Below, in pieces: positions 1 through 64,000 of a stretch of 64,000 bases of DNA. The DNA is taken from NCBI GenBank assembly GCA_028583405.1, contig CM053244.1, positions 1,054,001-1,118,000 of the forward strand. The letters run 5' to 3'. The notes under the pieces were generated by a model, which was given only the letters and a program-made list of their open reading frames with translations, was not told the DNA's origin and ran no database searches. Each line of letters opens with the position of its first letter. Within the stretch, counting starts at the first letter, position 1. Origin of the DNA: Pogonophryne albipinna. Lineage: Eukaryota > Chordata > Actinopteri > Perciformes > Artedidraconidae. The translations under genes were made by a program, and so were the position numbers.

Positions 1-355
1 GGAAATAAATACATAAAGTATGCTCTCAAATTTAAATACCACGCTCTTGAATAAAGATAGGGAATAACCCCCACCCATATAAATACGATGTCCTTTTGTG
101 TTCTGTTGTTTTATGTTCATGTTGTAACCTACTTGCTGCCATGTTGGACAGGTCTCTCTTGAAAAAGAGATCGATGATCTCAATGAGACCATCTGGTTAA
201 ATAAATGTTTAAAACAAAAAAAAGTGTTTAAAAAAAAAAAAAAAAAATTACATTTTTTTTTTTTTTTAGCGCGGTAGATTTTGTCAGTCTCACGACGGTA
301 TTGGGACATTTATTTACCGCGATACCGCGATATTCGGTATATCGTTACATCCCTA
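1..355. mobile_element. hAT-type element, right-end fragment
   Basis: The segment is almost identical to the right part of the complete hAT copy at 46421-47927 and ends with the same terminal motif (atatcgttacatcccta, reading inward as tagggatgtaacgata). Its left part lies outside the window. It carries the same internal cargo as the complete copy: an arm ending in ggaataaccccca, then a stretch with a ggttaaataaa motif followed by A-rich and T-rich tracts. No coding capacity is visible. The match to the intact copy, which has an 8-bp target duplication, makes the hAT assignment firm. Confidence 0.8.
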
Positions 356-1164
356 GTAAGCTATAATTCCTCTTTGCATTAACTTAATTGGGTAGTTGCA
401 GTCACTGATTGGATAGGTGCCCCTTATGACCAATCACAGACAGGCACAAGACTATGGCTTGTATTTTCACAAGATGAGCAAACTATATTATTCAACAAAT
501 ATAGCCTAAAACATATAATCCAGGTAACAAGCAACACACCTGCTGCAGCTGAAGGCAGGAAGGGACGTTGGCCAAAATGGCAGACTATGTGAAGACCTAA
601 ATTGCCAGGCTCAACACTATTTAATTACCAAGGAATGAGTATAGAAGACAACAGTTACTATTGGGTATTCCCTTTATATTAACAAATGTCATTAATTCAG
701 CTGAAACCCCCTGCAGAGTTAAACAGTCTGCAGTAACAAAAGGCAAACGGCTGTATACAGTCTGCAGGACTGTAAACCAACAACTACACTTGTACACTTG
801 TCGCACCTGCAACATATGAATCATACTTTGTAGTACAGGCCTCTGGAGTCTCCAAAAGTTCTGTGGAGCTGGTATAATGAGTAAATAATTATTAATGCTA
901 ATAAAAACAACATTGCCATGTGCTGTTTTTTGTGCACCTGTTATACATGGGTGTGATCGAAACTACTGCACTCAATAAAAGGGTGTCAGCTAACTTCAAG
1001 CCACACATATCTATATGCCACCATCTATAACAATATCTTCCACTTAAGCTGTTGTCCAGAGCATCAGCAGTTTAAAGAGTGCAAGAGGGAAGATTGATAT
1101 ATTTTCTGACCAATTTCTGCCAAATGTAAAATAATGTAATTAAAAAGAACATTGTAAAATGTAC
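356..1164. other. Noncoding 3' flank or last intron of the SET-recombinase gene
   Basis: No convincing exon or mobile element is seen here apart from the phase-compatible candidate terminal exon listed separately at 621-727. The stretch is AT-rich and follows, on the minus strand, the donor site at 1163-1164 of the last well-supported exon. If the gene continues, its remaining 3' exons should be here or to the left of the window, where the hAT fragment at 1-355 intervenes. Confidence 0.5.
621..727 (-). CDS. Candidate terminal exon (weak)
   Basis: On the minus strand a polypyrimidine stretch followed by ctgcag gives an acceptor. The downstream reading frame runs 35 codons to a TAA at 621-623. 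Its phase, needing one base from the previous exon, matches the donor at 1163-1164. The encoded peptide (beginning DCLTLQG) resembles no domain I know and there is no clear polyadenylation signal just downstream. Phase compatibility has a one-in-three chance of being accidental, so this is only a candidate. Confidence 0.2.
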
Positions 1165-1356
1165 CTTTTGAAGTATGTCTTACAGCATGGACTTCAGGCG
1201 ATTCCTGTCCCTCTGCTGTTGGCAATCTGGATCTCTTCAGGTTCTGTGGGAGTTGATTCCCCTCAGTAGGTGTAAGAGTCTCCTCTGCTGTTGGCAATCT
1301 GGATCTCTTCAGGTTCTGTGGGAGTTGATTCCCCTCAGTAGGTGTAAGAGTCTCCT
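1165..1356 (-). CDS. Acidic exon with two 24-residue tandem repeats
   Basis: The acceptor reads aaacccaacag and the donor reads AAAAG/gtacat on the minus strand. The 192-nt exon is phase 1 at both ends, so it can be added or skipped without changing frame. It encodes two adjacent copies of a 24-residue unit (starts EETLTPTEGNQLP, ends RSRLPTA), produced by a perfect or near-perfect 72-bp tandem duplication at about 1215-1358, followed by about 16 other residues. Its position after the recombinase domain suggests a flexible C-terminal linker or tail. No known domain is recognised. Confidence 0.6.
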
Positions 1357-1673
1357 CTGTTGGGTTTAGAAAAATTAAAAGCACTTCATTAACTTTACTG
1401 TAGAAATGCTGACCATAACCAATAATATTGGAGAGGAAATTGATCACACTTGGAAAAGAAAGAACACTTTTTCCCACTTCCATGACTGGTCCTATTGCTG
1501 TGACCCTGACCAAAGGTATATACTGCAATTGTAGAAAACTAAAGTGCTTGTGCAAGACCAAGAGTAAAAGACAGAACAACAAATCCAAAATAAAACAACT
1601 GCTAAACTTTCTTTGTGAATTTTTTATAGACTGAAGTACTTATTTTTTCTACATTAAATTACTCACAACATAC

Positions 1674-1754
1674 CATCAACGGCAGAAGCACAGTTTCCTT
1701 CCTCTATGTTCCCGCTCCCTTCTTCTTCATCATCATCACTACCAATAACTCTTT
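1674..1754 (-). CDS. Short acidic exon of the fusion gene
   Basis: An 81-nt exon, phase 1 at both ends. The acceptor is tctccaacag and the donor is TTGATG/gtatgt. It translates to an acidic, serine-rich peptide (ERVIGSDDDEEEGSGNIEEG and a few more residues) with no stop codon. The frame carries on exactly from the donor after residue 494 of the recombinase reading frame and into the exon at 1165-1356. Acidic linkers of this kind are common next to chromatin or DNA-binding domains, but no specific function can be assigned. Confidence 0.65.
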
Positions 1755-1840
1755 CTGTTGGAGATATACCGAGTACAGGTTAAACATGGGGAAGCAATTA
1801 GAATAATTGAGAAGAAAAACATAATGAACAAATAACATAC

Positions 1841-3927
1841 CATCTGGCCCTATTGTGATTTCATCCAAGTTCTTTCCATGAAACTCTGCTAATCTCCCTT
1901 GCTCAAGTGCCATTAGAATTTTGCTGATCTTGGCAAGTTGAAGCGTCTTCTCCGGTAGTCGATAGAATTCACGATGAATTCTAATATCGTGACCAAGAAA
2001 GTTGGCCAGCTGGTCCATTTCTGTGTCTGTCATGTTCAGCACGGTGGAGAGGGTTGCAGCATGCTTTCTGAGTCTGGTCGATGTCAGTGACTTTGGACAC
2101 TTAGCACCACATGTTTTTGCAAAGCCACGCATGCAGTCTGAACCACGGAAATGTGTCATAGCTGTAGGTCTTGCAAACATATATGCATTGTCTTTTAGAA
2201 CCCCACAATCCTCTCTATACTTCACTAGGAGTTCTAATGCGCACAGCATTTTCGGAGTCAGAAGAATTGGAACTGGTCTGCCTCGCTTTCCCCTGATGAC
2301 AATCCTTGAGAAATGTCTGCACAGTTTTTTTTCCACTTCAGAGAGTGCCCAGTCCACATCCTCGTGGGGATCAGAAGTGTCCCTTGACAGAAATGCAGTC
2401 AGCGGCATGCTTGCTACTTCTCCTTCCCTGCGTCGATTGAAGAGGAAAATCTGTGTTAAACACACCTTTGCCAGTTCCATCCAGGACTTTGTAGAAGGTG
2501 TTCCAGATAGTTCACTGCTGCACTCATCTTGCATCGCACTGAGAAACTGATGCAATTTTTGAACATCCTCAGTGAATGGCATAAGAGTGGGAACGTTCCA
2601 TTTTGATTCAGCAATGTTTCTGAGAGCCGTTGAAGAAATCATCTCGTTCCATTTCTCACTGTGAACTTGTTGAAATTCTGTGGCATTTCTCACAAGTTCA
2701 TGATCGTTAGCTATTAACCCATGAGCTTTCAACAGTTTGCTGACCTTGACCATCGCATTACCAAGTTTGTTTGCAAGGGATGGAATCTGAAATGTTCCAG
2801 TTCCACTATCATAGCCACAAGTGACCTGAACAGCTCTGACCATCTCCAAGTACTTCTTAGGATTAATGAAATCCTCCAGTTTTTTTAGACTGGTGACCCT
2901 TCTGCCATTGTGAATTAACCGTCCCAATTCTCTCATCTTCTCCCTTACATTTTGTTTGTTTTTGTTGGAATTCCCACCTTTGTTCAACAAGTGCTGCCCA
3001 AGATCAGTGATGACATGGTCACTTTTAATGATATTTGTGATGGGATCAGGATTCATAGAACTAATCACTCCCCACAATTGTTTTGAAATCTGTGCAGGCA
3101 CAGGCCCTGTGTATGTGCACAATGACTGGACGCAATTCTTTCCAGGTTTCCGGGAAACCGATTTGGGTTTGAGTTTGCATGTGCGTATGTGTCGCCACAA
3201 GACCTTTCTGGTGAAAAGGCCTTGGCAATATGCGCAATGCATAAACTCATTCCCCTTTGCCTGTTGAGTAGGTCTTTTAAACGGTATTCCCAGACTCCAT
3301 GACAGCAGCATTGTGCGCATAGTTGCCTCTGTTGCGGATGTAATTCAATTGATGTCTTCTCTCCTTTGACCTCTTTGGAAAGCTAAGGGCTTTAGCTACA
3401 TCTACTTTTTCTTCATGGGCTTTTTCTAGATGCCTTGCCATTTTCGCATAAGGCCTACTCCAATAAAGGCAATAGTGTCTCTTGTTGTAGACTCTAATAC
3501 CGTCTTTTTTTTGGGAAGCACCAACAACAATGCTCTGATGCGTGTCCTGACTTGAACATTGTTCTTTTTCTCCACTGTCTCCAAATGTCATCTGGTCGGG
3601 CACTGTGGAATCGCAGGCTGGGACATTCAATGAATCAGCCGGAGACTGCCGTTTCCTTCCTGTTTGATAGCGAGTATCACCATCACTTTCTGTCATGGCA
3701 TCTGTGCAGGGTTCTTCTGCTCCTGGTGGTCCCGCGTCTGGTAGTGTAGTATCACAAAGACCATCAAATAAATCCATCAGAGATGGCCTTTTCTTTGTCA
3801 TTGTGAGGGTGGAATCACTGTCTTCACTTTCTGATGTAGAATCCGGGACAAACTCATCCCCACTCCCAGAGATATCACTGCTGGAATCGTACAGTGCATC
3901 GGGTTCCTCTAGATTTGTGTCCTTTAT
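1841..3927 (-). CDS. Zinc-finger and tyrosine recombinase exon (one frameshift)
   Basis: Single 2.09-kb exon with acceptor tgttcgattttag just upstream and donor CCAGATG/gtatgt at 1840. It opens with an acidic serine-rich stretch, then zinc finger 1 (HYCLYWSRPYAKMARHLEKAH), where the second Cys of the expected CxxC is Trp. A basic segment ending NYAHNAAVMESG follows, where the frame is lost. The next frame resumes at PFKRP and runs about 475 codons to the donor. It contains a C2HC finger (HCAYCQGLF...RHIRTC) and a recombinase domain. Counting from the Met at 3320, candidate catalytic residues are R298 (RREGEV), K345 (RGKRGRPVP), R418 (TRLRKHAAT), H444 (FLGH) and Y453 (REFYRLP). The usual His of HxxR is Thr415. 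The fold is that of phage-integrase/Crypton/DIRS recombinases, which break and rejoin DNA through the Tyr. Which of these subfamilies is closest cannot be settled by eye. Confidence 0.85.
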
Positions 3928-4058
3928 CTAAAATCGAACACAGAAACAGATGTCGTTTAAACAAAACACAATCCAAATAAGAGCACAACATTATGACAAT
4001 ACTGTCTGATATTGAGGGATCCTATAATGTAAATTAAGCAGCTTAAATGAAAACTTAC

Positions 4059-4133
4059 TATAATGCTTTTAGTTCGTCTCAATCGAGGAGAGAGTACAGT
4101 ATTCAAATTGTGCTTCTGGAAAACTGTTCCAAT
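4059..4133 (-). CDS. 25-codon linker exon of the fusion gene
   Basis: A 75-nt phase-0 exon with acceptor attatctacag and donor ATTATA/gtaagt. It encodes a basic peptide (IGTVFQKHNLNTVLSPRLRR followed by TKSII) and joins the triplicated acidic exons to the large recombinase exon without a frame change. No domain is recognised. The basic run near its end could be a nuclear localisation signal, but this is only inference. Confidence 0.6.
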
Positions 4134-4491
4134 CTGTAGATAATGAAAAAATATTTTACAGTTTGCAATTAACAGTTTATAGTTAAAACACTTTTTTTTT
4201 AAGAGTATGAAACTGAATCTTATAACAATAAGGCTGTTGTGAACATATTGTGTGAGGTTTGAAATGTTCCTCAAACAATATCGCTTTATTTGCGATGGAA
4301 CATAAACACCAAAACACCAGTAAGAAATAACTGTTTCTGCTCAATTTGGCACAGCATTTCTTGTTTTATTCCTAATAAATACAACATATATGTGTTCATC
4401 ATCCATTTATCAGCTTGAAGAAGAACAGAGGCAACAGCTAGGGATTCAGAAAGATGCTAAGTATAAAGCTAAGTGGTAAACATGGATGTAC

Positions 4492-4593
4492 CTCTCTGTT
4501 GATGTCGGGTTTTTCTGATGGCCCAGCATTCCTGGTGTCAGCGCTCTCGCACTCAAGTGGACCATCAGGGTTGGAGTCTCTTGTCACAGGCGC
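4492..4593 (-). CDS. Acidic 34-codon exon, repeat copy 3 in transcript order
   Basis: A 102-nt phase-0 exon with acceptor tatattttcag and donor AGAGAG/gtacat. It encodes a 34-residue unit beginning APVTRDSNPDGPLECESADT. It differs from the other two copies at three positions of that unit (LEC for IES, and Glu for Asn before KPD). It sits between the SET domain and the recombinase and probably forms a flexible, negatively charged linker. No known motif is recognised. Confidence 0.7.
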
Positions 4594-5199
4594 CTGAAAA
4601 TATATCATCATAAAAGCATTTTAAAATAGAGAATAAAACCATACAATTGCATGCAATCACTACATATTATAAAACAAGACTAATGCATTTTCTACAAGGA
4701 AACATCTCAATCTAAATGCATGTCAACAAACACCAGACTACAGAGACCCCCCCCCATTAAATACTGTACACTAATGCTACCTTAACCTCGTCATTTCTCA
4801 CACACTGAATACAACCAGCTTAGTGGGGACATTTCACACACCATGTTGTGGTCACTTTTGGGGGCCAAGTGTCTCTAGTTTGTAATCCGCTTAACACACA
4901 CAGTTTCTGCTCAAGATCTGATGTAAGGTGTGTTGTGGGGACGTCGTAGGTATCCCAGAAAAGTGTGATTTTTAATAAAAAGGAATGTCAGTTTAAAGTC
5001 CAAAGTTTGTCCTAAATATTATATTAACATTGGCCTTATAGAGGGAATTGAGAAAACTGCTTGGCAGTACTTATACACAATAGATTTTCATCATAATATA
5101 CTTTCATCATCCATTTATCAGCTTGAAGAAGAACAGAGGCAACAGCTAGGGATTCAGAAAGATGCTAAGTATAAAGCTAAGTGGTAAACATGGATGTAC

Positions 5200-5301
5200 C
5201 TCTCTGTTGATGTCGGGTTTGTTTGATGGCCCAGCATTCCTGGTGTCAGCGCTCTCGCTCTCAATGGGACCATCAGGGTTGGAGTCTCTTGTCACAGGCG
5301 C
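5200..5301 (-). CDS. Acidic 34-codon exon, repeat copy 2
   Basis: A 102-nt phase-0 exon with the same acceptor and donor sequences as its neighbours at 4492 and 5919. The peptide begins APVTRDSNPDGPIESESADT and ends KPDINRE. Because the exon is a multiple of three and symmetric in phase, any number of copies can be spliced in while keeping the downstream recombinase in frame. Confidence 0.7.
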
Positions 5302-5918
5302 CTGAAAATATATCATCATAAAAGCATTTTAAAATATAGCATAAAACCATACAATTGCATGCAATCACTACATATTATAAAACAAGACTAATGCATTTTC
5401 TACAAGGAAACATCTCAATCTAAATGCATGTCAACAAACACCAGACTTCAGAGAGAAAGCCCCGCCCCCCCCCATTAAATACTGTACACTAATGGTACCT
5501 TAACCTCGTCATTTCTCACACACTGAATACAACCAGCTTAGTGGGGACATTTCACACACCATGTTGTGGTCACTTTTGGGGACCAAGTGTCTCTAGTTTG
5601 TAATCCACTTAACATACACAGTTTCTGCTCAAGATCTGATGTAAGGTGTGTTGTGGGGACGTCGTAGGTATCCCAGAAAAGTGTGATTTTTAATAAAAAA
5701 GGAATGACAGTTTAAAGCTCAAAGTGTGTCCTAAATATTATATTAACATTGGCCGTATAGAGGGAATTGAGAAAACTGCTTGGCAGTACTTATACACAAT
5801 AGATTTTCATCATAATATACATTCATCATCCATTTATCAGCTTGAAGAAGAACAGAGGCAACAACTAGTGATTCAGAAAGATGCTTAGTATAAAGCTAAG
5901 TGGTAAACATGGATGTAC

Positions 5919-6020
5919 CTCTCTGTTGATGTCGGGTTTGTTTGATGGCCCAGCATTCCTGGTGTCAACGCTCTCGCTCTCAATGGGACCATCAGGGTTG
6001 GAGTCTCTTGTCACAGGCGC
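5919..6020 (-). CDS. Acidic 34-codon exon, repeat copy 1
   Basis: A 102-nt phase-0 exon, first of the three copies after the SET domain. It differs from the copy at 5200 by one base, giving Val for Ala in the SESVDT segment. Acceptor and donor are intact. Its upstream junction is phase 0, which fits the donor of the SET exon at 6684-6877. Confidence 0.7.
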
Positions 6021-6683
6021 CTGAAAATATATCATCATAAAAGCATTTTAAAATAGAGAATAAAACCATACAATTGCATGCAATCACTACATATTATAAA
6101 ACAAGACTAATGCATTTTCTACAAGGAAACATCTCAATCTAAATGCATGTCAACAAACACCAGACTTCAGAGAGAAAGCCCCCCCCCCCCCATTAAATTC
6201 TGTACACTAATGCTACCGTAACCTCGTCATTTCTCACACACTAAGCTGAATACAACCAGCTTAGTGGGGACATTTCACACACCATGTTGTGGTCACTTTT
6301 GGGGACCAAGTGTCTCTAGTTTGTAATACACTTAACACACACAGTTTCTGCTCAAGATCTGATGTAAGGTGTGTTGTGGGGACGTCGTAGGTATCCCAGA
6401 AAAGTGTGATTTTTAATCAAAAGGAAAGTCAGTTTAAAGCCCAAAGTTTGTCCTAAATATTATATTAACATTGGCCTTAGAGGGAATTGAGAAAACTGCT
6501 TGGCAGTACTCAACACACAGTACTTAACACACAGTTTCTGCTCAATTTTGCACAGCATTTCTTGTTTTATTCCTAATAAATACAACATGTACGTGTTAAA
6601 TGATATTGATTAGATTATTTAAGATCATACATTAACATTAAGGTTTTTCTGAGACATTTTGCAACACTAGTTGTGTCACTTAC

Positions 6684-6877
6684 TTGCACTCTCCATGGGC
6701 AGTCATCACCACCGTAGTCATATGTAATTTCCTCTCCTTTTTTTTATTTCGTCTATGGCAAACAAACATAAATGTGGCTTCCCATCCACATCGACTCTTT
6801 TCATTCTACAGTTGGGCCCAAGGTGGTCGTCGTTGACGAGCCGTCCAAATGACCCATCTTCCCTTGAGGCATCAATA
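6684..6877 (-). CDS. C-terminal half of a KMT5A-like SET domain (frameshifted)
   Basis: The exon follows acceptor tatgcttaag and ends GTGCAA/gtaagt. It encodes IDASREDGSFGRLVNDDHLG, then PNCRMKRVDVDGKPHLCLFA, both typical of a SET core: the GRLxN segment forms part of the S-adenosylmethionine pocket. After an A8 run (6738-6745) the frame is lost. The next frame carries GEEITYDYGGDDCPW, containing the conserved YDYG element, so the domain was complete before a one-base insertion (or two-base loss). The 194-nt length is one base more than phase continuity requires. Homopolymer runs are prone to sequencing error, so this lesion is the least certain of the set. Confidence 0.75.
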
Positions 6878-7439
6878 CTTAAGCATAAGAGGAAAGGGAA
6901 CAAAAATGAACAGTCGTTCATTTGACTTCCTTTAAAAATGGTATGAGTTGAGATATATTTTAGCCTCTGATGCAGTTTAATCAATGTTAGTGCTGGATAT
7001 AACTGTCAAATATCCAACTGATTAAAGCCTTATATACCATTCAGTGCAGTTTAGCATGGGTTTTAGTAATTGTGAAACTACAAATCTTACCTCCATGTCT
7101 TCCCTCGCCACTTAAAAGAAAAAAGGAATCCAGCACATGTCGGATGATAATCAGTGATAAGTAGGGGTGTAACGGTACACGTACCGAAATTATTCGGTAC
7201 GGGCCCTTCGGTTCGGTACACGTGTGTACCGAAGTGTACCGAACGAATATAACGTTAAACGTAAAAAATTGAGAACGTGAACAACTTCTTGGAAGTAACC
7301 TCAGGTGCTGCGTCGCAGCATTCAGAGTAATTTGCTCCCATTGTGTTCAACGCGTCATAGAGCGAGCAAGTCATTTCATTGGACGAGCTGGTCAGAGGGA
7401 TGCGTTCAAATGTAGTCAGTAATTTGAGGAACTGTCGAA

Positions 7440-7700
7440 ATGGCGAACGCAGATAAAGTTGAGCTCGAAAATCCTCCAGCATCATTGAAGTCTCCGGTTT
7501 GGGAACATTTTGGTTTCGCAGTTACGTACAAGGATGACGGACAAAGACAGGTGGAAAAAGCTGTTTGTCGGCATTGTTCAACTAAAATTGGTTACGCGGC
7601 TGGCAATACATCAAACTTACACACTCATTTGAAAAGGCATCACCCGAACGTGAATATCACCGGTACCAAAAGACTGAAGTGCAAACCCAACTCCCACTAG
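7440..7700 (+). CDS. hAT transposase N-terminus with BED zinc finger (truncated)
   Basis: An 86-codon frame starting MANADKVELENPP. Residues about 17-63 form a BED-type finger: SPVWEHFGF, then CRHC about 20 residues later, then the HLKRHH pair. In hAT transposases this finger binds the element's own ends. The frame stops soon after the finger because the central RNase-H-like domain is deleted. It lies about 280 bp inside the left terminus, as expected for a transposase start. Belongs to the ZBED1/Ac-like group by appearance. Confidence 0.85.
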   Translation: MANADKVELENPPASLKSPVWEHFGFAVTYKDDGQRQVEKAVCRHCSTKIGYAAGNTSNLHTHLKRHHPNVNITGTKRLKCKPNSH

Positions 7701-7769
7701 CATTTAAGCCTCCACCACTCGCAACAAGTTCAGACCGAGCCAAAGCTATTACAAACGCCAAATATCCTT

Positions 7770-7911
7770 ATGTTGCCATGTTAGCAAAGTGCTACCTGGC
7801 TGTATCTGCTACCTCTGTCCCTAGAGAGGGTGTTCTCCACAGCAGGAGACATTGTTAGTGCCAGCAGATCTGCCCTTTCAGCAAGCAATGTGGACAAGTT
7901 AATTTTTCTTT
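7770..7911 (+). pseudogene. hAT transposase C-terminal dimerisation remnant
   Basis: One frame reads LAKCYLAVSATSVPREGV, then a shift, then FSTAGDIVSASRSALSASN to a stop at about 7911. This is the conserved hAT C-terminal block (normally SERVFSxAGxIV), whose role is transposase dimerisation. The frame break and the missing catalytic domain make it a non-functional remnant of the protein begun at 7440. Confidence 0.8.
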
Positions 7912-8180
7912 AAAAAAAACATGAAAATACAATGACAAGCAAGTCCTGATGTCAAACTGGCTGCTTAGGTACTAGTACAGTACAGTTCAAATACAGATCA
8001 TTTCAGTTCATCGAAAAGCTGCACCTTAATGTTTATTTTATTATATTTTATATTTATTTGAGTGAATATTCAGTTTAATAATAATTAAAAACCCAAAACT
8101 AATAGTTTATGTTTTGTGAGTACTAGTACAGTAAAGTTAAAATACAGATTATTTTAGTTCATCGAAATGCTGCACCTTAA

Positions 8181-9330
8181 AGGGGGGGTAGGTAAGTTTG
8201 AGAAACCGGCTCGAGATACACTTTTTGTTATATTCCATGGAATGCTCTTAACATCCCGATAGCAATGCATATCTTAAGTGCTTTGACAAAAAATCCATAA
8301 AAAAAATTCATCTGTGGAAGCCGTAGTACTGTAAAAAGTACGACCAATCCGTTTAGCCGGGCCGGCTAAACGGATTGGATTGCCGTCCTGTCTGTCAGCC
8401 TTCCATCTCGTGCACGCACAAATGTATCTCGTGCCCTCATTGGGCGTGCCGTCATTGGGCGTGCATTGCAGCAGTACTTCAATGACTCGCCAGCAACAGG
8501 CGGCCACTTTCACCATGGCAGAGTTAGGTTCAACATCGTCTACTGGTGGCAAAAGAAATAATGTAACGGAGCAAATTAGGAACAAAAACAAAGTGGAAAC
8601 TAGGAGAATTCAAACCAGAGTCAATATCGGAGTTGTTTTTCAACGATGGCGACAACTGATGCAACACACCTATGGGGGTTATTCCCTATCTTTATTCAAG
8701 AGCGTGGTATTTAAATTTGAGAGCATACTTTATGTATTTATTTCCCTCAAACCCTGTCCTCGCACTCAAATAGTGCCTGCTTGCACTTTGCTCTGCTTCT
8801 GCTCAAACTGTACGCTTACACTCAGATATATTGCTGCTTACGGATTTTTTCTGCTCTCAGATTTATTCTCTGCGCGCTCGAAACTTTTGTGCAACAATCC
8901 TGTCAAAATCCCTCAACCAATAGGAGGCCAGGTGTCCTTGCGGGTGCGTTCGTTTTACTTATTACAGCGTCCCGTAAGGGCGGTTACTCTTTGGTTTGTC
9001 TTTGGTGCGATGACAGGGTTTGAGTGAAGGAAATCAATAAAGTATGCTCTCAAATGTAAATACCACGCTCTTGAATAAAGATAGGGAATAACCCCCATAC
9101 ACACCCGAGTTGAAATCTGACGCCGTGGTCGCTCTTTTTCTCTTGGACAGGTTTTGTATGGTTTACAATTCCCCTGAACTATATAGCCAACCTAAGTCAT
9201 GTGCGCGTTCATGTGTGTTGGAGGAGGTGCTCTGTAAGGAAGTCTGAAGGAAGGGGCGGATTCTTTTCGGCTGTGTACTTTCAAATTTTAGTGCACTCGA
9301 GCCGGTTTCTGAAACTTACCTACCCCCCCT
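8181..9330. mobile_element. TTAA-flanked MITE nested in the hAT
   Basis: Inverted termini of about 35 bp (agggggggtaggtaagttt... on each side) are flanked by TTAA at 8177-8180 and 9331-9334. TTAA duplication is typical of piggyBac and Kolobok elements; the family cannot be settled without the transposase. A 16-bp palindrome (tagccgggccggcta) lies near 8356. A second, reverse-oriented copy of this family ends at 19801. It contains a third element at 8671-9099. Confidence 0.85.
8671..9099. mobile_element. Third-level nested MITE with ~85-bp inverted repeats
   Basis: The left arm (tatgggggttattccctatc...) and right arm (...gatagggaataacccccata) are inverted copies over about 85 bp with few differences. 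They are flanked by cacacc on both sides (8665-8670 and 9100-9105), a 6-bp duplication or an imperfect 8-bp one. The middle contains aatcaatagg-like and GC-rich sequence shared with 47310-47580. No coding potential. The superfamily is not identified. Confidence 0.8.
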
Positions 9331-9730
9331 TTAATGTTTATTATATTATATTTTGTATTTATTTGAGTGAATACATTATTCACAGTTTAATTTTTTTTTT
9401 AAATGTTATGTTTTGTGATAATTTTTTCTGCTGTACCGAAAACGTACCGAACCGAACCGTGACCTAAAAACCGAGGTACGTACCGAACCGAAATGTTTGT
9501 GAACCGTTACACCCCTAGTGATAAGGTCCCCTCTGTACTCCAAAACAAAATCTCCTTTGGAAAACTGACCAAGGGCAATTATACCACGTCCTGCAAGACA
9601 ATATATGACATTTTTAATGATGAGTCTGTGGACTATATGTAATTCCAAAATAAATGTGGAGATAAAAAGCGACTGACATTTACATGATTCGATTATTACG
9701 GTTACAAAACATCACAGCATTTCACTATCA

Positions 9731-10287
9731 GCTACAGGTTAGTTTAGCCTGATCGATCCGATTCCATTCAGAAAGCACGCATTTTAAAAGGTTTTTCGCC
9801 TGCCGTCTTGTCTGCACACTAGTCAAAGCATTAATTCATGGTTTTTACTAACCGGTATCAGTATGTAGTTACTTCGGCATCACTTTGAAACATGTATTAC
9901 AATTAAATCACGGTAACATGGAGATAAGCCCCTTAAAAACCATGAATGCATGTTTTTTTCGCATCGCTCTAATCGCTCGAGTTTCACTGTGGCTGTCAGC
10001 TGTGTTTACTCCTGTCATTCAAACAAGACACGAGACAAGGGGGCGTAGTTGTAGTTGGTATCTCCTATGGGAGATACCAACTACAACAAAATGAACATAT
10101 TTGACCGTGATTTAATTGTAATACACGTTTCAAAATGATGCCGAAGTAACTACATACTGATACCGGTTAGTAAAAACCATGAATTAATGCTTTGACAAGT
10201 CTGCAGACAGACGGCAGGCGAAGAACCTTTTAAAATGCGTGTTTTCTGAATGGAGATCGGATCGATCAGACTAAACTAACCTGTAGC
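9731..10287. mobile_element. Foldback MITE with ~195-bp inverted arms
   Basis: Left arm from gctacaggttagttta... and right arm ending ...taaactaacctgtagc are inverted copies over about 195 bp, covering the cggtatcagtatgtagttac and gaattaatgctttgac blocks. A second small palindrome around the centre (ggtatctcctatgggagatacc, 10056-10079) sits in the loop. The element lies in the first coding intron of the SET-recombinase locus. No clear target duplication was found, so the superfamily is open. Confidence 0.8.
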
Positions 10288-10590
10288 GGCTCCGTCCAAA
10301 CTCACAACAACATGATACAGACATAAATAAAGCAGCGACTGTATTCCCCATGACACAGACAGTCTGTGGTTTGTACATGTTTAACTTTTGTCCAGTTTCT
10401 GAACAGATATGAGGAGCTGTGAGCTCTGAGTGTGTGCTAACGGCTGATGTGTTGGGACATGTTGCGCTGTCTGGTGCTGTGACGTTTTGTGAAATGCTGT
10501 AGTGTTTTGTGAAATGCTGTGGTGTCTTGAACTTCAGGGCCATCGTAGATTATGTTATAATGATGAACACCTTATGTAAAATCCTCTTAC

Positions 10591-10699
10591 CTTTCACTGC
10601 ATTGATGTATTTCAGATCTAATTTATTGGTGTTATCAGTCCTTGATTGGATAGTCTTTTGGGCATCCTTAAGGGGACTGACCCTTGGTGGCATTTCCAA
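10591..10699 (-). CDS. First coding exon of the SET-recombinase gene
   Basis: Acceptor tttctctgcag and donor GTGAAAG/gtaaga bound a 109-nt exon. The frame contains Met at 10691-10693 followed by PPRVSPLKDAQKTIQSRTDN and ends ...YINAVKG. The last Gly is completed by the next exon, which begins GRGII, giving the KGRG start of the SET domain. The Met shown is the first in frame after the acceptor and is taken as the start, but an upstream coding exon cannot be excluded. Confidence 0.6.
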
Positions 10700-11312
10700 C
10701 TGCAGAGAAAGGTAGCAAAAATTAGATGGCTTTTTTCTTTAATTCTTGTTCATCACTCCAAACTGTGCTAGCTGCTAAATCATATCACACACCTAAGCAC
10801 CATGCAAATACACTTGAACAGCTAGCCTATGCCCAGACTCTCTCACAACTTTACATCACAAACCATCACTTTAATTTTAGCATGATATTTGATCATTTGA
10901 ATGAATCAAGCCTGAGCCCTGAAGAAAATAAATCTGCTTGAGTAAATACGATTTGGAATCATAGTGTAGCATAGCATGCGTGGTGGGGGAGGGGCAGAGA
11001 CATGTGCGTCAGTATTTTTGCTAGCAGTCTGAAGGCAGTTGTAAACCAAATTAATGAACTTTTATAGTCTAAATAATGAATTGTATTACACTGGCTAAAT
11101 ATATTGTTACTTACAATAAATATATAGAGCCATTCCTTTAGAAAACGTGATGAAAACCAGCGTGGACTTGAAATGCTAACTGTGACATGTCCACGTGTGG
11201 CATGGAACGTACCATTTTAACGTTTACAACTTAATTTTAAATATAGTTTATAATTGATAAATAATGCCTGATATCATATGAAACTAGTATGGTAATTAAA
11301 CGTCATACTTAC

Positions 11313-11400
11313 TGAACACACAGCTCGCTCAACTCCTTTAAATGCAGTCTGTCCTCATTAGCGCTTCAACTATCTGCACGTCTGGACGCAGCGTGCAGTC
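11313..11400 (-). other. Possible 5' untranslated exon and promoter side
   Basis: A consensus donor (GTGTTCA/gtaagtatg) lies at 11307-11312 on the minus strand, downstream of a moderately CpG-rich stretch at about 11330-11410. This would suit a first noncoding exon spliced to the acceptor at 10700. No TATA box or transcription evidence is visible, and the 5' limit is a guess. Confidence 0.25.
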
Positions 11401-11577
11401 AAGCTAGGTGGGAGGAATCTGAGTTAACTTCCTGTGCACTTTCAAGTTAAAACCGGAAACCACATTTACACACAGGGACCTTTGCTTTTTTCAGTGTAAA
11501 ATTCATACCAGGGTACAGACTAGGGGGCCTGCGAGTGGAGGTTGATATGTGAAGCTCATTAGCTAGTCAACATGTAT

Positions 11578-11678
11578 CTAGCAAATGTTTAGCAAAATAT
11601 TAGAAGTGAGGCTACTAGACTAACGTTAGGTCTACTGTAATAGCCTCACTTTTAATATTTTGCAAAACATTAGCTAGC
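11578..11678. repeat. Short inverted repeat (~37-bp arms)
   Basis: The arm ctagcaaatgtttagcaaaa... at 11578-11614 is repeated inverted at 11641-11678 with a few mismatches, leaving a 26-bp loop. It could be a small MITE core or a chance foldback. Flanking duplications are not apparent. Confidence 0.6.
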
Positions 11679-11689
11679 ACTAGTGTTTT

Positions 11690-12415
11690 ACAGTTGCTAG
11701 CAGATTATTGGGATTTTATGCTAGATAGACAGGCATTGTTTTGATATAATAAATTAAGCATTATTGTTAGTTAAGCATGTCAGCCTGCAGCCCCACTTCT
11801 TGTCTCTCTCTAACTCATTGTAGATGGCTGCACTAAAGAAAAGGGCACAGAGAGTAAACCAGTTCTAAGATGTTTAAAAGTTCATTAAACATAATATATG
11901 CTTAAATGCATTTCAAAGAAGTTGTGTTGGAGTTTGTGTTATTCTACATTTTGACACCAAGAGTCCTTGCGCTGCAGCCAGAAAAAGTTGTCCGCACTCT
12001 CGGGAGAATATCTCCGCAACGGAGCGAGCTTAAATGTCACGTTAAAGAGCAACTTGCAGGTTTTTTTTTTTACTACATTTCTGCTTAACCTTGCCTTAAA
12101 ATTACAATTAAAAAAGTTAATGCAGGATTTGATATGTTTTACAAGACATAAGGGCAGGAATTCAGAGGGAAAGGAGCCGTAGCTCTGCTACTAAAAACTG
12201 CTTTTTTTTTACGTCAAACGCGTCATATTACGTCACATGGGGGAGCAACTTTCTCGGACTCCTTCTCTGCTCAATCCGCGGTAGTAGTTTGTAGTTGGTT
12301 TGAGCGGTTGTGATTTAGTGAGCTGGTATTTTTTCGGTAATTTTACATTGCATTTCACCATTTGTAATCATGGTGAGCTGAGTTTGTGCAGGTTGCCCAC
12401 CTCACTATCCATTAG
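11690..12415. other. Noncoding stretch, no recognised feature
   Basis: Mixed AT-rich sequence with T-rich runs near 12060 and 12200. Open frames here are short and show no family resemblance. The right edge meets the 3' end of the L2-like LINE. Confidence 0.4.
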
Positions 12416-14195
12416 ACCAATACTATCGCCAGGTAGGTTCACACATACGAGGAATTTGACTTGATGTCGTGGTGCAGACATCAAATATAAAACAAAGAAT
12501 CTCCATATAAAACAAAAATCTAATATAAACCGTATAGTACAGTAATTTACAGAGAAATAGATTGCAATTATAGAATGAATTATAGAAAATAAACTATGAA
12601 ATATGAAATAAAAATATGTGCAGTAAGCAGTATTTGAACATTGTGTGCATTCATGTAATGCATAGAGTCTGCGTTGTGGCTGAGGTAAAGTGTCAGTGGG
12701 GGGGCCGGGCCTTGTTTAAGAGGCCGGTAGCGGAGGGGAAGAAACTGTTCAGGTGGTTAGAGGTTCTGGTCCTGATGGAGCGCAGCCTCCTGCCAGAGGG
12801 GAGGGGGATGAACAGCTTGTATCCAGGGTGGGAGGGGTCGGCCACTATCTTCCCTGCCGCCTCAGGGTTCTGGAGGCGTGCAGGTCGTGGAGGGATTGCA
12901 GATTGCAGCCGATCACCCTCTCTGCAGAGCGGATGACACGCTGCAGCCGGCCCTTATCCTTGGCTGTGGCTGCAGCGTACCAGATGGTGATGGAGGAGGT
13001 GAGGATGGACTCCATGATGGAGGTGTAAAAGTTCACCATCATCGTCTTTGACAGCTTGAATTTCTTCAGCTGCCTCAGGAAGAACATCCTCTGCTGTGCT
13101 TTTTTGATGAGGGATGTTCTGCTCCCATTTGAGGTCTGATGATGGTGCCCAGGAAGCGGAATGACTCCGCAGCAGTTAGTGGGGAGTCACACAGAGTGAT
13201 GGCAATCACTCAATGGGCTGCGTTCTTCCTGAAGTCCACGACCATCTCCACTGTCTTGAGAGCATTGAGCTCCAGGTGGTTTTCCCCACACCAGGTCACC
13301 AGATGGTCCATCTCCCACCTGTAGGCAGACCCCCCCCCCCCCCCCCACCCCACCAGAGATGAGTCCGATGAGGGTGGTGTCGTCTGTGAACTTCAGGAGC
13401 TTGACAGACTGGTGACTGGAGGTGCAGCTGTTGGTATACAGGGAGAAGAGCAGAGGTGAAAGAACGCAGCATTGAGGGGAACCGGTGCTGATGGTCTAGG
13501 GGTCAGAGACGTGTTTCCCCAGCCTCACGTGCTGCTTCCTGTCAGACAGGAAGTCTGTGATCCACCTGTAGGTGGAGTTGGGCATGTGCAGCTGAGAGCT
13601 TGTCCTGCAGCAGAGCCGGGATGATGGTGTTGAAGGCGGAGCTGAAGACCACAAACAGGATCCTGGCGTAGGTTCCTGCTGTGTCCAGGTGCTGGAGGAG
13701 GAAGTGAAGGGATATGTTGACAGCGTCGTCCACAGATCTGTTAGCTCTGTAGGTGAACTGCAGGGGGTCCAGGAGGGGGTCTGTGATGGATTTTAGGTGG
13801 GACAGGACAAGGCGCTCAAAGGACTTCATAACCACAGAGGTTAGGGCGACGGGTCTGTCGTCGTTTAATCCTGTGATCCTTGTTTTCCTGGGAACCGGGA
13901 TGATGGTGGAGGTTTTGAAGCATGATGGGACATGGCATGTCTCCAGTGAGGTGTTGAAGATGTCTGTAAACACCAGAGACAGCTGAGCTTCAGGGTGGAG
14001 GGGGAGACATTATCAGGGCCAGCCGCTTTTCTGCTATTGAGTTTTCTAAAAAGTCTGTTTACATCCCTTTCATTGATTGAGAGAGAATTTGATGTGTCGC
14101 GGGAGGTCAGTGGTGTGGAAGAGTGGGACACTGAGACCCCATTTACAAAGGAACGTTTGCGTTTATGCACCGTATGCGTTTTCAAAAAAGTATTC
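12416..14195 (-). pseudogene. L2-like LINE reverse transcriptase, 5'-truncated and decayed
   Basis: Minus-strand fragments appear in the order expected of a non-LTR reverse transcriptase. They are NERDVNRLFRKLNSRKAAGP (about 14100-14030), [20 protein letters not shown] (about 13860), the FTDDTT box that replaces the usual F/YADD catalytic motif (about 13390), TVEMVVDFRKN (about 13240), MFFLRQLKKFKL (about 13080) and a C-terminal PSGRRLRSIRTRTSNHLNSF block (about 12790). The catalytic aspartates survive but frameshifts and stops separate the blocks and the endonuclease is missing. The order, and the last block typical of the L2/CR1 group, support the assignment. Its 3' tail (ggaatttgacttgatgtcgt region) ends at about 12416. 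Not functional. Confidence 0.85.
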
Positions 14196-14379
14196 TGTTC
14201 ACTTGCATTAACACTTGGTTAGCTGCCGATAGGTGGAAGTCTAGTACAGAATATCTGCCACTGATCATCTTATTTGGTTGATCACCACTGCAGGATTCTG
14301 TATTTCTGGTTGACGTACTGTTGACCGTCTACATATACAGCTTGCCTTGTAGGCTGCACGCTTTACAGTATATGTGTAT

Positions 14380-14510
14380 GGGAGGCTGTGGTGCAGTGGG
14401 ATAGTGCGCTGATCTTCGGATCATGATTTGGGGATTGCCCACAGTATTGAATGCATGTAAGTTGCTTCAGATGAAAGCGTCTAATAAGTGACATGTAATG
14501 TAATATGGAA
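14380..14510 (+). mobile_element. tRNA-derived SINE with L2-type tail
   Basis: The head (ggctgtggtgcagtgggata, then gcgctgatcttcggatc) looks like a tRNA A-box region, and the following gggattgccc is a decayed B box. The 3' part ends gttgcttcagatgaaagcgt then a simple tgtaatgtaat tail, the form shared by fish SINEs that borrow an L2 LINE 3' end. A short, single, degenerate copy. Confidence 0.65.
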
Positions 14511-14644
14511 TGTAAACAATACATTGTTTTCATTATAATACTGTCAGTACTGCACATCCCTCTGAATTCTGCACATTGCACATTGAAAATGCACATATTT
14601 TATTCCAATTATTCGATGTAAATATTTCTACCAAAAGTAAAAGT

Positions 14645-14735
14645 AGTCATTCAGAATCAGAATATTGCCAAGTAGGTTAACACAGACAAGGAATTTGTGT
14701 TGGTGTTATGGTGCATACATACACAATTAATAACT
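14645..14735 (-). mobile_element. LINE 3'-end fragment
   Basis: The sequence gccaagtaggttaacacaga and ggaatttgtgttggtgttat matches the 3' end of the L2-like LINE at 12416-12480 with several differences. It is therefore an independent, severely truncated insertion of the same or a sister family on the minus strand. Confidence 0.65.
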
Positions 14736-14744
14736 ATAATATAT

Positions 14745-14880
14745 AATTTGTTGCTAATACTTTTGTACTTTTACTTGAGCAACATTTGCAATGCAGTACT
14801 TTTACTTGTAACAGAGTATTTCTACACTCTGGTACTTCTACTTGTAGTACAAGATTTTGAGTACTTCTTCCTCCTCTGGT
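14745..14880. mobile_element. hAT-MITE-like fragment (acttttactt repeats)
   Basis: Repeated acttttacttg, gtacttctacttg and gagtacttctt motifs are typical of the common fish hAT MITE whose larger fragment is at 36972-37460. No ends are preserved. Confidence 0.5.
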
Positions 14881-16049
14881 AGCCATGCTAGGAGAGCTAA
14901 GCAGTTGAGCTAATCTAGTTAAACAATAACTTTTGCCAGGATAACCACTGTATCATGTGGAAGGTCTCATTGATAGTGGATTTCACTCTGCAGCACTTGT
15001 GGCGACGCAAACACTGACCCTTTTGCTTTGAGCCATTTGTGCCTTCCACATATGCTGCCAGTAAAATGCCTACACGGGAATGTCCAGATTATTGTCAAGA
15101 ATGACATAAATGTACCCTCCCAATGGCTAAATGGCAGTCTTTAATATATATATATATACACTTTATATGTATCATGAAGTCTATTTATTAATTCGATCGA
15201 TTAAAATATTGGAAATGCTTCTCATACGGAAATACTGCTATTTGTGATTTGATTGAGACTAATTAATCACACAACATGTATTTTATAAAATACATTTTAA
15301 TAGCTTGATAGTCCTAATAAATACACAAACTTAAACATAAGATATAAAGTACAAATGAATGGATTACTAAACTACAATGTGAATTAGTTACACTAGTAGT
15401 TATCAACTTGTTATTAAACAAACTATGACTATAACAAATAAATAAACAAGATAAGAATACTTACATTGCAGTTAGATTAGCTCCTTTTTCATTTCTCAGC
15501 TCTTTAGCTCGACACATGCATTAAAACCACTTTAACACAAAAAACGTCATATACTCCTACAATCCTTCCTATTGGGGACCAGGAAGTGGGTGGAGCTAAC
15601 CATATATGGAATATGTGTGTGTGAGGAGCGGACCTGCAATTGCTTGGTCCATCCTCTTGAGGCTCCACTGAGCACATGTTCACACACACACACCCACTGA
15701 AAAACATGCCATTTGGGACAAAGCTAAAAACTTCACAGGCACCTTTAGAATGAATCTTCCAAACATTTAAAATGGTTTCCCCTTTGGGGACCTACTTTTT
15801 TGTCCCCAAAGCGTCAGAGGTCCCCATGACGTGACTGTGTAAACAGATTGATGTCCCCATAAAGTAATGTTTACCAGAACACACACACACACACACACAC
15901 ACACTCCCTTGTGTCTGGACGCTGGCGTTGTGCCCCACACACACTCTTTAAATCTGCTCTGTTACTGTTCAAGTTTGTTTGTTTGTAAATGTTAAAAAAA
16001 AGGATGGAAAACATTTTCACATACATTTTGATACCTTACAATACATATT

Positions 16050-16093
<44 letters not shown>

Positions 16094-16206
16094 ATTCTCT
16101 GTTTACATCCTGCTGCTTTAAATCTGTTCATTGAAAAATGTGTTACTGTTCAGCTTCAAGTTGAAGGACTGTTTCCCATACATTATTTTATACTTTTATA
16201 TGTATA
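14881..16206. other. Noncoding, with (CA)n tracts and a gtcccca-rich repeat
   Basis: No exon seen. A block at 15770-15875 with repeated gtccccaaag/tccccat motifs resembles a dispersed fish repeat often next to (CA)n, and a (CA)n tract follows at 15877-15903. A second (CA)n tract is at 16050-16091, and a (TA)n tract lies near 15140. Confidence 0.5.
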
Positions 16207-16309
16207 GAGTGACGCGTCCTTAAACCCGGAAGTAAGCTGTGCATGGGTTCCATCGACAAAAAAGCAATGCAATTTCTCCATAGGATTTTGGAAAATAGCT
16301 CCAAATAAG

Positions 16310-16438
16310 ATTTTGTTCAGTCGGATAATGTTTACCCTACTTTTATAATTTTCTAATCATAAATCTATCGATTTGATTTATGATTCGAAAATTATAAAAG
16401 TAGGATAGACATGTGGATATTATCCGACTGAACAAAAC
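16310..16438. repeat. Near-perfect hairpin
   Basis: gttttgttcagtcggataat... is repeated inverted as ...attatccgactgaacaaaac, with further pairing through the tacttttataattttc segments to a small loop at about 16368. One arm carries a few extra bases (tagacatgtgg region). Confidence 0.85.
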
Positions 16439-16454
16439 GTGATCCGTCTCTTAA

Positions 16455-18503
16455 CCTCTTAAGCCCGAGGGTCCCCCCAGGGGACCCCTCCCACCGTTTT
16501 TTTATGAGACTATGTCTCAGGGCTTCTTAACATTTATGAAACTATTAATGTTCCATACCCTTTTAACGCTAAGAAACTCAGCTAACTGACAATGTGAACC
16601 ATTTTTAGCTAAAAGAAACACAAGAGTAATACCAAGCCTTTGAATTAGCATGGAGCGAAAAAATGCTAAGTAATGCTAACGGAATTTGCACAGCACTCAC
16701 GGTAGAAATGCCCTTATTACTTATCGTAACTGCACAAACAAGATATACGATTTATAGCCGAGACTCCACAGATTCCACACATGTAATATCATCACTGTAG
16801 GACCCCGAATTGCGGAGCTATCAGCCAGAAAAGAGAAAGTAAACAACATCCGGTTTCAAAAATATTACAATCATTTCGTCTTACCTTTTTTGATTTGTGA
16901 TCAAAAGTTGTGTTCACCGGAATAAAAACGCCGCTCAAGGTTAATCCAATGTCTTTGTGTCACGTAGAAATTTTGACTGATAATCCTTCATCATATTTAT
17001 GGCAATATACTGGGTATAAAGTTTCGCCGTCCAGGCGTGCACTTTTAGATATGCTTTGTCCGTTTCTCTATTACGTCCGCTATGGTAATATTTACGTTGA
17101 TTTGGGAACTGCCCATCGATTCTATTGGTTCTGATGGTTAAGAAAAAGGTGTAAATCACACGAATCGACCAATGGGTTCCAGAGATATGGTCCTGCGTAA
17201 AGTATAAAGAATGCCAGCCAGTTTACGTACATTACGCAGCTGACTTCATTTATTGTTTACTAGGTAACAACAGGCATTACAACAGGACACAGAGCGCACG
17301 GAGCGCACGGAGGACAGAGCGGACAGCAGATAACGGAATTGCAGTTTTATTGCTTATAGATTATCAGAACATTTCAAAGGGGACACAGCCACATTGGATA
17401 TTAACCTATGGATTAACTACATCATCGTTTTTATCGTTTTAATGCCATTGAAGACCAGTTTAGACCAGACAAAGAGGAAGGTAAGCCATTAGCCTAGCGC
17501 ATGCTAGTACCTAGCGCCACTTGTTTTGATGTACGTTTTTGTTGATAACGTCGCAAGTTTGTATCTTTCAGTGTTGAGGTGGGCACCGTTAGATTCTGTG
17601 TCTTTACGATCAAAAACGATGTGTTGGATGTGCAGCTAGGATAAGTAATAAGGGAGCTAGGATAAGTAATAAGGGAGCTAGGAGTGATTTTCGGTGCAGT
17701 AATAGGTTAGCATTTTTCGCTCGGGGCTAATTCAGATGCTCACTGTTAGCATTGTGTTTTTTTTGAAAAAATAAATGAAAAAGATCAGTTAAATGAGTTT
17801 TTCCCCGTTATATGGATATAAAATATTCATAGTTTATTAAATAGTAAGGTTCCTTAGACGTTGTTTCCTGCAAATGACGCGATTTCGGTCCGTGGGGCCT
17901 ATAAGTGCTATATAAATAAACTTGCCTTGCCTAAGAGGATAACAGATTATGTTCTTATATTTTATTTTTATTTTTTATTTTTTTCACAACAGTTTTATTT
18001 GGATGGAATGAATACCTATAGTGAAAATTCAAAGTAATAAAATGATTTTTACAGTGAAAAAGTTCAAATGGAACTGATGGTTCCCAAATTACCCAGAGGT
18101 GAGTCCGCCTGGACTTTATTTTTCTAAACTTCTCTAAAAAGGTCAAATTTAACTTGTTTTGCATCAATCTTGATACAGGGTACTTATTATATGTTATAGT
18201 TTGGATTCCTAAAGCTTTTAGTCTACTAACCCATCATTCAAGGGTGGTTTTTACTATAAGTAATGGGTATTTTTTAGGCGGACATTAGAATTTACATGTT
18301 TTTACTATGTTCCATCTGAATTTACTTTAAAATAAAAACATCTATATTGATTCTGACACTTCTACATCCAACTCACAGATGTAACCTTGCTTTGAGAGAA
18401 AAGATGATTAATTTACCCCTTTTAGAAGTGAAGATATAGTCTTTGTTGTGTTAGTGGCATTTTCGAGCCTGAAACCTGAAAAACAGGCTCAGGGCTTAAG
18501 AGG
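16455..18503. mobile_element. TTAA-flanked (piggyBac-like) non-autonomous element
   Basis: Terminal repeats cctcttaagccc / gggcttaagagg are perfect over 12 bp and flanked by TTAA (16451-16454 and 18504-18507). Inside is a short reading frame at 17442-17480 (ATGCCATTGAAG..., then AAGAGGAAG/gtaagc) that resembles a transposase first exon with a donor site, but no catalytic domain follows. Right-end sequence recurs, inverted, at 62215-62570. Internal sequence at 16620-16790 recurs at 19340-19480. Confidence 0.8.
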
Positions 18504-18635
18504 TTAAATGTGTGTCAACCACAGACCTTATTTGGAGCTATTTTCCAAAATCCTATGGAGAAATTGCATTGCGTTTTGTCAAAGGAACCGGAAGGAGTTT
18601 ACTTCCGGGATTTAGGACTCGTCACTGTGGCACTC

Positions 18636-19490
18636 TATTGTGTGTTTATGGTCCATGTAGTAAATTAAGAATTAGAACCTTTCCTGGTAAAAAAAAATAA
18701 TCTGGATATTTGTCAAGGCCTTAGCACTGTTTAATTTATTTTGTATTAAAAAGTTAGTTATTTGCTATAATTTATATATATTGTTTGGTAAAGTGTGTGT
18801 CACTTAATAAAACAGTAATTTGCATTTAAATTGTCAGTGTTAAAGTGCTTTTTAATGTTTACTCAAAATGTTAATTTAGGGATTTTGAGTTAGTTACCTA
18901 AACATTTCAATGTAATCGGTTTCAACAAACGTTTTAAGTATTCGACATTCTGTTTTGAGTACTACTCAATTGACATTTTTTATTCATATTGGGGTTTAGA
19001 GATAATACAAATATTTCAGTTAAATCTACCTGATTTTCATATCTACTGTGCTAACAAAATAGCTAGTTGAAGAGATGTTAGAAATGTTTAAGTTAAAGAT
19101 ACTTGATCTTTATATGTACAGTGTTAACACAAATTCTTAGTTTAAATAACTTAATATATCCATGTTTCTTTAACTTAAAACAATATGTTTGTGTCACTTA
19201 AAAATTACTAGTAAATAGAACTCAATTGATAAGATTATACTTTAACTTAAAAACATTTAAGTTAAGGTACTCAAACATTTTGATGTAATCGGTTTCAACA
19301 AAATGTTTGAGTTCTATTAACTTGTCGGGTTTTACAGTGTAATACCAAGCCTCTGAATTAGCCCTGAGCGAAAAAATGCTAACGCACTTAGCACAGAACT
19401 CACAGTAGAAAGACCTTATTACTTATCGGAGCTGCACAAACAAGAAAGCTTTCACATGAAAGCTGAGATTCCACAGATTCCAGAGGTATA
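18636..19490. other. AT-rich noncoding with paired 45-bp direct repeats
   Basis: Two direct copies of a segment centred on gatgtaatcggtttcaacaaa occur near 18905-18945 and 19273-19315, the second within a partly palindromic context (caaacatttt...aaaatgtttg). They may be ends of a small unrecognised element ending ttttacagtgtaa at about 19340. Part of the TTAA-element interior (taataccaagcctctgaatta) follows directly at 19340-19480. No coding signal. Confidence 0.5.
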
Positions 19491-19801
19491 AATATCATCT
19501 GCCACTTCCTTACAGAGCCCCTCCTCCTCCAACACACACAAACGTGCACATGACCAATGAGGGCACGAGATACGTTTGTGCACAGATGGAAGGCTGACAG
19601 GCAGGTAGGCCATCCAGTTACTTTAGCCGGGCCGGCTAAAATGATTGGTCGTGCTTATTACAGTGCCACGGCTTCCACAGATGACATTTTTTTATGTATT
19701 TATTGTCAAAGCATTTAATGTATTCATTGCTATCGGGATGTTAAGAGCATTCCATGGAATATAACAAAAAGTGTTCCTGAAATAAATGACATACCCCACC
19801 T
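19491..19801 (-). mobile_element. Second copy of the 8181-type TTAA MITE (one end)
   Basis: The reverse complement matches the left part of the MITE at 8181-9330: the aggtgggg terminus next to TTAA at 19802-19805, then the tattccatggaatgctctta block, the ggccggctaa palindrome and the tctgtaaggaagt block. The other end is missing or rearranged into repeat sequence shared with 16620-16790. Confidence 0.75.
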
Positions 19802-19805
19802 TTAA

Positions 19806-21310
19806 GCAGTTTAAAACTTATACCGTAATTTGCCAAAGTGCTTTGTTTTGAACGTTCAACACTATAATAATCAAAAGGCGAAATATGAACGTTTTTTTTT
19901 ACTGAAATGATCAAATAAAGTCAACTTTTCACAGTGTTTACTGAGCTGTGTGGGGTTTCTTAAGCTTTACACATGTTTGAATGGTGATAAACACAGTGAT
20001 AGATGAATGCCTAACAAGGTTACAATAAATACAACTGTATTTATTTTAAGATCTTTTCATGCGTATTGGGATTCATGTCGATTAATACTGTGAAGCATAA
20101 GTTTCACTTAACTTTTTTGTTACAATTCCAACCTTGGTCATGAAGAATACATGTTTATCTGTTGTCCACGTTCATAAAGCATAACACAATACATCAGTCG
20201 GATTCTCAAAGTACTGCAGTCTCTTTTTTATGGTTGAGAACCACTGCTCTAGATGTAGGATACATACTGTAAGTGGAGGGATACATTGTTATTCTGGGTC
20301 AAGGTAACAACAGCTGACGGACACAAACCACATTTTGTGTCTGTTTTTGTCTGTGCCGTTATATTTCTGATGGATGTTACTGAGAGGTCCAGATTGGGAT
20401 GAGCTGCCCACGCTCGGATTCTGTAATCAGAGAGGAAGGACAGGACGAGTGTGAGGGGAAGAAAGAAATCACTGCTTTACAGCTGTGCCGTGTTTCTCTG
20501 TGTGTGTGTGTCCAAACCCATGTGTGTACATCTATCTGTATGTGTATTGCTCAAAGTAAACAGAGCCAGCTCTACACGTCTCCTATAAAACACACACACC
20601 TCTTCTCTCTCACTACCTGTATCTGGGGATTTTTTCCCTGGTGCCTTTAAGAGACCTTTCAGAAATGACTCTGAACACACAACTGAAGGTACTACCACTC
20701 CGGCACTCTCCTGCAGCTAAATATGCACACACCCGTGCATATAAGGCAACAGAAACACATCCTCTTCTCTGTTGTTTTGGCTCTGCCCTCTCTTTTGGAA
20801 CCTGTAAGAGTATCATGCCAACCTAAAGGTACAACTGTAACTTCAGACCAAAAACACAAAATAATATTTTAATTCATAAATGTAGTCAACCGGCTGGTGG
20901 TGTCACAGAAAATGTCATTGGATCACCCGAGTCAGTTTGATTTATCGGAGGGAATTGGAGTTATTTGGTGCTAGCATTGCGTAAAAAAAAGAAGTTAGAA
21001 TCTTAGTTGGAGAGCAGTTTGATGAAACTTTACAAGAGAATGATCCATTCTCATTTTACATTGAACTTTAGTGTTAGAGATGTGTTTTTGTGGTTTCAGT
21101 TAACTCAACAAAGCACCCACCACTGGTTGTCTCTTATTATTCTTATGGACAACCCTCAATTTTAGACAATTTATAAGAAAAACATGTCAAAGGTAGTAAA
21201 AATCTCTTTCTTCTCTGTGAGTTTATTGTAGTTCACAATTTCTTCAACCTCAGTTTGATTTCAAGCCAAGAAAGCTTTTTTGAAATAACAATAACTTTGA
21301 TTGTCTAGTC
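19806..21310. other. Noncoding, no recognised feature
   Basis: Ordinary AT-rich sequence. Short frames around 20400-20830 overlap on both strands and show no family features, splice pattern or composition bias. Short tg/ac runs are present near 20505 and 20590. Confidence 0.4.
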
Positions 21311-21651
21311 CAGCGGTTTTCAAAGTGTGAGGCGCGCCTCCCCGGGGGGTCACCAGAGAGCTTCAGGGGAGGCGCAGCCTGAGAAAAAAATAACGAGAAT
21401 TTCAGCTAGTTAACTTCAGCTAACTTTATGCGAGCGGCAACATGGATCGATTTTTTGTGAAGTTACCTAAAGTGAGAGAGGAGACAGCGTCTGGCAGAAA
21501 ATGTCACTTGCACACTTTTGGCTGTCTGTGGAGACCAAGTTCCCCACCTCGCCAAAAAGGCTTTAAAAGTGCTCATTCCCTCCGCCTACCTGTGTGAGTG
21601 CGGGTTTTCCGCATTGACTTTGATCAAAAGCAAGTACCGGTCAAGCAGGGG
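21311..21651 (+). mobile_element. hAT deletion derivative (ZBED5-like ends only)
   Basis: It starts with the hAT-like terminus cagcggttttcaaagtgtga. A transposase start (ATG at 21442, MDRFFVKLPKVREETASGRK) is fused directly to a C-terminal segment in another frame (PSAYLCECGFSALTLIKSKY). Everything between, including the catalytic core, is deleted. The C-terminal motif matches the one in the hAT at 43158-43415 in type. The right end is not present: an unrelated gccaccc-rich repeat begins at about 21652. Confidence 0.75.
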
Positions 21652-24269
21652 CGGATCTACCGGGGTGGCATGGGGTGGCAACTGCCACCCTAAAAATAGC
21701 CTTGCCACCCCAGTTGGCAGCTTTGTTTTGAAATAAAAGTTGTGGCTCATCGGACATTTATGAGAGAAAATCCCTAATGTCCGAGTGCAAGTGAATGCAG
21801 CACAAGATGCGAGCCATGTAACCCAACCCCTGGCGCGAGCGTGGAAATGTGATTGGCGGCGATTTCATTTGAACGGGACGGCGCATTCGGACCCCTAGTA
21901 GACGGAAGGAATGAGGTATTTGCGGTCTACAATGAAAGAGAAGATACTGTCAAGTTTGGCTGTACTCAGCATTGAATCAAAACGCACTCTTAGATCTTAA
22001 TAAGTTTGTGAGGTGTTTTGCTGAACAAAATGGTCATCGCCGCATTCAGCTGTAATAGGCATGCCAACTTGATGCTCTGCTCACGGACTCGATGAGCATA
22101 AAAAACTGTTAGGATGATGACCTTACATGTGTAAATATTTCTTTCTTTGAGGGGGTCTGCCCCCAAAAAACAGTTTTAAGTCCTGAGAAAATCAAATAAG
22201 ACGGTGTAAAACTACACTGCCCAGCCAAAACAAAGTAACCACTTTGATTTAACTAGGTCAGTAGATAAGGACTTTCCATTGGATAATAATACCCCTGCAT
22301 TATAACAACAACAACAATAATAATAATAGCCTACCCCACCTTTAAGTTGCTGCTCTGAATTAAGTGAGTTCATGAGGTTTAAGTCATTATAAGAAGATGT
22401 TTTGTATTGTCATGCTCTGAACACCTTGATAGATATTCTGACTTGTTACATGCAAACTTTACATAGTGATGTCACTATTTTCAAGAAGTAAACCAAGGAG
22501 ACCAATGGAGGAGTTTCCCCTCAAGCTACACCCCTCCACCAAGCTTTCTTAGGACTGGGCCCACTAGTTTCTCCATAATCTGCTGACAGATAGACAAACA
22601 CACAAACAAACACACCATAAATATACATTTCTTTGCAGATCTTAAATGACCTGGATCCACATTAAAAAATTAAAAAGAGATATAAGCCCCTATATTTAGT
22701 TAATCATAATTGATCAGGTGGTATGATTGTGTTCAAAAACACTCCGTCTTCGCTGACGACCTTCGTTCAGCTCTTTTTGCTTTATGCACACACACACACA
22801 CACACTTTCTCTCACACACTTTCTCTCACACACACACACACACTTTCTCTCACACACTTTCTCACACACACACACACACGCACGCACGCACGCGCACACA
22901 CACACACACACACACAGATCGATAGGGATCTCTCTCCTCCCTCAATAAAGACAGATGAGTATTTATGAGTATAATCCCAAATGAATATGCAGTCTCAGGG
23001 TGAAAACTCTAATTCCCTGAGGCGCACAGAGGGGTTTATTTCCCAGAACTGCCCCTTGACTGCGTCCAGCTGGAACAGGGACACACTTTATCAGGGCCAT
23101 AGCACCCCCCCCCCCAAATACAGCTCCTAATCGGTCAGACTGCATCACCATGGTTATTGGTGGAAATCAATGACAAGTAAAAGTAATTCCCTCCCCTTTA
23201 TTTAATCCACTCTGTGTAGCCTCTCCTCTCGCTGTTAAAGCACCTGCCAGCACATTGATGTCATCATCATCAGAGTCTAATGGAGTAATCTTCCAGAGCA
23301 GGTCTAATATCAATGAGAGCTCAGTTATCTGCATACACAATCCATTACCGGCTGCCCCATTCTTCACTGACCAACAATATTGGATAAATCAGTATAGTGG
23401 TGCAAACTGTATGAACTCACCATGGGTTAACATATTATGGGCTGAATACAGTTCAGCTGGAGGCATCTCATTATGGGCTGGACGGGCATTGTTGGCTGTC
23501 AAGCTCCAGCAGCCGGTTAGCATCACTGAGACTGTGCTGCATGCAGAGCAAAGGATCACTAGGAATAGGAGGGTTCTTCTCTCAGTGAATTTAGCATCTT
23601 CTTTTAACCAAACCGGATACATTGATATTTAAAATATTGATATGTGTTGTCTGGACACATTGTGCAAAGCAGGATATTCAGAAGAGATTTTAATCTTTAT
23701 TAAATAACTAAATAGGGAAAACCAACGCTTTAATTTTAAAGTGGCACATTTTAAAATGACGAATGTTGCTCATAATAAATAGTTAATACTAATGTATAGG
23801 CTTGCTGACCTTAATTTAGCTCTGTCATTTTCCCACTCCTGTTCTGTCATTTTATTTTTCAGTTTGGGACAACAACATCCAAATTGGTGTCTGTGTACAT
23901 TTAGAAAATGAATATATACATATATATTTATAAATATAGATACAGGTCCTTTTATGCATAATACCCTGAAGGAGTGGACATCACACTCTCTCTCAGACCT
24001 TCCTCTCTCTGTGCTCCATGCTCTCACTCCTCCACCTCACTAATTCTTCTCTCTCTCTCTCACCCGCTCATCCTCCCTCCTGCTGGGTGACGGTTGCCAT
24101 GGAAACATAGGTCTACTCTTCTGGAGTGGTACTCAGGCTAAATGGCTGAAATTGGAAGTAAAATGTGTGCGTGAGTCTTTGTGTGTGTCTTGGTGAATGT
24201 TTAAAAGCACCTGCATGCTTGTGTCCTTGCAGTTGAACCATTTGTTCACTAGCAGGAACCACGCCACAA
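21652..24269. other. Noncoding; unknown repeat then repeat-poor DNA
   Basis: 21652-21740 has an inverted pair built from ggggtggca / tgccacccc, probably the end of an unidentified element. The rest shows no gene. A compound (CA)n array is annotated separately, a C9 run lies near 23105, and CT-rich sequence occurs at 24040-24085. Confidence 0.4.
22788..22916. repeat. Compound microsatellite (CA)n with tttctct interruptions
   Basis: (CA)n runs are broken by repeated cactttctctcacacactttct units and end in a gcacgcacgcacgc variant. The open frames across it on both strands are low-complexity artefacts. Confidence 0.95.
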
Positions 24270-25433
24270 TAGGGGTGTTGAAAATAATCGTTTCTACAAT
24301 GCATTGCGATGCGGACGTGGACGATTCGGTATCGATGCAGTGACGGAAGATAATCGGTTATAGCGTAATAACGTTGCTTCCTGATTTTCCGGCCGCGGCT
24401 TTACTATAACGTTTTTTTTTTCTGTCACTTTAATATCAAATCGATCGGTGATGCAGAGATCAGGGAACAGATGTGACAGCGGCACAGCAACACCAAACAC
24501 GGAGCAGTCTGCTTTATCCACCAACACAACACCACCAGTCCAGAACCAACAGCAGAAGGACCCGCTCTGAATCACTCCGTGTCGCTGCGGCTCAGAGACA
24601 CAGGGATTTATGTTTTTCAAAAATAATTGCGTTACAATCATGTCAGGTTTTTGGTGGATTTAATTAAGTCTTGGATTGCAAAGTATGAATGTCCTCTAGC
24701 AATTTTCAGACGATACGTGTGTAAAGTTTGTGAAGGCAGGAGGAAAAAAGCTTCCGCGATCACCGTCTCCTCTCCGTTCCTCCAAACCCCGCCCCCTCCC
24801 TGAAAATAATGAGTGACAGGCTGATAGTAACCCGATAGAAACTTTATTATTAACTTAATCACTGAGATATAATGAAGCTAATTTAATCTCATACATTCAT
24901 GGGATTCATGTAACAGTAAGACAGAGAATGTAAGTGTGCACCCACATGCAGTATTTTTGTTTGTATATGCTTTTGTAAATACTCCTGTTGTCTGCTGTGT
25001 TCAGACTCAAGTCCTGTGTGTGATGCCACATTCAGGACATTCAGTGTCCTTTTTTTAACAGAAGGCCGTTGCTAGAAGCTGCAGCTAGACTGCAGAAGCA
25101 TTAGTTTTTTGTTTTTGAGGATGGAACAACTTCACACACGGATATAGGGAGGCTAGATCTATACAATTCATTTATTTTGGTTTATAAATTAATGTCAAGA
25201 CATTTATGTTATTGATTTCTGAAGCACTTTCTAAATAATAAAAAGAGAGTTCATATGTATTTACTGCATGTATGCATTGATGAAAAATAAGCCATGTGCA
25301 TTAATATAGAAAATTGAGGATGCAAGGCATTGGTATGAATCGTGATGCATCGGGATATCGAATTGAATCGAATCGTTGTCAGGATAATCGTAATCGAATC
25401 GAATCGTGAGACCAGTGAAGATGCACAGCCCTA
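24270..25433. mobile_element. hAT non-autonomous element, 1.16 kb
   Basis: Bounded by the 8-bp duplication cgccacaa (24262-24269 and 25434-25441), with short inverted ends tagggg/c-tgt. Subterminal regions carry repeated aatcgaatcg and cgattcggtatcgat motifs typical of the family. The block at 24330-24605 (gcgtaataacgttgcttcct, then gaatcactccgtgtcgctgc) recurs at 63750-64000 within a different terminal context. No intact transposase. Confidence 0.9.
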
Positions 25434-25599
25434 CGCCACAACAGTGTGATGTTTGTAAGTTTATTGAAGTAACATGTGAATGATATGAGGGGGGTGAAGG
25501 GATGATCTGGGAGGACGAGCTGTGGGAGACTCAGAGTGGGGGTTCCGTCTCCGGCATGATCTGCGTGGGCTGATTACGGGCCCCCAAAAGAGTCGGATT

Positions 25600-25790
25600 A
25601 AAGCAGCTGACTTAAGCGTGTGCGTGTCTGAGATTATTGAGATTGTTGCGGATGTAAGCGTGATACGCTTGGGATGACGAGCGGCCGAGGGCCTAGATGG
25701 TTGGAAAAGAGATGCCCGGTCTAGCTGCTGTGGACGCTGCGCCAATGCGGAAGGAATGGCTCGAATAATATTCTGAGCATATCCCCAAAA
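25600..25790 (-). pseudogene. DIRS tyrosine recombinase C-terminus
   Basis: The minus strand reads SSHSFRIGAASTAARPGIS, then a stop, then a segment ending ALGRSSSQAYHAYIRNNLNN. HSFRIGAA is the HxxR box, GRS(S) replaces the usual GRW, and the Tyr of AYHAYIR is the expected nucleophile. The arrangement is that of DIRS/Ngaro recombinases. The upstream catalytic Arg box was not found, and a stop lies between the two boxes, so the fragment is dead. It is unrelated in detail to the recombinase of the SET-fusion gene. Confidence 0.75.
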
Positions 25791-25874
25791 TAAGCAACAC
25801 GTTATGGAAGTGTTTCTGGAACCAGAAACGTGTGGCCGTTTTCCCTGTTTCGGTGAGAAAGAGTGGGTGTTGAG

Positions 25875-27139
25875 TAGGGTTGGGTACCGAGAACCGGTTC
25901 CGGTTCGGAACCGGTTCCAACATTTCGATTCCAACGGCATCATTTAGAAATGTGAATTTCGGTTCCGCTTTTCGATGCCTGAGGAAATGTTTCTCGCCGC
26001 TCTCCGTAGCCTACTGTATGACTGCGGTGAGGCGGGAAATGTAGCGTTGTACCTACACTTCCTACAGCGTAACCTGAGACCAGGGCCGGCCCGTTGCACT
26101 GGCGTTATAGATGTTCGCCTAGGGCGCCAGATCTGTGGAGGCGCTGCGCTGACAGCTCTGGGAGGGAAAACAAATGTTTTGATCGTTGGTGCTCATCCTA
26201 ATTTTCGGCCTTGATGTAACAACATTCATAATTAAGTAAATGTAACACCCTTTTCACCCCGGTTACATGTTTCATTCGCCCTGTACGATGGGCGCTGCAA
26301 GTGATGAAAATGGGGGATGTTGGCTTATCTGGCACCCGCAGCTCACAGCCAAAGTGCGAGTGAGCGAGGGAGAAAGAGAGGGTGCACTGGAACCGGCGCT
26401 GTTGTTATTAGCATCTGGTGCTAGCTGCTCTAACGGAAGAAGAAGATGTTTCTACAATGATGTGGAGGGAGAGTCTTCTCCAGTCACACTGAGAGGCTGA
26501 TAACTACAGCTCAGTGAGGTAAAGAACTCTGCGTGTTTAGATAGTTCACTTTAGTCTAAGTTATCTGAGTGGGTCTCAAACGTTTTGATCACAATTTATG
26601 TAAACACATATTTCCAAGGCACTCCTTTATAATTATTGGGATAAAACAGGTTTGAAATCATTCCAATGTAAACTATAGGACAGTAAACCAGACATATCGT
26701 TTTAAACTGGAGAGATAAAAAAATATGCATAAATAAATTAGTAAAATAAGATATGAATGAACAACAAAAATAAAATACGTTACATGTATTTGTTATTGGC
26801 TATGGAAGGTTATTGGTTATACTCACATACTTATTTAATTATTCAAATGTAAACCGATCTTTTTCATATGGGTGTTTAGAGTTGTACCCCCTAGATCTAG
26901 TCTCTAGTAATTCTGCTTAAAGTGCACCAGATTGAAGCATTTTGCTTTAAAATGTTCAAACATTTCTTCCTGGTATGCCTGAGAAGGCAGATATGCTTGT
27001 TTTTCTCAACAAGAACTTAATCATTTTTTTTACCCTGCCCCTCAAAGAATCGGAATTGAGAACCGTTAAGAACCGGAATCGAAAAGTAGAATCGGAATCG
27101 GAATCAGAATCGTGGAAATTCAAACGATACCCAACCCTA
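25875..27139. mobile_element. hAT element inserted in the DIRS copy
   Basis: The 8-bp duplication gtgttgag flanks it (25867-25874 and 27140-27147). Its inverted ends read tagggttgggtaccg... and ...cgatacccaaccct a. Subterminal regions are rich in gaatcggaatcggaatc and ggttccggttcggaacc motifs. The interior contains a further fragment at about 26080-26215 (gggccggcccgttgcac...) of another family. No transposase motif recognised. Confidence 0.9.
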
Positions 27140-27215
27140 GTGTTGAGGTGTTGCGTATGCATCGTACCTTGCGCTGAGGTATTTGGTTAGTGGCTCGTAT
27201 GGCTGGGATACGAGT

Positions 27216-27790
27216 TTAGGCGGAAGATGTGGATGGGGAAAGAAATTCCCAGCTGATCCGTTTTACTCCGGAGTGTGAATATGAGAGTCGTTTGCCGTGG
27301 AGGGCTAACAGCTGCCTTTTCGTGCATCTGTCTGCCTGTAAGTAGTTTGACAAGAGGAGAGTGATGCGCTGTACTTTCTCTGAGGATAGAGAAGCCCGGA
27401 AAGACATTGAGTCCAGGGTGATGCCTAGAAACTCAATGGAGGTTGTAGGCCCTGAGGTTTTCTCTTCAGACAGAGGAATGCCAAGGTCTGCAAAATATTT
27501 GTATGAGTGTGCTCAGCCCGTGGCAGGGGGGTGAGGATGGTGGAGTGACCGTGAGAAAGTCGTCGAGAAGATGGAGCACATGGGGGAGTCTGTGGTTGTT
27601 TGGGGACTATCGAATGGCCTATCACAAATCCTTCTTTGACTTCTTTGGCCAGTAAGGTGTCGAAGGTGTGAGGTTCTGTTAAAGCGGACTGAAGGTTGTG
27701 GCAGATGTGAGATGTGTCAGGCAGTATTGCTATGCCTGGGTGGAAACCATGGGTGAAGCCATTGGTGAGAAAGTAAACAGACTATCTGGA
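27216..27790 (-). pseudogene. DIRS reverse transcriptase remnant
   Basis: In frame pieces on the minus strand are HPGIAILPDTSHICHNLQSA, LLAKEVKEGFVIG, then HVLHLLDDFLTVTPP with the catalytic DD pair, and FLGITLDSMSFRASLSSEKV. These match the order of DIRS-group reverse transcriptase in the segment before and after the xxDD box. The finger and palm region between VIG and the DD box is deleted or compressed, and frames change at least twice. Confidence 0.7.
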
Positions 27791-27879
27791 TGATTCGCTG
27801 AGGCGGTAGCTAAGTTGCTTATCTTGATTGGTGTGCTGAGGTGCCGTGCTAGTCAATCTGCTGATGTAGTTGGGTTGTG

Positions 27880-28015
27880 AGGGCAGGTGCTCCTGGCATG
27901 AGCACCGCCGCAGAAAGAGCAGATGTGCATGAGGCGGCAGCTAGAAAAAGAGCAGCCTAGGTCATTGAAATTGTTGCACGCCATCCTGCCTCCCTGCGGG
28001 TGATAGACGGTTAAA
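27880..28015 (-). pseudogene. Cysteine-rich knuckle of the DIRS gag-like region
   Basis: The minus strand reads FNDLGCSFSSCRLMHICSFC then GGAHARSTCP, the C...C...H.C..CGG.H....CP pattern seen at the end of the gag-like product in fish YR retroelements. It probably bound nucleic acid. It is not in one long frame with the upstream ORF in this copy. Confidence 0.6.
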
Positions 28016-28530
28016 GTCTGAGGCGTTGCGTGATGGAGAGGAAAGTGAGTGAGGTGTTTGAGATGGTGGAGAGCTGACTAAGCATGCTAAGGCCGGGTGG
28101 GAGGGGGCTCCGCATAATTGGCGAGAGGGATGCGCGTGCTGCGAAGATGCGGCAGTACCGCAAAGGATAGACCAGTTGGGAAAGAATGTACTAGGTAAGA
28201 GTCGGCTAATGGGTTAGCATGTAGCATGGCCCCTTGGGTTACTGGGTGAGGCGCTGTTGCTAGGGGTTAGCTGCTAGAGGAGGAAGGTAAGCACAAGCTG
28301 GGTTGCTGTGGACTGCTGAAGGTAGAGAAGAAGAGATGGAGGGATGAAGGGATGTATGTGCAAGGGGATTTCGTGAAGCCTGTGAGCACAGGGATGAGAG
28401 AAAGGTTGACATGAGCTGCGACATGTCAGACACAGAGAGAGCAGGCACAGAGGGCAATACGACCTGGCCCCCACCAGGGGGTGCTGGTGAGTCGGACTGT
28501 GTCCGAGGAGGAGGACGGAGGCCTGTGACG

Positions 28531-29103
28531 TCACGACCCGTGGTGCGCGCGCTGCGCGGTGGTTGGCTCTGGAGCAGGAAGAGCTGTGTGTGTCGTTGTT
28601 CTTGCCGTTGTGCTGCTGTAGGCTTTGTAGAGGTTGAACAGTCTAGCCTTGTTGTCATTTCGGTGAAAGTGGATGCCGTTTTCTTTCAGGAAACGTTGGA
28701 GTTGAATGACTGTCCACCTCCTGAGTTTGGGCTCCGTTTCGGAGCGCGGCTCCGTCCGAGAGGCATGTCGAGTGCGCCGCTGCGAGTGGCCGGGGGCTGC
28801 TAATGAGGCAGGCTGCCGTTGGTGGGGAGATTGGAGCTGGCTGTGCCTGTTGTGGCCCCGGTTGTTTGCCCTCGCTGGCGGAGTAGACGACGCCTGGGAC
28901 CTGTCTGGAGTTGGAGGTGTCTCGTTGGGGGAGCTTGAGTGGGAGCGGTGGCGGCTGGTGTGTGGGACACTGATTGCCGAGCGCACGCGGCTCCGTTCGG
29001 ATGCTTGGCTTAGATCCAACTGCTGAAACGTGGATGGCGGGTAGCCGATGTCGAAGAGATCTTCGTCTGACTCCGGTGAGTTGATCAGCAGTTCGAGATC
29101 CAT
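28531..29103 (-). CDS. DIRS gag-like ORF with SAP-like helix motif
   Basis: A 190-codon frame beginning MDLELLINSPESDEDLF. Residues 1-30 are acidic, 40-125 are Ser/Pro/Arg-rich and probably disordered, and about 128-162 read RRWTVIQLQRFLKENGIHFH followed by KARLFNLY, which resembles a SAP-type DNA-binding helix pair. The frame then drifts into low-complexity Thr/Ala sequence, and a second frame continues the coding sense (28260-28540, ALSVSDMSQLMSTFL). I recognise the architecture from YR-retroelement first ORFs but cannot name a family. The best-preserved part of this element. Confidence 0.6.
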   Translation of the reverse strand: MDLELLINSPESDEDLFDIGYPPSTFQQLDLSQASERSRVRSAISVPHTSRHRSHSSSPNETPPTPDRSQASSTPPARANNRGHNRHSQLQSPHQRQPASLAAPGHSQRRTRHASRTEPRSETEPKLRRWTVIQLQRFLKENGIHFHRNDNKARLFNLYKAYSSTTARTTTHTALPAPEPTTAQRAHHGS

Positions 29104-30712
29104 GGTAAGTTGAATGTTCTCGTGGTAGCGTTTAGCTTGTTTGAACCGTGACGACGCGCGGCGTGAATCACGGTCTGGCTGTCAGTCCTTGAAAGGATGG
29201 AGACAAGCAGTGGCCGGAAGTTTTGCCGGATATAAATAGGGGTGGCCTGGCCGTGGTTCGAGGCAGAGTTTTAGGCGTGGCCATGCTCCTGAACCTATGT
29301 TAACAATTTAACCTCATTAGTTGTGCTGTGGAGGATAAAGGAAACAGACAGAGTTTACACTGTTTGCCAGGTTATGCAATATAATGGCCTGGAAGGCAGC
29401 TTGTTCCTTCACATCCACATCTAAAAACTGTTTACTTCCTTTTGACCCTCCCCCTCCTTCATCTCTCATTTCATTTGCCCATGTGGTATGCTAACATTAG
29501 CCTGCTGAGGACACCAGCTGCTTCTCTCCTGAGGTGAGATGTGAGTCAGCCATGAGCAATAGTAGAATGTTTAGAGAGCAGTCAGTGTATTGCTTCCCCA
29601 CAGTAGGAATGACTCTTCATATGGAGCTGTGCTGACTGGAATATGTTGAGGTGAGTCAACACCTAATAGTCTCCGTGTATTTTTGTTAAATGCTCCTTGA
29701 GTCTTTGCTGTTGCTGAGTCATGCTTTCTTTGTGCTCTGCACTCCCCTGACATCACCTGTCAATCAAACGTCATTAGCAGCAGTGTGATGTCTCACTTGT
29801 GCTGATGTCCTCTTGATGAACTTTGAGTGTGTGACGCTAAGTCTGCTGCTTTACTCTTTCTCCACAGCCATCAGTGCAGCTGCTCATGTCGAACTGTTTC
29901 TACTCTTAAACGCCTTTTACAGTCTGATGTAGAGAACAATGTTTAGTCCATGATGTGAAATAACACAATAATGTAGAAGCCGAAAAGCTTGGTTACTTCC
30001 ACAAGCAGTGAATCCAGAGAACCTGATGATGAAATGTTCTGCAGACACTGTAAGGCACACCACAGAGGAAAAGTATTTTAAAAGACTTTATTTATTTGGG
30101 TATTTATAGTTTAAAAACAGAGCAGTTTAGCGTCACAGTAGGGTTTTTATGAGGCCAGAGAGAGTCATCTGGGTCTATATAGACATGCAGTCTGCATACC
30201 GGGTATACATCACTCCATCACAAAGCACCAACACACACAGAACAAAAACAGGTTTTTATTGTTTCACTTAGTTTGGCATCACAATGTTTTAATCATTTTA
30301 GTTGAACGCCTCATTTGAGTTTAATTCAGTGATCTTTGGAGAGCTAAACAGCACCCCACATTTTCTAATGTATGGAGCACCTTCTAAAAACTAATAATCA
30401 GGCCTTTAATGTTTGAACAGAGTTTAAACTTCTCTAATGAGCGCTTAATTCTTCACCTGACTCAATTTACTTAACATGTGTTCGACTGAGTGCATTACCA
30501 TGCACGTCTCACAGGATGTACTGTATTATTACACTACTGCTTGGAGAGAGATCAGGGATACAGTCAGGAGGAAGTTCAGTTCTTCTAAGAAATGATCAAA
30601 TTACAATTAAGATACAACCAGCCATCAGTAGTTCAGAATGTGTGTGATCCTGCACTGGTTAGCACATCGTACTTTATTTTGTATCAGTAAAGCAGAAAGC
30701 ATTGTTGGCTTA
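29104..30712. other. Repeat-poor noncoding DNA
   Basis: No exon, transposon end or RNA gene seen. Composition is moderate and non-repetitive, which suggests host intergenic or intronic DNA. Short frames only. Confidence 0.45.
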
Positions 30713-30872
<160 letters not shown>

Positions 30873-30959
30873 TCAGTATGTGGGTGTGTTTCTATTCTGC
30901 ATGTGTCCAGTAGGTGTCAGTAGCACACTGTGTATGTTCCTGCTTCTTTTTTCCTTAGT

Positions 30960-34739
<3,780 letters not shown>

Positions 34740-35714
34740 GGCTGCATCTCAGGTCGGTTATTTTCATTTCCTCTGTCTCACCGGAAGTTGATTTGTCTGC
34801 GCCCCATGGCGCTTATTTCTGCCGGAGGATCGAGGAACGATAATGGAGGAGCGATAATGGAGGAACTACTAGACCATCCTCCGGTGAAATCCTCAGATAC
34901 TCGCCCCGCCCCCTTACTGTGTATCGCTCACTGATTGGACGAGGCAGTGCATGCACTGATCTGTTGCTTCTTGACATGAGAGCAGAGTGAAGAAAATACA
35001 TGAACCTCACGGGAGTCACTCCTCAGTTTATACCGTGTTTCAATTCATATATCATTTAGTTAGAAATATGTGATATATCTGAACAACAAAGTGGTCAAAA
35101 ATCATTTTATTCATTTATTGGAAACATTTTCATGATCGCTTTTTTTCGTTTTACATTTATGGTCATTTCCATTCAGTCAGTCATTAAGTGCTATTAAAAT
35201 GTTAATGTGCTACATATCCACACAAACAAACAAAGTATGCAATCCAATGAATGTTAATCTAACTGGGTTTTGATAGATAGCATATCTCTTTTTCTTCTCT
35301 CAATTATTTTATTTCTATTGTGCACTCTAATCAATATTAATCTAACTATTTATACATTTTAAGAATGGCGTTTATCTTTTTTGAGAATTAGTTCTTATTT
35401 TATTTTATTTATTTGGGTCTACAACAGATGATACAAATGTTTGTGTCAGTAAATGTGCACTAACAGAGGCGGGGGTGTTTGTGAAAATAACGGGAACAGA
35501 GCTGCTGTCAGACGATCAGCTGTGCATCGTCATCACAAACGGACGTCGCTTCACGTGACACTCGGGAGGAAAGGACGTCACTTAAAACTCATTTCCCTGC
35601 TTCTCGTGGTTTCCTTGCGTCTCTCCATGCTTCCCTGGTGGGAGGGACTAGATGCAGGGAAACGACGCAAGTGAGGGACGCAAGGATTACATTTAACCGA
35701 CCTGAGATGCAGCC
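34740..35714. mobile_element. 975-bp DNA transposon with perfect 21-bp inverted ends
   Basis: ggctgcatctcaggtcggtt and its exact inverse bound the element, flanked by ATA at 34737-34739 and 35715-35717. A 3-bp (or TA) duplication with such ends suggests a PIF/Harbinger- or ISL2EU-type non-autonomous element. No transposase is encoded. Further imperfect pairing occurs inside the ends (ccctgcttctcgtggtttcc area). Confidence 0.8.
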
Positions 35715-35717
35715 ATA

Positions 35718-36971
<1,254 letters not shown>

Positions 36972-37460
36972 CAGAGGTGGGAGAAGTATTCAGATCTAAA
37001 ATAAACGTAGAAGTACCAGAGTGTAGGAATACTCTGTTCCAAGTAAAAGTCCTACATTAAAAATGTTCCTCAAGTAAAAGTAGAAAAGTATTATCATCAA
37101 AATATAGTGAAAGTAGCGACAGTAAAAGTAGTCGTTGTGCAGATTGGTCCATTCCAGAATAATATATATGATATGTTTTATAATGATTGATCATGAAAGT
37201 GTTCTCAAAGCTGGTAAAGGTGCAGCTAGTCTGAATGACTTTGTAGACTGCAGGGTAGCTTGTGGATTTACTCCAGGTGGAACTAAAGTCTGACTTAACA
37301 CTTGATTAGATTTACCATCATTCATCCACATCTGTTTAGTAACTAAAGCTATTAAATACATGTAGTGGAGGAAAAGTACACCATTTACCTCTGAATTGTA
37401 GAGGAGTAGAAGTACAAAATAGCAATTAAAAGTACAGGTCCCTCAAAATTAGTACAATAT
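36972..37460. mobile_element. Common fish hAT MITE (cagaggtggg type), right end missing
   Basis: The left terminus cagaggtgggagaagtattc is followed by the repeated agtaaaagta motifs of this family, and a subterminal block near 37370-37440 (gtggaggaaaagtaca, agtacaggtccctcaaaa) is that of the right end, which then breaks off. No terminal duplication can therefore be shown. Confidence 0.75.
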
Positions 37461-38458
37461 ACTTGCTTTTTAAGTTTTAGTTGAAGAATTTGTAACTTTA
37501 TATTAACATTATTCCGGAGCTGTAAGCTTTTATTAAATGAGACTAGGAAGGTATCTGGACTCAAACTTTGTTGACTTTATCTTTTTGGTGGTTTTTGACC
37601 GTTGTTATCTTTCTTATCTGTATTAAATATATATTTATGAATTACTTTTATTTAAAAAATACCCATGAATAAAAGACTTGCATAGAAAAAAAAGTCATTT
37701 TGTACTATAATTACCTTTATACTATAATTTCTGGCCATCAGAAAGGCTGCAACTTTTAGTAAATGTTATTATGTATTAAATAGCATTTTCACCAGTATTG
37801 CTGTACTCTTTGACTGTATTAAAACATTTGTAGATTTTCCCATTACCAAACATATTATTTGACAGAAGAATAATAACTCAAGGTCCACTGACTGGCTCTG
37901 GTGGTTGAAAGCACTATTAAGCTGGTAAAGACCAGTCTATGGGAAATACCTTGACTTAGGCAAGGTCCATTCTAACATTCAAGGTAGAAGAATGTTTCCA
38001 TGGCGACCATTTTTTCACATTAGTATTCATTCCTGAACAGCAAAACCTTCTTATCTGAAAGGTATTTCTTATCTAAGCCGATATTTAACGTCTTCGTCCA
38101 AAATGTGATCTTGATATCTGATGGTTTCTCAGTGGTCTGCTGTCCAGCTGGGACACGTCTCCTCTCTGCTGAGGAGTAAACACATGCTCTCTCAGGATCT
38201 CTGAGGAGGAGATTTGTCTTCATCGACACAGATGTTTGATTACTGTCAAGTGAATACGCTCTCCAGTGAGGCATGGGTGGATGGTGGGGGGGAGGGGGGG
38301 ACAGATACACTAAAGAAACACCTAAACCCCTTTCCCACCAAACCAGTTCCAATTTAGGCTCCGTTCTTGTGCTTTTCTGGTGCTTAACTGGTTCTTCTCT
38401 GTATATCAGAATACCTTTATTAGTCCCACAGAGGGGATATTTGCAATATAGTATATAG
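37461..38458. other. AT-rich noncoding DNA with a LINE-tail fragment
   Basis: No gene. 38405-38450 (aatacctttattagtcccac, agaggggatatttgcaa) is a short LINE 3'-tail-like fragment; a similar piece lies at 62031-62075. Confidence 0.45.
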
Positions 38459-39690
38459 CAGGGGTATTCAACTAAAATTCAACGAGGTCCAGTTAGAGAA
38501 AATGTCCCCATGCAAAGCTCCGGAACATCAAAATGTCTAAGTTGCTTTATGAATTAGTGTGATATATATTGAATTATAAAACGGACAAGTCAAATCAAGC
38601 AATCTGATTGGTTCTTAGCCGTGATATACTGAGCGTATACCACGGGTAGAATTGTAAGTTACTTTTCACAACAATTCAGTATCCCTCCGCGCCCGAGAAA
38701 CACAGTATACCGTTGGGCTGAAAAGCAAACTGCCTGCAGTTTGCTTTTCATACTGGAACAAGAAAGCAGTGGAGAAGTAACGGGGCAGAAACCCTCCTTT
38801 TTACGCAGCGGTCCAGACATAGACATCAAACGGCAAAACATATTCAGTGTGCAGTTCCTTTGGCATTAGGGCAGGGGTATCTAGATACTTTCCAAGGTTT
38901 GACATAATGAGTTGTGCTACTTTTAAAGCAAGCAACGATGTTTTCAAATCTGTAATCAAAGAGGTCCGCAAAAACACTATCGACTAATCAGATTGCTTGA
39001 TTTGACTTGTCAGTTTTATAAATATATTTACATTTCTTCCTTTACGAAACAAACTTACAAAGCATAAGATGGAAACATTTAAGATTAACTTCGACCTCCG
39101 GGGGGGTCTTACTATGGAGGAGTGGATTGAGGAGTGCCTATCTCCCGGAAAAAAAAGCACCTAAACGACAACATGCAGAGCTACGTGAAGAGCAGGTAGA
39201 CCAACTGGAAAATTACCACCATTCAAAAGCTTTCTGATGCAGGTCTTGAAACAAAGCAGAGACATGATGACCGTTAGTGGCCACAGGTGCGAAAGCTCTC
39301 TCCAGAGCTACTGGAAGCCCAATCTCGGGGACCGGAGAAAGTGGAGCAATATTCTCACCACGCCAAGCAACAGCCTAGAACAACCTCAACCTATACAAGT
39401 AACCTCGTAAGCCATGCTACTGATCCTGGACAGTTTTTCAGTGGGTGCAAAATAAACGGCAACATACAAATGAATGTAAATAAATAGCCAAATAATGGAT
39501 CAACGCTCTCTGCCTAATATGTTCGCTAGCTGTTAGTGTTGTTGCATAGCAACCACCTCGCACTATGTTTCGTGCAGAAGGCAACGGAGGGACTATTTTA
39601 TTTTGAACATCATTATTTACTAATAAAAACTATTTATATTAGAGTGTGTATTTTTCTTTCATATTGCCACACTTGGTAACCGTTTTATAA
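38459..39690. mobile_element. hAT-like terminus and decayed element interior
   Basis: caggggtattcaactaaaat at 38459 is a typical hAT-like terminus. An inverted pair follows at 38573-38612 and 38984-39022 (gacaagtcaaatcaagcaat and its inverse), marking a nested foldback. 39070-39470 has remnants of a reading frame (FKINFDLRGGLTMEEWIEEC) broken by stops, which I cannot assign. Boundaries on the right are uncertain. Confidence 0.5.
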
Positions 39691-39837
39691 AAGCAATAGC
39701 TCACTTCAGGCCGTGATATATGCTCATTATATCACAGCTAAGGGGGTTGTCGACCCTCCGCTTCGCGTCGGGCCGAACCACGCCCCTTAGCTGTGATATA
39801 ATGAGCATATACCACGGCCTGTCGTGAGCTATTGCTT
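39691..39837. repeat. Long hairpin (~55-bp arms)
   Basis: aagcaatagctcacttcagg and then ccgtgatatatgctcattat run to a GC-rich loop (gaccctccgcttcgcgtcgg), and then the inverse returns. Arms match except for a few bases. A shorter related segment (gccgtgatatactgagcgta) is at 38619, so this is probably the core of a foldback element that begins near 38573. Confidence 0.85.
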
Positions 39838-41275
39838 AAATAGCTGCAGCTTTATCAACGTCTGCATGTAATCAACAACTGACTGCCAAATAAAGAAAGT
39901 ACAATTAAAAAAACAACTATTTATTGTCAATTAACATTGAACTACAGATATACAGTAAATACTGTGAATATGTGTAATCTTCCTCTCGGGCTGCATTTAA
40001 ATATAAAATAGAGAAAATAAATAAAATAGCTTTTGAAGATATTTGCATCTTAAAAGTGCTTAATTTTAGATAAATAAAATAAAGTGTAGCAGCAGCTTGA
40101 GTTTCCCTTTGTCTTTGTTAACCGTTTCACATCATGACTTAACAGTTTCAGACGATTATAGAACAATATCAGTCTTTACACATCATAACTATTGAACAGT
40201 TTTAAAGTCTCTCTTTCTTTCCCTCTTATATTGCAGACCCTCTCTCACTTTGTTTTATTCAGTGAGAGAATTGAGCTGGAGCTTATTGTCCTGCCAGGAG
40301 TTTAAATCTGGGCTGAAATGGTGTCAGGGCCATTCTCACACACATGCAGGTGCTCATTGGTTAGCCTCGGTTAGCTCATTGGTTAGCCTCGGTTAGCTCA
40401 TTGGTTAGCCTCGGTTAGCTCATTGGTTAGCCTAGGTTAGCCTGCCCTGGAACCATATTTAGTTTTAATTTTGATCCTGGTGGACTGATCATATTGGGCT
40501 CTGAGACTGCTTATTCTTTGTGACCTCAGTTCTGACTTGAGAGGGAATGTTTGGTCAAACACTTTGTGTTTTTTCTCATAGAGGCATTTTGGCACTTTTA
40601 ATGAGCGCCACGGTCTCTGAACAAATGAGACACACTGGCTCTGTGCTCCAAGTGGGCAGGATGAACATGAATGAGTCCGTCCACTCAGGGTTAAAAGCTC
40701 TGCTCTCACTGTCCATTTTCCTCTTCTTGGAGAGCGCCATGTGTAATTATGTGTCTCTCCCTGTCTGCTGCTAACACGCCTGTGCACTCTCCGCTTCTCT
40801 CTGCCGCTGTCTCGTCTCTTCTTCTGTGTTTCTCTCCCTGTATCGCTTACTCGCCTCTTTCGCCCCCTGTCGGCGGCGGTGAAAATAGAATCGCCCCGTC
40901 AAAATTGAAATCCCCTATTAATGTATTGATTATAGGTCCAGGTCCGTATAGCATCTGGGTCCGGACCGCGGTCCGCCTGTTGCCGACCCCTGGTATATAG
41001 TATAGTACCACCACTTGTGTTTCCACCGCTCAGAGCCTGAATGGCGCTGTGTCATGACATCACCGTTTACGTCGGTGATTTTCTCCCCAACGCCGCTCAC
41101 AACAACAACAATGGGGGACTGCGTTCGGGTCAATGCTTGTGTTGCTTCATACGAAGCCAGATTAAATTAAAGAACGACTTCTCCAACGTTATACTCTTTC
41201 TCCAGAGTGCAGTGCTTCATTGTTTATTGATGTGGTTCAGCTGCATTTACCGACTGCTGCAGTGCTGCTCGTCCA
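39838..41275. other. Noncoding DNA with hAT-end fragment
   Basis: No gene seen. A hAT terminus reading outward (cctgttgccgacccctg) ends at about 40993, the right end of a fragment whose left limit is unclear. The same kind of end appears at about 60322. Confidence 0.4.
40355..40442. repeat. 22-bp minisatellite, about 4 copies
   Basis: cattggttagcctcggttagct is repeated in tandem four times, the last copy with one change (taggttag). Confidence 0.92.
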
Positions 41276-41277
41276 CC

Positions 41278-41324
41278 GGAGTTTAGTCTACAGTTTAGTC
41301 CACCGTTTAGTCTACTGTTTAGTC
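41278..41324. repeat. 12-bp tandem repeat (gtttagtctacc type), left part
   Basis: Degenerate copies of gtttagtctacc continue at 43965-44008 and 44659-44672 once the two hAT insertions are removed. Together they form one short array of about eight units. Confidence 0.85.
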
Positions 41325-41659
41325 CAGCCTTTCCCAAACTCAGGGTCGCGACCCAACATGGGATCCGGACCCGTTTTAATCAGAGCTGATGGCTGCGTTG
41401 CAAATAAAAAAAAAATATTATTATAAAAAAAAAAAAAAAATTATTTTGAAAATGAAATCATTCAATATAGCATTGTATATTGAATGATTTAATTTTCTAA
41501 ATACAAATAAACAAAAAGAAAAGATTGTATTTGCAACGCAGCCATCAGCTCTGACGCGAAAGTTTTCTTGCTGTCTGTTTATCATTCTCTCAATCTCGAT
41601 TGTACATGATGGCAAAAAGACGATGCAAAAAGATGATGCAAAAAGGAGTTTTTAAATGT

Positions 41660-41880
41660 TGGCTTCACAAAAGCTGTTAGAATTGGAGAAGAGCGGCCTC
41701 AGTGTGTTTTATGTGGAGAGGTGCTCAGCAACGAAAGCTTGAAAATAAATAAATTGGACCGGCATCTCCAAACAAAACATCCTCAGCATCGGGTCGAGTT
41801 GAAGGATTTTTTCATCTGCAAAGAAGAGTCTTTCAAGAAGCAGTGTTTTGACGGCGGAAAAGTAAGTCACTCATTTTAAT
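41660..41880 (+). pseudogene. hAT transposase N-terminal zinc finger
   Basis: The frame reads VGFTKAVRIGEERPQCVLCG, then INKLDRHLQTKHPQHRVELK, to a TAA at 41878. CxxC and HxxxxH spacing fit the BED-like finger of the ZBED5/SCAND3 hAT group. A frameshift just upstream separates it from the ATG at 41606. The final codons read through what looks like a splice donor (GGCGGAAAAgtaagt), so the real protein may have been spliced. Confidence 0.75.
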
Positions 41881-41984
41881 TATTTGTTTTCTGTGTTTGT
41901 GAGTTTGTCAGGGTCTGTTGTGAAATAGTTTAGTTAATGCAAAGTTGGATAAAATGCAGACTGAGCCCCGGAGCGGACCGCCAG

Positions 41985-42245
41985 CTGTGCACTCCCGTGC
42001 GTCCACTACGCGATCCCGTGCGTTCACTACGCGATCCCGTGCGTTCACTATGCGATCCCGTGCGTTCACTACGCGATCCCGTGCGTTCACTACGCGATCC
42101 CGTGCGTTCACTACGCGATCCCGTGCGTTCACTATGCGATCCCGTGCGTTCACTATGCGATCCCGTGCGTTCACTACGCGATCCCGTGCGTTCACTACGC
42201 GATCCCGTGCGTTCACTACGCGATCCCGTGCGTTCACTACATTCT
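41985..42245. repeat. 21-bp minisatellite, about 12 copies
   Basis: Unit gtgcgttcactacgcgatccc, with a T variant (tatgcg) in three or four copies. Because the unit is seven codons long, several frames stay open on both strands (for example repeats of NARDRVV); these are not genes. Confidence 0.97.
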
Positions 42246-43157
42246 GCAGCGGTGTTTCAACTTTTACTAGCCTAATATGTTTTTAAAACGGCCGGGAAAA
42301 AAAATTAGAAACAATAACCACCGGAAGATTAGAGGGAAAGTGACAGGTAGTATTAGAAGTATTCATTTCTCTCGCAAGAAGAAGTTTAAAGAATGAGAGA
42401 CAATGGAGTCTCTGAAAAGGGTCAAATTGGTTACTTTAATTAAATAGCGTGGTAATGAAACAAACAGAATGTAGTGGGAAGAGAGCAGCTGCAGCTGTCC
42501 TCTCGCAGTCGCGACCGTGAAGAAGAGGCTGAGACACGTTAGTTCTTCCCGCTTGCATCTCCCCTTCGCTCCTCCTCTCTGGGGGCTGTGACGTGAGGTT
42601 CTGCCCTCCTTTCTCCAATGTCCGATATCGCGCATTACAGAGGATTTAGACGATGTATATTTATTGCATAACTCCACACGCCTTTTCTCCTCATGGACTC
42701 ATTCATGACTTTTTATTTAATGCATTTTAACGGCTTTAAAAGTTGCTAACATAAAACCGGAAGTTAAGCTCACTGTTGATATCCGGAGACTTCTTCCGGT
42801 AAAGCTTTTCACAATAAACTTTAGCATCAACGTTAGCCACAGACGAATGCTAACCGGAAATGTTTTCACAAAAAAAACAGTTTTAAGCTTACTGTATGTT
42901 TAAACTAAATTACGTCATTAAATATTGATTTTAATTTCTTACAGCAGTATGAGAAGGAAAGCGAGAGAAAGTATCAGCCGCACGGATGTGACTGCTGCAG
43001 TGTGATGCACATAGGAATACAATCTTTCGTCAGTTTTGAAGATCAATATCATTCAATGTCATTTTAGACTGATTTATACTGACGGCCATGTAAAGCGATC
43101 AGTGTTAATAAAGATACTTAAACTACACACTGACTGCAGGTCAACAGGGGCAGTACG

Positions 43158-43415
43158 ATGCTGTTTGAAACAACCACTTTGGCACAGTTTTGGGTTGCTC
43201 ATTTCCAGCAGGCAGAGTTCTCCTGCTTGGCTAAGATAGCAGTACAACTATTGATACAGTTTGGCACCACATACTTGTGTGAATCTGGGTTTTCTACTTT
43301 AGCATACCTGAAAAACAAATACAGAAACAGGCTAAATCCTGAGCATGACCTCAGATTGGCACTGTCAAAAACCCAGCCCAGAATAGATCTGCTGGTTGAA
43401 AACTTCAACCACTAG
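43158..43415 (+). CDS. hAT transposase C-terminal fragment
   Basis: An 85-codon frame: residues 1-35 read FWVAHFQQAEFSCLAKIAVQ and beyond, then LCESGFSTLAYLKNKYRNRL and LRLALSKTQPRIDLLVENF to a stop. The YLCExGFS...K+KYRNRL block is the C-terminal dimerisation region of ZBED5/SCAND3-type hAT transposases. The catalytic residues are upstream and missing. A terminal copy of the same region is seen at 21570-21650. Confidence 0.85.
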   Translation: MLFETTTLAQFWVAHFQQAEFSCLAKIAVQLLIQFGTTYLCESGFSTLAYLKNKYRNRLNPEHDLRLALSKTQPRIDLLVENFNH

Positions 43416-44008
43416 CTCTCATTAGATGTCATTGTTATTATATTACATCATGTATCAATATATGATATAATACCCCTTCTAGCATGTCAGATCAGAAAAT
43501 ATTGTAAATAAGTCAGTAAAGTTAATCAGTTGCCAAGTGTTGGAGTTTCTTTGTCTCTCAGAATGTTTTACAATAGCTTTGTTCATTTAAAAGTGTTTAA
43601 AAATGGTGTGTACATAGTTTTTGAGCTAGTGACAAACTTAATATTGCACTTTTGATCATTGTATAATTTAAATGTGATTTGATCTGTGATGCACTGCACT
43701 TCCCATGTTTTGTCATTGCTTTGATCCTTATTTTTTCTGGGCAAGCTCAAAGGGAAGGTTGTTATGGTGAGAAACCTAATTGCTGCAATGCACTTTTATA
43801 ATTAAATACATATTTTCATTTACATTTTAAATTCATGGTGTGTTGTATTCTTTGTTTATAAATGTAGATATTATGGAAAATCATGACATTGTGTGAGCTT
43901 GGGTCCCGTAGGACCACAACATTTCTGTTTTGGGTCTCATGCTGAAAAAGTTTGGGAACCCCTGGTTTAGTCTACCGTTTAGTCTACTGTTTAGTCTACC
44001 GTCTAGTC

Positions 44009-44658
44009 CAGTGGTTCCCAACCTGGGGGGCGCCAAAGATCGCAGGGGGGGCGCCAGGCCTCAGATTATTTGAGGCCAAATATCATATTTAGACTTTTTT
44101 TTTTTTTTTTTGTAGTAGCTATTAAAGGCATAAAAAGACAGAAATGTATAATTCTTTCTTTAATAGAAATGTTTCTTCTGCCCGTAAAGTGTCCAAACCG
44201 GGCTTTTCTGGATAAGCGCATTTTTAAAACATAGTCATTGTCCATGCCGGTTTCAGTTGGATTATTCGTCACAGTTGCTCCGATCAGATCGGTCTCTTTT
44301 GAATCCACATAAACACATCGGCAAAATCCAGCTTACTTTGAGCATGTGTTTTAAACAGTTTAATCCCTTTGTGAATTGTTTCCACGTCCGCGCCGTCATT
44401 TAATTTCTTCATACAGCGGGAATCCAAATGAATTAATCCTGAGTCCAATAACCATCAAAGTCACTCCAATAGTGCTCCTTAATTACGCTTTCATCCTCCT
44501 TTAACAAAATACTTCACATTCATCTAGTTTGTGACAGTAGTTGTAGCATTTTTGAGACTCTTAAACTTTTGACCCCTTGTGTGTGTGGGGGGGGGGGGCG
44601 CAACTTCCAACAGGAGTCATTTGGGGGGGCTCTTGGGAAAAAAGGTTGGGAATCACTG
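44009..44658. mobile_element. hAT MITE, 650 bp, in the 12-bp repeat
   Basis: Inverted ends cagtggttcccaacctgggg and ...aggttgggaatcactg are flanked by gtctagtc (44001-44008 and 44659-44666). The interior contains a T18 run and a G12 run. A near-identical relative lies at 62888-63645. Confidence 0.92.
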
Positions 44659-44672
44659 GTCTAGTCTACCGT

Positions 44673-45832
44673 TACCTCACATTCACATCCGGCTGATCAC
44701 AGGGCTTCACCATGCAAGAGGTACCTCGAGCTGTAAGAGCACGATCATGTGGAGCCTCCAGAATCAGCACTTTGGAAACAGGGCTGAAACAGAGGGGTTT
44801 ATGGGATGCTACAATGCATGATCAGTTTGGTATTTTGAGCCAAAGACTTCAGAGACATGTTTTGTATATATCTGAGACCTATAATAAAATAATGAAAAAT
44901 AGTATAATATGGGACCTTTAATGTGTCATGTGAAGTTGAATTGACTTAGAATCTTTGGATGATAATTGTGTGTATTTGTGTAAGCAATGAGTAACATGAC
45001 CTTTCATGTATTTGTACCATGCATTACATGGAAACATAAATTACCTATCCACTATTGTGTTTTTTTATAACTATCATGTGCATGCTTATCGCGGACTAAA
45101 GCCTATCCCACCATGCACTGGGTGAGACAAAGGGCAAACCCTAGACATTTAAATACAAAGATAAACTTGAATTATTTCACTGCAGCACTGAACAGCTCCC
45201 CATTCCTAACACTTGAGATGCTGTACATGCTTGCAATTTGTCCTAATTAAATTCAAGTGGCCATATGGTCACTTGTGGGAACTGTTCTCTGCAAAGGAAG
45301 AGGCTAATTAAAACTTAAGAGTGGAATCCAGAGGATTTTAGCTGCTAAACAGCAGATAGCGAGCGCCACACGCTCAGCCACAACAGCTCTTTGACCGTGT
45401 GCACTTGGCATGTAGCATGCTAATAGTTGCTAATTGGTTCAGATCAAAAAGTACAGCTGGGGTTGATGGGATGTCATTTAACTATTTGGTAATAAACTAT
45501 GTGTTTGGACATATTCAAATTGTAGCTTTTGATGGAGCTAGATGAAAAGGGATCTCCAACGGTTATGGAATTCATCCGGAAGGGAACATGAATGTGAGTG
45601 AAAACAATGTGACCATGGGGTCGATCATAGTGATTACTTGCAGAGAGAACTGGGAAATGGGTGAAAGCTCTTCATGACCTCCCTTGAGATTTTGGTCAGG
45701 TTTGTTTGCCTGCTTTTCTTAGTACAATCCAGTATTTTAAAAAAATGTTTATGAAACTTTGAACTTGGTGGATGGAGCATGGTCCAAACAAGAACCATTC
45801 AATTATGGAGCAGATCTGAATTACTGTGCCAA
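44673..45832. other. Noncoding, no recognised feature
   Basis: Repeat-poor AT-rich DNA between the 12-bp repeat and the outer TA element. Short frames only. Confidence 0.4.
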
Positions 45833-46420
45833 TAGAGTGGTGCTGGAACGAGTCCTACAACCCGGAAGTGAGTTAGCATTTTACCACTTCCGGTTCCCTC
45901 GGTTGTTCGTTTTTTGAACATGTTTTTTGGAAAATAGCTTGAAATAAGGTCTGTGGTTGACACAAATTTAAGAGACGGATCACGTTTTGTTCTACGACAT
46001 TAAATACATCAGCAGTGACCCCACTGGTGATTTTTAAAGAGTTTACATGTCTGAAAAACGATGGTTGTTAACCCTTTGGAGTCCAGGGCTAATTTGGCCG
46101 TTTTCGCATACTTTTGATTTGTCTTACTAAACCCCATTAAGAAATGTTTGGCATGTCAATGTTTGGTATCTTTTTTTTAAGGACAACCTCACCTATATAA
46201 CCTGATAGTTATTTCTGTCATTTTGAGATACTATATGAACATTTTGGACCCAAAATCACAAAAAAACATAAAAACGATATTATTTTTCATATAGGTAACA
46301 CAAACATACACAACGAAACCATTTGAAAGCTGGAAATATATACATGGGATGTCACTATGATAATGTGAAAGTTTGATTGAGGTAGCATGAACCTATATAC
46401 AAATTTTATGAACAAATAAC

Positions 46421-47927
46421 TAGGGATGTAACGATACCAAAAACTCACGGTACGATAATATCGCGATAACAAGTCCACGGTACGGTATTTATCGCGATAT
46501 TAAATAATAAAGGGGGGAAAAAATGTAAAAAAAAAAAATTCAATACAAATTTTTTTTACTCGAAAAATGTTTCTTTATTAAATAATAAATCTGATTTGTA
46601 CAGCATTTTAGTAGGATAGCAGTATTGTCAAAAACAAAGTGACAGTAACAGACTGGAACAAGAAAACCAGTGTTTTTGTACCTATAGTACTACCAAACAA
46701 AGTAGGCATTTTCTTTGTGCCACTGCATCTCACAAATAAACAAGGACATTTAATAATCAGACCCTGCAATAAAATAAATCAAGTTTCACTTTAGTTTTTC
46801 AAGTAACTCAACTCAAACTCACTAGTCACTCACTCGGCATCATCAGACAGGTTTTTAGGAATATGAGCATGTCCACATTTCCATAAGCTGGGATGTTTGG
46901 GCATTTACAATATCCCCTGCTCTGGAAAAAACTCTCTCGCTTGGTACTGATGTTGCTGGGACAGCAGTGGTCGCGTTAACCGAATATTTTATTTAACAAT
47001 GACGGAAAAATCTGAAAGCAGTCTGTCATTTTGACAGATTAGAACAAACTCGGAACAGCACCAACGTTTCCCCGCAGCGAGGCTCTGGTGTTATGCCGTG
47101 TTATGCATGCCCTCCAAAAGGAAATGATATAGTTTCCAAACCGTACTTTGCCGTACAGATCAATACATGTCTGGGAGGTTTTGCTTTACGCTGTGCGCGC
47201 TCCCGCGAGGTGCATCATGCACACACGGCATAACACCGCCCCCCCGTTGACAGTTCACGAGCGTGCTCTCTCGTGAACAGTACATGCTATGTTATAAAGC
47301 CGTGGAGGGCGGGAGTTTATAAACCAAAGAGTAACCGCCCTTACGGGACGCTGTAATAAGTAAAGCGAACGCACCCGCAAGGACACCTGGTCTCCTATTG
47401 GTTGAGGGATTTTGACAGGATTGTTGCCCAAAGGTTCGAGCGCGCACAGAATAAATCTGAGAGCAGAAAAAATCTGTAAGCAGCAATATATCTGAGTGCA
47501 AGCGTACAGTTTGAGCAGAAGCAGAGCAAATCTAAGTGCAAGCAGGCACTATTTGAGTGCGAGGACAGGGTTTGAGGGAAATAAATACATAAAGTATGCT
47601 CTCAAATTTAAATACCACGCTCTTGAATAAAGATAGGGAATAACCCCCATATAAATACGATGTCCTTTTGTGTTCTGTTGTTTTATGTTCATGTTGTAAC
47701 CTACTTGCTGCCATGTTGGACAGGTCTCTCTTGAAAAAGAGATCGATGATCTCAATGGGACCATCTGGTTAAATAAAGGTTTAAAACAAAAAAAAGTGTC
47801 TAAAAAAAATAATATTTTAAAAAACATTTTTTTTTTTTTATCGCGGTAGATTTTGTTAGTCTCACGACGGTATTGGGACGTTTATTTACCGCGATACCGC
47901 GATATTCGGTATATCGTTACATCCCTA
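46421..47927 (-). mobile_element. hAT element, 1.5 kb, complete ends
   Basis: Inverted ends tagggatgtaacgata / tatcgttacatcccta are flanked by the 8-bp duplication caaataac (46413-46420 and 47928-47935). Transposase remnant is on the minus strand near the left end. The right third (about 47310-47840) carries cargo shared with 1-240 and, in part, with the MITE at 8671-9099. Confidence 0.95.
46855..46995 (-). pseudogene. hAT transposase C-terminus
   Basis: The minus strand reads TAVPATSVPSERVFSRAGDI then VNAQTSQLMEMWTCSYS and a stop. PSERVFSRAGDIV is the conserved hAT C-terminal dimerisation motif of the ZBED1-like group and is intact here, unlike the frame-broken version at 7770-7911. The rest of the enzyme is deleted. 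Confidence 0.85.
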
Positions 47928-48334
47928 CAAATAACAGGTGTATCCATAGGCTTTTTTTCCTAATTTCTCAAGTTCTGTCAACAGTGACACAGTAGGCACA
48001 ACAAAACATTTAAAAGCTTAAATAATGTACATGGGATTTCATTCTGATAAGGCAAAAGTGTTATTATAAATATAATACAAATATATATACACACATTATG
48101 TACAAAAATCAGTTTTTTCTGTCTTTATCTGTGCCACGCTTCAAAGCAGTTTCTGTCAACTATGACACAGAGGGCAAAATCACAGGCTCCTCCTCCTCCA
48201 TGTCAAAAAACAAGCTTATAGCTTGACTCACGTTCAGAGTTCTCTTCATCATAGTTGAATCTTCAAAACTCTAAATCTATCTAACTATATCTAAATTCTC
48301 AATGTTCCCATTTCCCGCCGTCTCTCTTCGGTTC

Positions 48335-49060
48335 TGTTGGAACAAACACAGTAGTGGTGGCTTAAAGCCCACCTCTACTCCGCGCCGTCCGTTAGATGAG
48401 CCTGGTCAGATTAATAAGAGAAGGAGTTCAAAACACCGCCATAAAAGTTATAACAATAATCTGATTTTAATGGTAAAAAACACCAATACAAATTACAGAG
48501 TACTCTGGACTCCCAGCTCTACTGCTGTGCGATACAGGTATCGGGACCAGCCAGTCAGAAACAAGGGGGGGCCTTTGCATGAATAAACAACAGTATATAT
48601 GGACATATTTGGGGCGGAGATGTGGGTCGGCTCTTCCATCCCATTTTACTCCTAAGTGAAGCGTGAGAGCCTCGGAACTAGTCAAGGTCAGAATCACTTT
48701 TTATCTTCCACCTAACTTCACTCCTTTACTTTCCCAGGGAAGATTTCACACAAACTATTCTTTCCCAAAACAATCAAACATTGTACACAGATATATTGGT
48801 GCTTGAGATTATATTGGCCCCAGGAAGAACCTTGAAAGAGAACATGTGCGTGCTGATATCTGGGTCAGTGAGTGTATGTGTGTGTGCTGGTGAGAGGAAG
48901 TGTGTGTAACAGGGTATCTGGGTCATGGAGTGTAGGTAAGAAGGTTTATATATATAGGATTACTTTAAAACAGTCCCAAATAATACATGTTCACTTCAAT
49001 ACAGTTCAAGATAATACCCGTTTACTTTAATACAGTTTAGAACAATATCTGTTTACTTTA
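48335..49060 (-). repeat. 3' LTR (left copy)
   Basis: 726 bp, beginning tgttggaacaaacac on the plus strand and ending ctgtttacttta. Nearly identical to 54862-55614. A purine-rich tract adjoins it at 49061-49075 (seen on the minus strand), as expected upstream of a 3' LTR. Confidence 0.92.
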
Positions 49061-49359
49061 ATCCCTCTTTTGATCTCAACTTCAGAGATCAATTTATACA
49101 CAGCATTTGAAACATAACCACTGTCATTCTTTTCTACTGTCTGTTCCCCAACATTTATATAAATCCATCAGTCGCTGGGATTTAGAGCACTTTAAACCTT
49201 TAGGAACAGTCCACCATAACAATTTCTTATGACAGTGGAGGGAGACCAAAATATGTTAAAAAAAATGGTCCTTGTCGGCTGAGTCATCGTGCTCGTCCTC
49301 CTCCGACGCGTAAGCCAACAAGGGCATTTGGTACGAAGGGGAAGGGGCAGCTTCTCCCT

Positions 49360-49425
49360 CAAAAAATGGGTTATTAAAACAAAGTTTGTCAAAAAATGGG
49401 TTATTAAAACAAAGTTCCTCAAAAA
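49360..49425. repeat. ~29-bp tandem duplication
   Basis: caaaaaatgggttattaaaa, then caaagtt, occurs twice in tandem with a partial third copy. Confidence 0.8.
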
Positions 49426-49556
49426 TGGGAAAAACAAAACAAACTCCACACCGGCTATATCAACCTGTTTCAGCGGAGAGTGTAGTCCCCTGTGCCGTCC
49501 TGGCTTGCCGTGTCTTTGTCCCCCCGATCCGCTGACGGCGGCTTCTGTGCTGCCTG

Positions 49557-50073
49557 CTAGAGAGATGTCTTCTGGATCCTCCTCCTCCGGCCCGCTGATG
49601 GCGGCTTCCGGGTCGATGCTGGAGAGATGTCTTCCCGATCCTCCGTCTCCGGTCCGCTGATGATGCCTCCCGGGTCGACTGCTGGAGAGATGTCTTCCCG
49701 ATCCTCCTCCTCCGGTCCGCTGATGGCGCCTTCTGGGTCGACTGCTGGAGGGATGTCCTCCCGATCCTGCTCCTCCAGTCCGCTGATGGCTGCTTCCGAG
49801 TCGACCTCCTCGTCGAGGGCCACGTCCGTCCTGATGTCGTCCACGGTCCTAGCAGGTGGTTTCCCCGCCGCACACTGGCTCCAGCTGTCCCCCTTTCCTC
49901 CTAGACGGACGGCATGAGAGATCCGCTGGGTCACTCGGTCGGGGCCGGAGAGCCTGGGGTTGAGCCACGTTGTCCTGATGACCTTCAGCCAGACGAACTC
50001 CGCTGTGTCGGCCTCCTGGGTCCCTCTTTGGCGTCACCAACCTGTGTGGAGAAATCTGATACAAATCCCTCAA
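49557..50073 (-). pseudogene. Integrase-end-like remnant with 21-residue repeats
   Basis: One minus-strand frame has AVRLGGKGDSWSQC, which resembles the last strand of a retroviral integrase C-terminal domain. It is preceded by a Pro/Arg-rich stretch in the same sense at 49930-50070. After it the frame enters four tandem 21-residue acidic repeats (DREDISPAVDP type) encoded by a 63-bp repeat at 49560-49805, with no counterpart in retroviral proteins I know. The upstream catalytic core of the integrase is not recognisable. A fragment, not a gene. Confidence 0.45.
49560..49805. repeat. 63-bp minisatellite, 4 copies
   Basis: Units begin gagagatgtcttcccgatcc at 49560, 49622, 49685 and 49748 with about 10% differences. 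The 63-bp period (the first unit is 62) keeps the minus-strand frame open. Confidence 0.92.
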
Positions 50074-53000
50074 GCCTACGCTCAGGGCTCCGGGGCCCTC
50101 AGCTGTTTGGAGCCTGTTGGTGGGGTGTCTTAAAACAACAGCCGTCTGTGAACAGGTTTTCTAAATTAATTGTAGACCTCCTGTCTGCCAGTGCAGCTTC
50201 AGAATCTTACTACTTGGACTGTGCCAACTAAATTAATACCCCAACATCTTTAGGTGAACTAAATAACATATTTCAATAGCTCTGAATTTCTGACAAGCAT
50301 CTGTGTTATTCTTAATGAAATCCTTGAGATCCCATTTAAAATCTAAATATAATATGAACTGCTAATGTTTCTGGTAAAGAAACACACTAATGTTATGGAT
50401 TCAAAAACAACCAAAATCATGATACTGACAAAATGAATGATTTCCTGGTGATACTGCTTTTACCTGTCAGTGCTTAGATATTATCAAGCTGAAAAAATGA
50501 ATACAGAATTCCAACAAACTGTCATCAAATGTCTTTCTATTATGAATTTAGATGAAATGTATATCCCCATAATGACCTAAACAATAAAGTCTATGGCTTT
50601 TACTTCTTTACCAGGCTAGTTACATGATGTTGTCTAAATTAAATTCTGCCTCATTACATTACTATGTTTTAGCTTTAACTGTAATATGTTCTTTGTACAT
50701 TTCAAACCTCAGTTACTTTAATACCTGTTGAAATATTACAAAATTGTTTCATCATCACAGGTCAACTTCCTCAGTATTCCATTCTGGACTTACATCACTC
50801 ACAGTAGCCCCTTGGCCACTGATTCTGCATCTATGTTACCTGTTATAACTCAATCAATATTAGAAACATGTCAACATCCATCAAACAGTATCTTATCCCC
50901 AGATATGGAGCAGGTCAATTCTAAAACTGTCAATCAATGGTCAGATTGAACATCCGAGTTGGGGCGGCAGGTTCCTTTCAGTCCCTAAATGAAAAATGTA
51001 CATTGTGAAGTTTACACTCCCCCTTTTTACACATGAACCTCATGTGTAACCAAAATCCTGTATGGGAAGAAAACCTTCAGGTAACCATTGACTGAGTTAC
51101 TCTCCCACAGAGCCCCAGAATAATGTGTTAGTCCAAAAGCATGCTTGATTAGTCATTGTTTTAAATCATGCAGTTGCACTGATCACATGCAGACATACAC
51201 TCACATTCACATTCACACTGTCAGGTTGTAAAGTCAAGTTTGGTCAGGTTCACCCCAGAGTCAGTCATTGACAGTGCCTTCTCAAGTTACACTGTCGGTC
51301 AGGGTCAAAGGTCATTTGGTCTCAGTCCTTTTGGCCATGTGTCGTGCTCTGTAGAGACTTTGATATGTCAGCATAGGCCAGTATCCTTTGTCTACAAAAA
51401 TCTGTCATATATGGAGCGCCATCATTTATTAATTCACAATTACAACTATACTTTTCAAGATATCTCTAACTTTTCATTGGGACAGCTGTTTCCCACATTT
51501 ACTGAAATGTGTTAGCCAAAAATGTCACTTCCTTATAGTACTACTACTGCAGTTTATTAACACCTAATCTATATTAAAATGTCTAATAGATCTATTTCAG
51601 AAACTTGTGCATATAATTATTATCTTGAGTCAAAACATTATTAGGATCTGTAAAGTTCTGCCATGTATTTCATAACTGATATTAATTTATCTTCAATTCT
51701 GGTCCACTTAAAGAACAATGTTAACCTCTTTAACAGTGAGTGGAACCTTGGGTGTACGAACATGTAACAATCACTCCTTCCTTTATTAAGGATTTAAAAA
51801 CAGAAGTAATTTCATCAATGGTTTGTAGTTGAATTTAGGAATTATCACTTATGCTAGGTATGTTTTTACTTTTTAACATCTCTAAATGTCAGCCAATTAC
51901 TAATTAAATAGATGTCCATTAGGAGGTGGTGACACTTTGTCTTTTAAACGAATTCTCAAAGAATAATTTGTAAACATGATGAAAAGATTGAAGAATATGG
52001 TTCTACACTGTACTCTCCCCCTTTATCCCTCAGTGTGTTTTAGGATGATTCTCATTTTACTTTAATAGATCCCTCTTTACTGCTATTTTTAATTTACCAA
52101 TTGATTAATTCATGGTTAATACATCTTCTTGTCTTCACTTATTTATCAAGTCAATTCAAGTTCTTTAAATTTGGTTAATAACTAATCCTCTCTAGGATAT
52201 GAAATCTGTTCATCTTTAAACAGATACTATTTCCTTATTTATCTTTTGTTCATGATAACAATGGTATAACAACCACACGTTTTACCCATAGCTAGTTTCT
52301 ATGTCACGATTATTATGTGTGACATAATAATCAGATGTCTTGTTTGCTAAACAAGAATAATAAACTTTAATCTTTTCAGTATTCCAGACCATCATTTAAA
52401 CAAGCAGCCTCTTATCTAAACACTAAGCATTAAGGTTTCTACACCACCCCCTGGGAAACTCTTGCACAATTATGCTGTAAAATCATTGCATCATTCCTTC
52501 AGAGTCTGAACAATCTGAGACAAGCATGTCTCAAGATCTTGTCATAATGAGCACAGTCAGTGATGCAGCTGTAGTCAGTGGCAGGGTCCCCAAAAAAGCT
52601 AGGACCGGCCCTGGTCAGTGGCCTCCAAGGAAACTCTCCCTGGCATTGGGATGAGGGAAGGAATCACTTGGCAGACACACGTTGTCCTCTGTACAGCAGA
52701 AATCCCCCCAAAACCGCAGTACCTCTTCACACCACTGTTGCCTTGACAACGAGGCACAAGCATAATGTCAATACCTCCTCAGAGATGCGTTCTTTGCACA
52801 CTTCTTCTGTTTGCAGTGAGCAACTCTTCACCAACACACTGATTCAGAGAACCCAAAAGGTGGTGCACAGCTATCCAATGCTGCTGTAATCACAGCCATT
52901 CAGCTACTGAGAAAAACTCAATTTAAATCTCTCTCCCAACGGGTTACAAAATAAAACGGCTGAGGTCAGGAATGCTGAAACAGGTGAATGTTAAAACAAA

Positions 53001-53159
53001 CTAATGATAGTAGTCTGCCTATTCTTTATTACTTCAGTTCTAAGTTAATAGGCAAAACAAGGAAACTCTCCCTAACCACAGATTAATCTTTTATCTACTT
53101 GGTTATTCTATTCATTTTCAAATTGTTTATCTAAGTTGTGTTACAAGCATGGTGAGGTT
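50074..53159. other. LTR-element interior without recognisable coding
   Basis: AT-rich, with only short frames on either strand. No retroviral motif was found by eye. The stretch could be highly decayed coding sequence or captured foreign DNA. The low divergence of the LTRs argues that the coding regions were lost before this insertion. Confidence 0.45.
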
Positions 53160-53490
53160 GTAACAGAATACACAAATAACTGTATTCAATCCGCGCCGTA
53201 TTTGAAAACTGTAATGAATTAAAATCAATATTTAATGACGTAATATAAGTTAAATATATTGTTAAGCTAATTACTGTTTTATTGTGAAGGCATCTCTGGT
53301 GAACAGCGGCCTGTGGCTTTTATTTTGAAAAGCCGTTCCGGAAATATACTCCGTAATGTGAACAGTGAGCTTGACTTCTAGAAACACGGAAAGTTACGAT
53401 AACAATCGTTCTAATGCATTAAATAAAGTCATGAAAGAGACAAGGAGGGGAAAAGACGTGTGGAAGTAAGCAATGAACTGAAAATGCCAC
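53160..53490 (-). mobile_element. hAT fragment inside the LTR element
   Basis: The reverse complement matches 42640-42950 of the hAT at 41325-43964, including an identical 28-bp stretch starting aattaaaatcaatatttaat and the tgcattaaataaa...gtcatgaa block. It has no ends of its own, so it is an internal fragment. Confidence 0.8.
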
Positions 53491-54861
53491 CAATCCTCCG
53501 TTTTAACCATGGTTTTAACGTGATGGCGGACATTGAAAACCGAAGCGGGCATAAGCACCCCTGTCATACACACACAAGATTCCTTCTGACCGACAAGAGC
53601 TCAAAAACCCTTCTGCTTATCACTTACTACTCTTTGTTTTATTCATAACCTAAAAATACAATTGTGGTGAATAGCTTGCGTCTTCCTATTCTCAAAACTT
53701 CTCATAAAACCACAAAGTGACGTAACTGTGTCCCACAAAAACTATGCTAAAAACACAAATTATAGTTTCTTATTTATTTCAATATCTACCACCTCAAATC
53801 ACACATTGATCAATTAATTTTCAATGTATTCACTCCAACTTCAGATCACTCGATCTTTCACTTCTTCCATGATTGACTTCGTATCTTTTATCTGAAAAGG
53901 TTGATATGTGTTCATTTGTATTTATTAATACACTGGACAAATCTTGTCGTTACTTAATGTCCTTATTCTATTTATTTGAATGTTCTTAATTCAGACGTGC
54001 ACACAGCATATGGTTGCTGTGCATATGTTCGCCTCCAGAGGGCAGCAGCTGACCACGAATGAACTTCCTCTGTCTGATGAAGCTCCCAGCTTCTGCAAAC
54101 CTTGTCTCCTGTTCTGCACTAAACTATACTTCTGCCATTTCCTCTCAATTATTACACAGATTTGACGTAAAAAATCACACAGAGTTTATTCCCTTATACA
54201 TTCTGTCTGGCTGTTCAGATCAACCACACAGCAAGAGTTTGTGAAATCCGGTCCTTCCAAATTGATTTTGAAATTTGCGTATTTCCTCTTGGATACCCAC
54301 ATATAATATCGACTTCAGCTTTCTGTCAGCCTATAGTCTACAGAATTTCCCCAGCGAGTCAGTCGTGCAGGACTAGACTACCTCACGGAGACCTCACTGG
54401 TTCACTTTGCTAGGTCAAGAATGCTCTACTTGACTCTACAAACACTTTCTTAAATATAACTCGATTCCTCAGGTCTGGAATGTCCTTCCGGACTCTGAGC
54501 ACCGACTTTGCTTTAGTGAGCTAAGGACTGGAATGCAATATCAGACTCTTACACACACTTAGTGCCCAAAAGGTCAGGAATGTCCTACCTGAGTCTTATA
54601 CAAACACTTTCTTAAGTATTGTATTTTTTACCGTGACTAAGAACACTGAGAACGTCGCTGACAACTCTAAAATTTTGTAGCAAAGCCAAATCACAGATTT
54701 TGGTAATCAACAGGTATCTGTTTTACCTTTGTATCATGTAGGACGTCCTGGTTTAGTTGTCAACGGTGTCCCGGGTGTCCTCCCCTGGACAGAAATTCGT
54801 CCGCTGGCTGTCGGTGGTCCTTCTAGAGACCAGCACTCATCACGTCGGGAAGTCACCAGCT
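53491..54861. other. LTR-element 5' interior or leader, noncoding
   Basis: Contains loose repeats of a ggtctggaatgtccttcc / ggtcaggaatgtcctacc type at 54410-54605. On the minus strand this lies between the primer-binding-like site and any gag, so it may be leader sequence. No ORF of note. Confidence 0.4.
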
Positions 54862-55614
54862 TGTTGGAACAAACACAGTAGTGGTGGCTTAAAGCCCACC
54901 TCTGCTCCGCGCCGTCCGTTAGATGAGCCTGGTCAGATTAATAAGAGAAGGAGTTCAAAACACCGGCATAAAAGTTATAACAATAATCTGATTTTAATGG
55001 TAAAAAACACCAATACAAATTACAGAGTACTCTGGACTCCCAGCTCTACTGCTGTGCGATACAGGTATCGGGACCAGCCAGTCAGAAACAAGGGGGGGCC
55101 TTTGCATGAATAAACAACAGTATATATGGACATATTTGGGGCGGAGATGTGGGTCGGCTCTTCCGTCCCATTTTACTCCTAATGTGAAGCGTGAGAGCCT
55201 CGGAACTAGTCAAGGTCAGAATCACTTTTTATCTTCCACCTAACTTCACTCCTTTACTTTCCCAGGGAAGATTTCACACAAACTATTCTTTCCCAAAACA
55301 ATCAAACATTGTCCACAGATATTGGTATCAAACATTGTACACAGATATATTGGTGCTTGAGATTATATTGGCCCCAGGAAGAACCTTGAAAGAGAACATG
55401 TGCGTGCTGGTATCTGGGTCAGTGAGTGTATGTGTGTGTGCTGGTGAGAGGAAGTGTGTGTGGCAGGGTATCTGGGTCATGGAGTGTAGGTAAGAAGGTT
55501 TATATATATAGGATTACTTTAAAACAGTCCCAAATAATACATGTTCACTTCAATACAGTTCAAGATAATACCTGTTTACTTTAATACAGTTTAGAACAAT
55601 ATCTGTTTACTTTA
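54862..55614 (-). repeat. 5' LTR (right copy)
   Basis: 753 bp, same ends as the left copy. It is longer by a 27-bp internal duplication (caaacattgtccacagatat then caaacattgtacacagatat, about 55303-55345). The primer-binding-like sequence lies just inside it at about 54841-54858. Confidence 0.92.
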
Positions 55615-55837
55615 GTTCCCGCCGTCCCTCTTCGTCTTTTTTCGTCTCGCTTCGTATCACTCCGTTTACCTGATTACCTCACCCCTCCCTGGTAAATACC
55701 AGTAGCGTGGTGTGGGGGAAAATGTAGGGGAAGGGGGGGGGTGGTCAATAACGTAACCAGATGAGTGATTACAGCTCCCGGTATCATTTTACACACATTT
55801 GTATCACACAGATGCAGGACTTTCACACGCCTGTTAT

Positions 55838-56271
55838 CTAACCGAAAGTTCTGCACGCACTCTTCAGCTGAAACTCTCTCCTTATTAATTTAAGCATTTT
55901 ACTTATTAATGTATGCAGACAATCACACAATCTGTGATTTTTGGATTTACCGTGCCTCTCAATTGCCCGTGACAGGTTGGCAAGGTCGATGAATCCTGAA
56001 GTTGCACAAGGATTGTTCAGGGAGCACGAATCCTTGTCAAAAAGAAGACATGGCCAGCAAAATAGACGCTGAAGTTTAGCGCTTCCAATTAGCCACTCCG
56101 TGCGGACATAATTGTCCTCATTGAACGTCCGATTCTCTCCCTTTTTCCTCTGTGTACACACAGCTCGAGTGCAGGCATTGGCCTGTCATCTGATTTAATT
56201 TTTAGTTGCTGCTGTAGCGGAAGTTTAGTAAAGTTATGTTTGATTAAGTACGCCAAATCTCCACCCTCCAT
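55838..56271 (-). pseudogene. ZMYM1-like hAT transposase N-terminus (TTF-type finger)
   Basis: Two overlapping minus-strand frames give LKIKSDDRPMPALEL, then LQRLFCWPCLLFDKDS and SGFIDLANLSRAIERHGKSK. The LFCxPCLLF and GFxDLxNLSRAIxRHxxSxxH blocks are the TTF-type zinc finger of the ZMYM1/hAT family, with Cys and His ligands kept. A frameshift separates the two parts near 56100-56160 and nothing remains of the catalytic domain. Termini of this family (caggggaagcctggcttccc) are seen nearby at 56723. Confidence 0.75.
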
Positions 56272-56395
56272 AATGCTTAATTTGCTTGATAATTTCTAAC
56301 GGCGGTGATGACAGTTACAGTATTAAAACTGATGTTGATGTGATTTGATTGGATGGCAGTGTTCAATCAAATCGCCAGCCGCCTCTGAAGGGCAG

Positions 56396-56534
56396 CAAGA
56401 GGCGGCTGGCTTCCCTTGGCATGGCCCTGACCAATCACAGGTTGGCAGGGGCATCACGTGGGCCTCATCTGATTGGTCAATCCCTCCATTTTTTTTCACC
56501 AAGGGAAGCCAGATTCGGCTAGCCTCCTCTTGCA
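56396..56534. repeat. Inverted repeat of a hAT subterminal region
   Basis: gcaagaggcggctggcttcc at 56396 pairs with ggaagccagattcggctagc...ctcttgc at 56505-56534. Two further copies of a ctgattggtca/tgaccaatcac pair lie between the arms. Confidence 0.75.
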
Positions 56535-56772
56535 ACAGTGAGTGCAATCTACTGTTTCACCATAACATCTAGAGGGGCGCTGTTTGTTTCACTCTTTGTA
56601 AAATACTCAATGAGAATGGGGGAGAGACGGGCCGGCAGCAACACACAGCAAAGGAGAATTATCGAAACAAAACAAAGTGTTTGTATTTATTTATTTAAAT
56701 TATAACTACAATCCGAAAAAACAGGGGAAGCCTGGCTTCCCTTGGCCTCCGGGAGAAAACGCAATTGGTAAA

Positions 56773-57200
56773 TACATCCTGTTGAGCAGAATCTACAGTT
56801 TCCAGTATTTTCCGTTTCGTAAAATGATCAAAACCGTGAAGATATTAAAATATGTGCTTCCATTATACATACTTTTTAAATATATTTGTATTAACTTTAT
56901 ATCATCGTATCTCCGTGTTTATTGGGTCTTTTTACAAAGACTGGCATATAGTTTCAAGCCAGTACTTTCGACAGAAATACACATATACATCCTGTTGAGC
57001 AGGATCTACAGTTTCCAGTATTTTCCGTTTCGTAAAATGATCAAATACGGCAAAGATATTCAAATATGTGCTTCCATTTTTCATACTTTTGAAATGTATT
57101 AACTTTATATCATCGTATCTCCGTGTTTACTGGGTCTTTTTGCATGAAACAAAGACTGGGATATAGTTTCAAGCCAGTACTTTCGACAGAAACACACGGA
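56773..57200. repeat. 213-bp tandem duplication
   Basis: Two copies start tacatcctgttgagca at 56773 and 56986 and run through ccagtacttt cgacagaaa with about 10% differences and small indels. Part of the right side of the TTAA-flanked element. Confidence 0.9.
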
Positions 57201-58156
57201 AATGTTGTCTGGACTGTTGTTTTTATGCGGCACCGGCTTGAACAGGTCATGTGATCTGATCACGCCGGCGTGACGGTCGACTCCAAAGGGTTAACAAGTG
57301 GCTGAATAGGACTACAGAAGTTGTGGTGGACGTTGTACGTCATTACGCCGAACACGTAAACACTCCCGCGTGTTTACGTGGTTTGTTTGCCCCTGTTCTG
57401 CTTGAAAGCAAGTACCTGCGCTCTTGCAAACTGTTAAAACCAACGCTTCAACTTGTACAATTTTGAATCTGTATTTTTGAATATCGATTCAATCGATGCT
57501 AGTGGAACACGCTCGTGAACTACGAGAGCCGGCGAGACTGTGGGGCGCTTAATTGCATCAGATGAGGCCCCCTCCGCAAGATGAGGCCCCACGCAGTTTG
57601 CGTGATCTGCGTGTAGGGAGGGGCGGGCCTGGGTCCAAGGCAACTCCTGCCTTGTCGTCATTTCCTGTCATCTTCTGCTGTTTAATTTGACAATTCTACT
57701 AATATCTGTTAGTCATTTAAACATTCCATAATAATAGTATTGCAGCGTCGATGATTGAGAGTTATAGACGGGTGTGTTTTAGCGTGTAACTCCATGTGTC
57801 ATTCTCCTTATATTCACATTCACTATTAGCTACATGCTAATAGCTAACAACAACATCCGGTTCAGGAGGTCCATGGTGTCCCCTATATTCAGTCCGTGGG
57901 AAAACACTACTACAGTATATAATATTATTTAAAGTTCCAGAAAAATATATAGATTTTATTTCTTACAGTAGACATGTGGAGATTATCCGGCTGAACAAAA
58001 CGTGCATTTATCAAACCGGTTCGTTTTCCATAGATCTTGTTTTTTTAAATATTCCTAAATCCAATGGAGAAATCCCGTTGCTTTTTGTCGAGGGAACCCT
58101 TGCACAGCTTACTTCCGGGTCGGCCTACAAAAATACGTCATCACTGCACCACTCTA

Positions 58157-58816
58157 TGATCAAAACAGGTTTTTTTTCTTCAACATTTTTGGGCGTTACT
58201 TATTTATTATATAAAATGGAACAGTTTTAATCAAAAATACTTTCAAATTTAAATTCAAAGGCTAATGTTGTGCTTTCTACATCACAATATTTATTTTATT
58301 GAAAAATAATAAACTTTATGGTTCCCAGTGAAGTGGCTAGAAGTAGATTGGTCTTTAAAAAGCAGCTCCATGGCCCGCAGGGATAATTCGAGAAGGGTCC
58401 AGCTGCAGCTAGACGGTAAAAACAACGCCCCTACAAAATACTCCCACTTGTACGCAACACTAACCCTTACCCTAACCCAAATAGTATATAAATATATCTT
58501 AAAACTACAAGACGTTAATTACCTGTCCTGTACACTGTGCTCCATATTGGCTATTTTCGCATTCTCTTTTTCTCTTAGCGTCTCACGTTTTGGGCGCGCT
58601 CTCTTCAGACCATATTTGGAAGTTCAACTTCCTTCAACTTCCTGCAGGCTCAATCTGCAGCTGGGTATTATTGGATAATTCTGGGATCACACCAGGGTGG
58701 GCCACTATGTGAAATGATCAGCAAATCTGATGGTAACATTGTTTTAGAGCACACCTGTTCTGATATTAACTAACTAGCCAAAAGAAACGGCTGTGAAACA
58801 TTCAATACATTTTACT
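58157..58816. other. Noncoding, no recognised feature
   Basis: A 116-codon frame at 58328-58678 has no family resemblance and no splice support, so it is treated as chance. Confidence 0.4.
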
Positions 58817-59520
58817 CTGGGTGTAACGGTTCACAGAATTCACGGTTCGGTACGGGTTCGGTACAACAACAAAAAGCAAAAAAAAAGTCCCTAATGCATA
58901 ATTCCAGGTTTGTTGTTATTTATTTTTGAACAGTGGTGCAAGTTTCAGTTTAAAAATAAGGAACTCTAACATTTTGAATAATTAACTGTATTACACCGTT
59001 AATTGTGTGTGGTACCACAAACAGTACCACACACACTCAGATGGCCATATTATCTACAATGGCTGAAGAAACATTTCTGGTTTAATCAAGATGTAAAACT
59101 AAAAAGAATGTCTTGAAAATATTACACAATACATAATAAGAAAGTGTTTCAAGGATGCATAGCCATTGAAATATATATGCCAATAGCTTCCGTTATTTAT
59201 TTTGGTCTCGGCTTTCATGTCTATTGGCTTCTTAAAAACAGCGGGGATAAGCTGTTGAACTGCTGTTGAACTGCTGTTGTCTTTTGCCGGGCTCCGGTGA
59301 TTGGCAAATCTGGGTGATGCCTTCTGATATGATTTAGCATGTTTGGCGTGTGTTAACATAAGCATACCGCACCACTGTCGAACAACGCCGACACACCGTC
59401 CTCGTCCTATCCACCACTCGCACTCCATCGTTATTGTAGTCCACAGGGAACCCGTGGGGGAGCCTCGCTGCGGGGAAGCAGTGTGTGGACCTGTCAGCGC
59501 AACTTACATGATGCCGAATT
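58817..59520 (-). mobile_element. hAT fragment with BED-finger transposase remnant
   Basis: The left end (gggtgtaacggttcac then cacggttcggtac) is the same type as the hAT at 7162-9517. On the minus strand, 59170-59340 reads a linker like that after a BED finger (AKDNSSSTAVQQLIPAVFKK). The right end was not found, so the copy is truncated. Confidence 0.7.
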
Positions 59521-60308
59521 TAACAAACACGTTTAAATAATTGGTTTAAACGGCATAATAATAATAAGGACGATCGTCCGTTCTGTGATTCTCCAGAGCA
59601 CACATGTTATGATATTAGGGTCATGCAGAGTGAGATGAGATCGCTGTCCCTTTAAGAGAGAGAGAGGGGTGTGGCTTGTGCATGTGTGTTTGTGGATGGT
59701 AGAGCGACAGTGAGAGAACCTATGGAGAGAACGTGTGTATGTTTCTGGAAGTGAAACGAGGAAGCAGAAAAACAGAGGTCTGTGATGTATTTTGTGAAAC
59801 CGAAGAACAGCTAAATAAATGCAACGGCCTTCCAAGAAGAGCTCGCCTCTCTCTCCAGTCATTTAAGCTAAAGTGGGTTATTGAACCTGAAGCTTGTTGC
59901 TTCTGCCCTCCTCGACTACGGTCTGGGAGCCGACAGGAAAGTTCAACACACAGATGGCCAGTCTGCCCCTTTGTAGCATATTATTTCGATGAGAGATGAG
60001 CAGATCGCCACTGGGCTTTCAACTAAAGACACAGCAGCAAAAACTGCAGCATTTGGACAGCTCCTTGTGGGTACTGCAATTAGTGAAGTGCTTTCCTCCG
60101 TGGTGAAACGATCAGCACTGCACCACGGAGGAAAGCGGCAGAAAGTCACCTGGAGTTAAAGAGAGCGGGGCTGCGCTGCGTGCATGGCTTCCTTCTGCAG
60201 GTAACGGGGAGACGCGCTCTGGCGGCGGTCTCGTTCAGGATCCGAAAATACAATTTAAATATTTTTGCACACTTATTCCTAGTGTGCCACTGGTTACGGT
60301 GTTAGGGC
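59521..60308. other. Noncoding; hAT-end-like sequence at the right
   Basis: No gene is supported. A short inverted pair (ctttcctccgtggtg at 60089 and gcaccacggaggaaag at 60120) and a hAT-type end (cttgccgacccctg, ending about 60322) suggest decayed transposon DNA. Confidence 0.4.
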
Positions 60309-60935
60309 TTGCCGACCCCTGCCCTAGTCCATGCGTTTGTCACCTCCCGCTTGGACAATGGTAATGGTATCCTGTTTGGGGTTCCCAACAAAACCCTGGA
60401 CAGGCTCCAGTATGTTCAAAACTGTGCTGCTAGGGTAATCACACATACAAAGCCGTGGCAGCACATCATTCCCACCGTCATACACCTCCACTGGTTGCCG
60501 GTAAAGTCCCACATAACATACAAAATCCTACTCCTTACCTACAAGTCCCTCCATGCCCATGCCCCCCAGTACCTATCGGACATCCTTCGCCCACATGCCC
60601 CACCCCAGAACCTGCGGTCTTCAGACTTTGGCCTGCTTACCACCCCCCGCACCAAACGGGGACAGAGCCTTCAGTGTGGCAGCCCCCACCCTCTGCAACG
60701 CTCTCCCTGCGGAGATCCGCAACATCCCCACGCTTGACGCATTCAAAAGGGCCCTCAAGACCCATCTGTTTACTAAGGCCTTTGGCCCCTAATCTATTTG
60801 TTGTGTTGTCTGTCTGACTGGTTGTCTGACTGCCTTTTGTTTTTGTTATGTTTGTTTTGCCCCTGTTCTTCTTTGTAAAGCGACCTTGGGTCTCATGAAA
60901 GGCGCTATATAAATCCAAGCTATTATTATTATTAA
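60309..60935 (+). pseudogene. Non-LTR retrotransposon 3' end (I/Nimb-like)
   Basis: Plus-strand frames read VHAFVTSRLDNGNGILFGVP, then RLQYVQNCAARVITHTKPWQ and HWLPVKSHITYKILLLTYKS, then after a frameshift PTLCNALPAEIRNIPTLDAF. This is the conserved region after the reverse transcriptase in fish LINEs of the I/Nimb or related clades. The 3' tail ends gaaaggcgctatataaatcc followed by (att)n at 60918-60935. 5'-truncated and frameshifted, hence dead. Confidence 0.8.
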
Positions 60936-62214
<1,279 letters not shown>

Positions 62215-62880
62215 TTAACCCTGAGCCTGTTTTTCAGGTCTCAGGCTCGAAAATGACATTCCCAGAACAAATGACCATGTCTTCCCTTCTAAAAGGGTTA
62301 AATTAATAATCTTTTTTCTCAAAGTAATGATAAACCTGTGAGTTGGATGTAGAAAAGTCAGAATCAATATAGATGCTTTTTATTTTAAAGAAAATTCAGA
62401 TTGAACACAGTAAAAAACTGTAAATTATAGTGTCCGTCCAAAAATAATTTTGTACTTATAGTGAAAACTACCCTTGGATAGAAGGTAAGGTAGACTACAA
62501 GCTTTAGGAATCCAAAGTACAACATATAATAAGTACCCTGTATCAAGATTGATGCAAAACAAGTGACATTTGACCTTTTTAGAGAGGTTTAACAAAAAAA
62601 AACACTTCTGGGGTCATTTGGGTGGATTTTCCATATCTCTGGCCCCCATTGGTCGATTTTGCTGATTGACATCTCTTTCTAACCGTCAGAGCCAATGGAA
62701 TCGAGGGAAAGTTCCGCATACACACACAGCTTACAAAATAAGGAGTGAGAGAGACGCGTAGCCGGAGAAAAACCGGAAGCTGCGTTAACCTACCATTAGC
62801 AGCTAATTTTTCTTCTCCGATTTTTGCATACAAATGGATTATCAATATTTTTTTAGAAAGCCCATGAGTTGAACCGCTGC
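62215..62880 (-). mobile_element. TTAA-type element fragment related to 16455-18503
   Basis: Adjacent to TTAA (62215-62218). The stretch gagcctgtttttcaggtctc, then aggctcgaaaatgaca, and on through about 62580 is the inverted counterpart of 18000-18500. The terminal cctcttaag is lost. The right half (62590-62880) has diverged and its end is not clear. Confidence 0.7.
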
Positions 62881-62887
62881 TGTAGAG

Positions 62888-63645
62888 CAGTGGTTCCCAA
62901 CCTGGGGGGCGGGGGATCGCAGGCCAGGCCTCAGATGATTTGAGGCCAAATATCATATTTAGACTTTTTTTTTTTACATATAATTGTAACACAATACATG
63001 ATTGTCGCTAAAAGCCTTGTCTCTACATTACAATAAAATATAAAAAATAATTGATTAATTAATTTTAATAAAAATTCAAGTTAGTAGCTATTACAGGCAT
63101 AAAAAGACAGAAATGTATAATTTTTTCTTTAATAGAAATGTTCCTTCTGCCCGTAAAGTGTCCAAACCAGGCTTGTCTGGATAAGCGCATTTTTAAAACA
63201 TAGTCATTGTCCAATGCCGATTTCAGTTGGATTATTTATCACAGTTGCTCCGATCAGATCGGTCTCCTCCATTTTGTAGATTATTTACGACTTTTGAATC
63301 CACATAAACACATCGGCAAAATCCGGCTTACTTTGAGCATGTGTTTTAAACAGTTTAATCCCTTTGTGAATTGTTTCCACTTGCGCCGTCCTTTAATTTC
63401 TTCATACAGCGGGAATCCGAATGAATTAATCCTGAGTCCAATAACCATCAAAGTCACTCCAATAGTGCTCCTTAATTACGCTTTCATCCTCCTTTAACAA
63501 AATACTTTACATTCATCCAGTTTGTGACAGTAGTTGTAGCATTTTTGAGACTTTTAAACTTTAATTACCGCTGTTTCCCCCCCCCAAGAGCCCCAAATGA
63601 CTCCTGTTGGAAGTTGCGCCCCCCACACACACACACACACAAGGG
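62888..63645. mobile_element. hAT MITE, relative of 44009-44658
   Basis: It starts cagtggttcccaacctgggg and then follows the 44009 copy closely (tgaggccaaatatcatattt, cataaaaagacagaaatgta), but with an extra ~110-bp AT-rich segment at 62970-63085. The right terminus is replaced by a (CA)n tract and G-run. Confidence 0.85.
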
Positions 63646-63676
63646 GGGGGAAAGGCATGGCAGTTAGACTCTAGAG

Positions 63677-64000
63677 CAGGGGTCTCCAACACGTCGATCG
63701 CGAGCTACCGGTAGCTCACGGGCAGCTTTTCAGTAGCTCGCCGCTCGATTATCGATTATAGCGTAGTAACGTTGCTTCTTGATTTTTCGGCCGCGGCCGG
63801 ACAATAAAGTGTTTTTATTTTAGAATTGTTTCTGTCACACAAATATAAAATTGGTCCGTGACGCAGAGATCAAGGAGCAGATGTGACAGCGGCACAGCGA
63901 CACCACACACGGACCAGTCTGTTTTCTCCAGCAACACCAGAACCAACAGCAGAATGACCCGCTCTGAATCAGGCCGTGTCGCTGCGGCTCAGAGACATAC
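63677..64000 (+). mobile_element. hAT element, left end (cut by window edge)
   Basis: It begins with the hAT-like terminus caggggtctccaacacgtcg, with a gctaccggtagct palindrome just inside. From 63748 it shares the block found at 24350-24610 of another hAT with different termini. It continues beyond the window. Confidence 0.8.

Follow-up and report, generated by a model that had tools for sequence, protein, structure and literature searches.

A probable relic of a Crypton-like mobile element with a KMT5A-type SET domain in Pogonophryne albipinna

The 64,000-nucleotide stretch of Pogonophryne albipinna DNA analysed here (the window) carries on its minus strand a chain of exons, A to H, that leads from a SET domain to a tyrosine recombinase. 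With a probability of roughly 70%, we read it as one dead copy from a Crypton-like family of mobile elements in ray-finned fishes, which had captured a KMT5A-type SET domain. The exons, and the insertion that interrupts them, are given from high to low coordinates.

10591..10693, minus strand: exon A, ATG and N-terminal part before the SET domain (MPPRVSPLKDA...), from tblastn and a GT donor
9518..9590, minus strand: exon B, 5′ part, start of the SET domain (KGRG..KGDF..EYRGDLI)
9518..9525, no strand assigned: 8-bp target duplication CTTATCAC, copy 1, flanking the hAT element
7162..9517, no strand assigned: hAT element of 2,356 bp, terminal inverted repeat TAGGGGTGTAACGG at both ends
7154..7161, no strand assigned: 8-bp target duplication CTTATCAC, copy 2, flanking the hAT element
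7091..7153, minus strand: exon B, 3′ part, SET domain (YHPTC..WRGKTW)
6684..6877, minus strand: exon C, end of the SET domain (IDASREDGSFGRLVNDD..YDYG), with a frame shift near 6740
5919..6020, minus strand: exon D1, a 34-residue linker unit
5200..5301, minus strand: exon D2, tandem copy of D1 at a spacing of 719 bp
4492..4593, minus strand: exon D3, a further tandem copy at a spacing of 708 bp
4059..4133, minus strand: exon E (..LSPRLRRTKSII), with GT/AG sites, phase and an RLRRTKS counterpart in relatives
1841..3927, minus strand: exon F, encoding an acidic stretch, a pair of zinc-finger-like motifs, a helical part and the catalytic domain of a tyrosine recombinase
1674..1754, minus strand: exon G, acidic tail
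1165..1356, minus strand: exon H, containing a 72-bp sequence duplicated exactly in tandem (1210-1353)

All nine introns begin with GT and end with AG. Searching the window by tblastn with five relatives (P0001, P0005, P0007, P0009 and P0020) gave matches collinear with the exon order: exons A, B and C were matched by the four SET-bearing relatives (P0005, P0007, P0009 and P0020), exon D by P0001, exon F by all five, exon G by P0001 and P0005, and exon H by P0001, P0007 and P0009. The short exon E drew no tblastn match from any of the five; it is supported by its splice sites, by its phase and by the motif RLRRTKS in relatives. Since predicted fish proteins run unbroken from SET through recombinase, the chain, as judged from sequence, is real and not a chance joining. 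An earlier note on this DNA had proposed such a chain, with junctions at 6684, 5919 and 3927, which are exact, and a KMT5A-like SET domain with the motifs KGRG, KGDF, GRLVN and YDYG, all of which are present. Its splice sites hold throughout, whereas the copy itself is broken by the hAT insertion and by frame shifts, and YDYG and GRLVN do not share a single frame.

The window copy is a broken, decayed relic and not an open gene. Exon B is split by the hAT element, which has 14-bp perfect terminal inverted repeats and a BED-finger reading frame on the plus strand (7428-7697; zf-BED, 1.9e-11), and about 10 residues of the relatives are missing by tblastn at the insertion spot. A frame change in an A-run near 6740 in exon C places YDYG and GRLVN in separate frames, and this exon matches the Pfam SET family at 8.3e-4, below Pfam's cut-off. 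The reading frame of exon F shifts at about 3287, ahead of the recombinase, and the first zinc finger reads C-L-Y-W in the window versus C-L-Y-C in relatives, a cysteine-to-tryptophan change. Exon D is a tandem triplication, two units of which are identical at 691 of 708 aligned bases. The C-terminal exon of the relatives was not found in the window by tblastn; the gene either runs beyond the window edge or is truncated.

For the SET half, the domain of the relative P0007 was compared with solved structures in place of the broken window SET. KMT5A was the best match (3.6e-29), followed by HRX/KMT2A as the next class (9.5e-17), which places the family SET, in predicted sequence, closest to KMT5A among SET classes. 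KMT5A (SET8, PR-Set7) is a histone H4K20 methyltransferase, and as far as shown the likeness to it is confined to the SET domain. It differs in the cofactor motif, where N-H-S has become N-D-D in most family rows (N-D in 55 of 55; third residue D in 45, E in 7 and C in 3). In copies that keep the SET domain, it is as conserved as the recombinase. Distances in the two halves are correlated across proteins (r = 0.915; 39 of 58 SET rows, those with at least 135 SET columns and more than 350 recombinase columns, 11 named isoform ids being excluded), and on these predicted sequences joint descent of SET and recombinase is shown.

In the recombinase half, the candidate R, K, R, H and Y residues named earlier were recovered as R306, K353, R426, H452 and Y461 (numbering of window:1848-3344:-). 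They are found in 207/207, 200/205, 203/204, 202/203 and 183/201 alignment rows, respectively, all five together in 178 of 208; the first box-II residue is T, not H, in 197 of 204. For two structure models, XerH, XerD, XerA, Cre and topoisomerase IB headed the lists of similar folds, with Foldseek E not below 0.005 and low model confidence around the catalytic tyrosine. By its ordered catalytic residues and predicted fold, the exon F recombinase is assigned to the tyrosine recombinase superfamily. Pfam, PHROGs and NCBIfam gave no convincing match to it and a PDB sequence search no match, and neither DUF3504 nor Phage_integrase was among the 25 of 33 families listed. The first zinc finger occurs in 162 of 215 family proteins, the second in 150 with a looser pattern (in one with the pattern tried first), and a conserved C-terminal motif in 64, with many others partial.

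Relatives are numerous. We obtained 410 family matches, and with the recombinase 1,116 matches in a database clustered at 90%; among the best 120 of each, the names are those of ray-finned fishes and one frog. No relatives turned up in viral contigs in two scans. Twenty same-species pairs from 16 species were hand-picked among the matches listed: in eight, the copies show 99% identity or more and sit on contigs that differ in length, and the remaining 12 are 49.5-93.3% identical. From these predicted proteins the family looks dispersed like a mobile element. The frog, Pseudophryne, is the only tetrapod name among the matches listed (three lists, best 120 each). Identity suggested horizontal transfer to it, and as an AU test gave no support, we do not claim such a transfer.

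A protein search for the same domain order, suggested earlier, turned up predicted proteins in many fish genomes that join SET, linker and recombinase without interruption. It is very improbable, given these proteins, the correlated distances and the GT/AG sites at every junction, that an unrelated recombinase element happens to lie next to a KMT5A-like gene in the same orientation, the two being joined on paper only, even though the window copy is broken by frame shifts and none of six listed proteins that we take to be notothenioid (P0001, P0004, P0011, P0017, P0056 and P0176) has a SET match, so that transcripts there may start after the SET exons. In a tree of 89 rows (hand-picked species-named proteins with more than 300 recombinase columns, plus the window copy), the four nearest rows of the window copy fall within these six, so that in the notothenioid lineage the SET half may generally be lost or omitted from transcripts. 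We consider a different account, in which a KMT5A-like gene took up a recombinase a single time, long ago, then spread by ordinary gene and chromosome duplication and serves the host in chromatin, quite unlikely. It would fit the equal conservation of SET and recombinase and the carp clade, which keeps the SET domain and long frames while the catalytic tyrosine is replaced by C or F or deleted in each of its 11 listed rows, which represent 9 gene models. However, it sits poorly with the occurrence, in several unrelated lineages, of almost identical copies that lie on different contigs, with the sheer number of recombinase matches despite clustering, with the coexistence of divergent copies in one species, with a tyrosine retained in most rows, and with three of the 11 carp rows altered at usually conserved SET positions (P0034 GHG, P0039 YQYG, P0071 YDYR). 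The last of these also means that SET constraint in the carp clade is not proven. Eight of the 11 carp rows form a supported clade in the tree; SET matches and long reading frames occur also in Sinocyclocheilus, Cyprinus and Carassius, and the proteins are named rnf214 in Labeo and Puntigrus. Such a carp descendant, without its tyrosine and with SET kept, is probably a domesticated host gene. For setdm, reportedly a SET gene specific to males in gibel carp, we do not claim membership of the family.

Among known systems, SETMAR, the primate SET-mariner fusion, likewise joins a lysine methyltransferase domain to a mobile-element enzyme. Unlike SETMAR, the fish fusion has a KMT5A-like SET and a tyrosine recombinase rather than a DDE (mariner) transposase, and is itself multicopy across many fish orders, which bears out the earlier note's view of an independent fusion. 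Its inference of a methyltransferase-recombinase fusion applies well to the family and less firmly to the window copy, a decayed relic whose listed notothenioid relatives have no SET; of its two options, domesticated gene or mobile element, each finds evidence, in the carp clade and in the dispersed copies. The DUF3504 genes (ZMYM2-4, QRICH1, KCTD1, KIAA1958) encode recombinase-derived host proteins without the catalytic tyrosine, a loss common to the carp clade, but the window copy retains Y461, as most fish copies retain the tyrosine, and no sequence match to these genes appears in the listed families. No reverse transcriptase, a DIRS/Ngaro feature, was noticed in an unsystematic look at reading frames of 1-11 kb. 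To Cryptons the family is likened by described features: both are multicopy, have an R..R..H..Y tyrosine recombinase and have given rise, in the fish family probably, to host genes without the tyrosine. In Kojima and Jurka (2011; PMC3212892), animal CryptonA and CryptonI are described without a C-terminal domain and Crypton sequences also as a source of host genes lacking the tyrosine, and the word "methyltransferase" is absent. In the fish family, by contrast with CryptonA and CryptonI, the protein is extended at its C terminus and includes a SET domain and a pair of zinc-finger-like motifs, and the gene is interrupted by several introns. It could be an already catalogued fish Crypton (CryptonV, for example, in Repbase or Dfam) whose SET exons are known but unpublished, which would be compatible with our preferred reading. 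In zebrafish, 0.9% of the genome consists of Cryptons according to PMC9341512, and CryptonV exists in Repbase; yet we found no report linking a SET domain to a Crypton in the open-access literature, among the matches listed, and think such a catalogued family with SET exons rather unlikely.

Under the preferred reading of a Crypton-like element, the element would long ago have captured its SET domain from a lysine methyltransferase of the KMT5A type, and a living copy would yield one spliced protein. Its zinc fingers and helical region would bind element DNA, which the recombinase would cut and rejoin via Y461, probably through a circular intermediate of the kind proposed for Cryptons. The SET domain would methylate a lysine of chromatin close to the element or to its target, and so open the target, shield the element against silencing or restrain the element's own copies. 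Some of the copies would have turned into host genes, as in the carp clade. That a vertebrate DNA transposon steers its integration or shields itself by its own SET mark, and that the same fusion was recruited as a carp chromatin gene, we put forward tentatively, the odds leaning somewhat against it. If the reading is true, a histone-methyltransferase-type domain, long kept and spread through the ray-finned fishes, is encoded by a eukaryotic DNA transposon itself, and one could ask in a natural setting whether transposons directly manipulate host chromatin. The carp copies that keep SET and lack the recombinase tyrosine would then be a paired test of what each half does once domesticated, and fish SET-bearing models now listed as uncharacterized would gain a context.

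Within 1-15000 of the window, no paired terminal repeats bracket the gene; those present belong to the D-exon array, the duplication in exon H, the hAT element or further repeats that have inserted there. The first 73 bp of the window (1-73) reappear inside the hAT insert and are probably another repeat.

In this analysis, we find that the minus-strand exons running from a SET domain to a tyrosine recombinase in the window form one continuous exon chain, and relate this copy to a family of similar proteins. All nine of its introns start with GT and end with AG, and the junctions that an earlier note had placed at 6684, 5919 and 3927 are exact. The same note's reading of consecutive SET-to-recombinase exons is borne out by tblastn with five relatives as queries, in which exons A-D and F-H gave collinear matches (exons A-C with the four SET-bearing relatives, exon D with the related protein P0001 alone); exon E, too short for a match, gave none with these five. 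Given the intron boundaries, exact junctions and collinear matches, the chain is no chance string of open frames.

Features in the window
10693-1165, minus strand: SET-recombinase exons A, B, C, D (three copies), E, F, G and H, from splice sites and tblastn
9705-10529: nested long inverted repeats, including 111-nt arms at 95%, MITE- or foldback-like, within the A-B intron
7162-9517: hAT insertion of 2,356 bp within the first SET exon, with perfect 14-bp inverted ends, a BED finger and an 8-bp target duplication
4492-6020, minus strand: tandem triplication of exon D (34 residues) with its intron, copies 719 and 708 bp apart
13542-14009, minus strand: reverse-transcriptase fragment (RVT_1, 2e-7)

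The window copy is broken. The hAT element is flanked on both sides by CTTATCAC, and about 10 residues present in relatives are missing at the insertion spot. The frame changes within an A-run in exon C and again in exon F directly ahead of the recombinase, the second Cys of the first zinc finger is Trp, and the final exon of relatives either lies beyond the window edge or has been lost. In the recombinase tree, this copy clusters with Gymnodraco and Pseudochaenichthys (top identity 98% over 405 columns), which makes a notothenioid host probable. As none of the six notothenioid proteins among those listed has a SET match, SET may have decayed throughout the lineage. The hAT element itself looks non-autonomous, its BED finger being a remnant, and contains smaller repeats.

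A protein search with the joined exons, proposed in the earlier note as a check, returned 410 proteins (best 120 listed); the recombinase part of an Anguilla member returned 1,116 and a frog member 872 (best 120 listed for each). Counted over named proteins among the matches listed, the organisms comprise one frog, Pseudophryne corroboree, and otherwise ray-finned fishes that range from the reedfish (Erpetoichthys) to percomorphs. A SET match is present in 58 of 208 listed proteins (isoforms counted); in a separate count over proteins 900 or more residues long, 52 of 76 contain a SET motif. Since SET-bearing rows fall in both branches of the deepest split in the midpoint-rooted recombinase tree (6/25 and 32/64 rows), the fusion would, on this tree, be older than that split. 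The frog protein P0082, the only tetrapod name among the matches listed, lies on an 847-Mb contig, and its recombinase is 86.6% identical to piranha copies; horizontal transfer is possible from this identity, and an AU test gives it no support. Precomputed Pfam annotation adds a chromodomain in P0058 (Nerophis) and a THAP domain in P0116 (Epinephelus), which are perhaps further captures or gene-model joins.

Across 39 rows with both domains, a sample of SET-bearing copies only, pairwise distances in SET track those in the recombinase (r = 0.915, a value reached by 0 of 2,000 permutations), and the two means lie close together (0.284 and 0.297). The two domains are shown to share joint descent, and among copies keeping the SET it is not in passenger-like decay. 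In the proteins examined, linker units are similar within one protein and different between species, so homogenisation and turnover of the linker appear to be fast. Two exon-D units are identical at 691 of 708 aligned bases, relatives carry other repeats of 30-38 residues each at this site, and the medaka protein P0035 holds 15 copies of its unit. A period of 30-38 residues after SET, with at least half self-identity, was found in 28 of 52 SET-motif proteins, a count weakened by a missed linker end in several of the other 24.

The best solved match to the SET of P0007, a SET-bearing relative, is KMT5A/SET8 (3.6e-29), followed by HRX/KMT2A (9.5e-17). E-Y-x-G, the cofactor-motif Asn and Y-D-Y-G are near-invariant. 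In contrast to the KMT5A-type N-H-S, most rows read N-D-D at the cofactor motif, and 55 of 55 have D where the His would stand. PRDM-type SET domains likewise lack this His, and its loss therefore need not be fatal to SET activity. Domain order, catalytic residues and joint descent, as well as decay of the window copy, are established; mechanistically, the zinc fingers and helical region would bind DNA, the catalytic tyrosine Y461 would carry out strand exchange, and the SET may methylate chromatin near the element or its target. We file the family as a Crypton-like tyrosine-recombinase element without assignment to CryptonA or CryptonI, which, according to PMC3212892, lack a C-terminal domain, a lack that the family does not share. 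Searches of an open-access library turned up no account of a fusion between SET and a tyrosine recombinase; passages from some of the texts there that contain both "SET domain" and "Crypton" deal with other subjects.

Pairs of rows on contigs of unequal length, where near-identical, suggest dispersal of copies, often as the whole fusion. Of 20 such pairs, each taken within one species, 8 have recombinases with 99% identity or more (239 columns compared in Pygocentrus), and the other 12 range from 49.5 to 93.3%. Among the eight, both rows carry SET in four (Brienomyrus, Pygocentrus, Chanodichthys, Rhinichthys), where it is 99.4-100% identical, over 41 columns only in Chanodichthys; in the remaining four, one row has no SET match in Carassius, Metynnis and Pagrus, and neither has in Xyrichtys. 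The near-identical pairs may instead represent haplotypes, polyploidy or segmental duplication.

Among the rows listed, 11 from cyprinids (9 gene models) have a SET match, one of only 78 columns, yet none has the catalytic tyrosine, which is replaced by Cys or Phe or is deleted. Two of the 11 are named rnf214 (Labeo, Puntigrus), and eight form a supported clade in the recombinase tree. These rows look domesticated, their recombination chemistry having been lost. In this they resemble the DUF3504 genes, described in PMC3212892 as domesticated Crypton derivatives whose recombination chemistry is gone. An N-terminal extension of about 95 residues ahead of SET is common to P0034, P0036, P0037 and P0043 (Sinocyclocheilus, Cyprinus, Carassius), and three of the 11 (P0034, P0039, P0071) each differ at a site in SET that is otherwise mostly conserved. 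The male-specific SET gene setdm of gibel carp microchromosomes, cited in the reference lists of PMC9945428 and PMC8448357, might be a member of the family.
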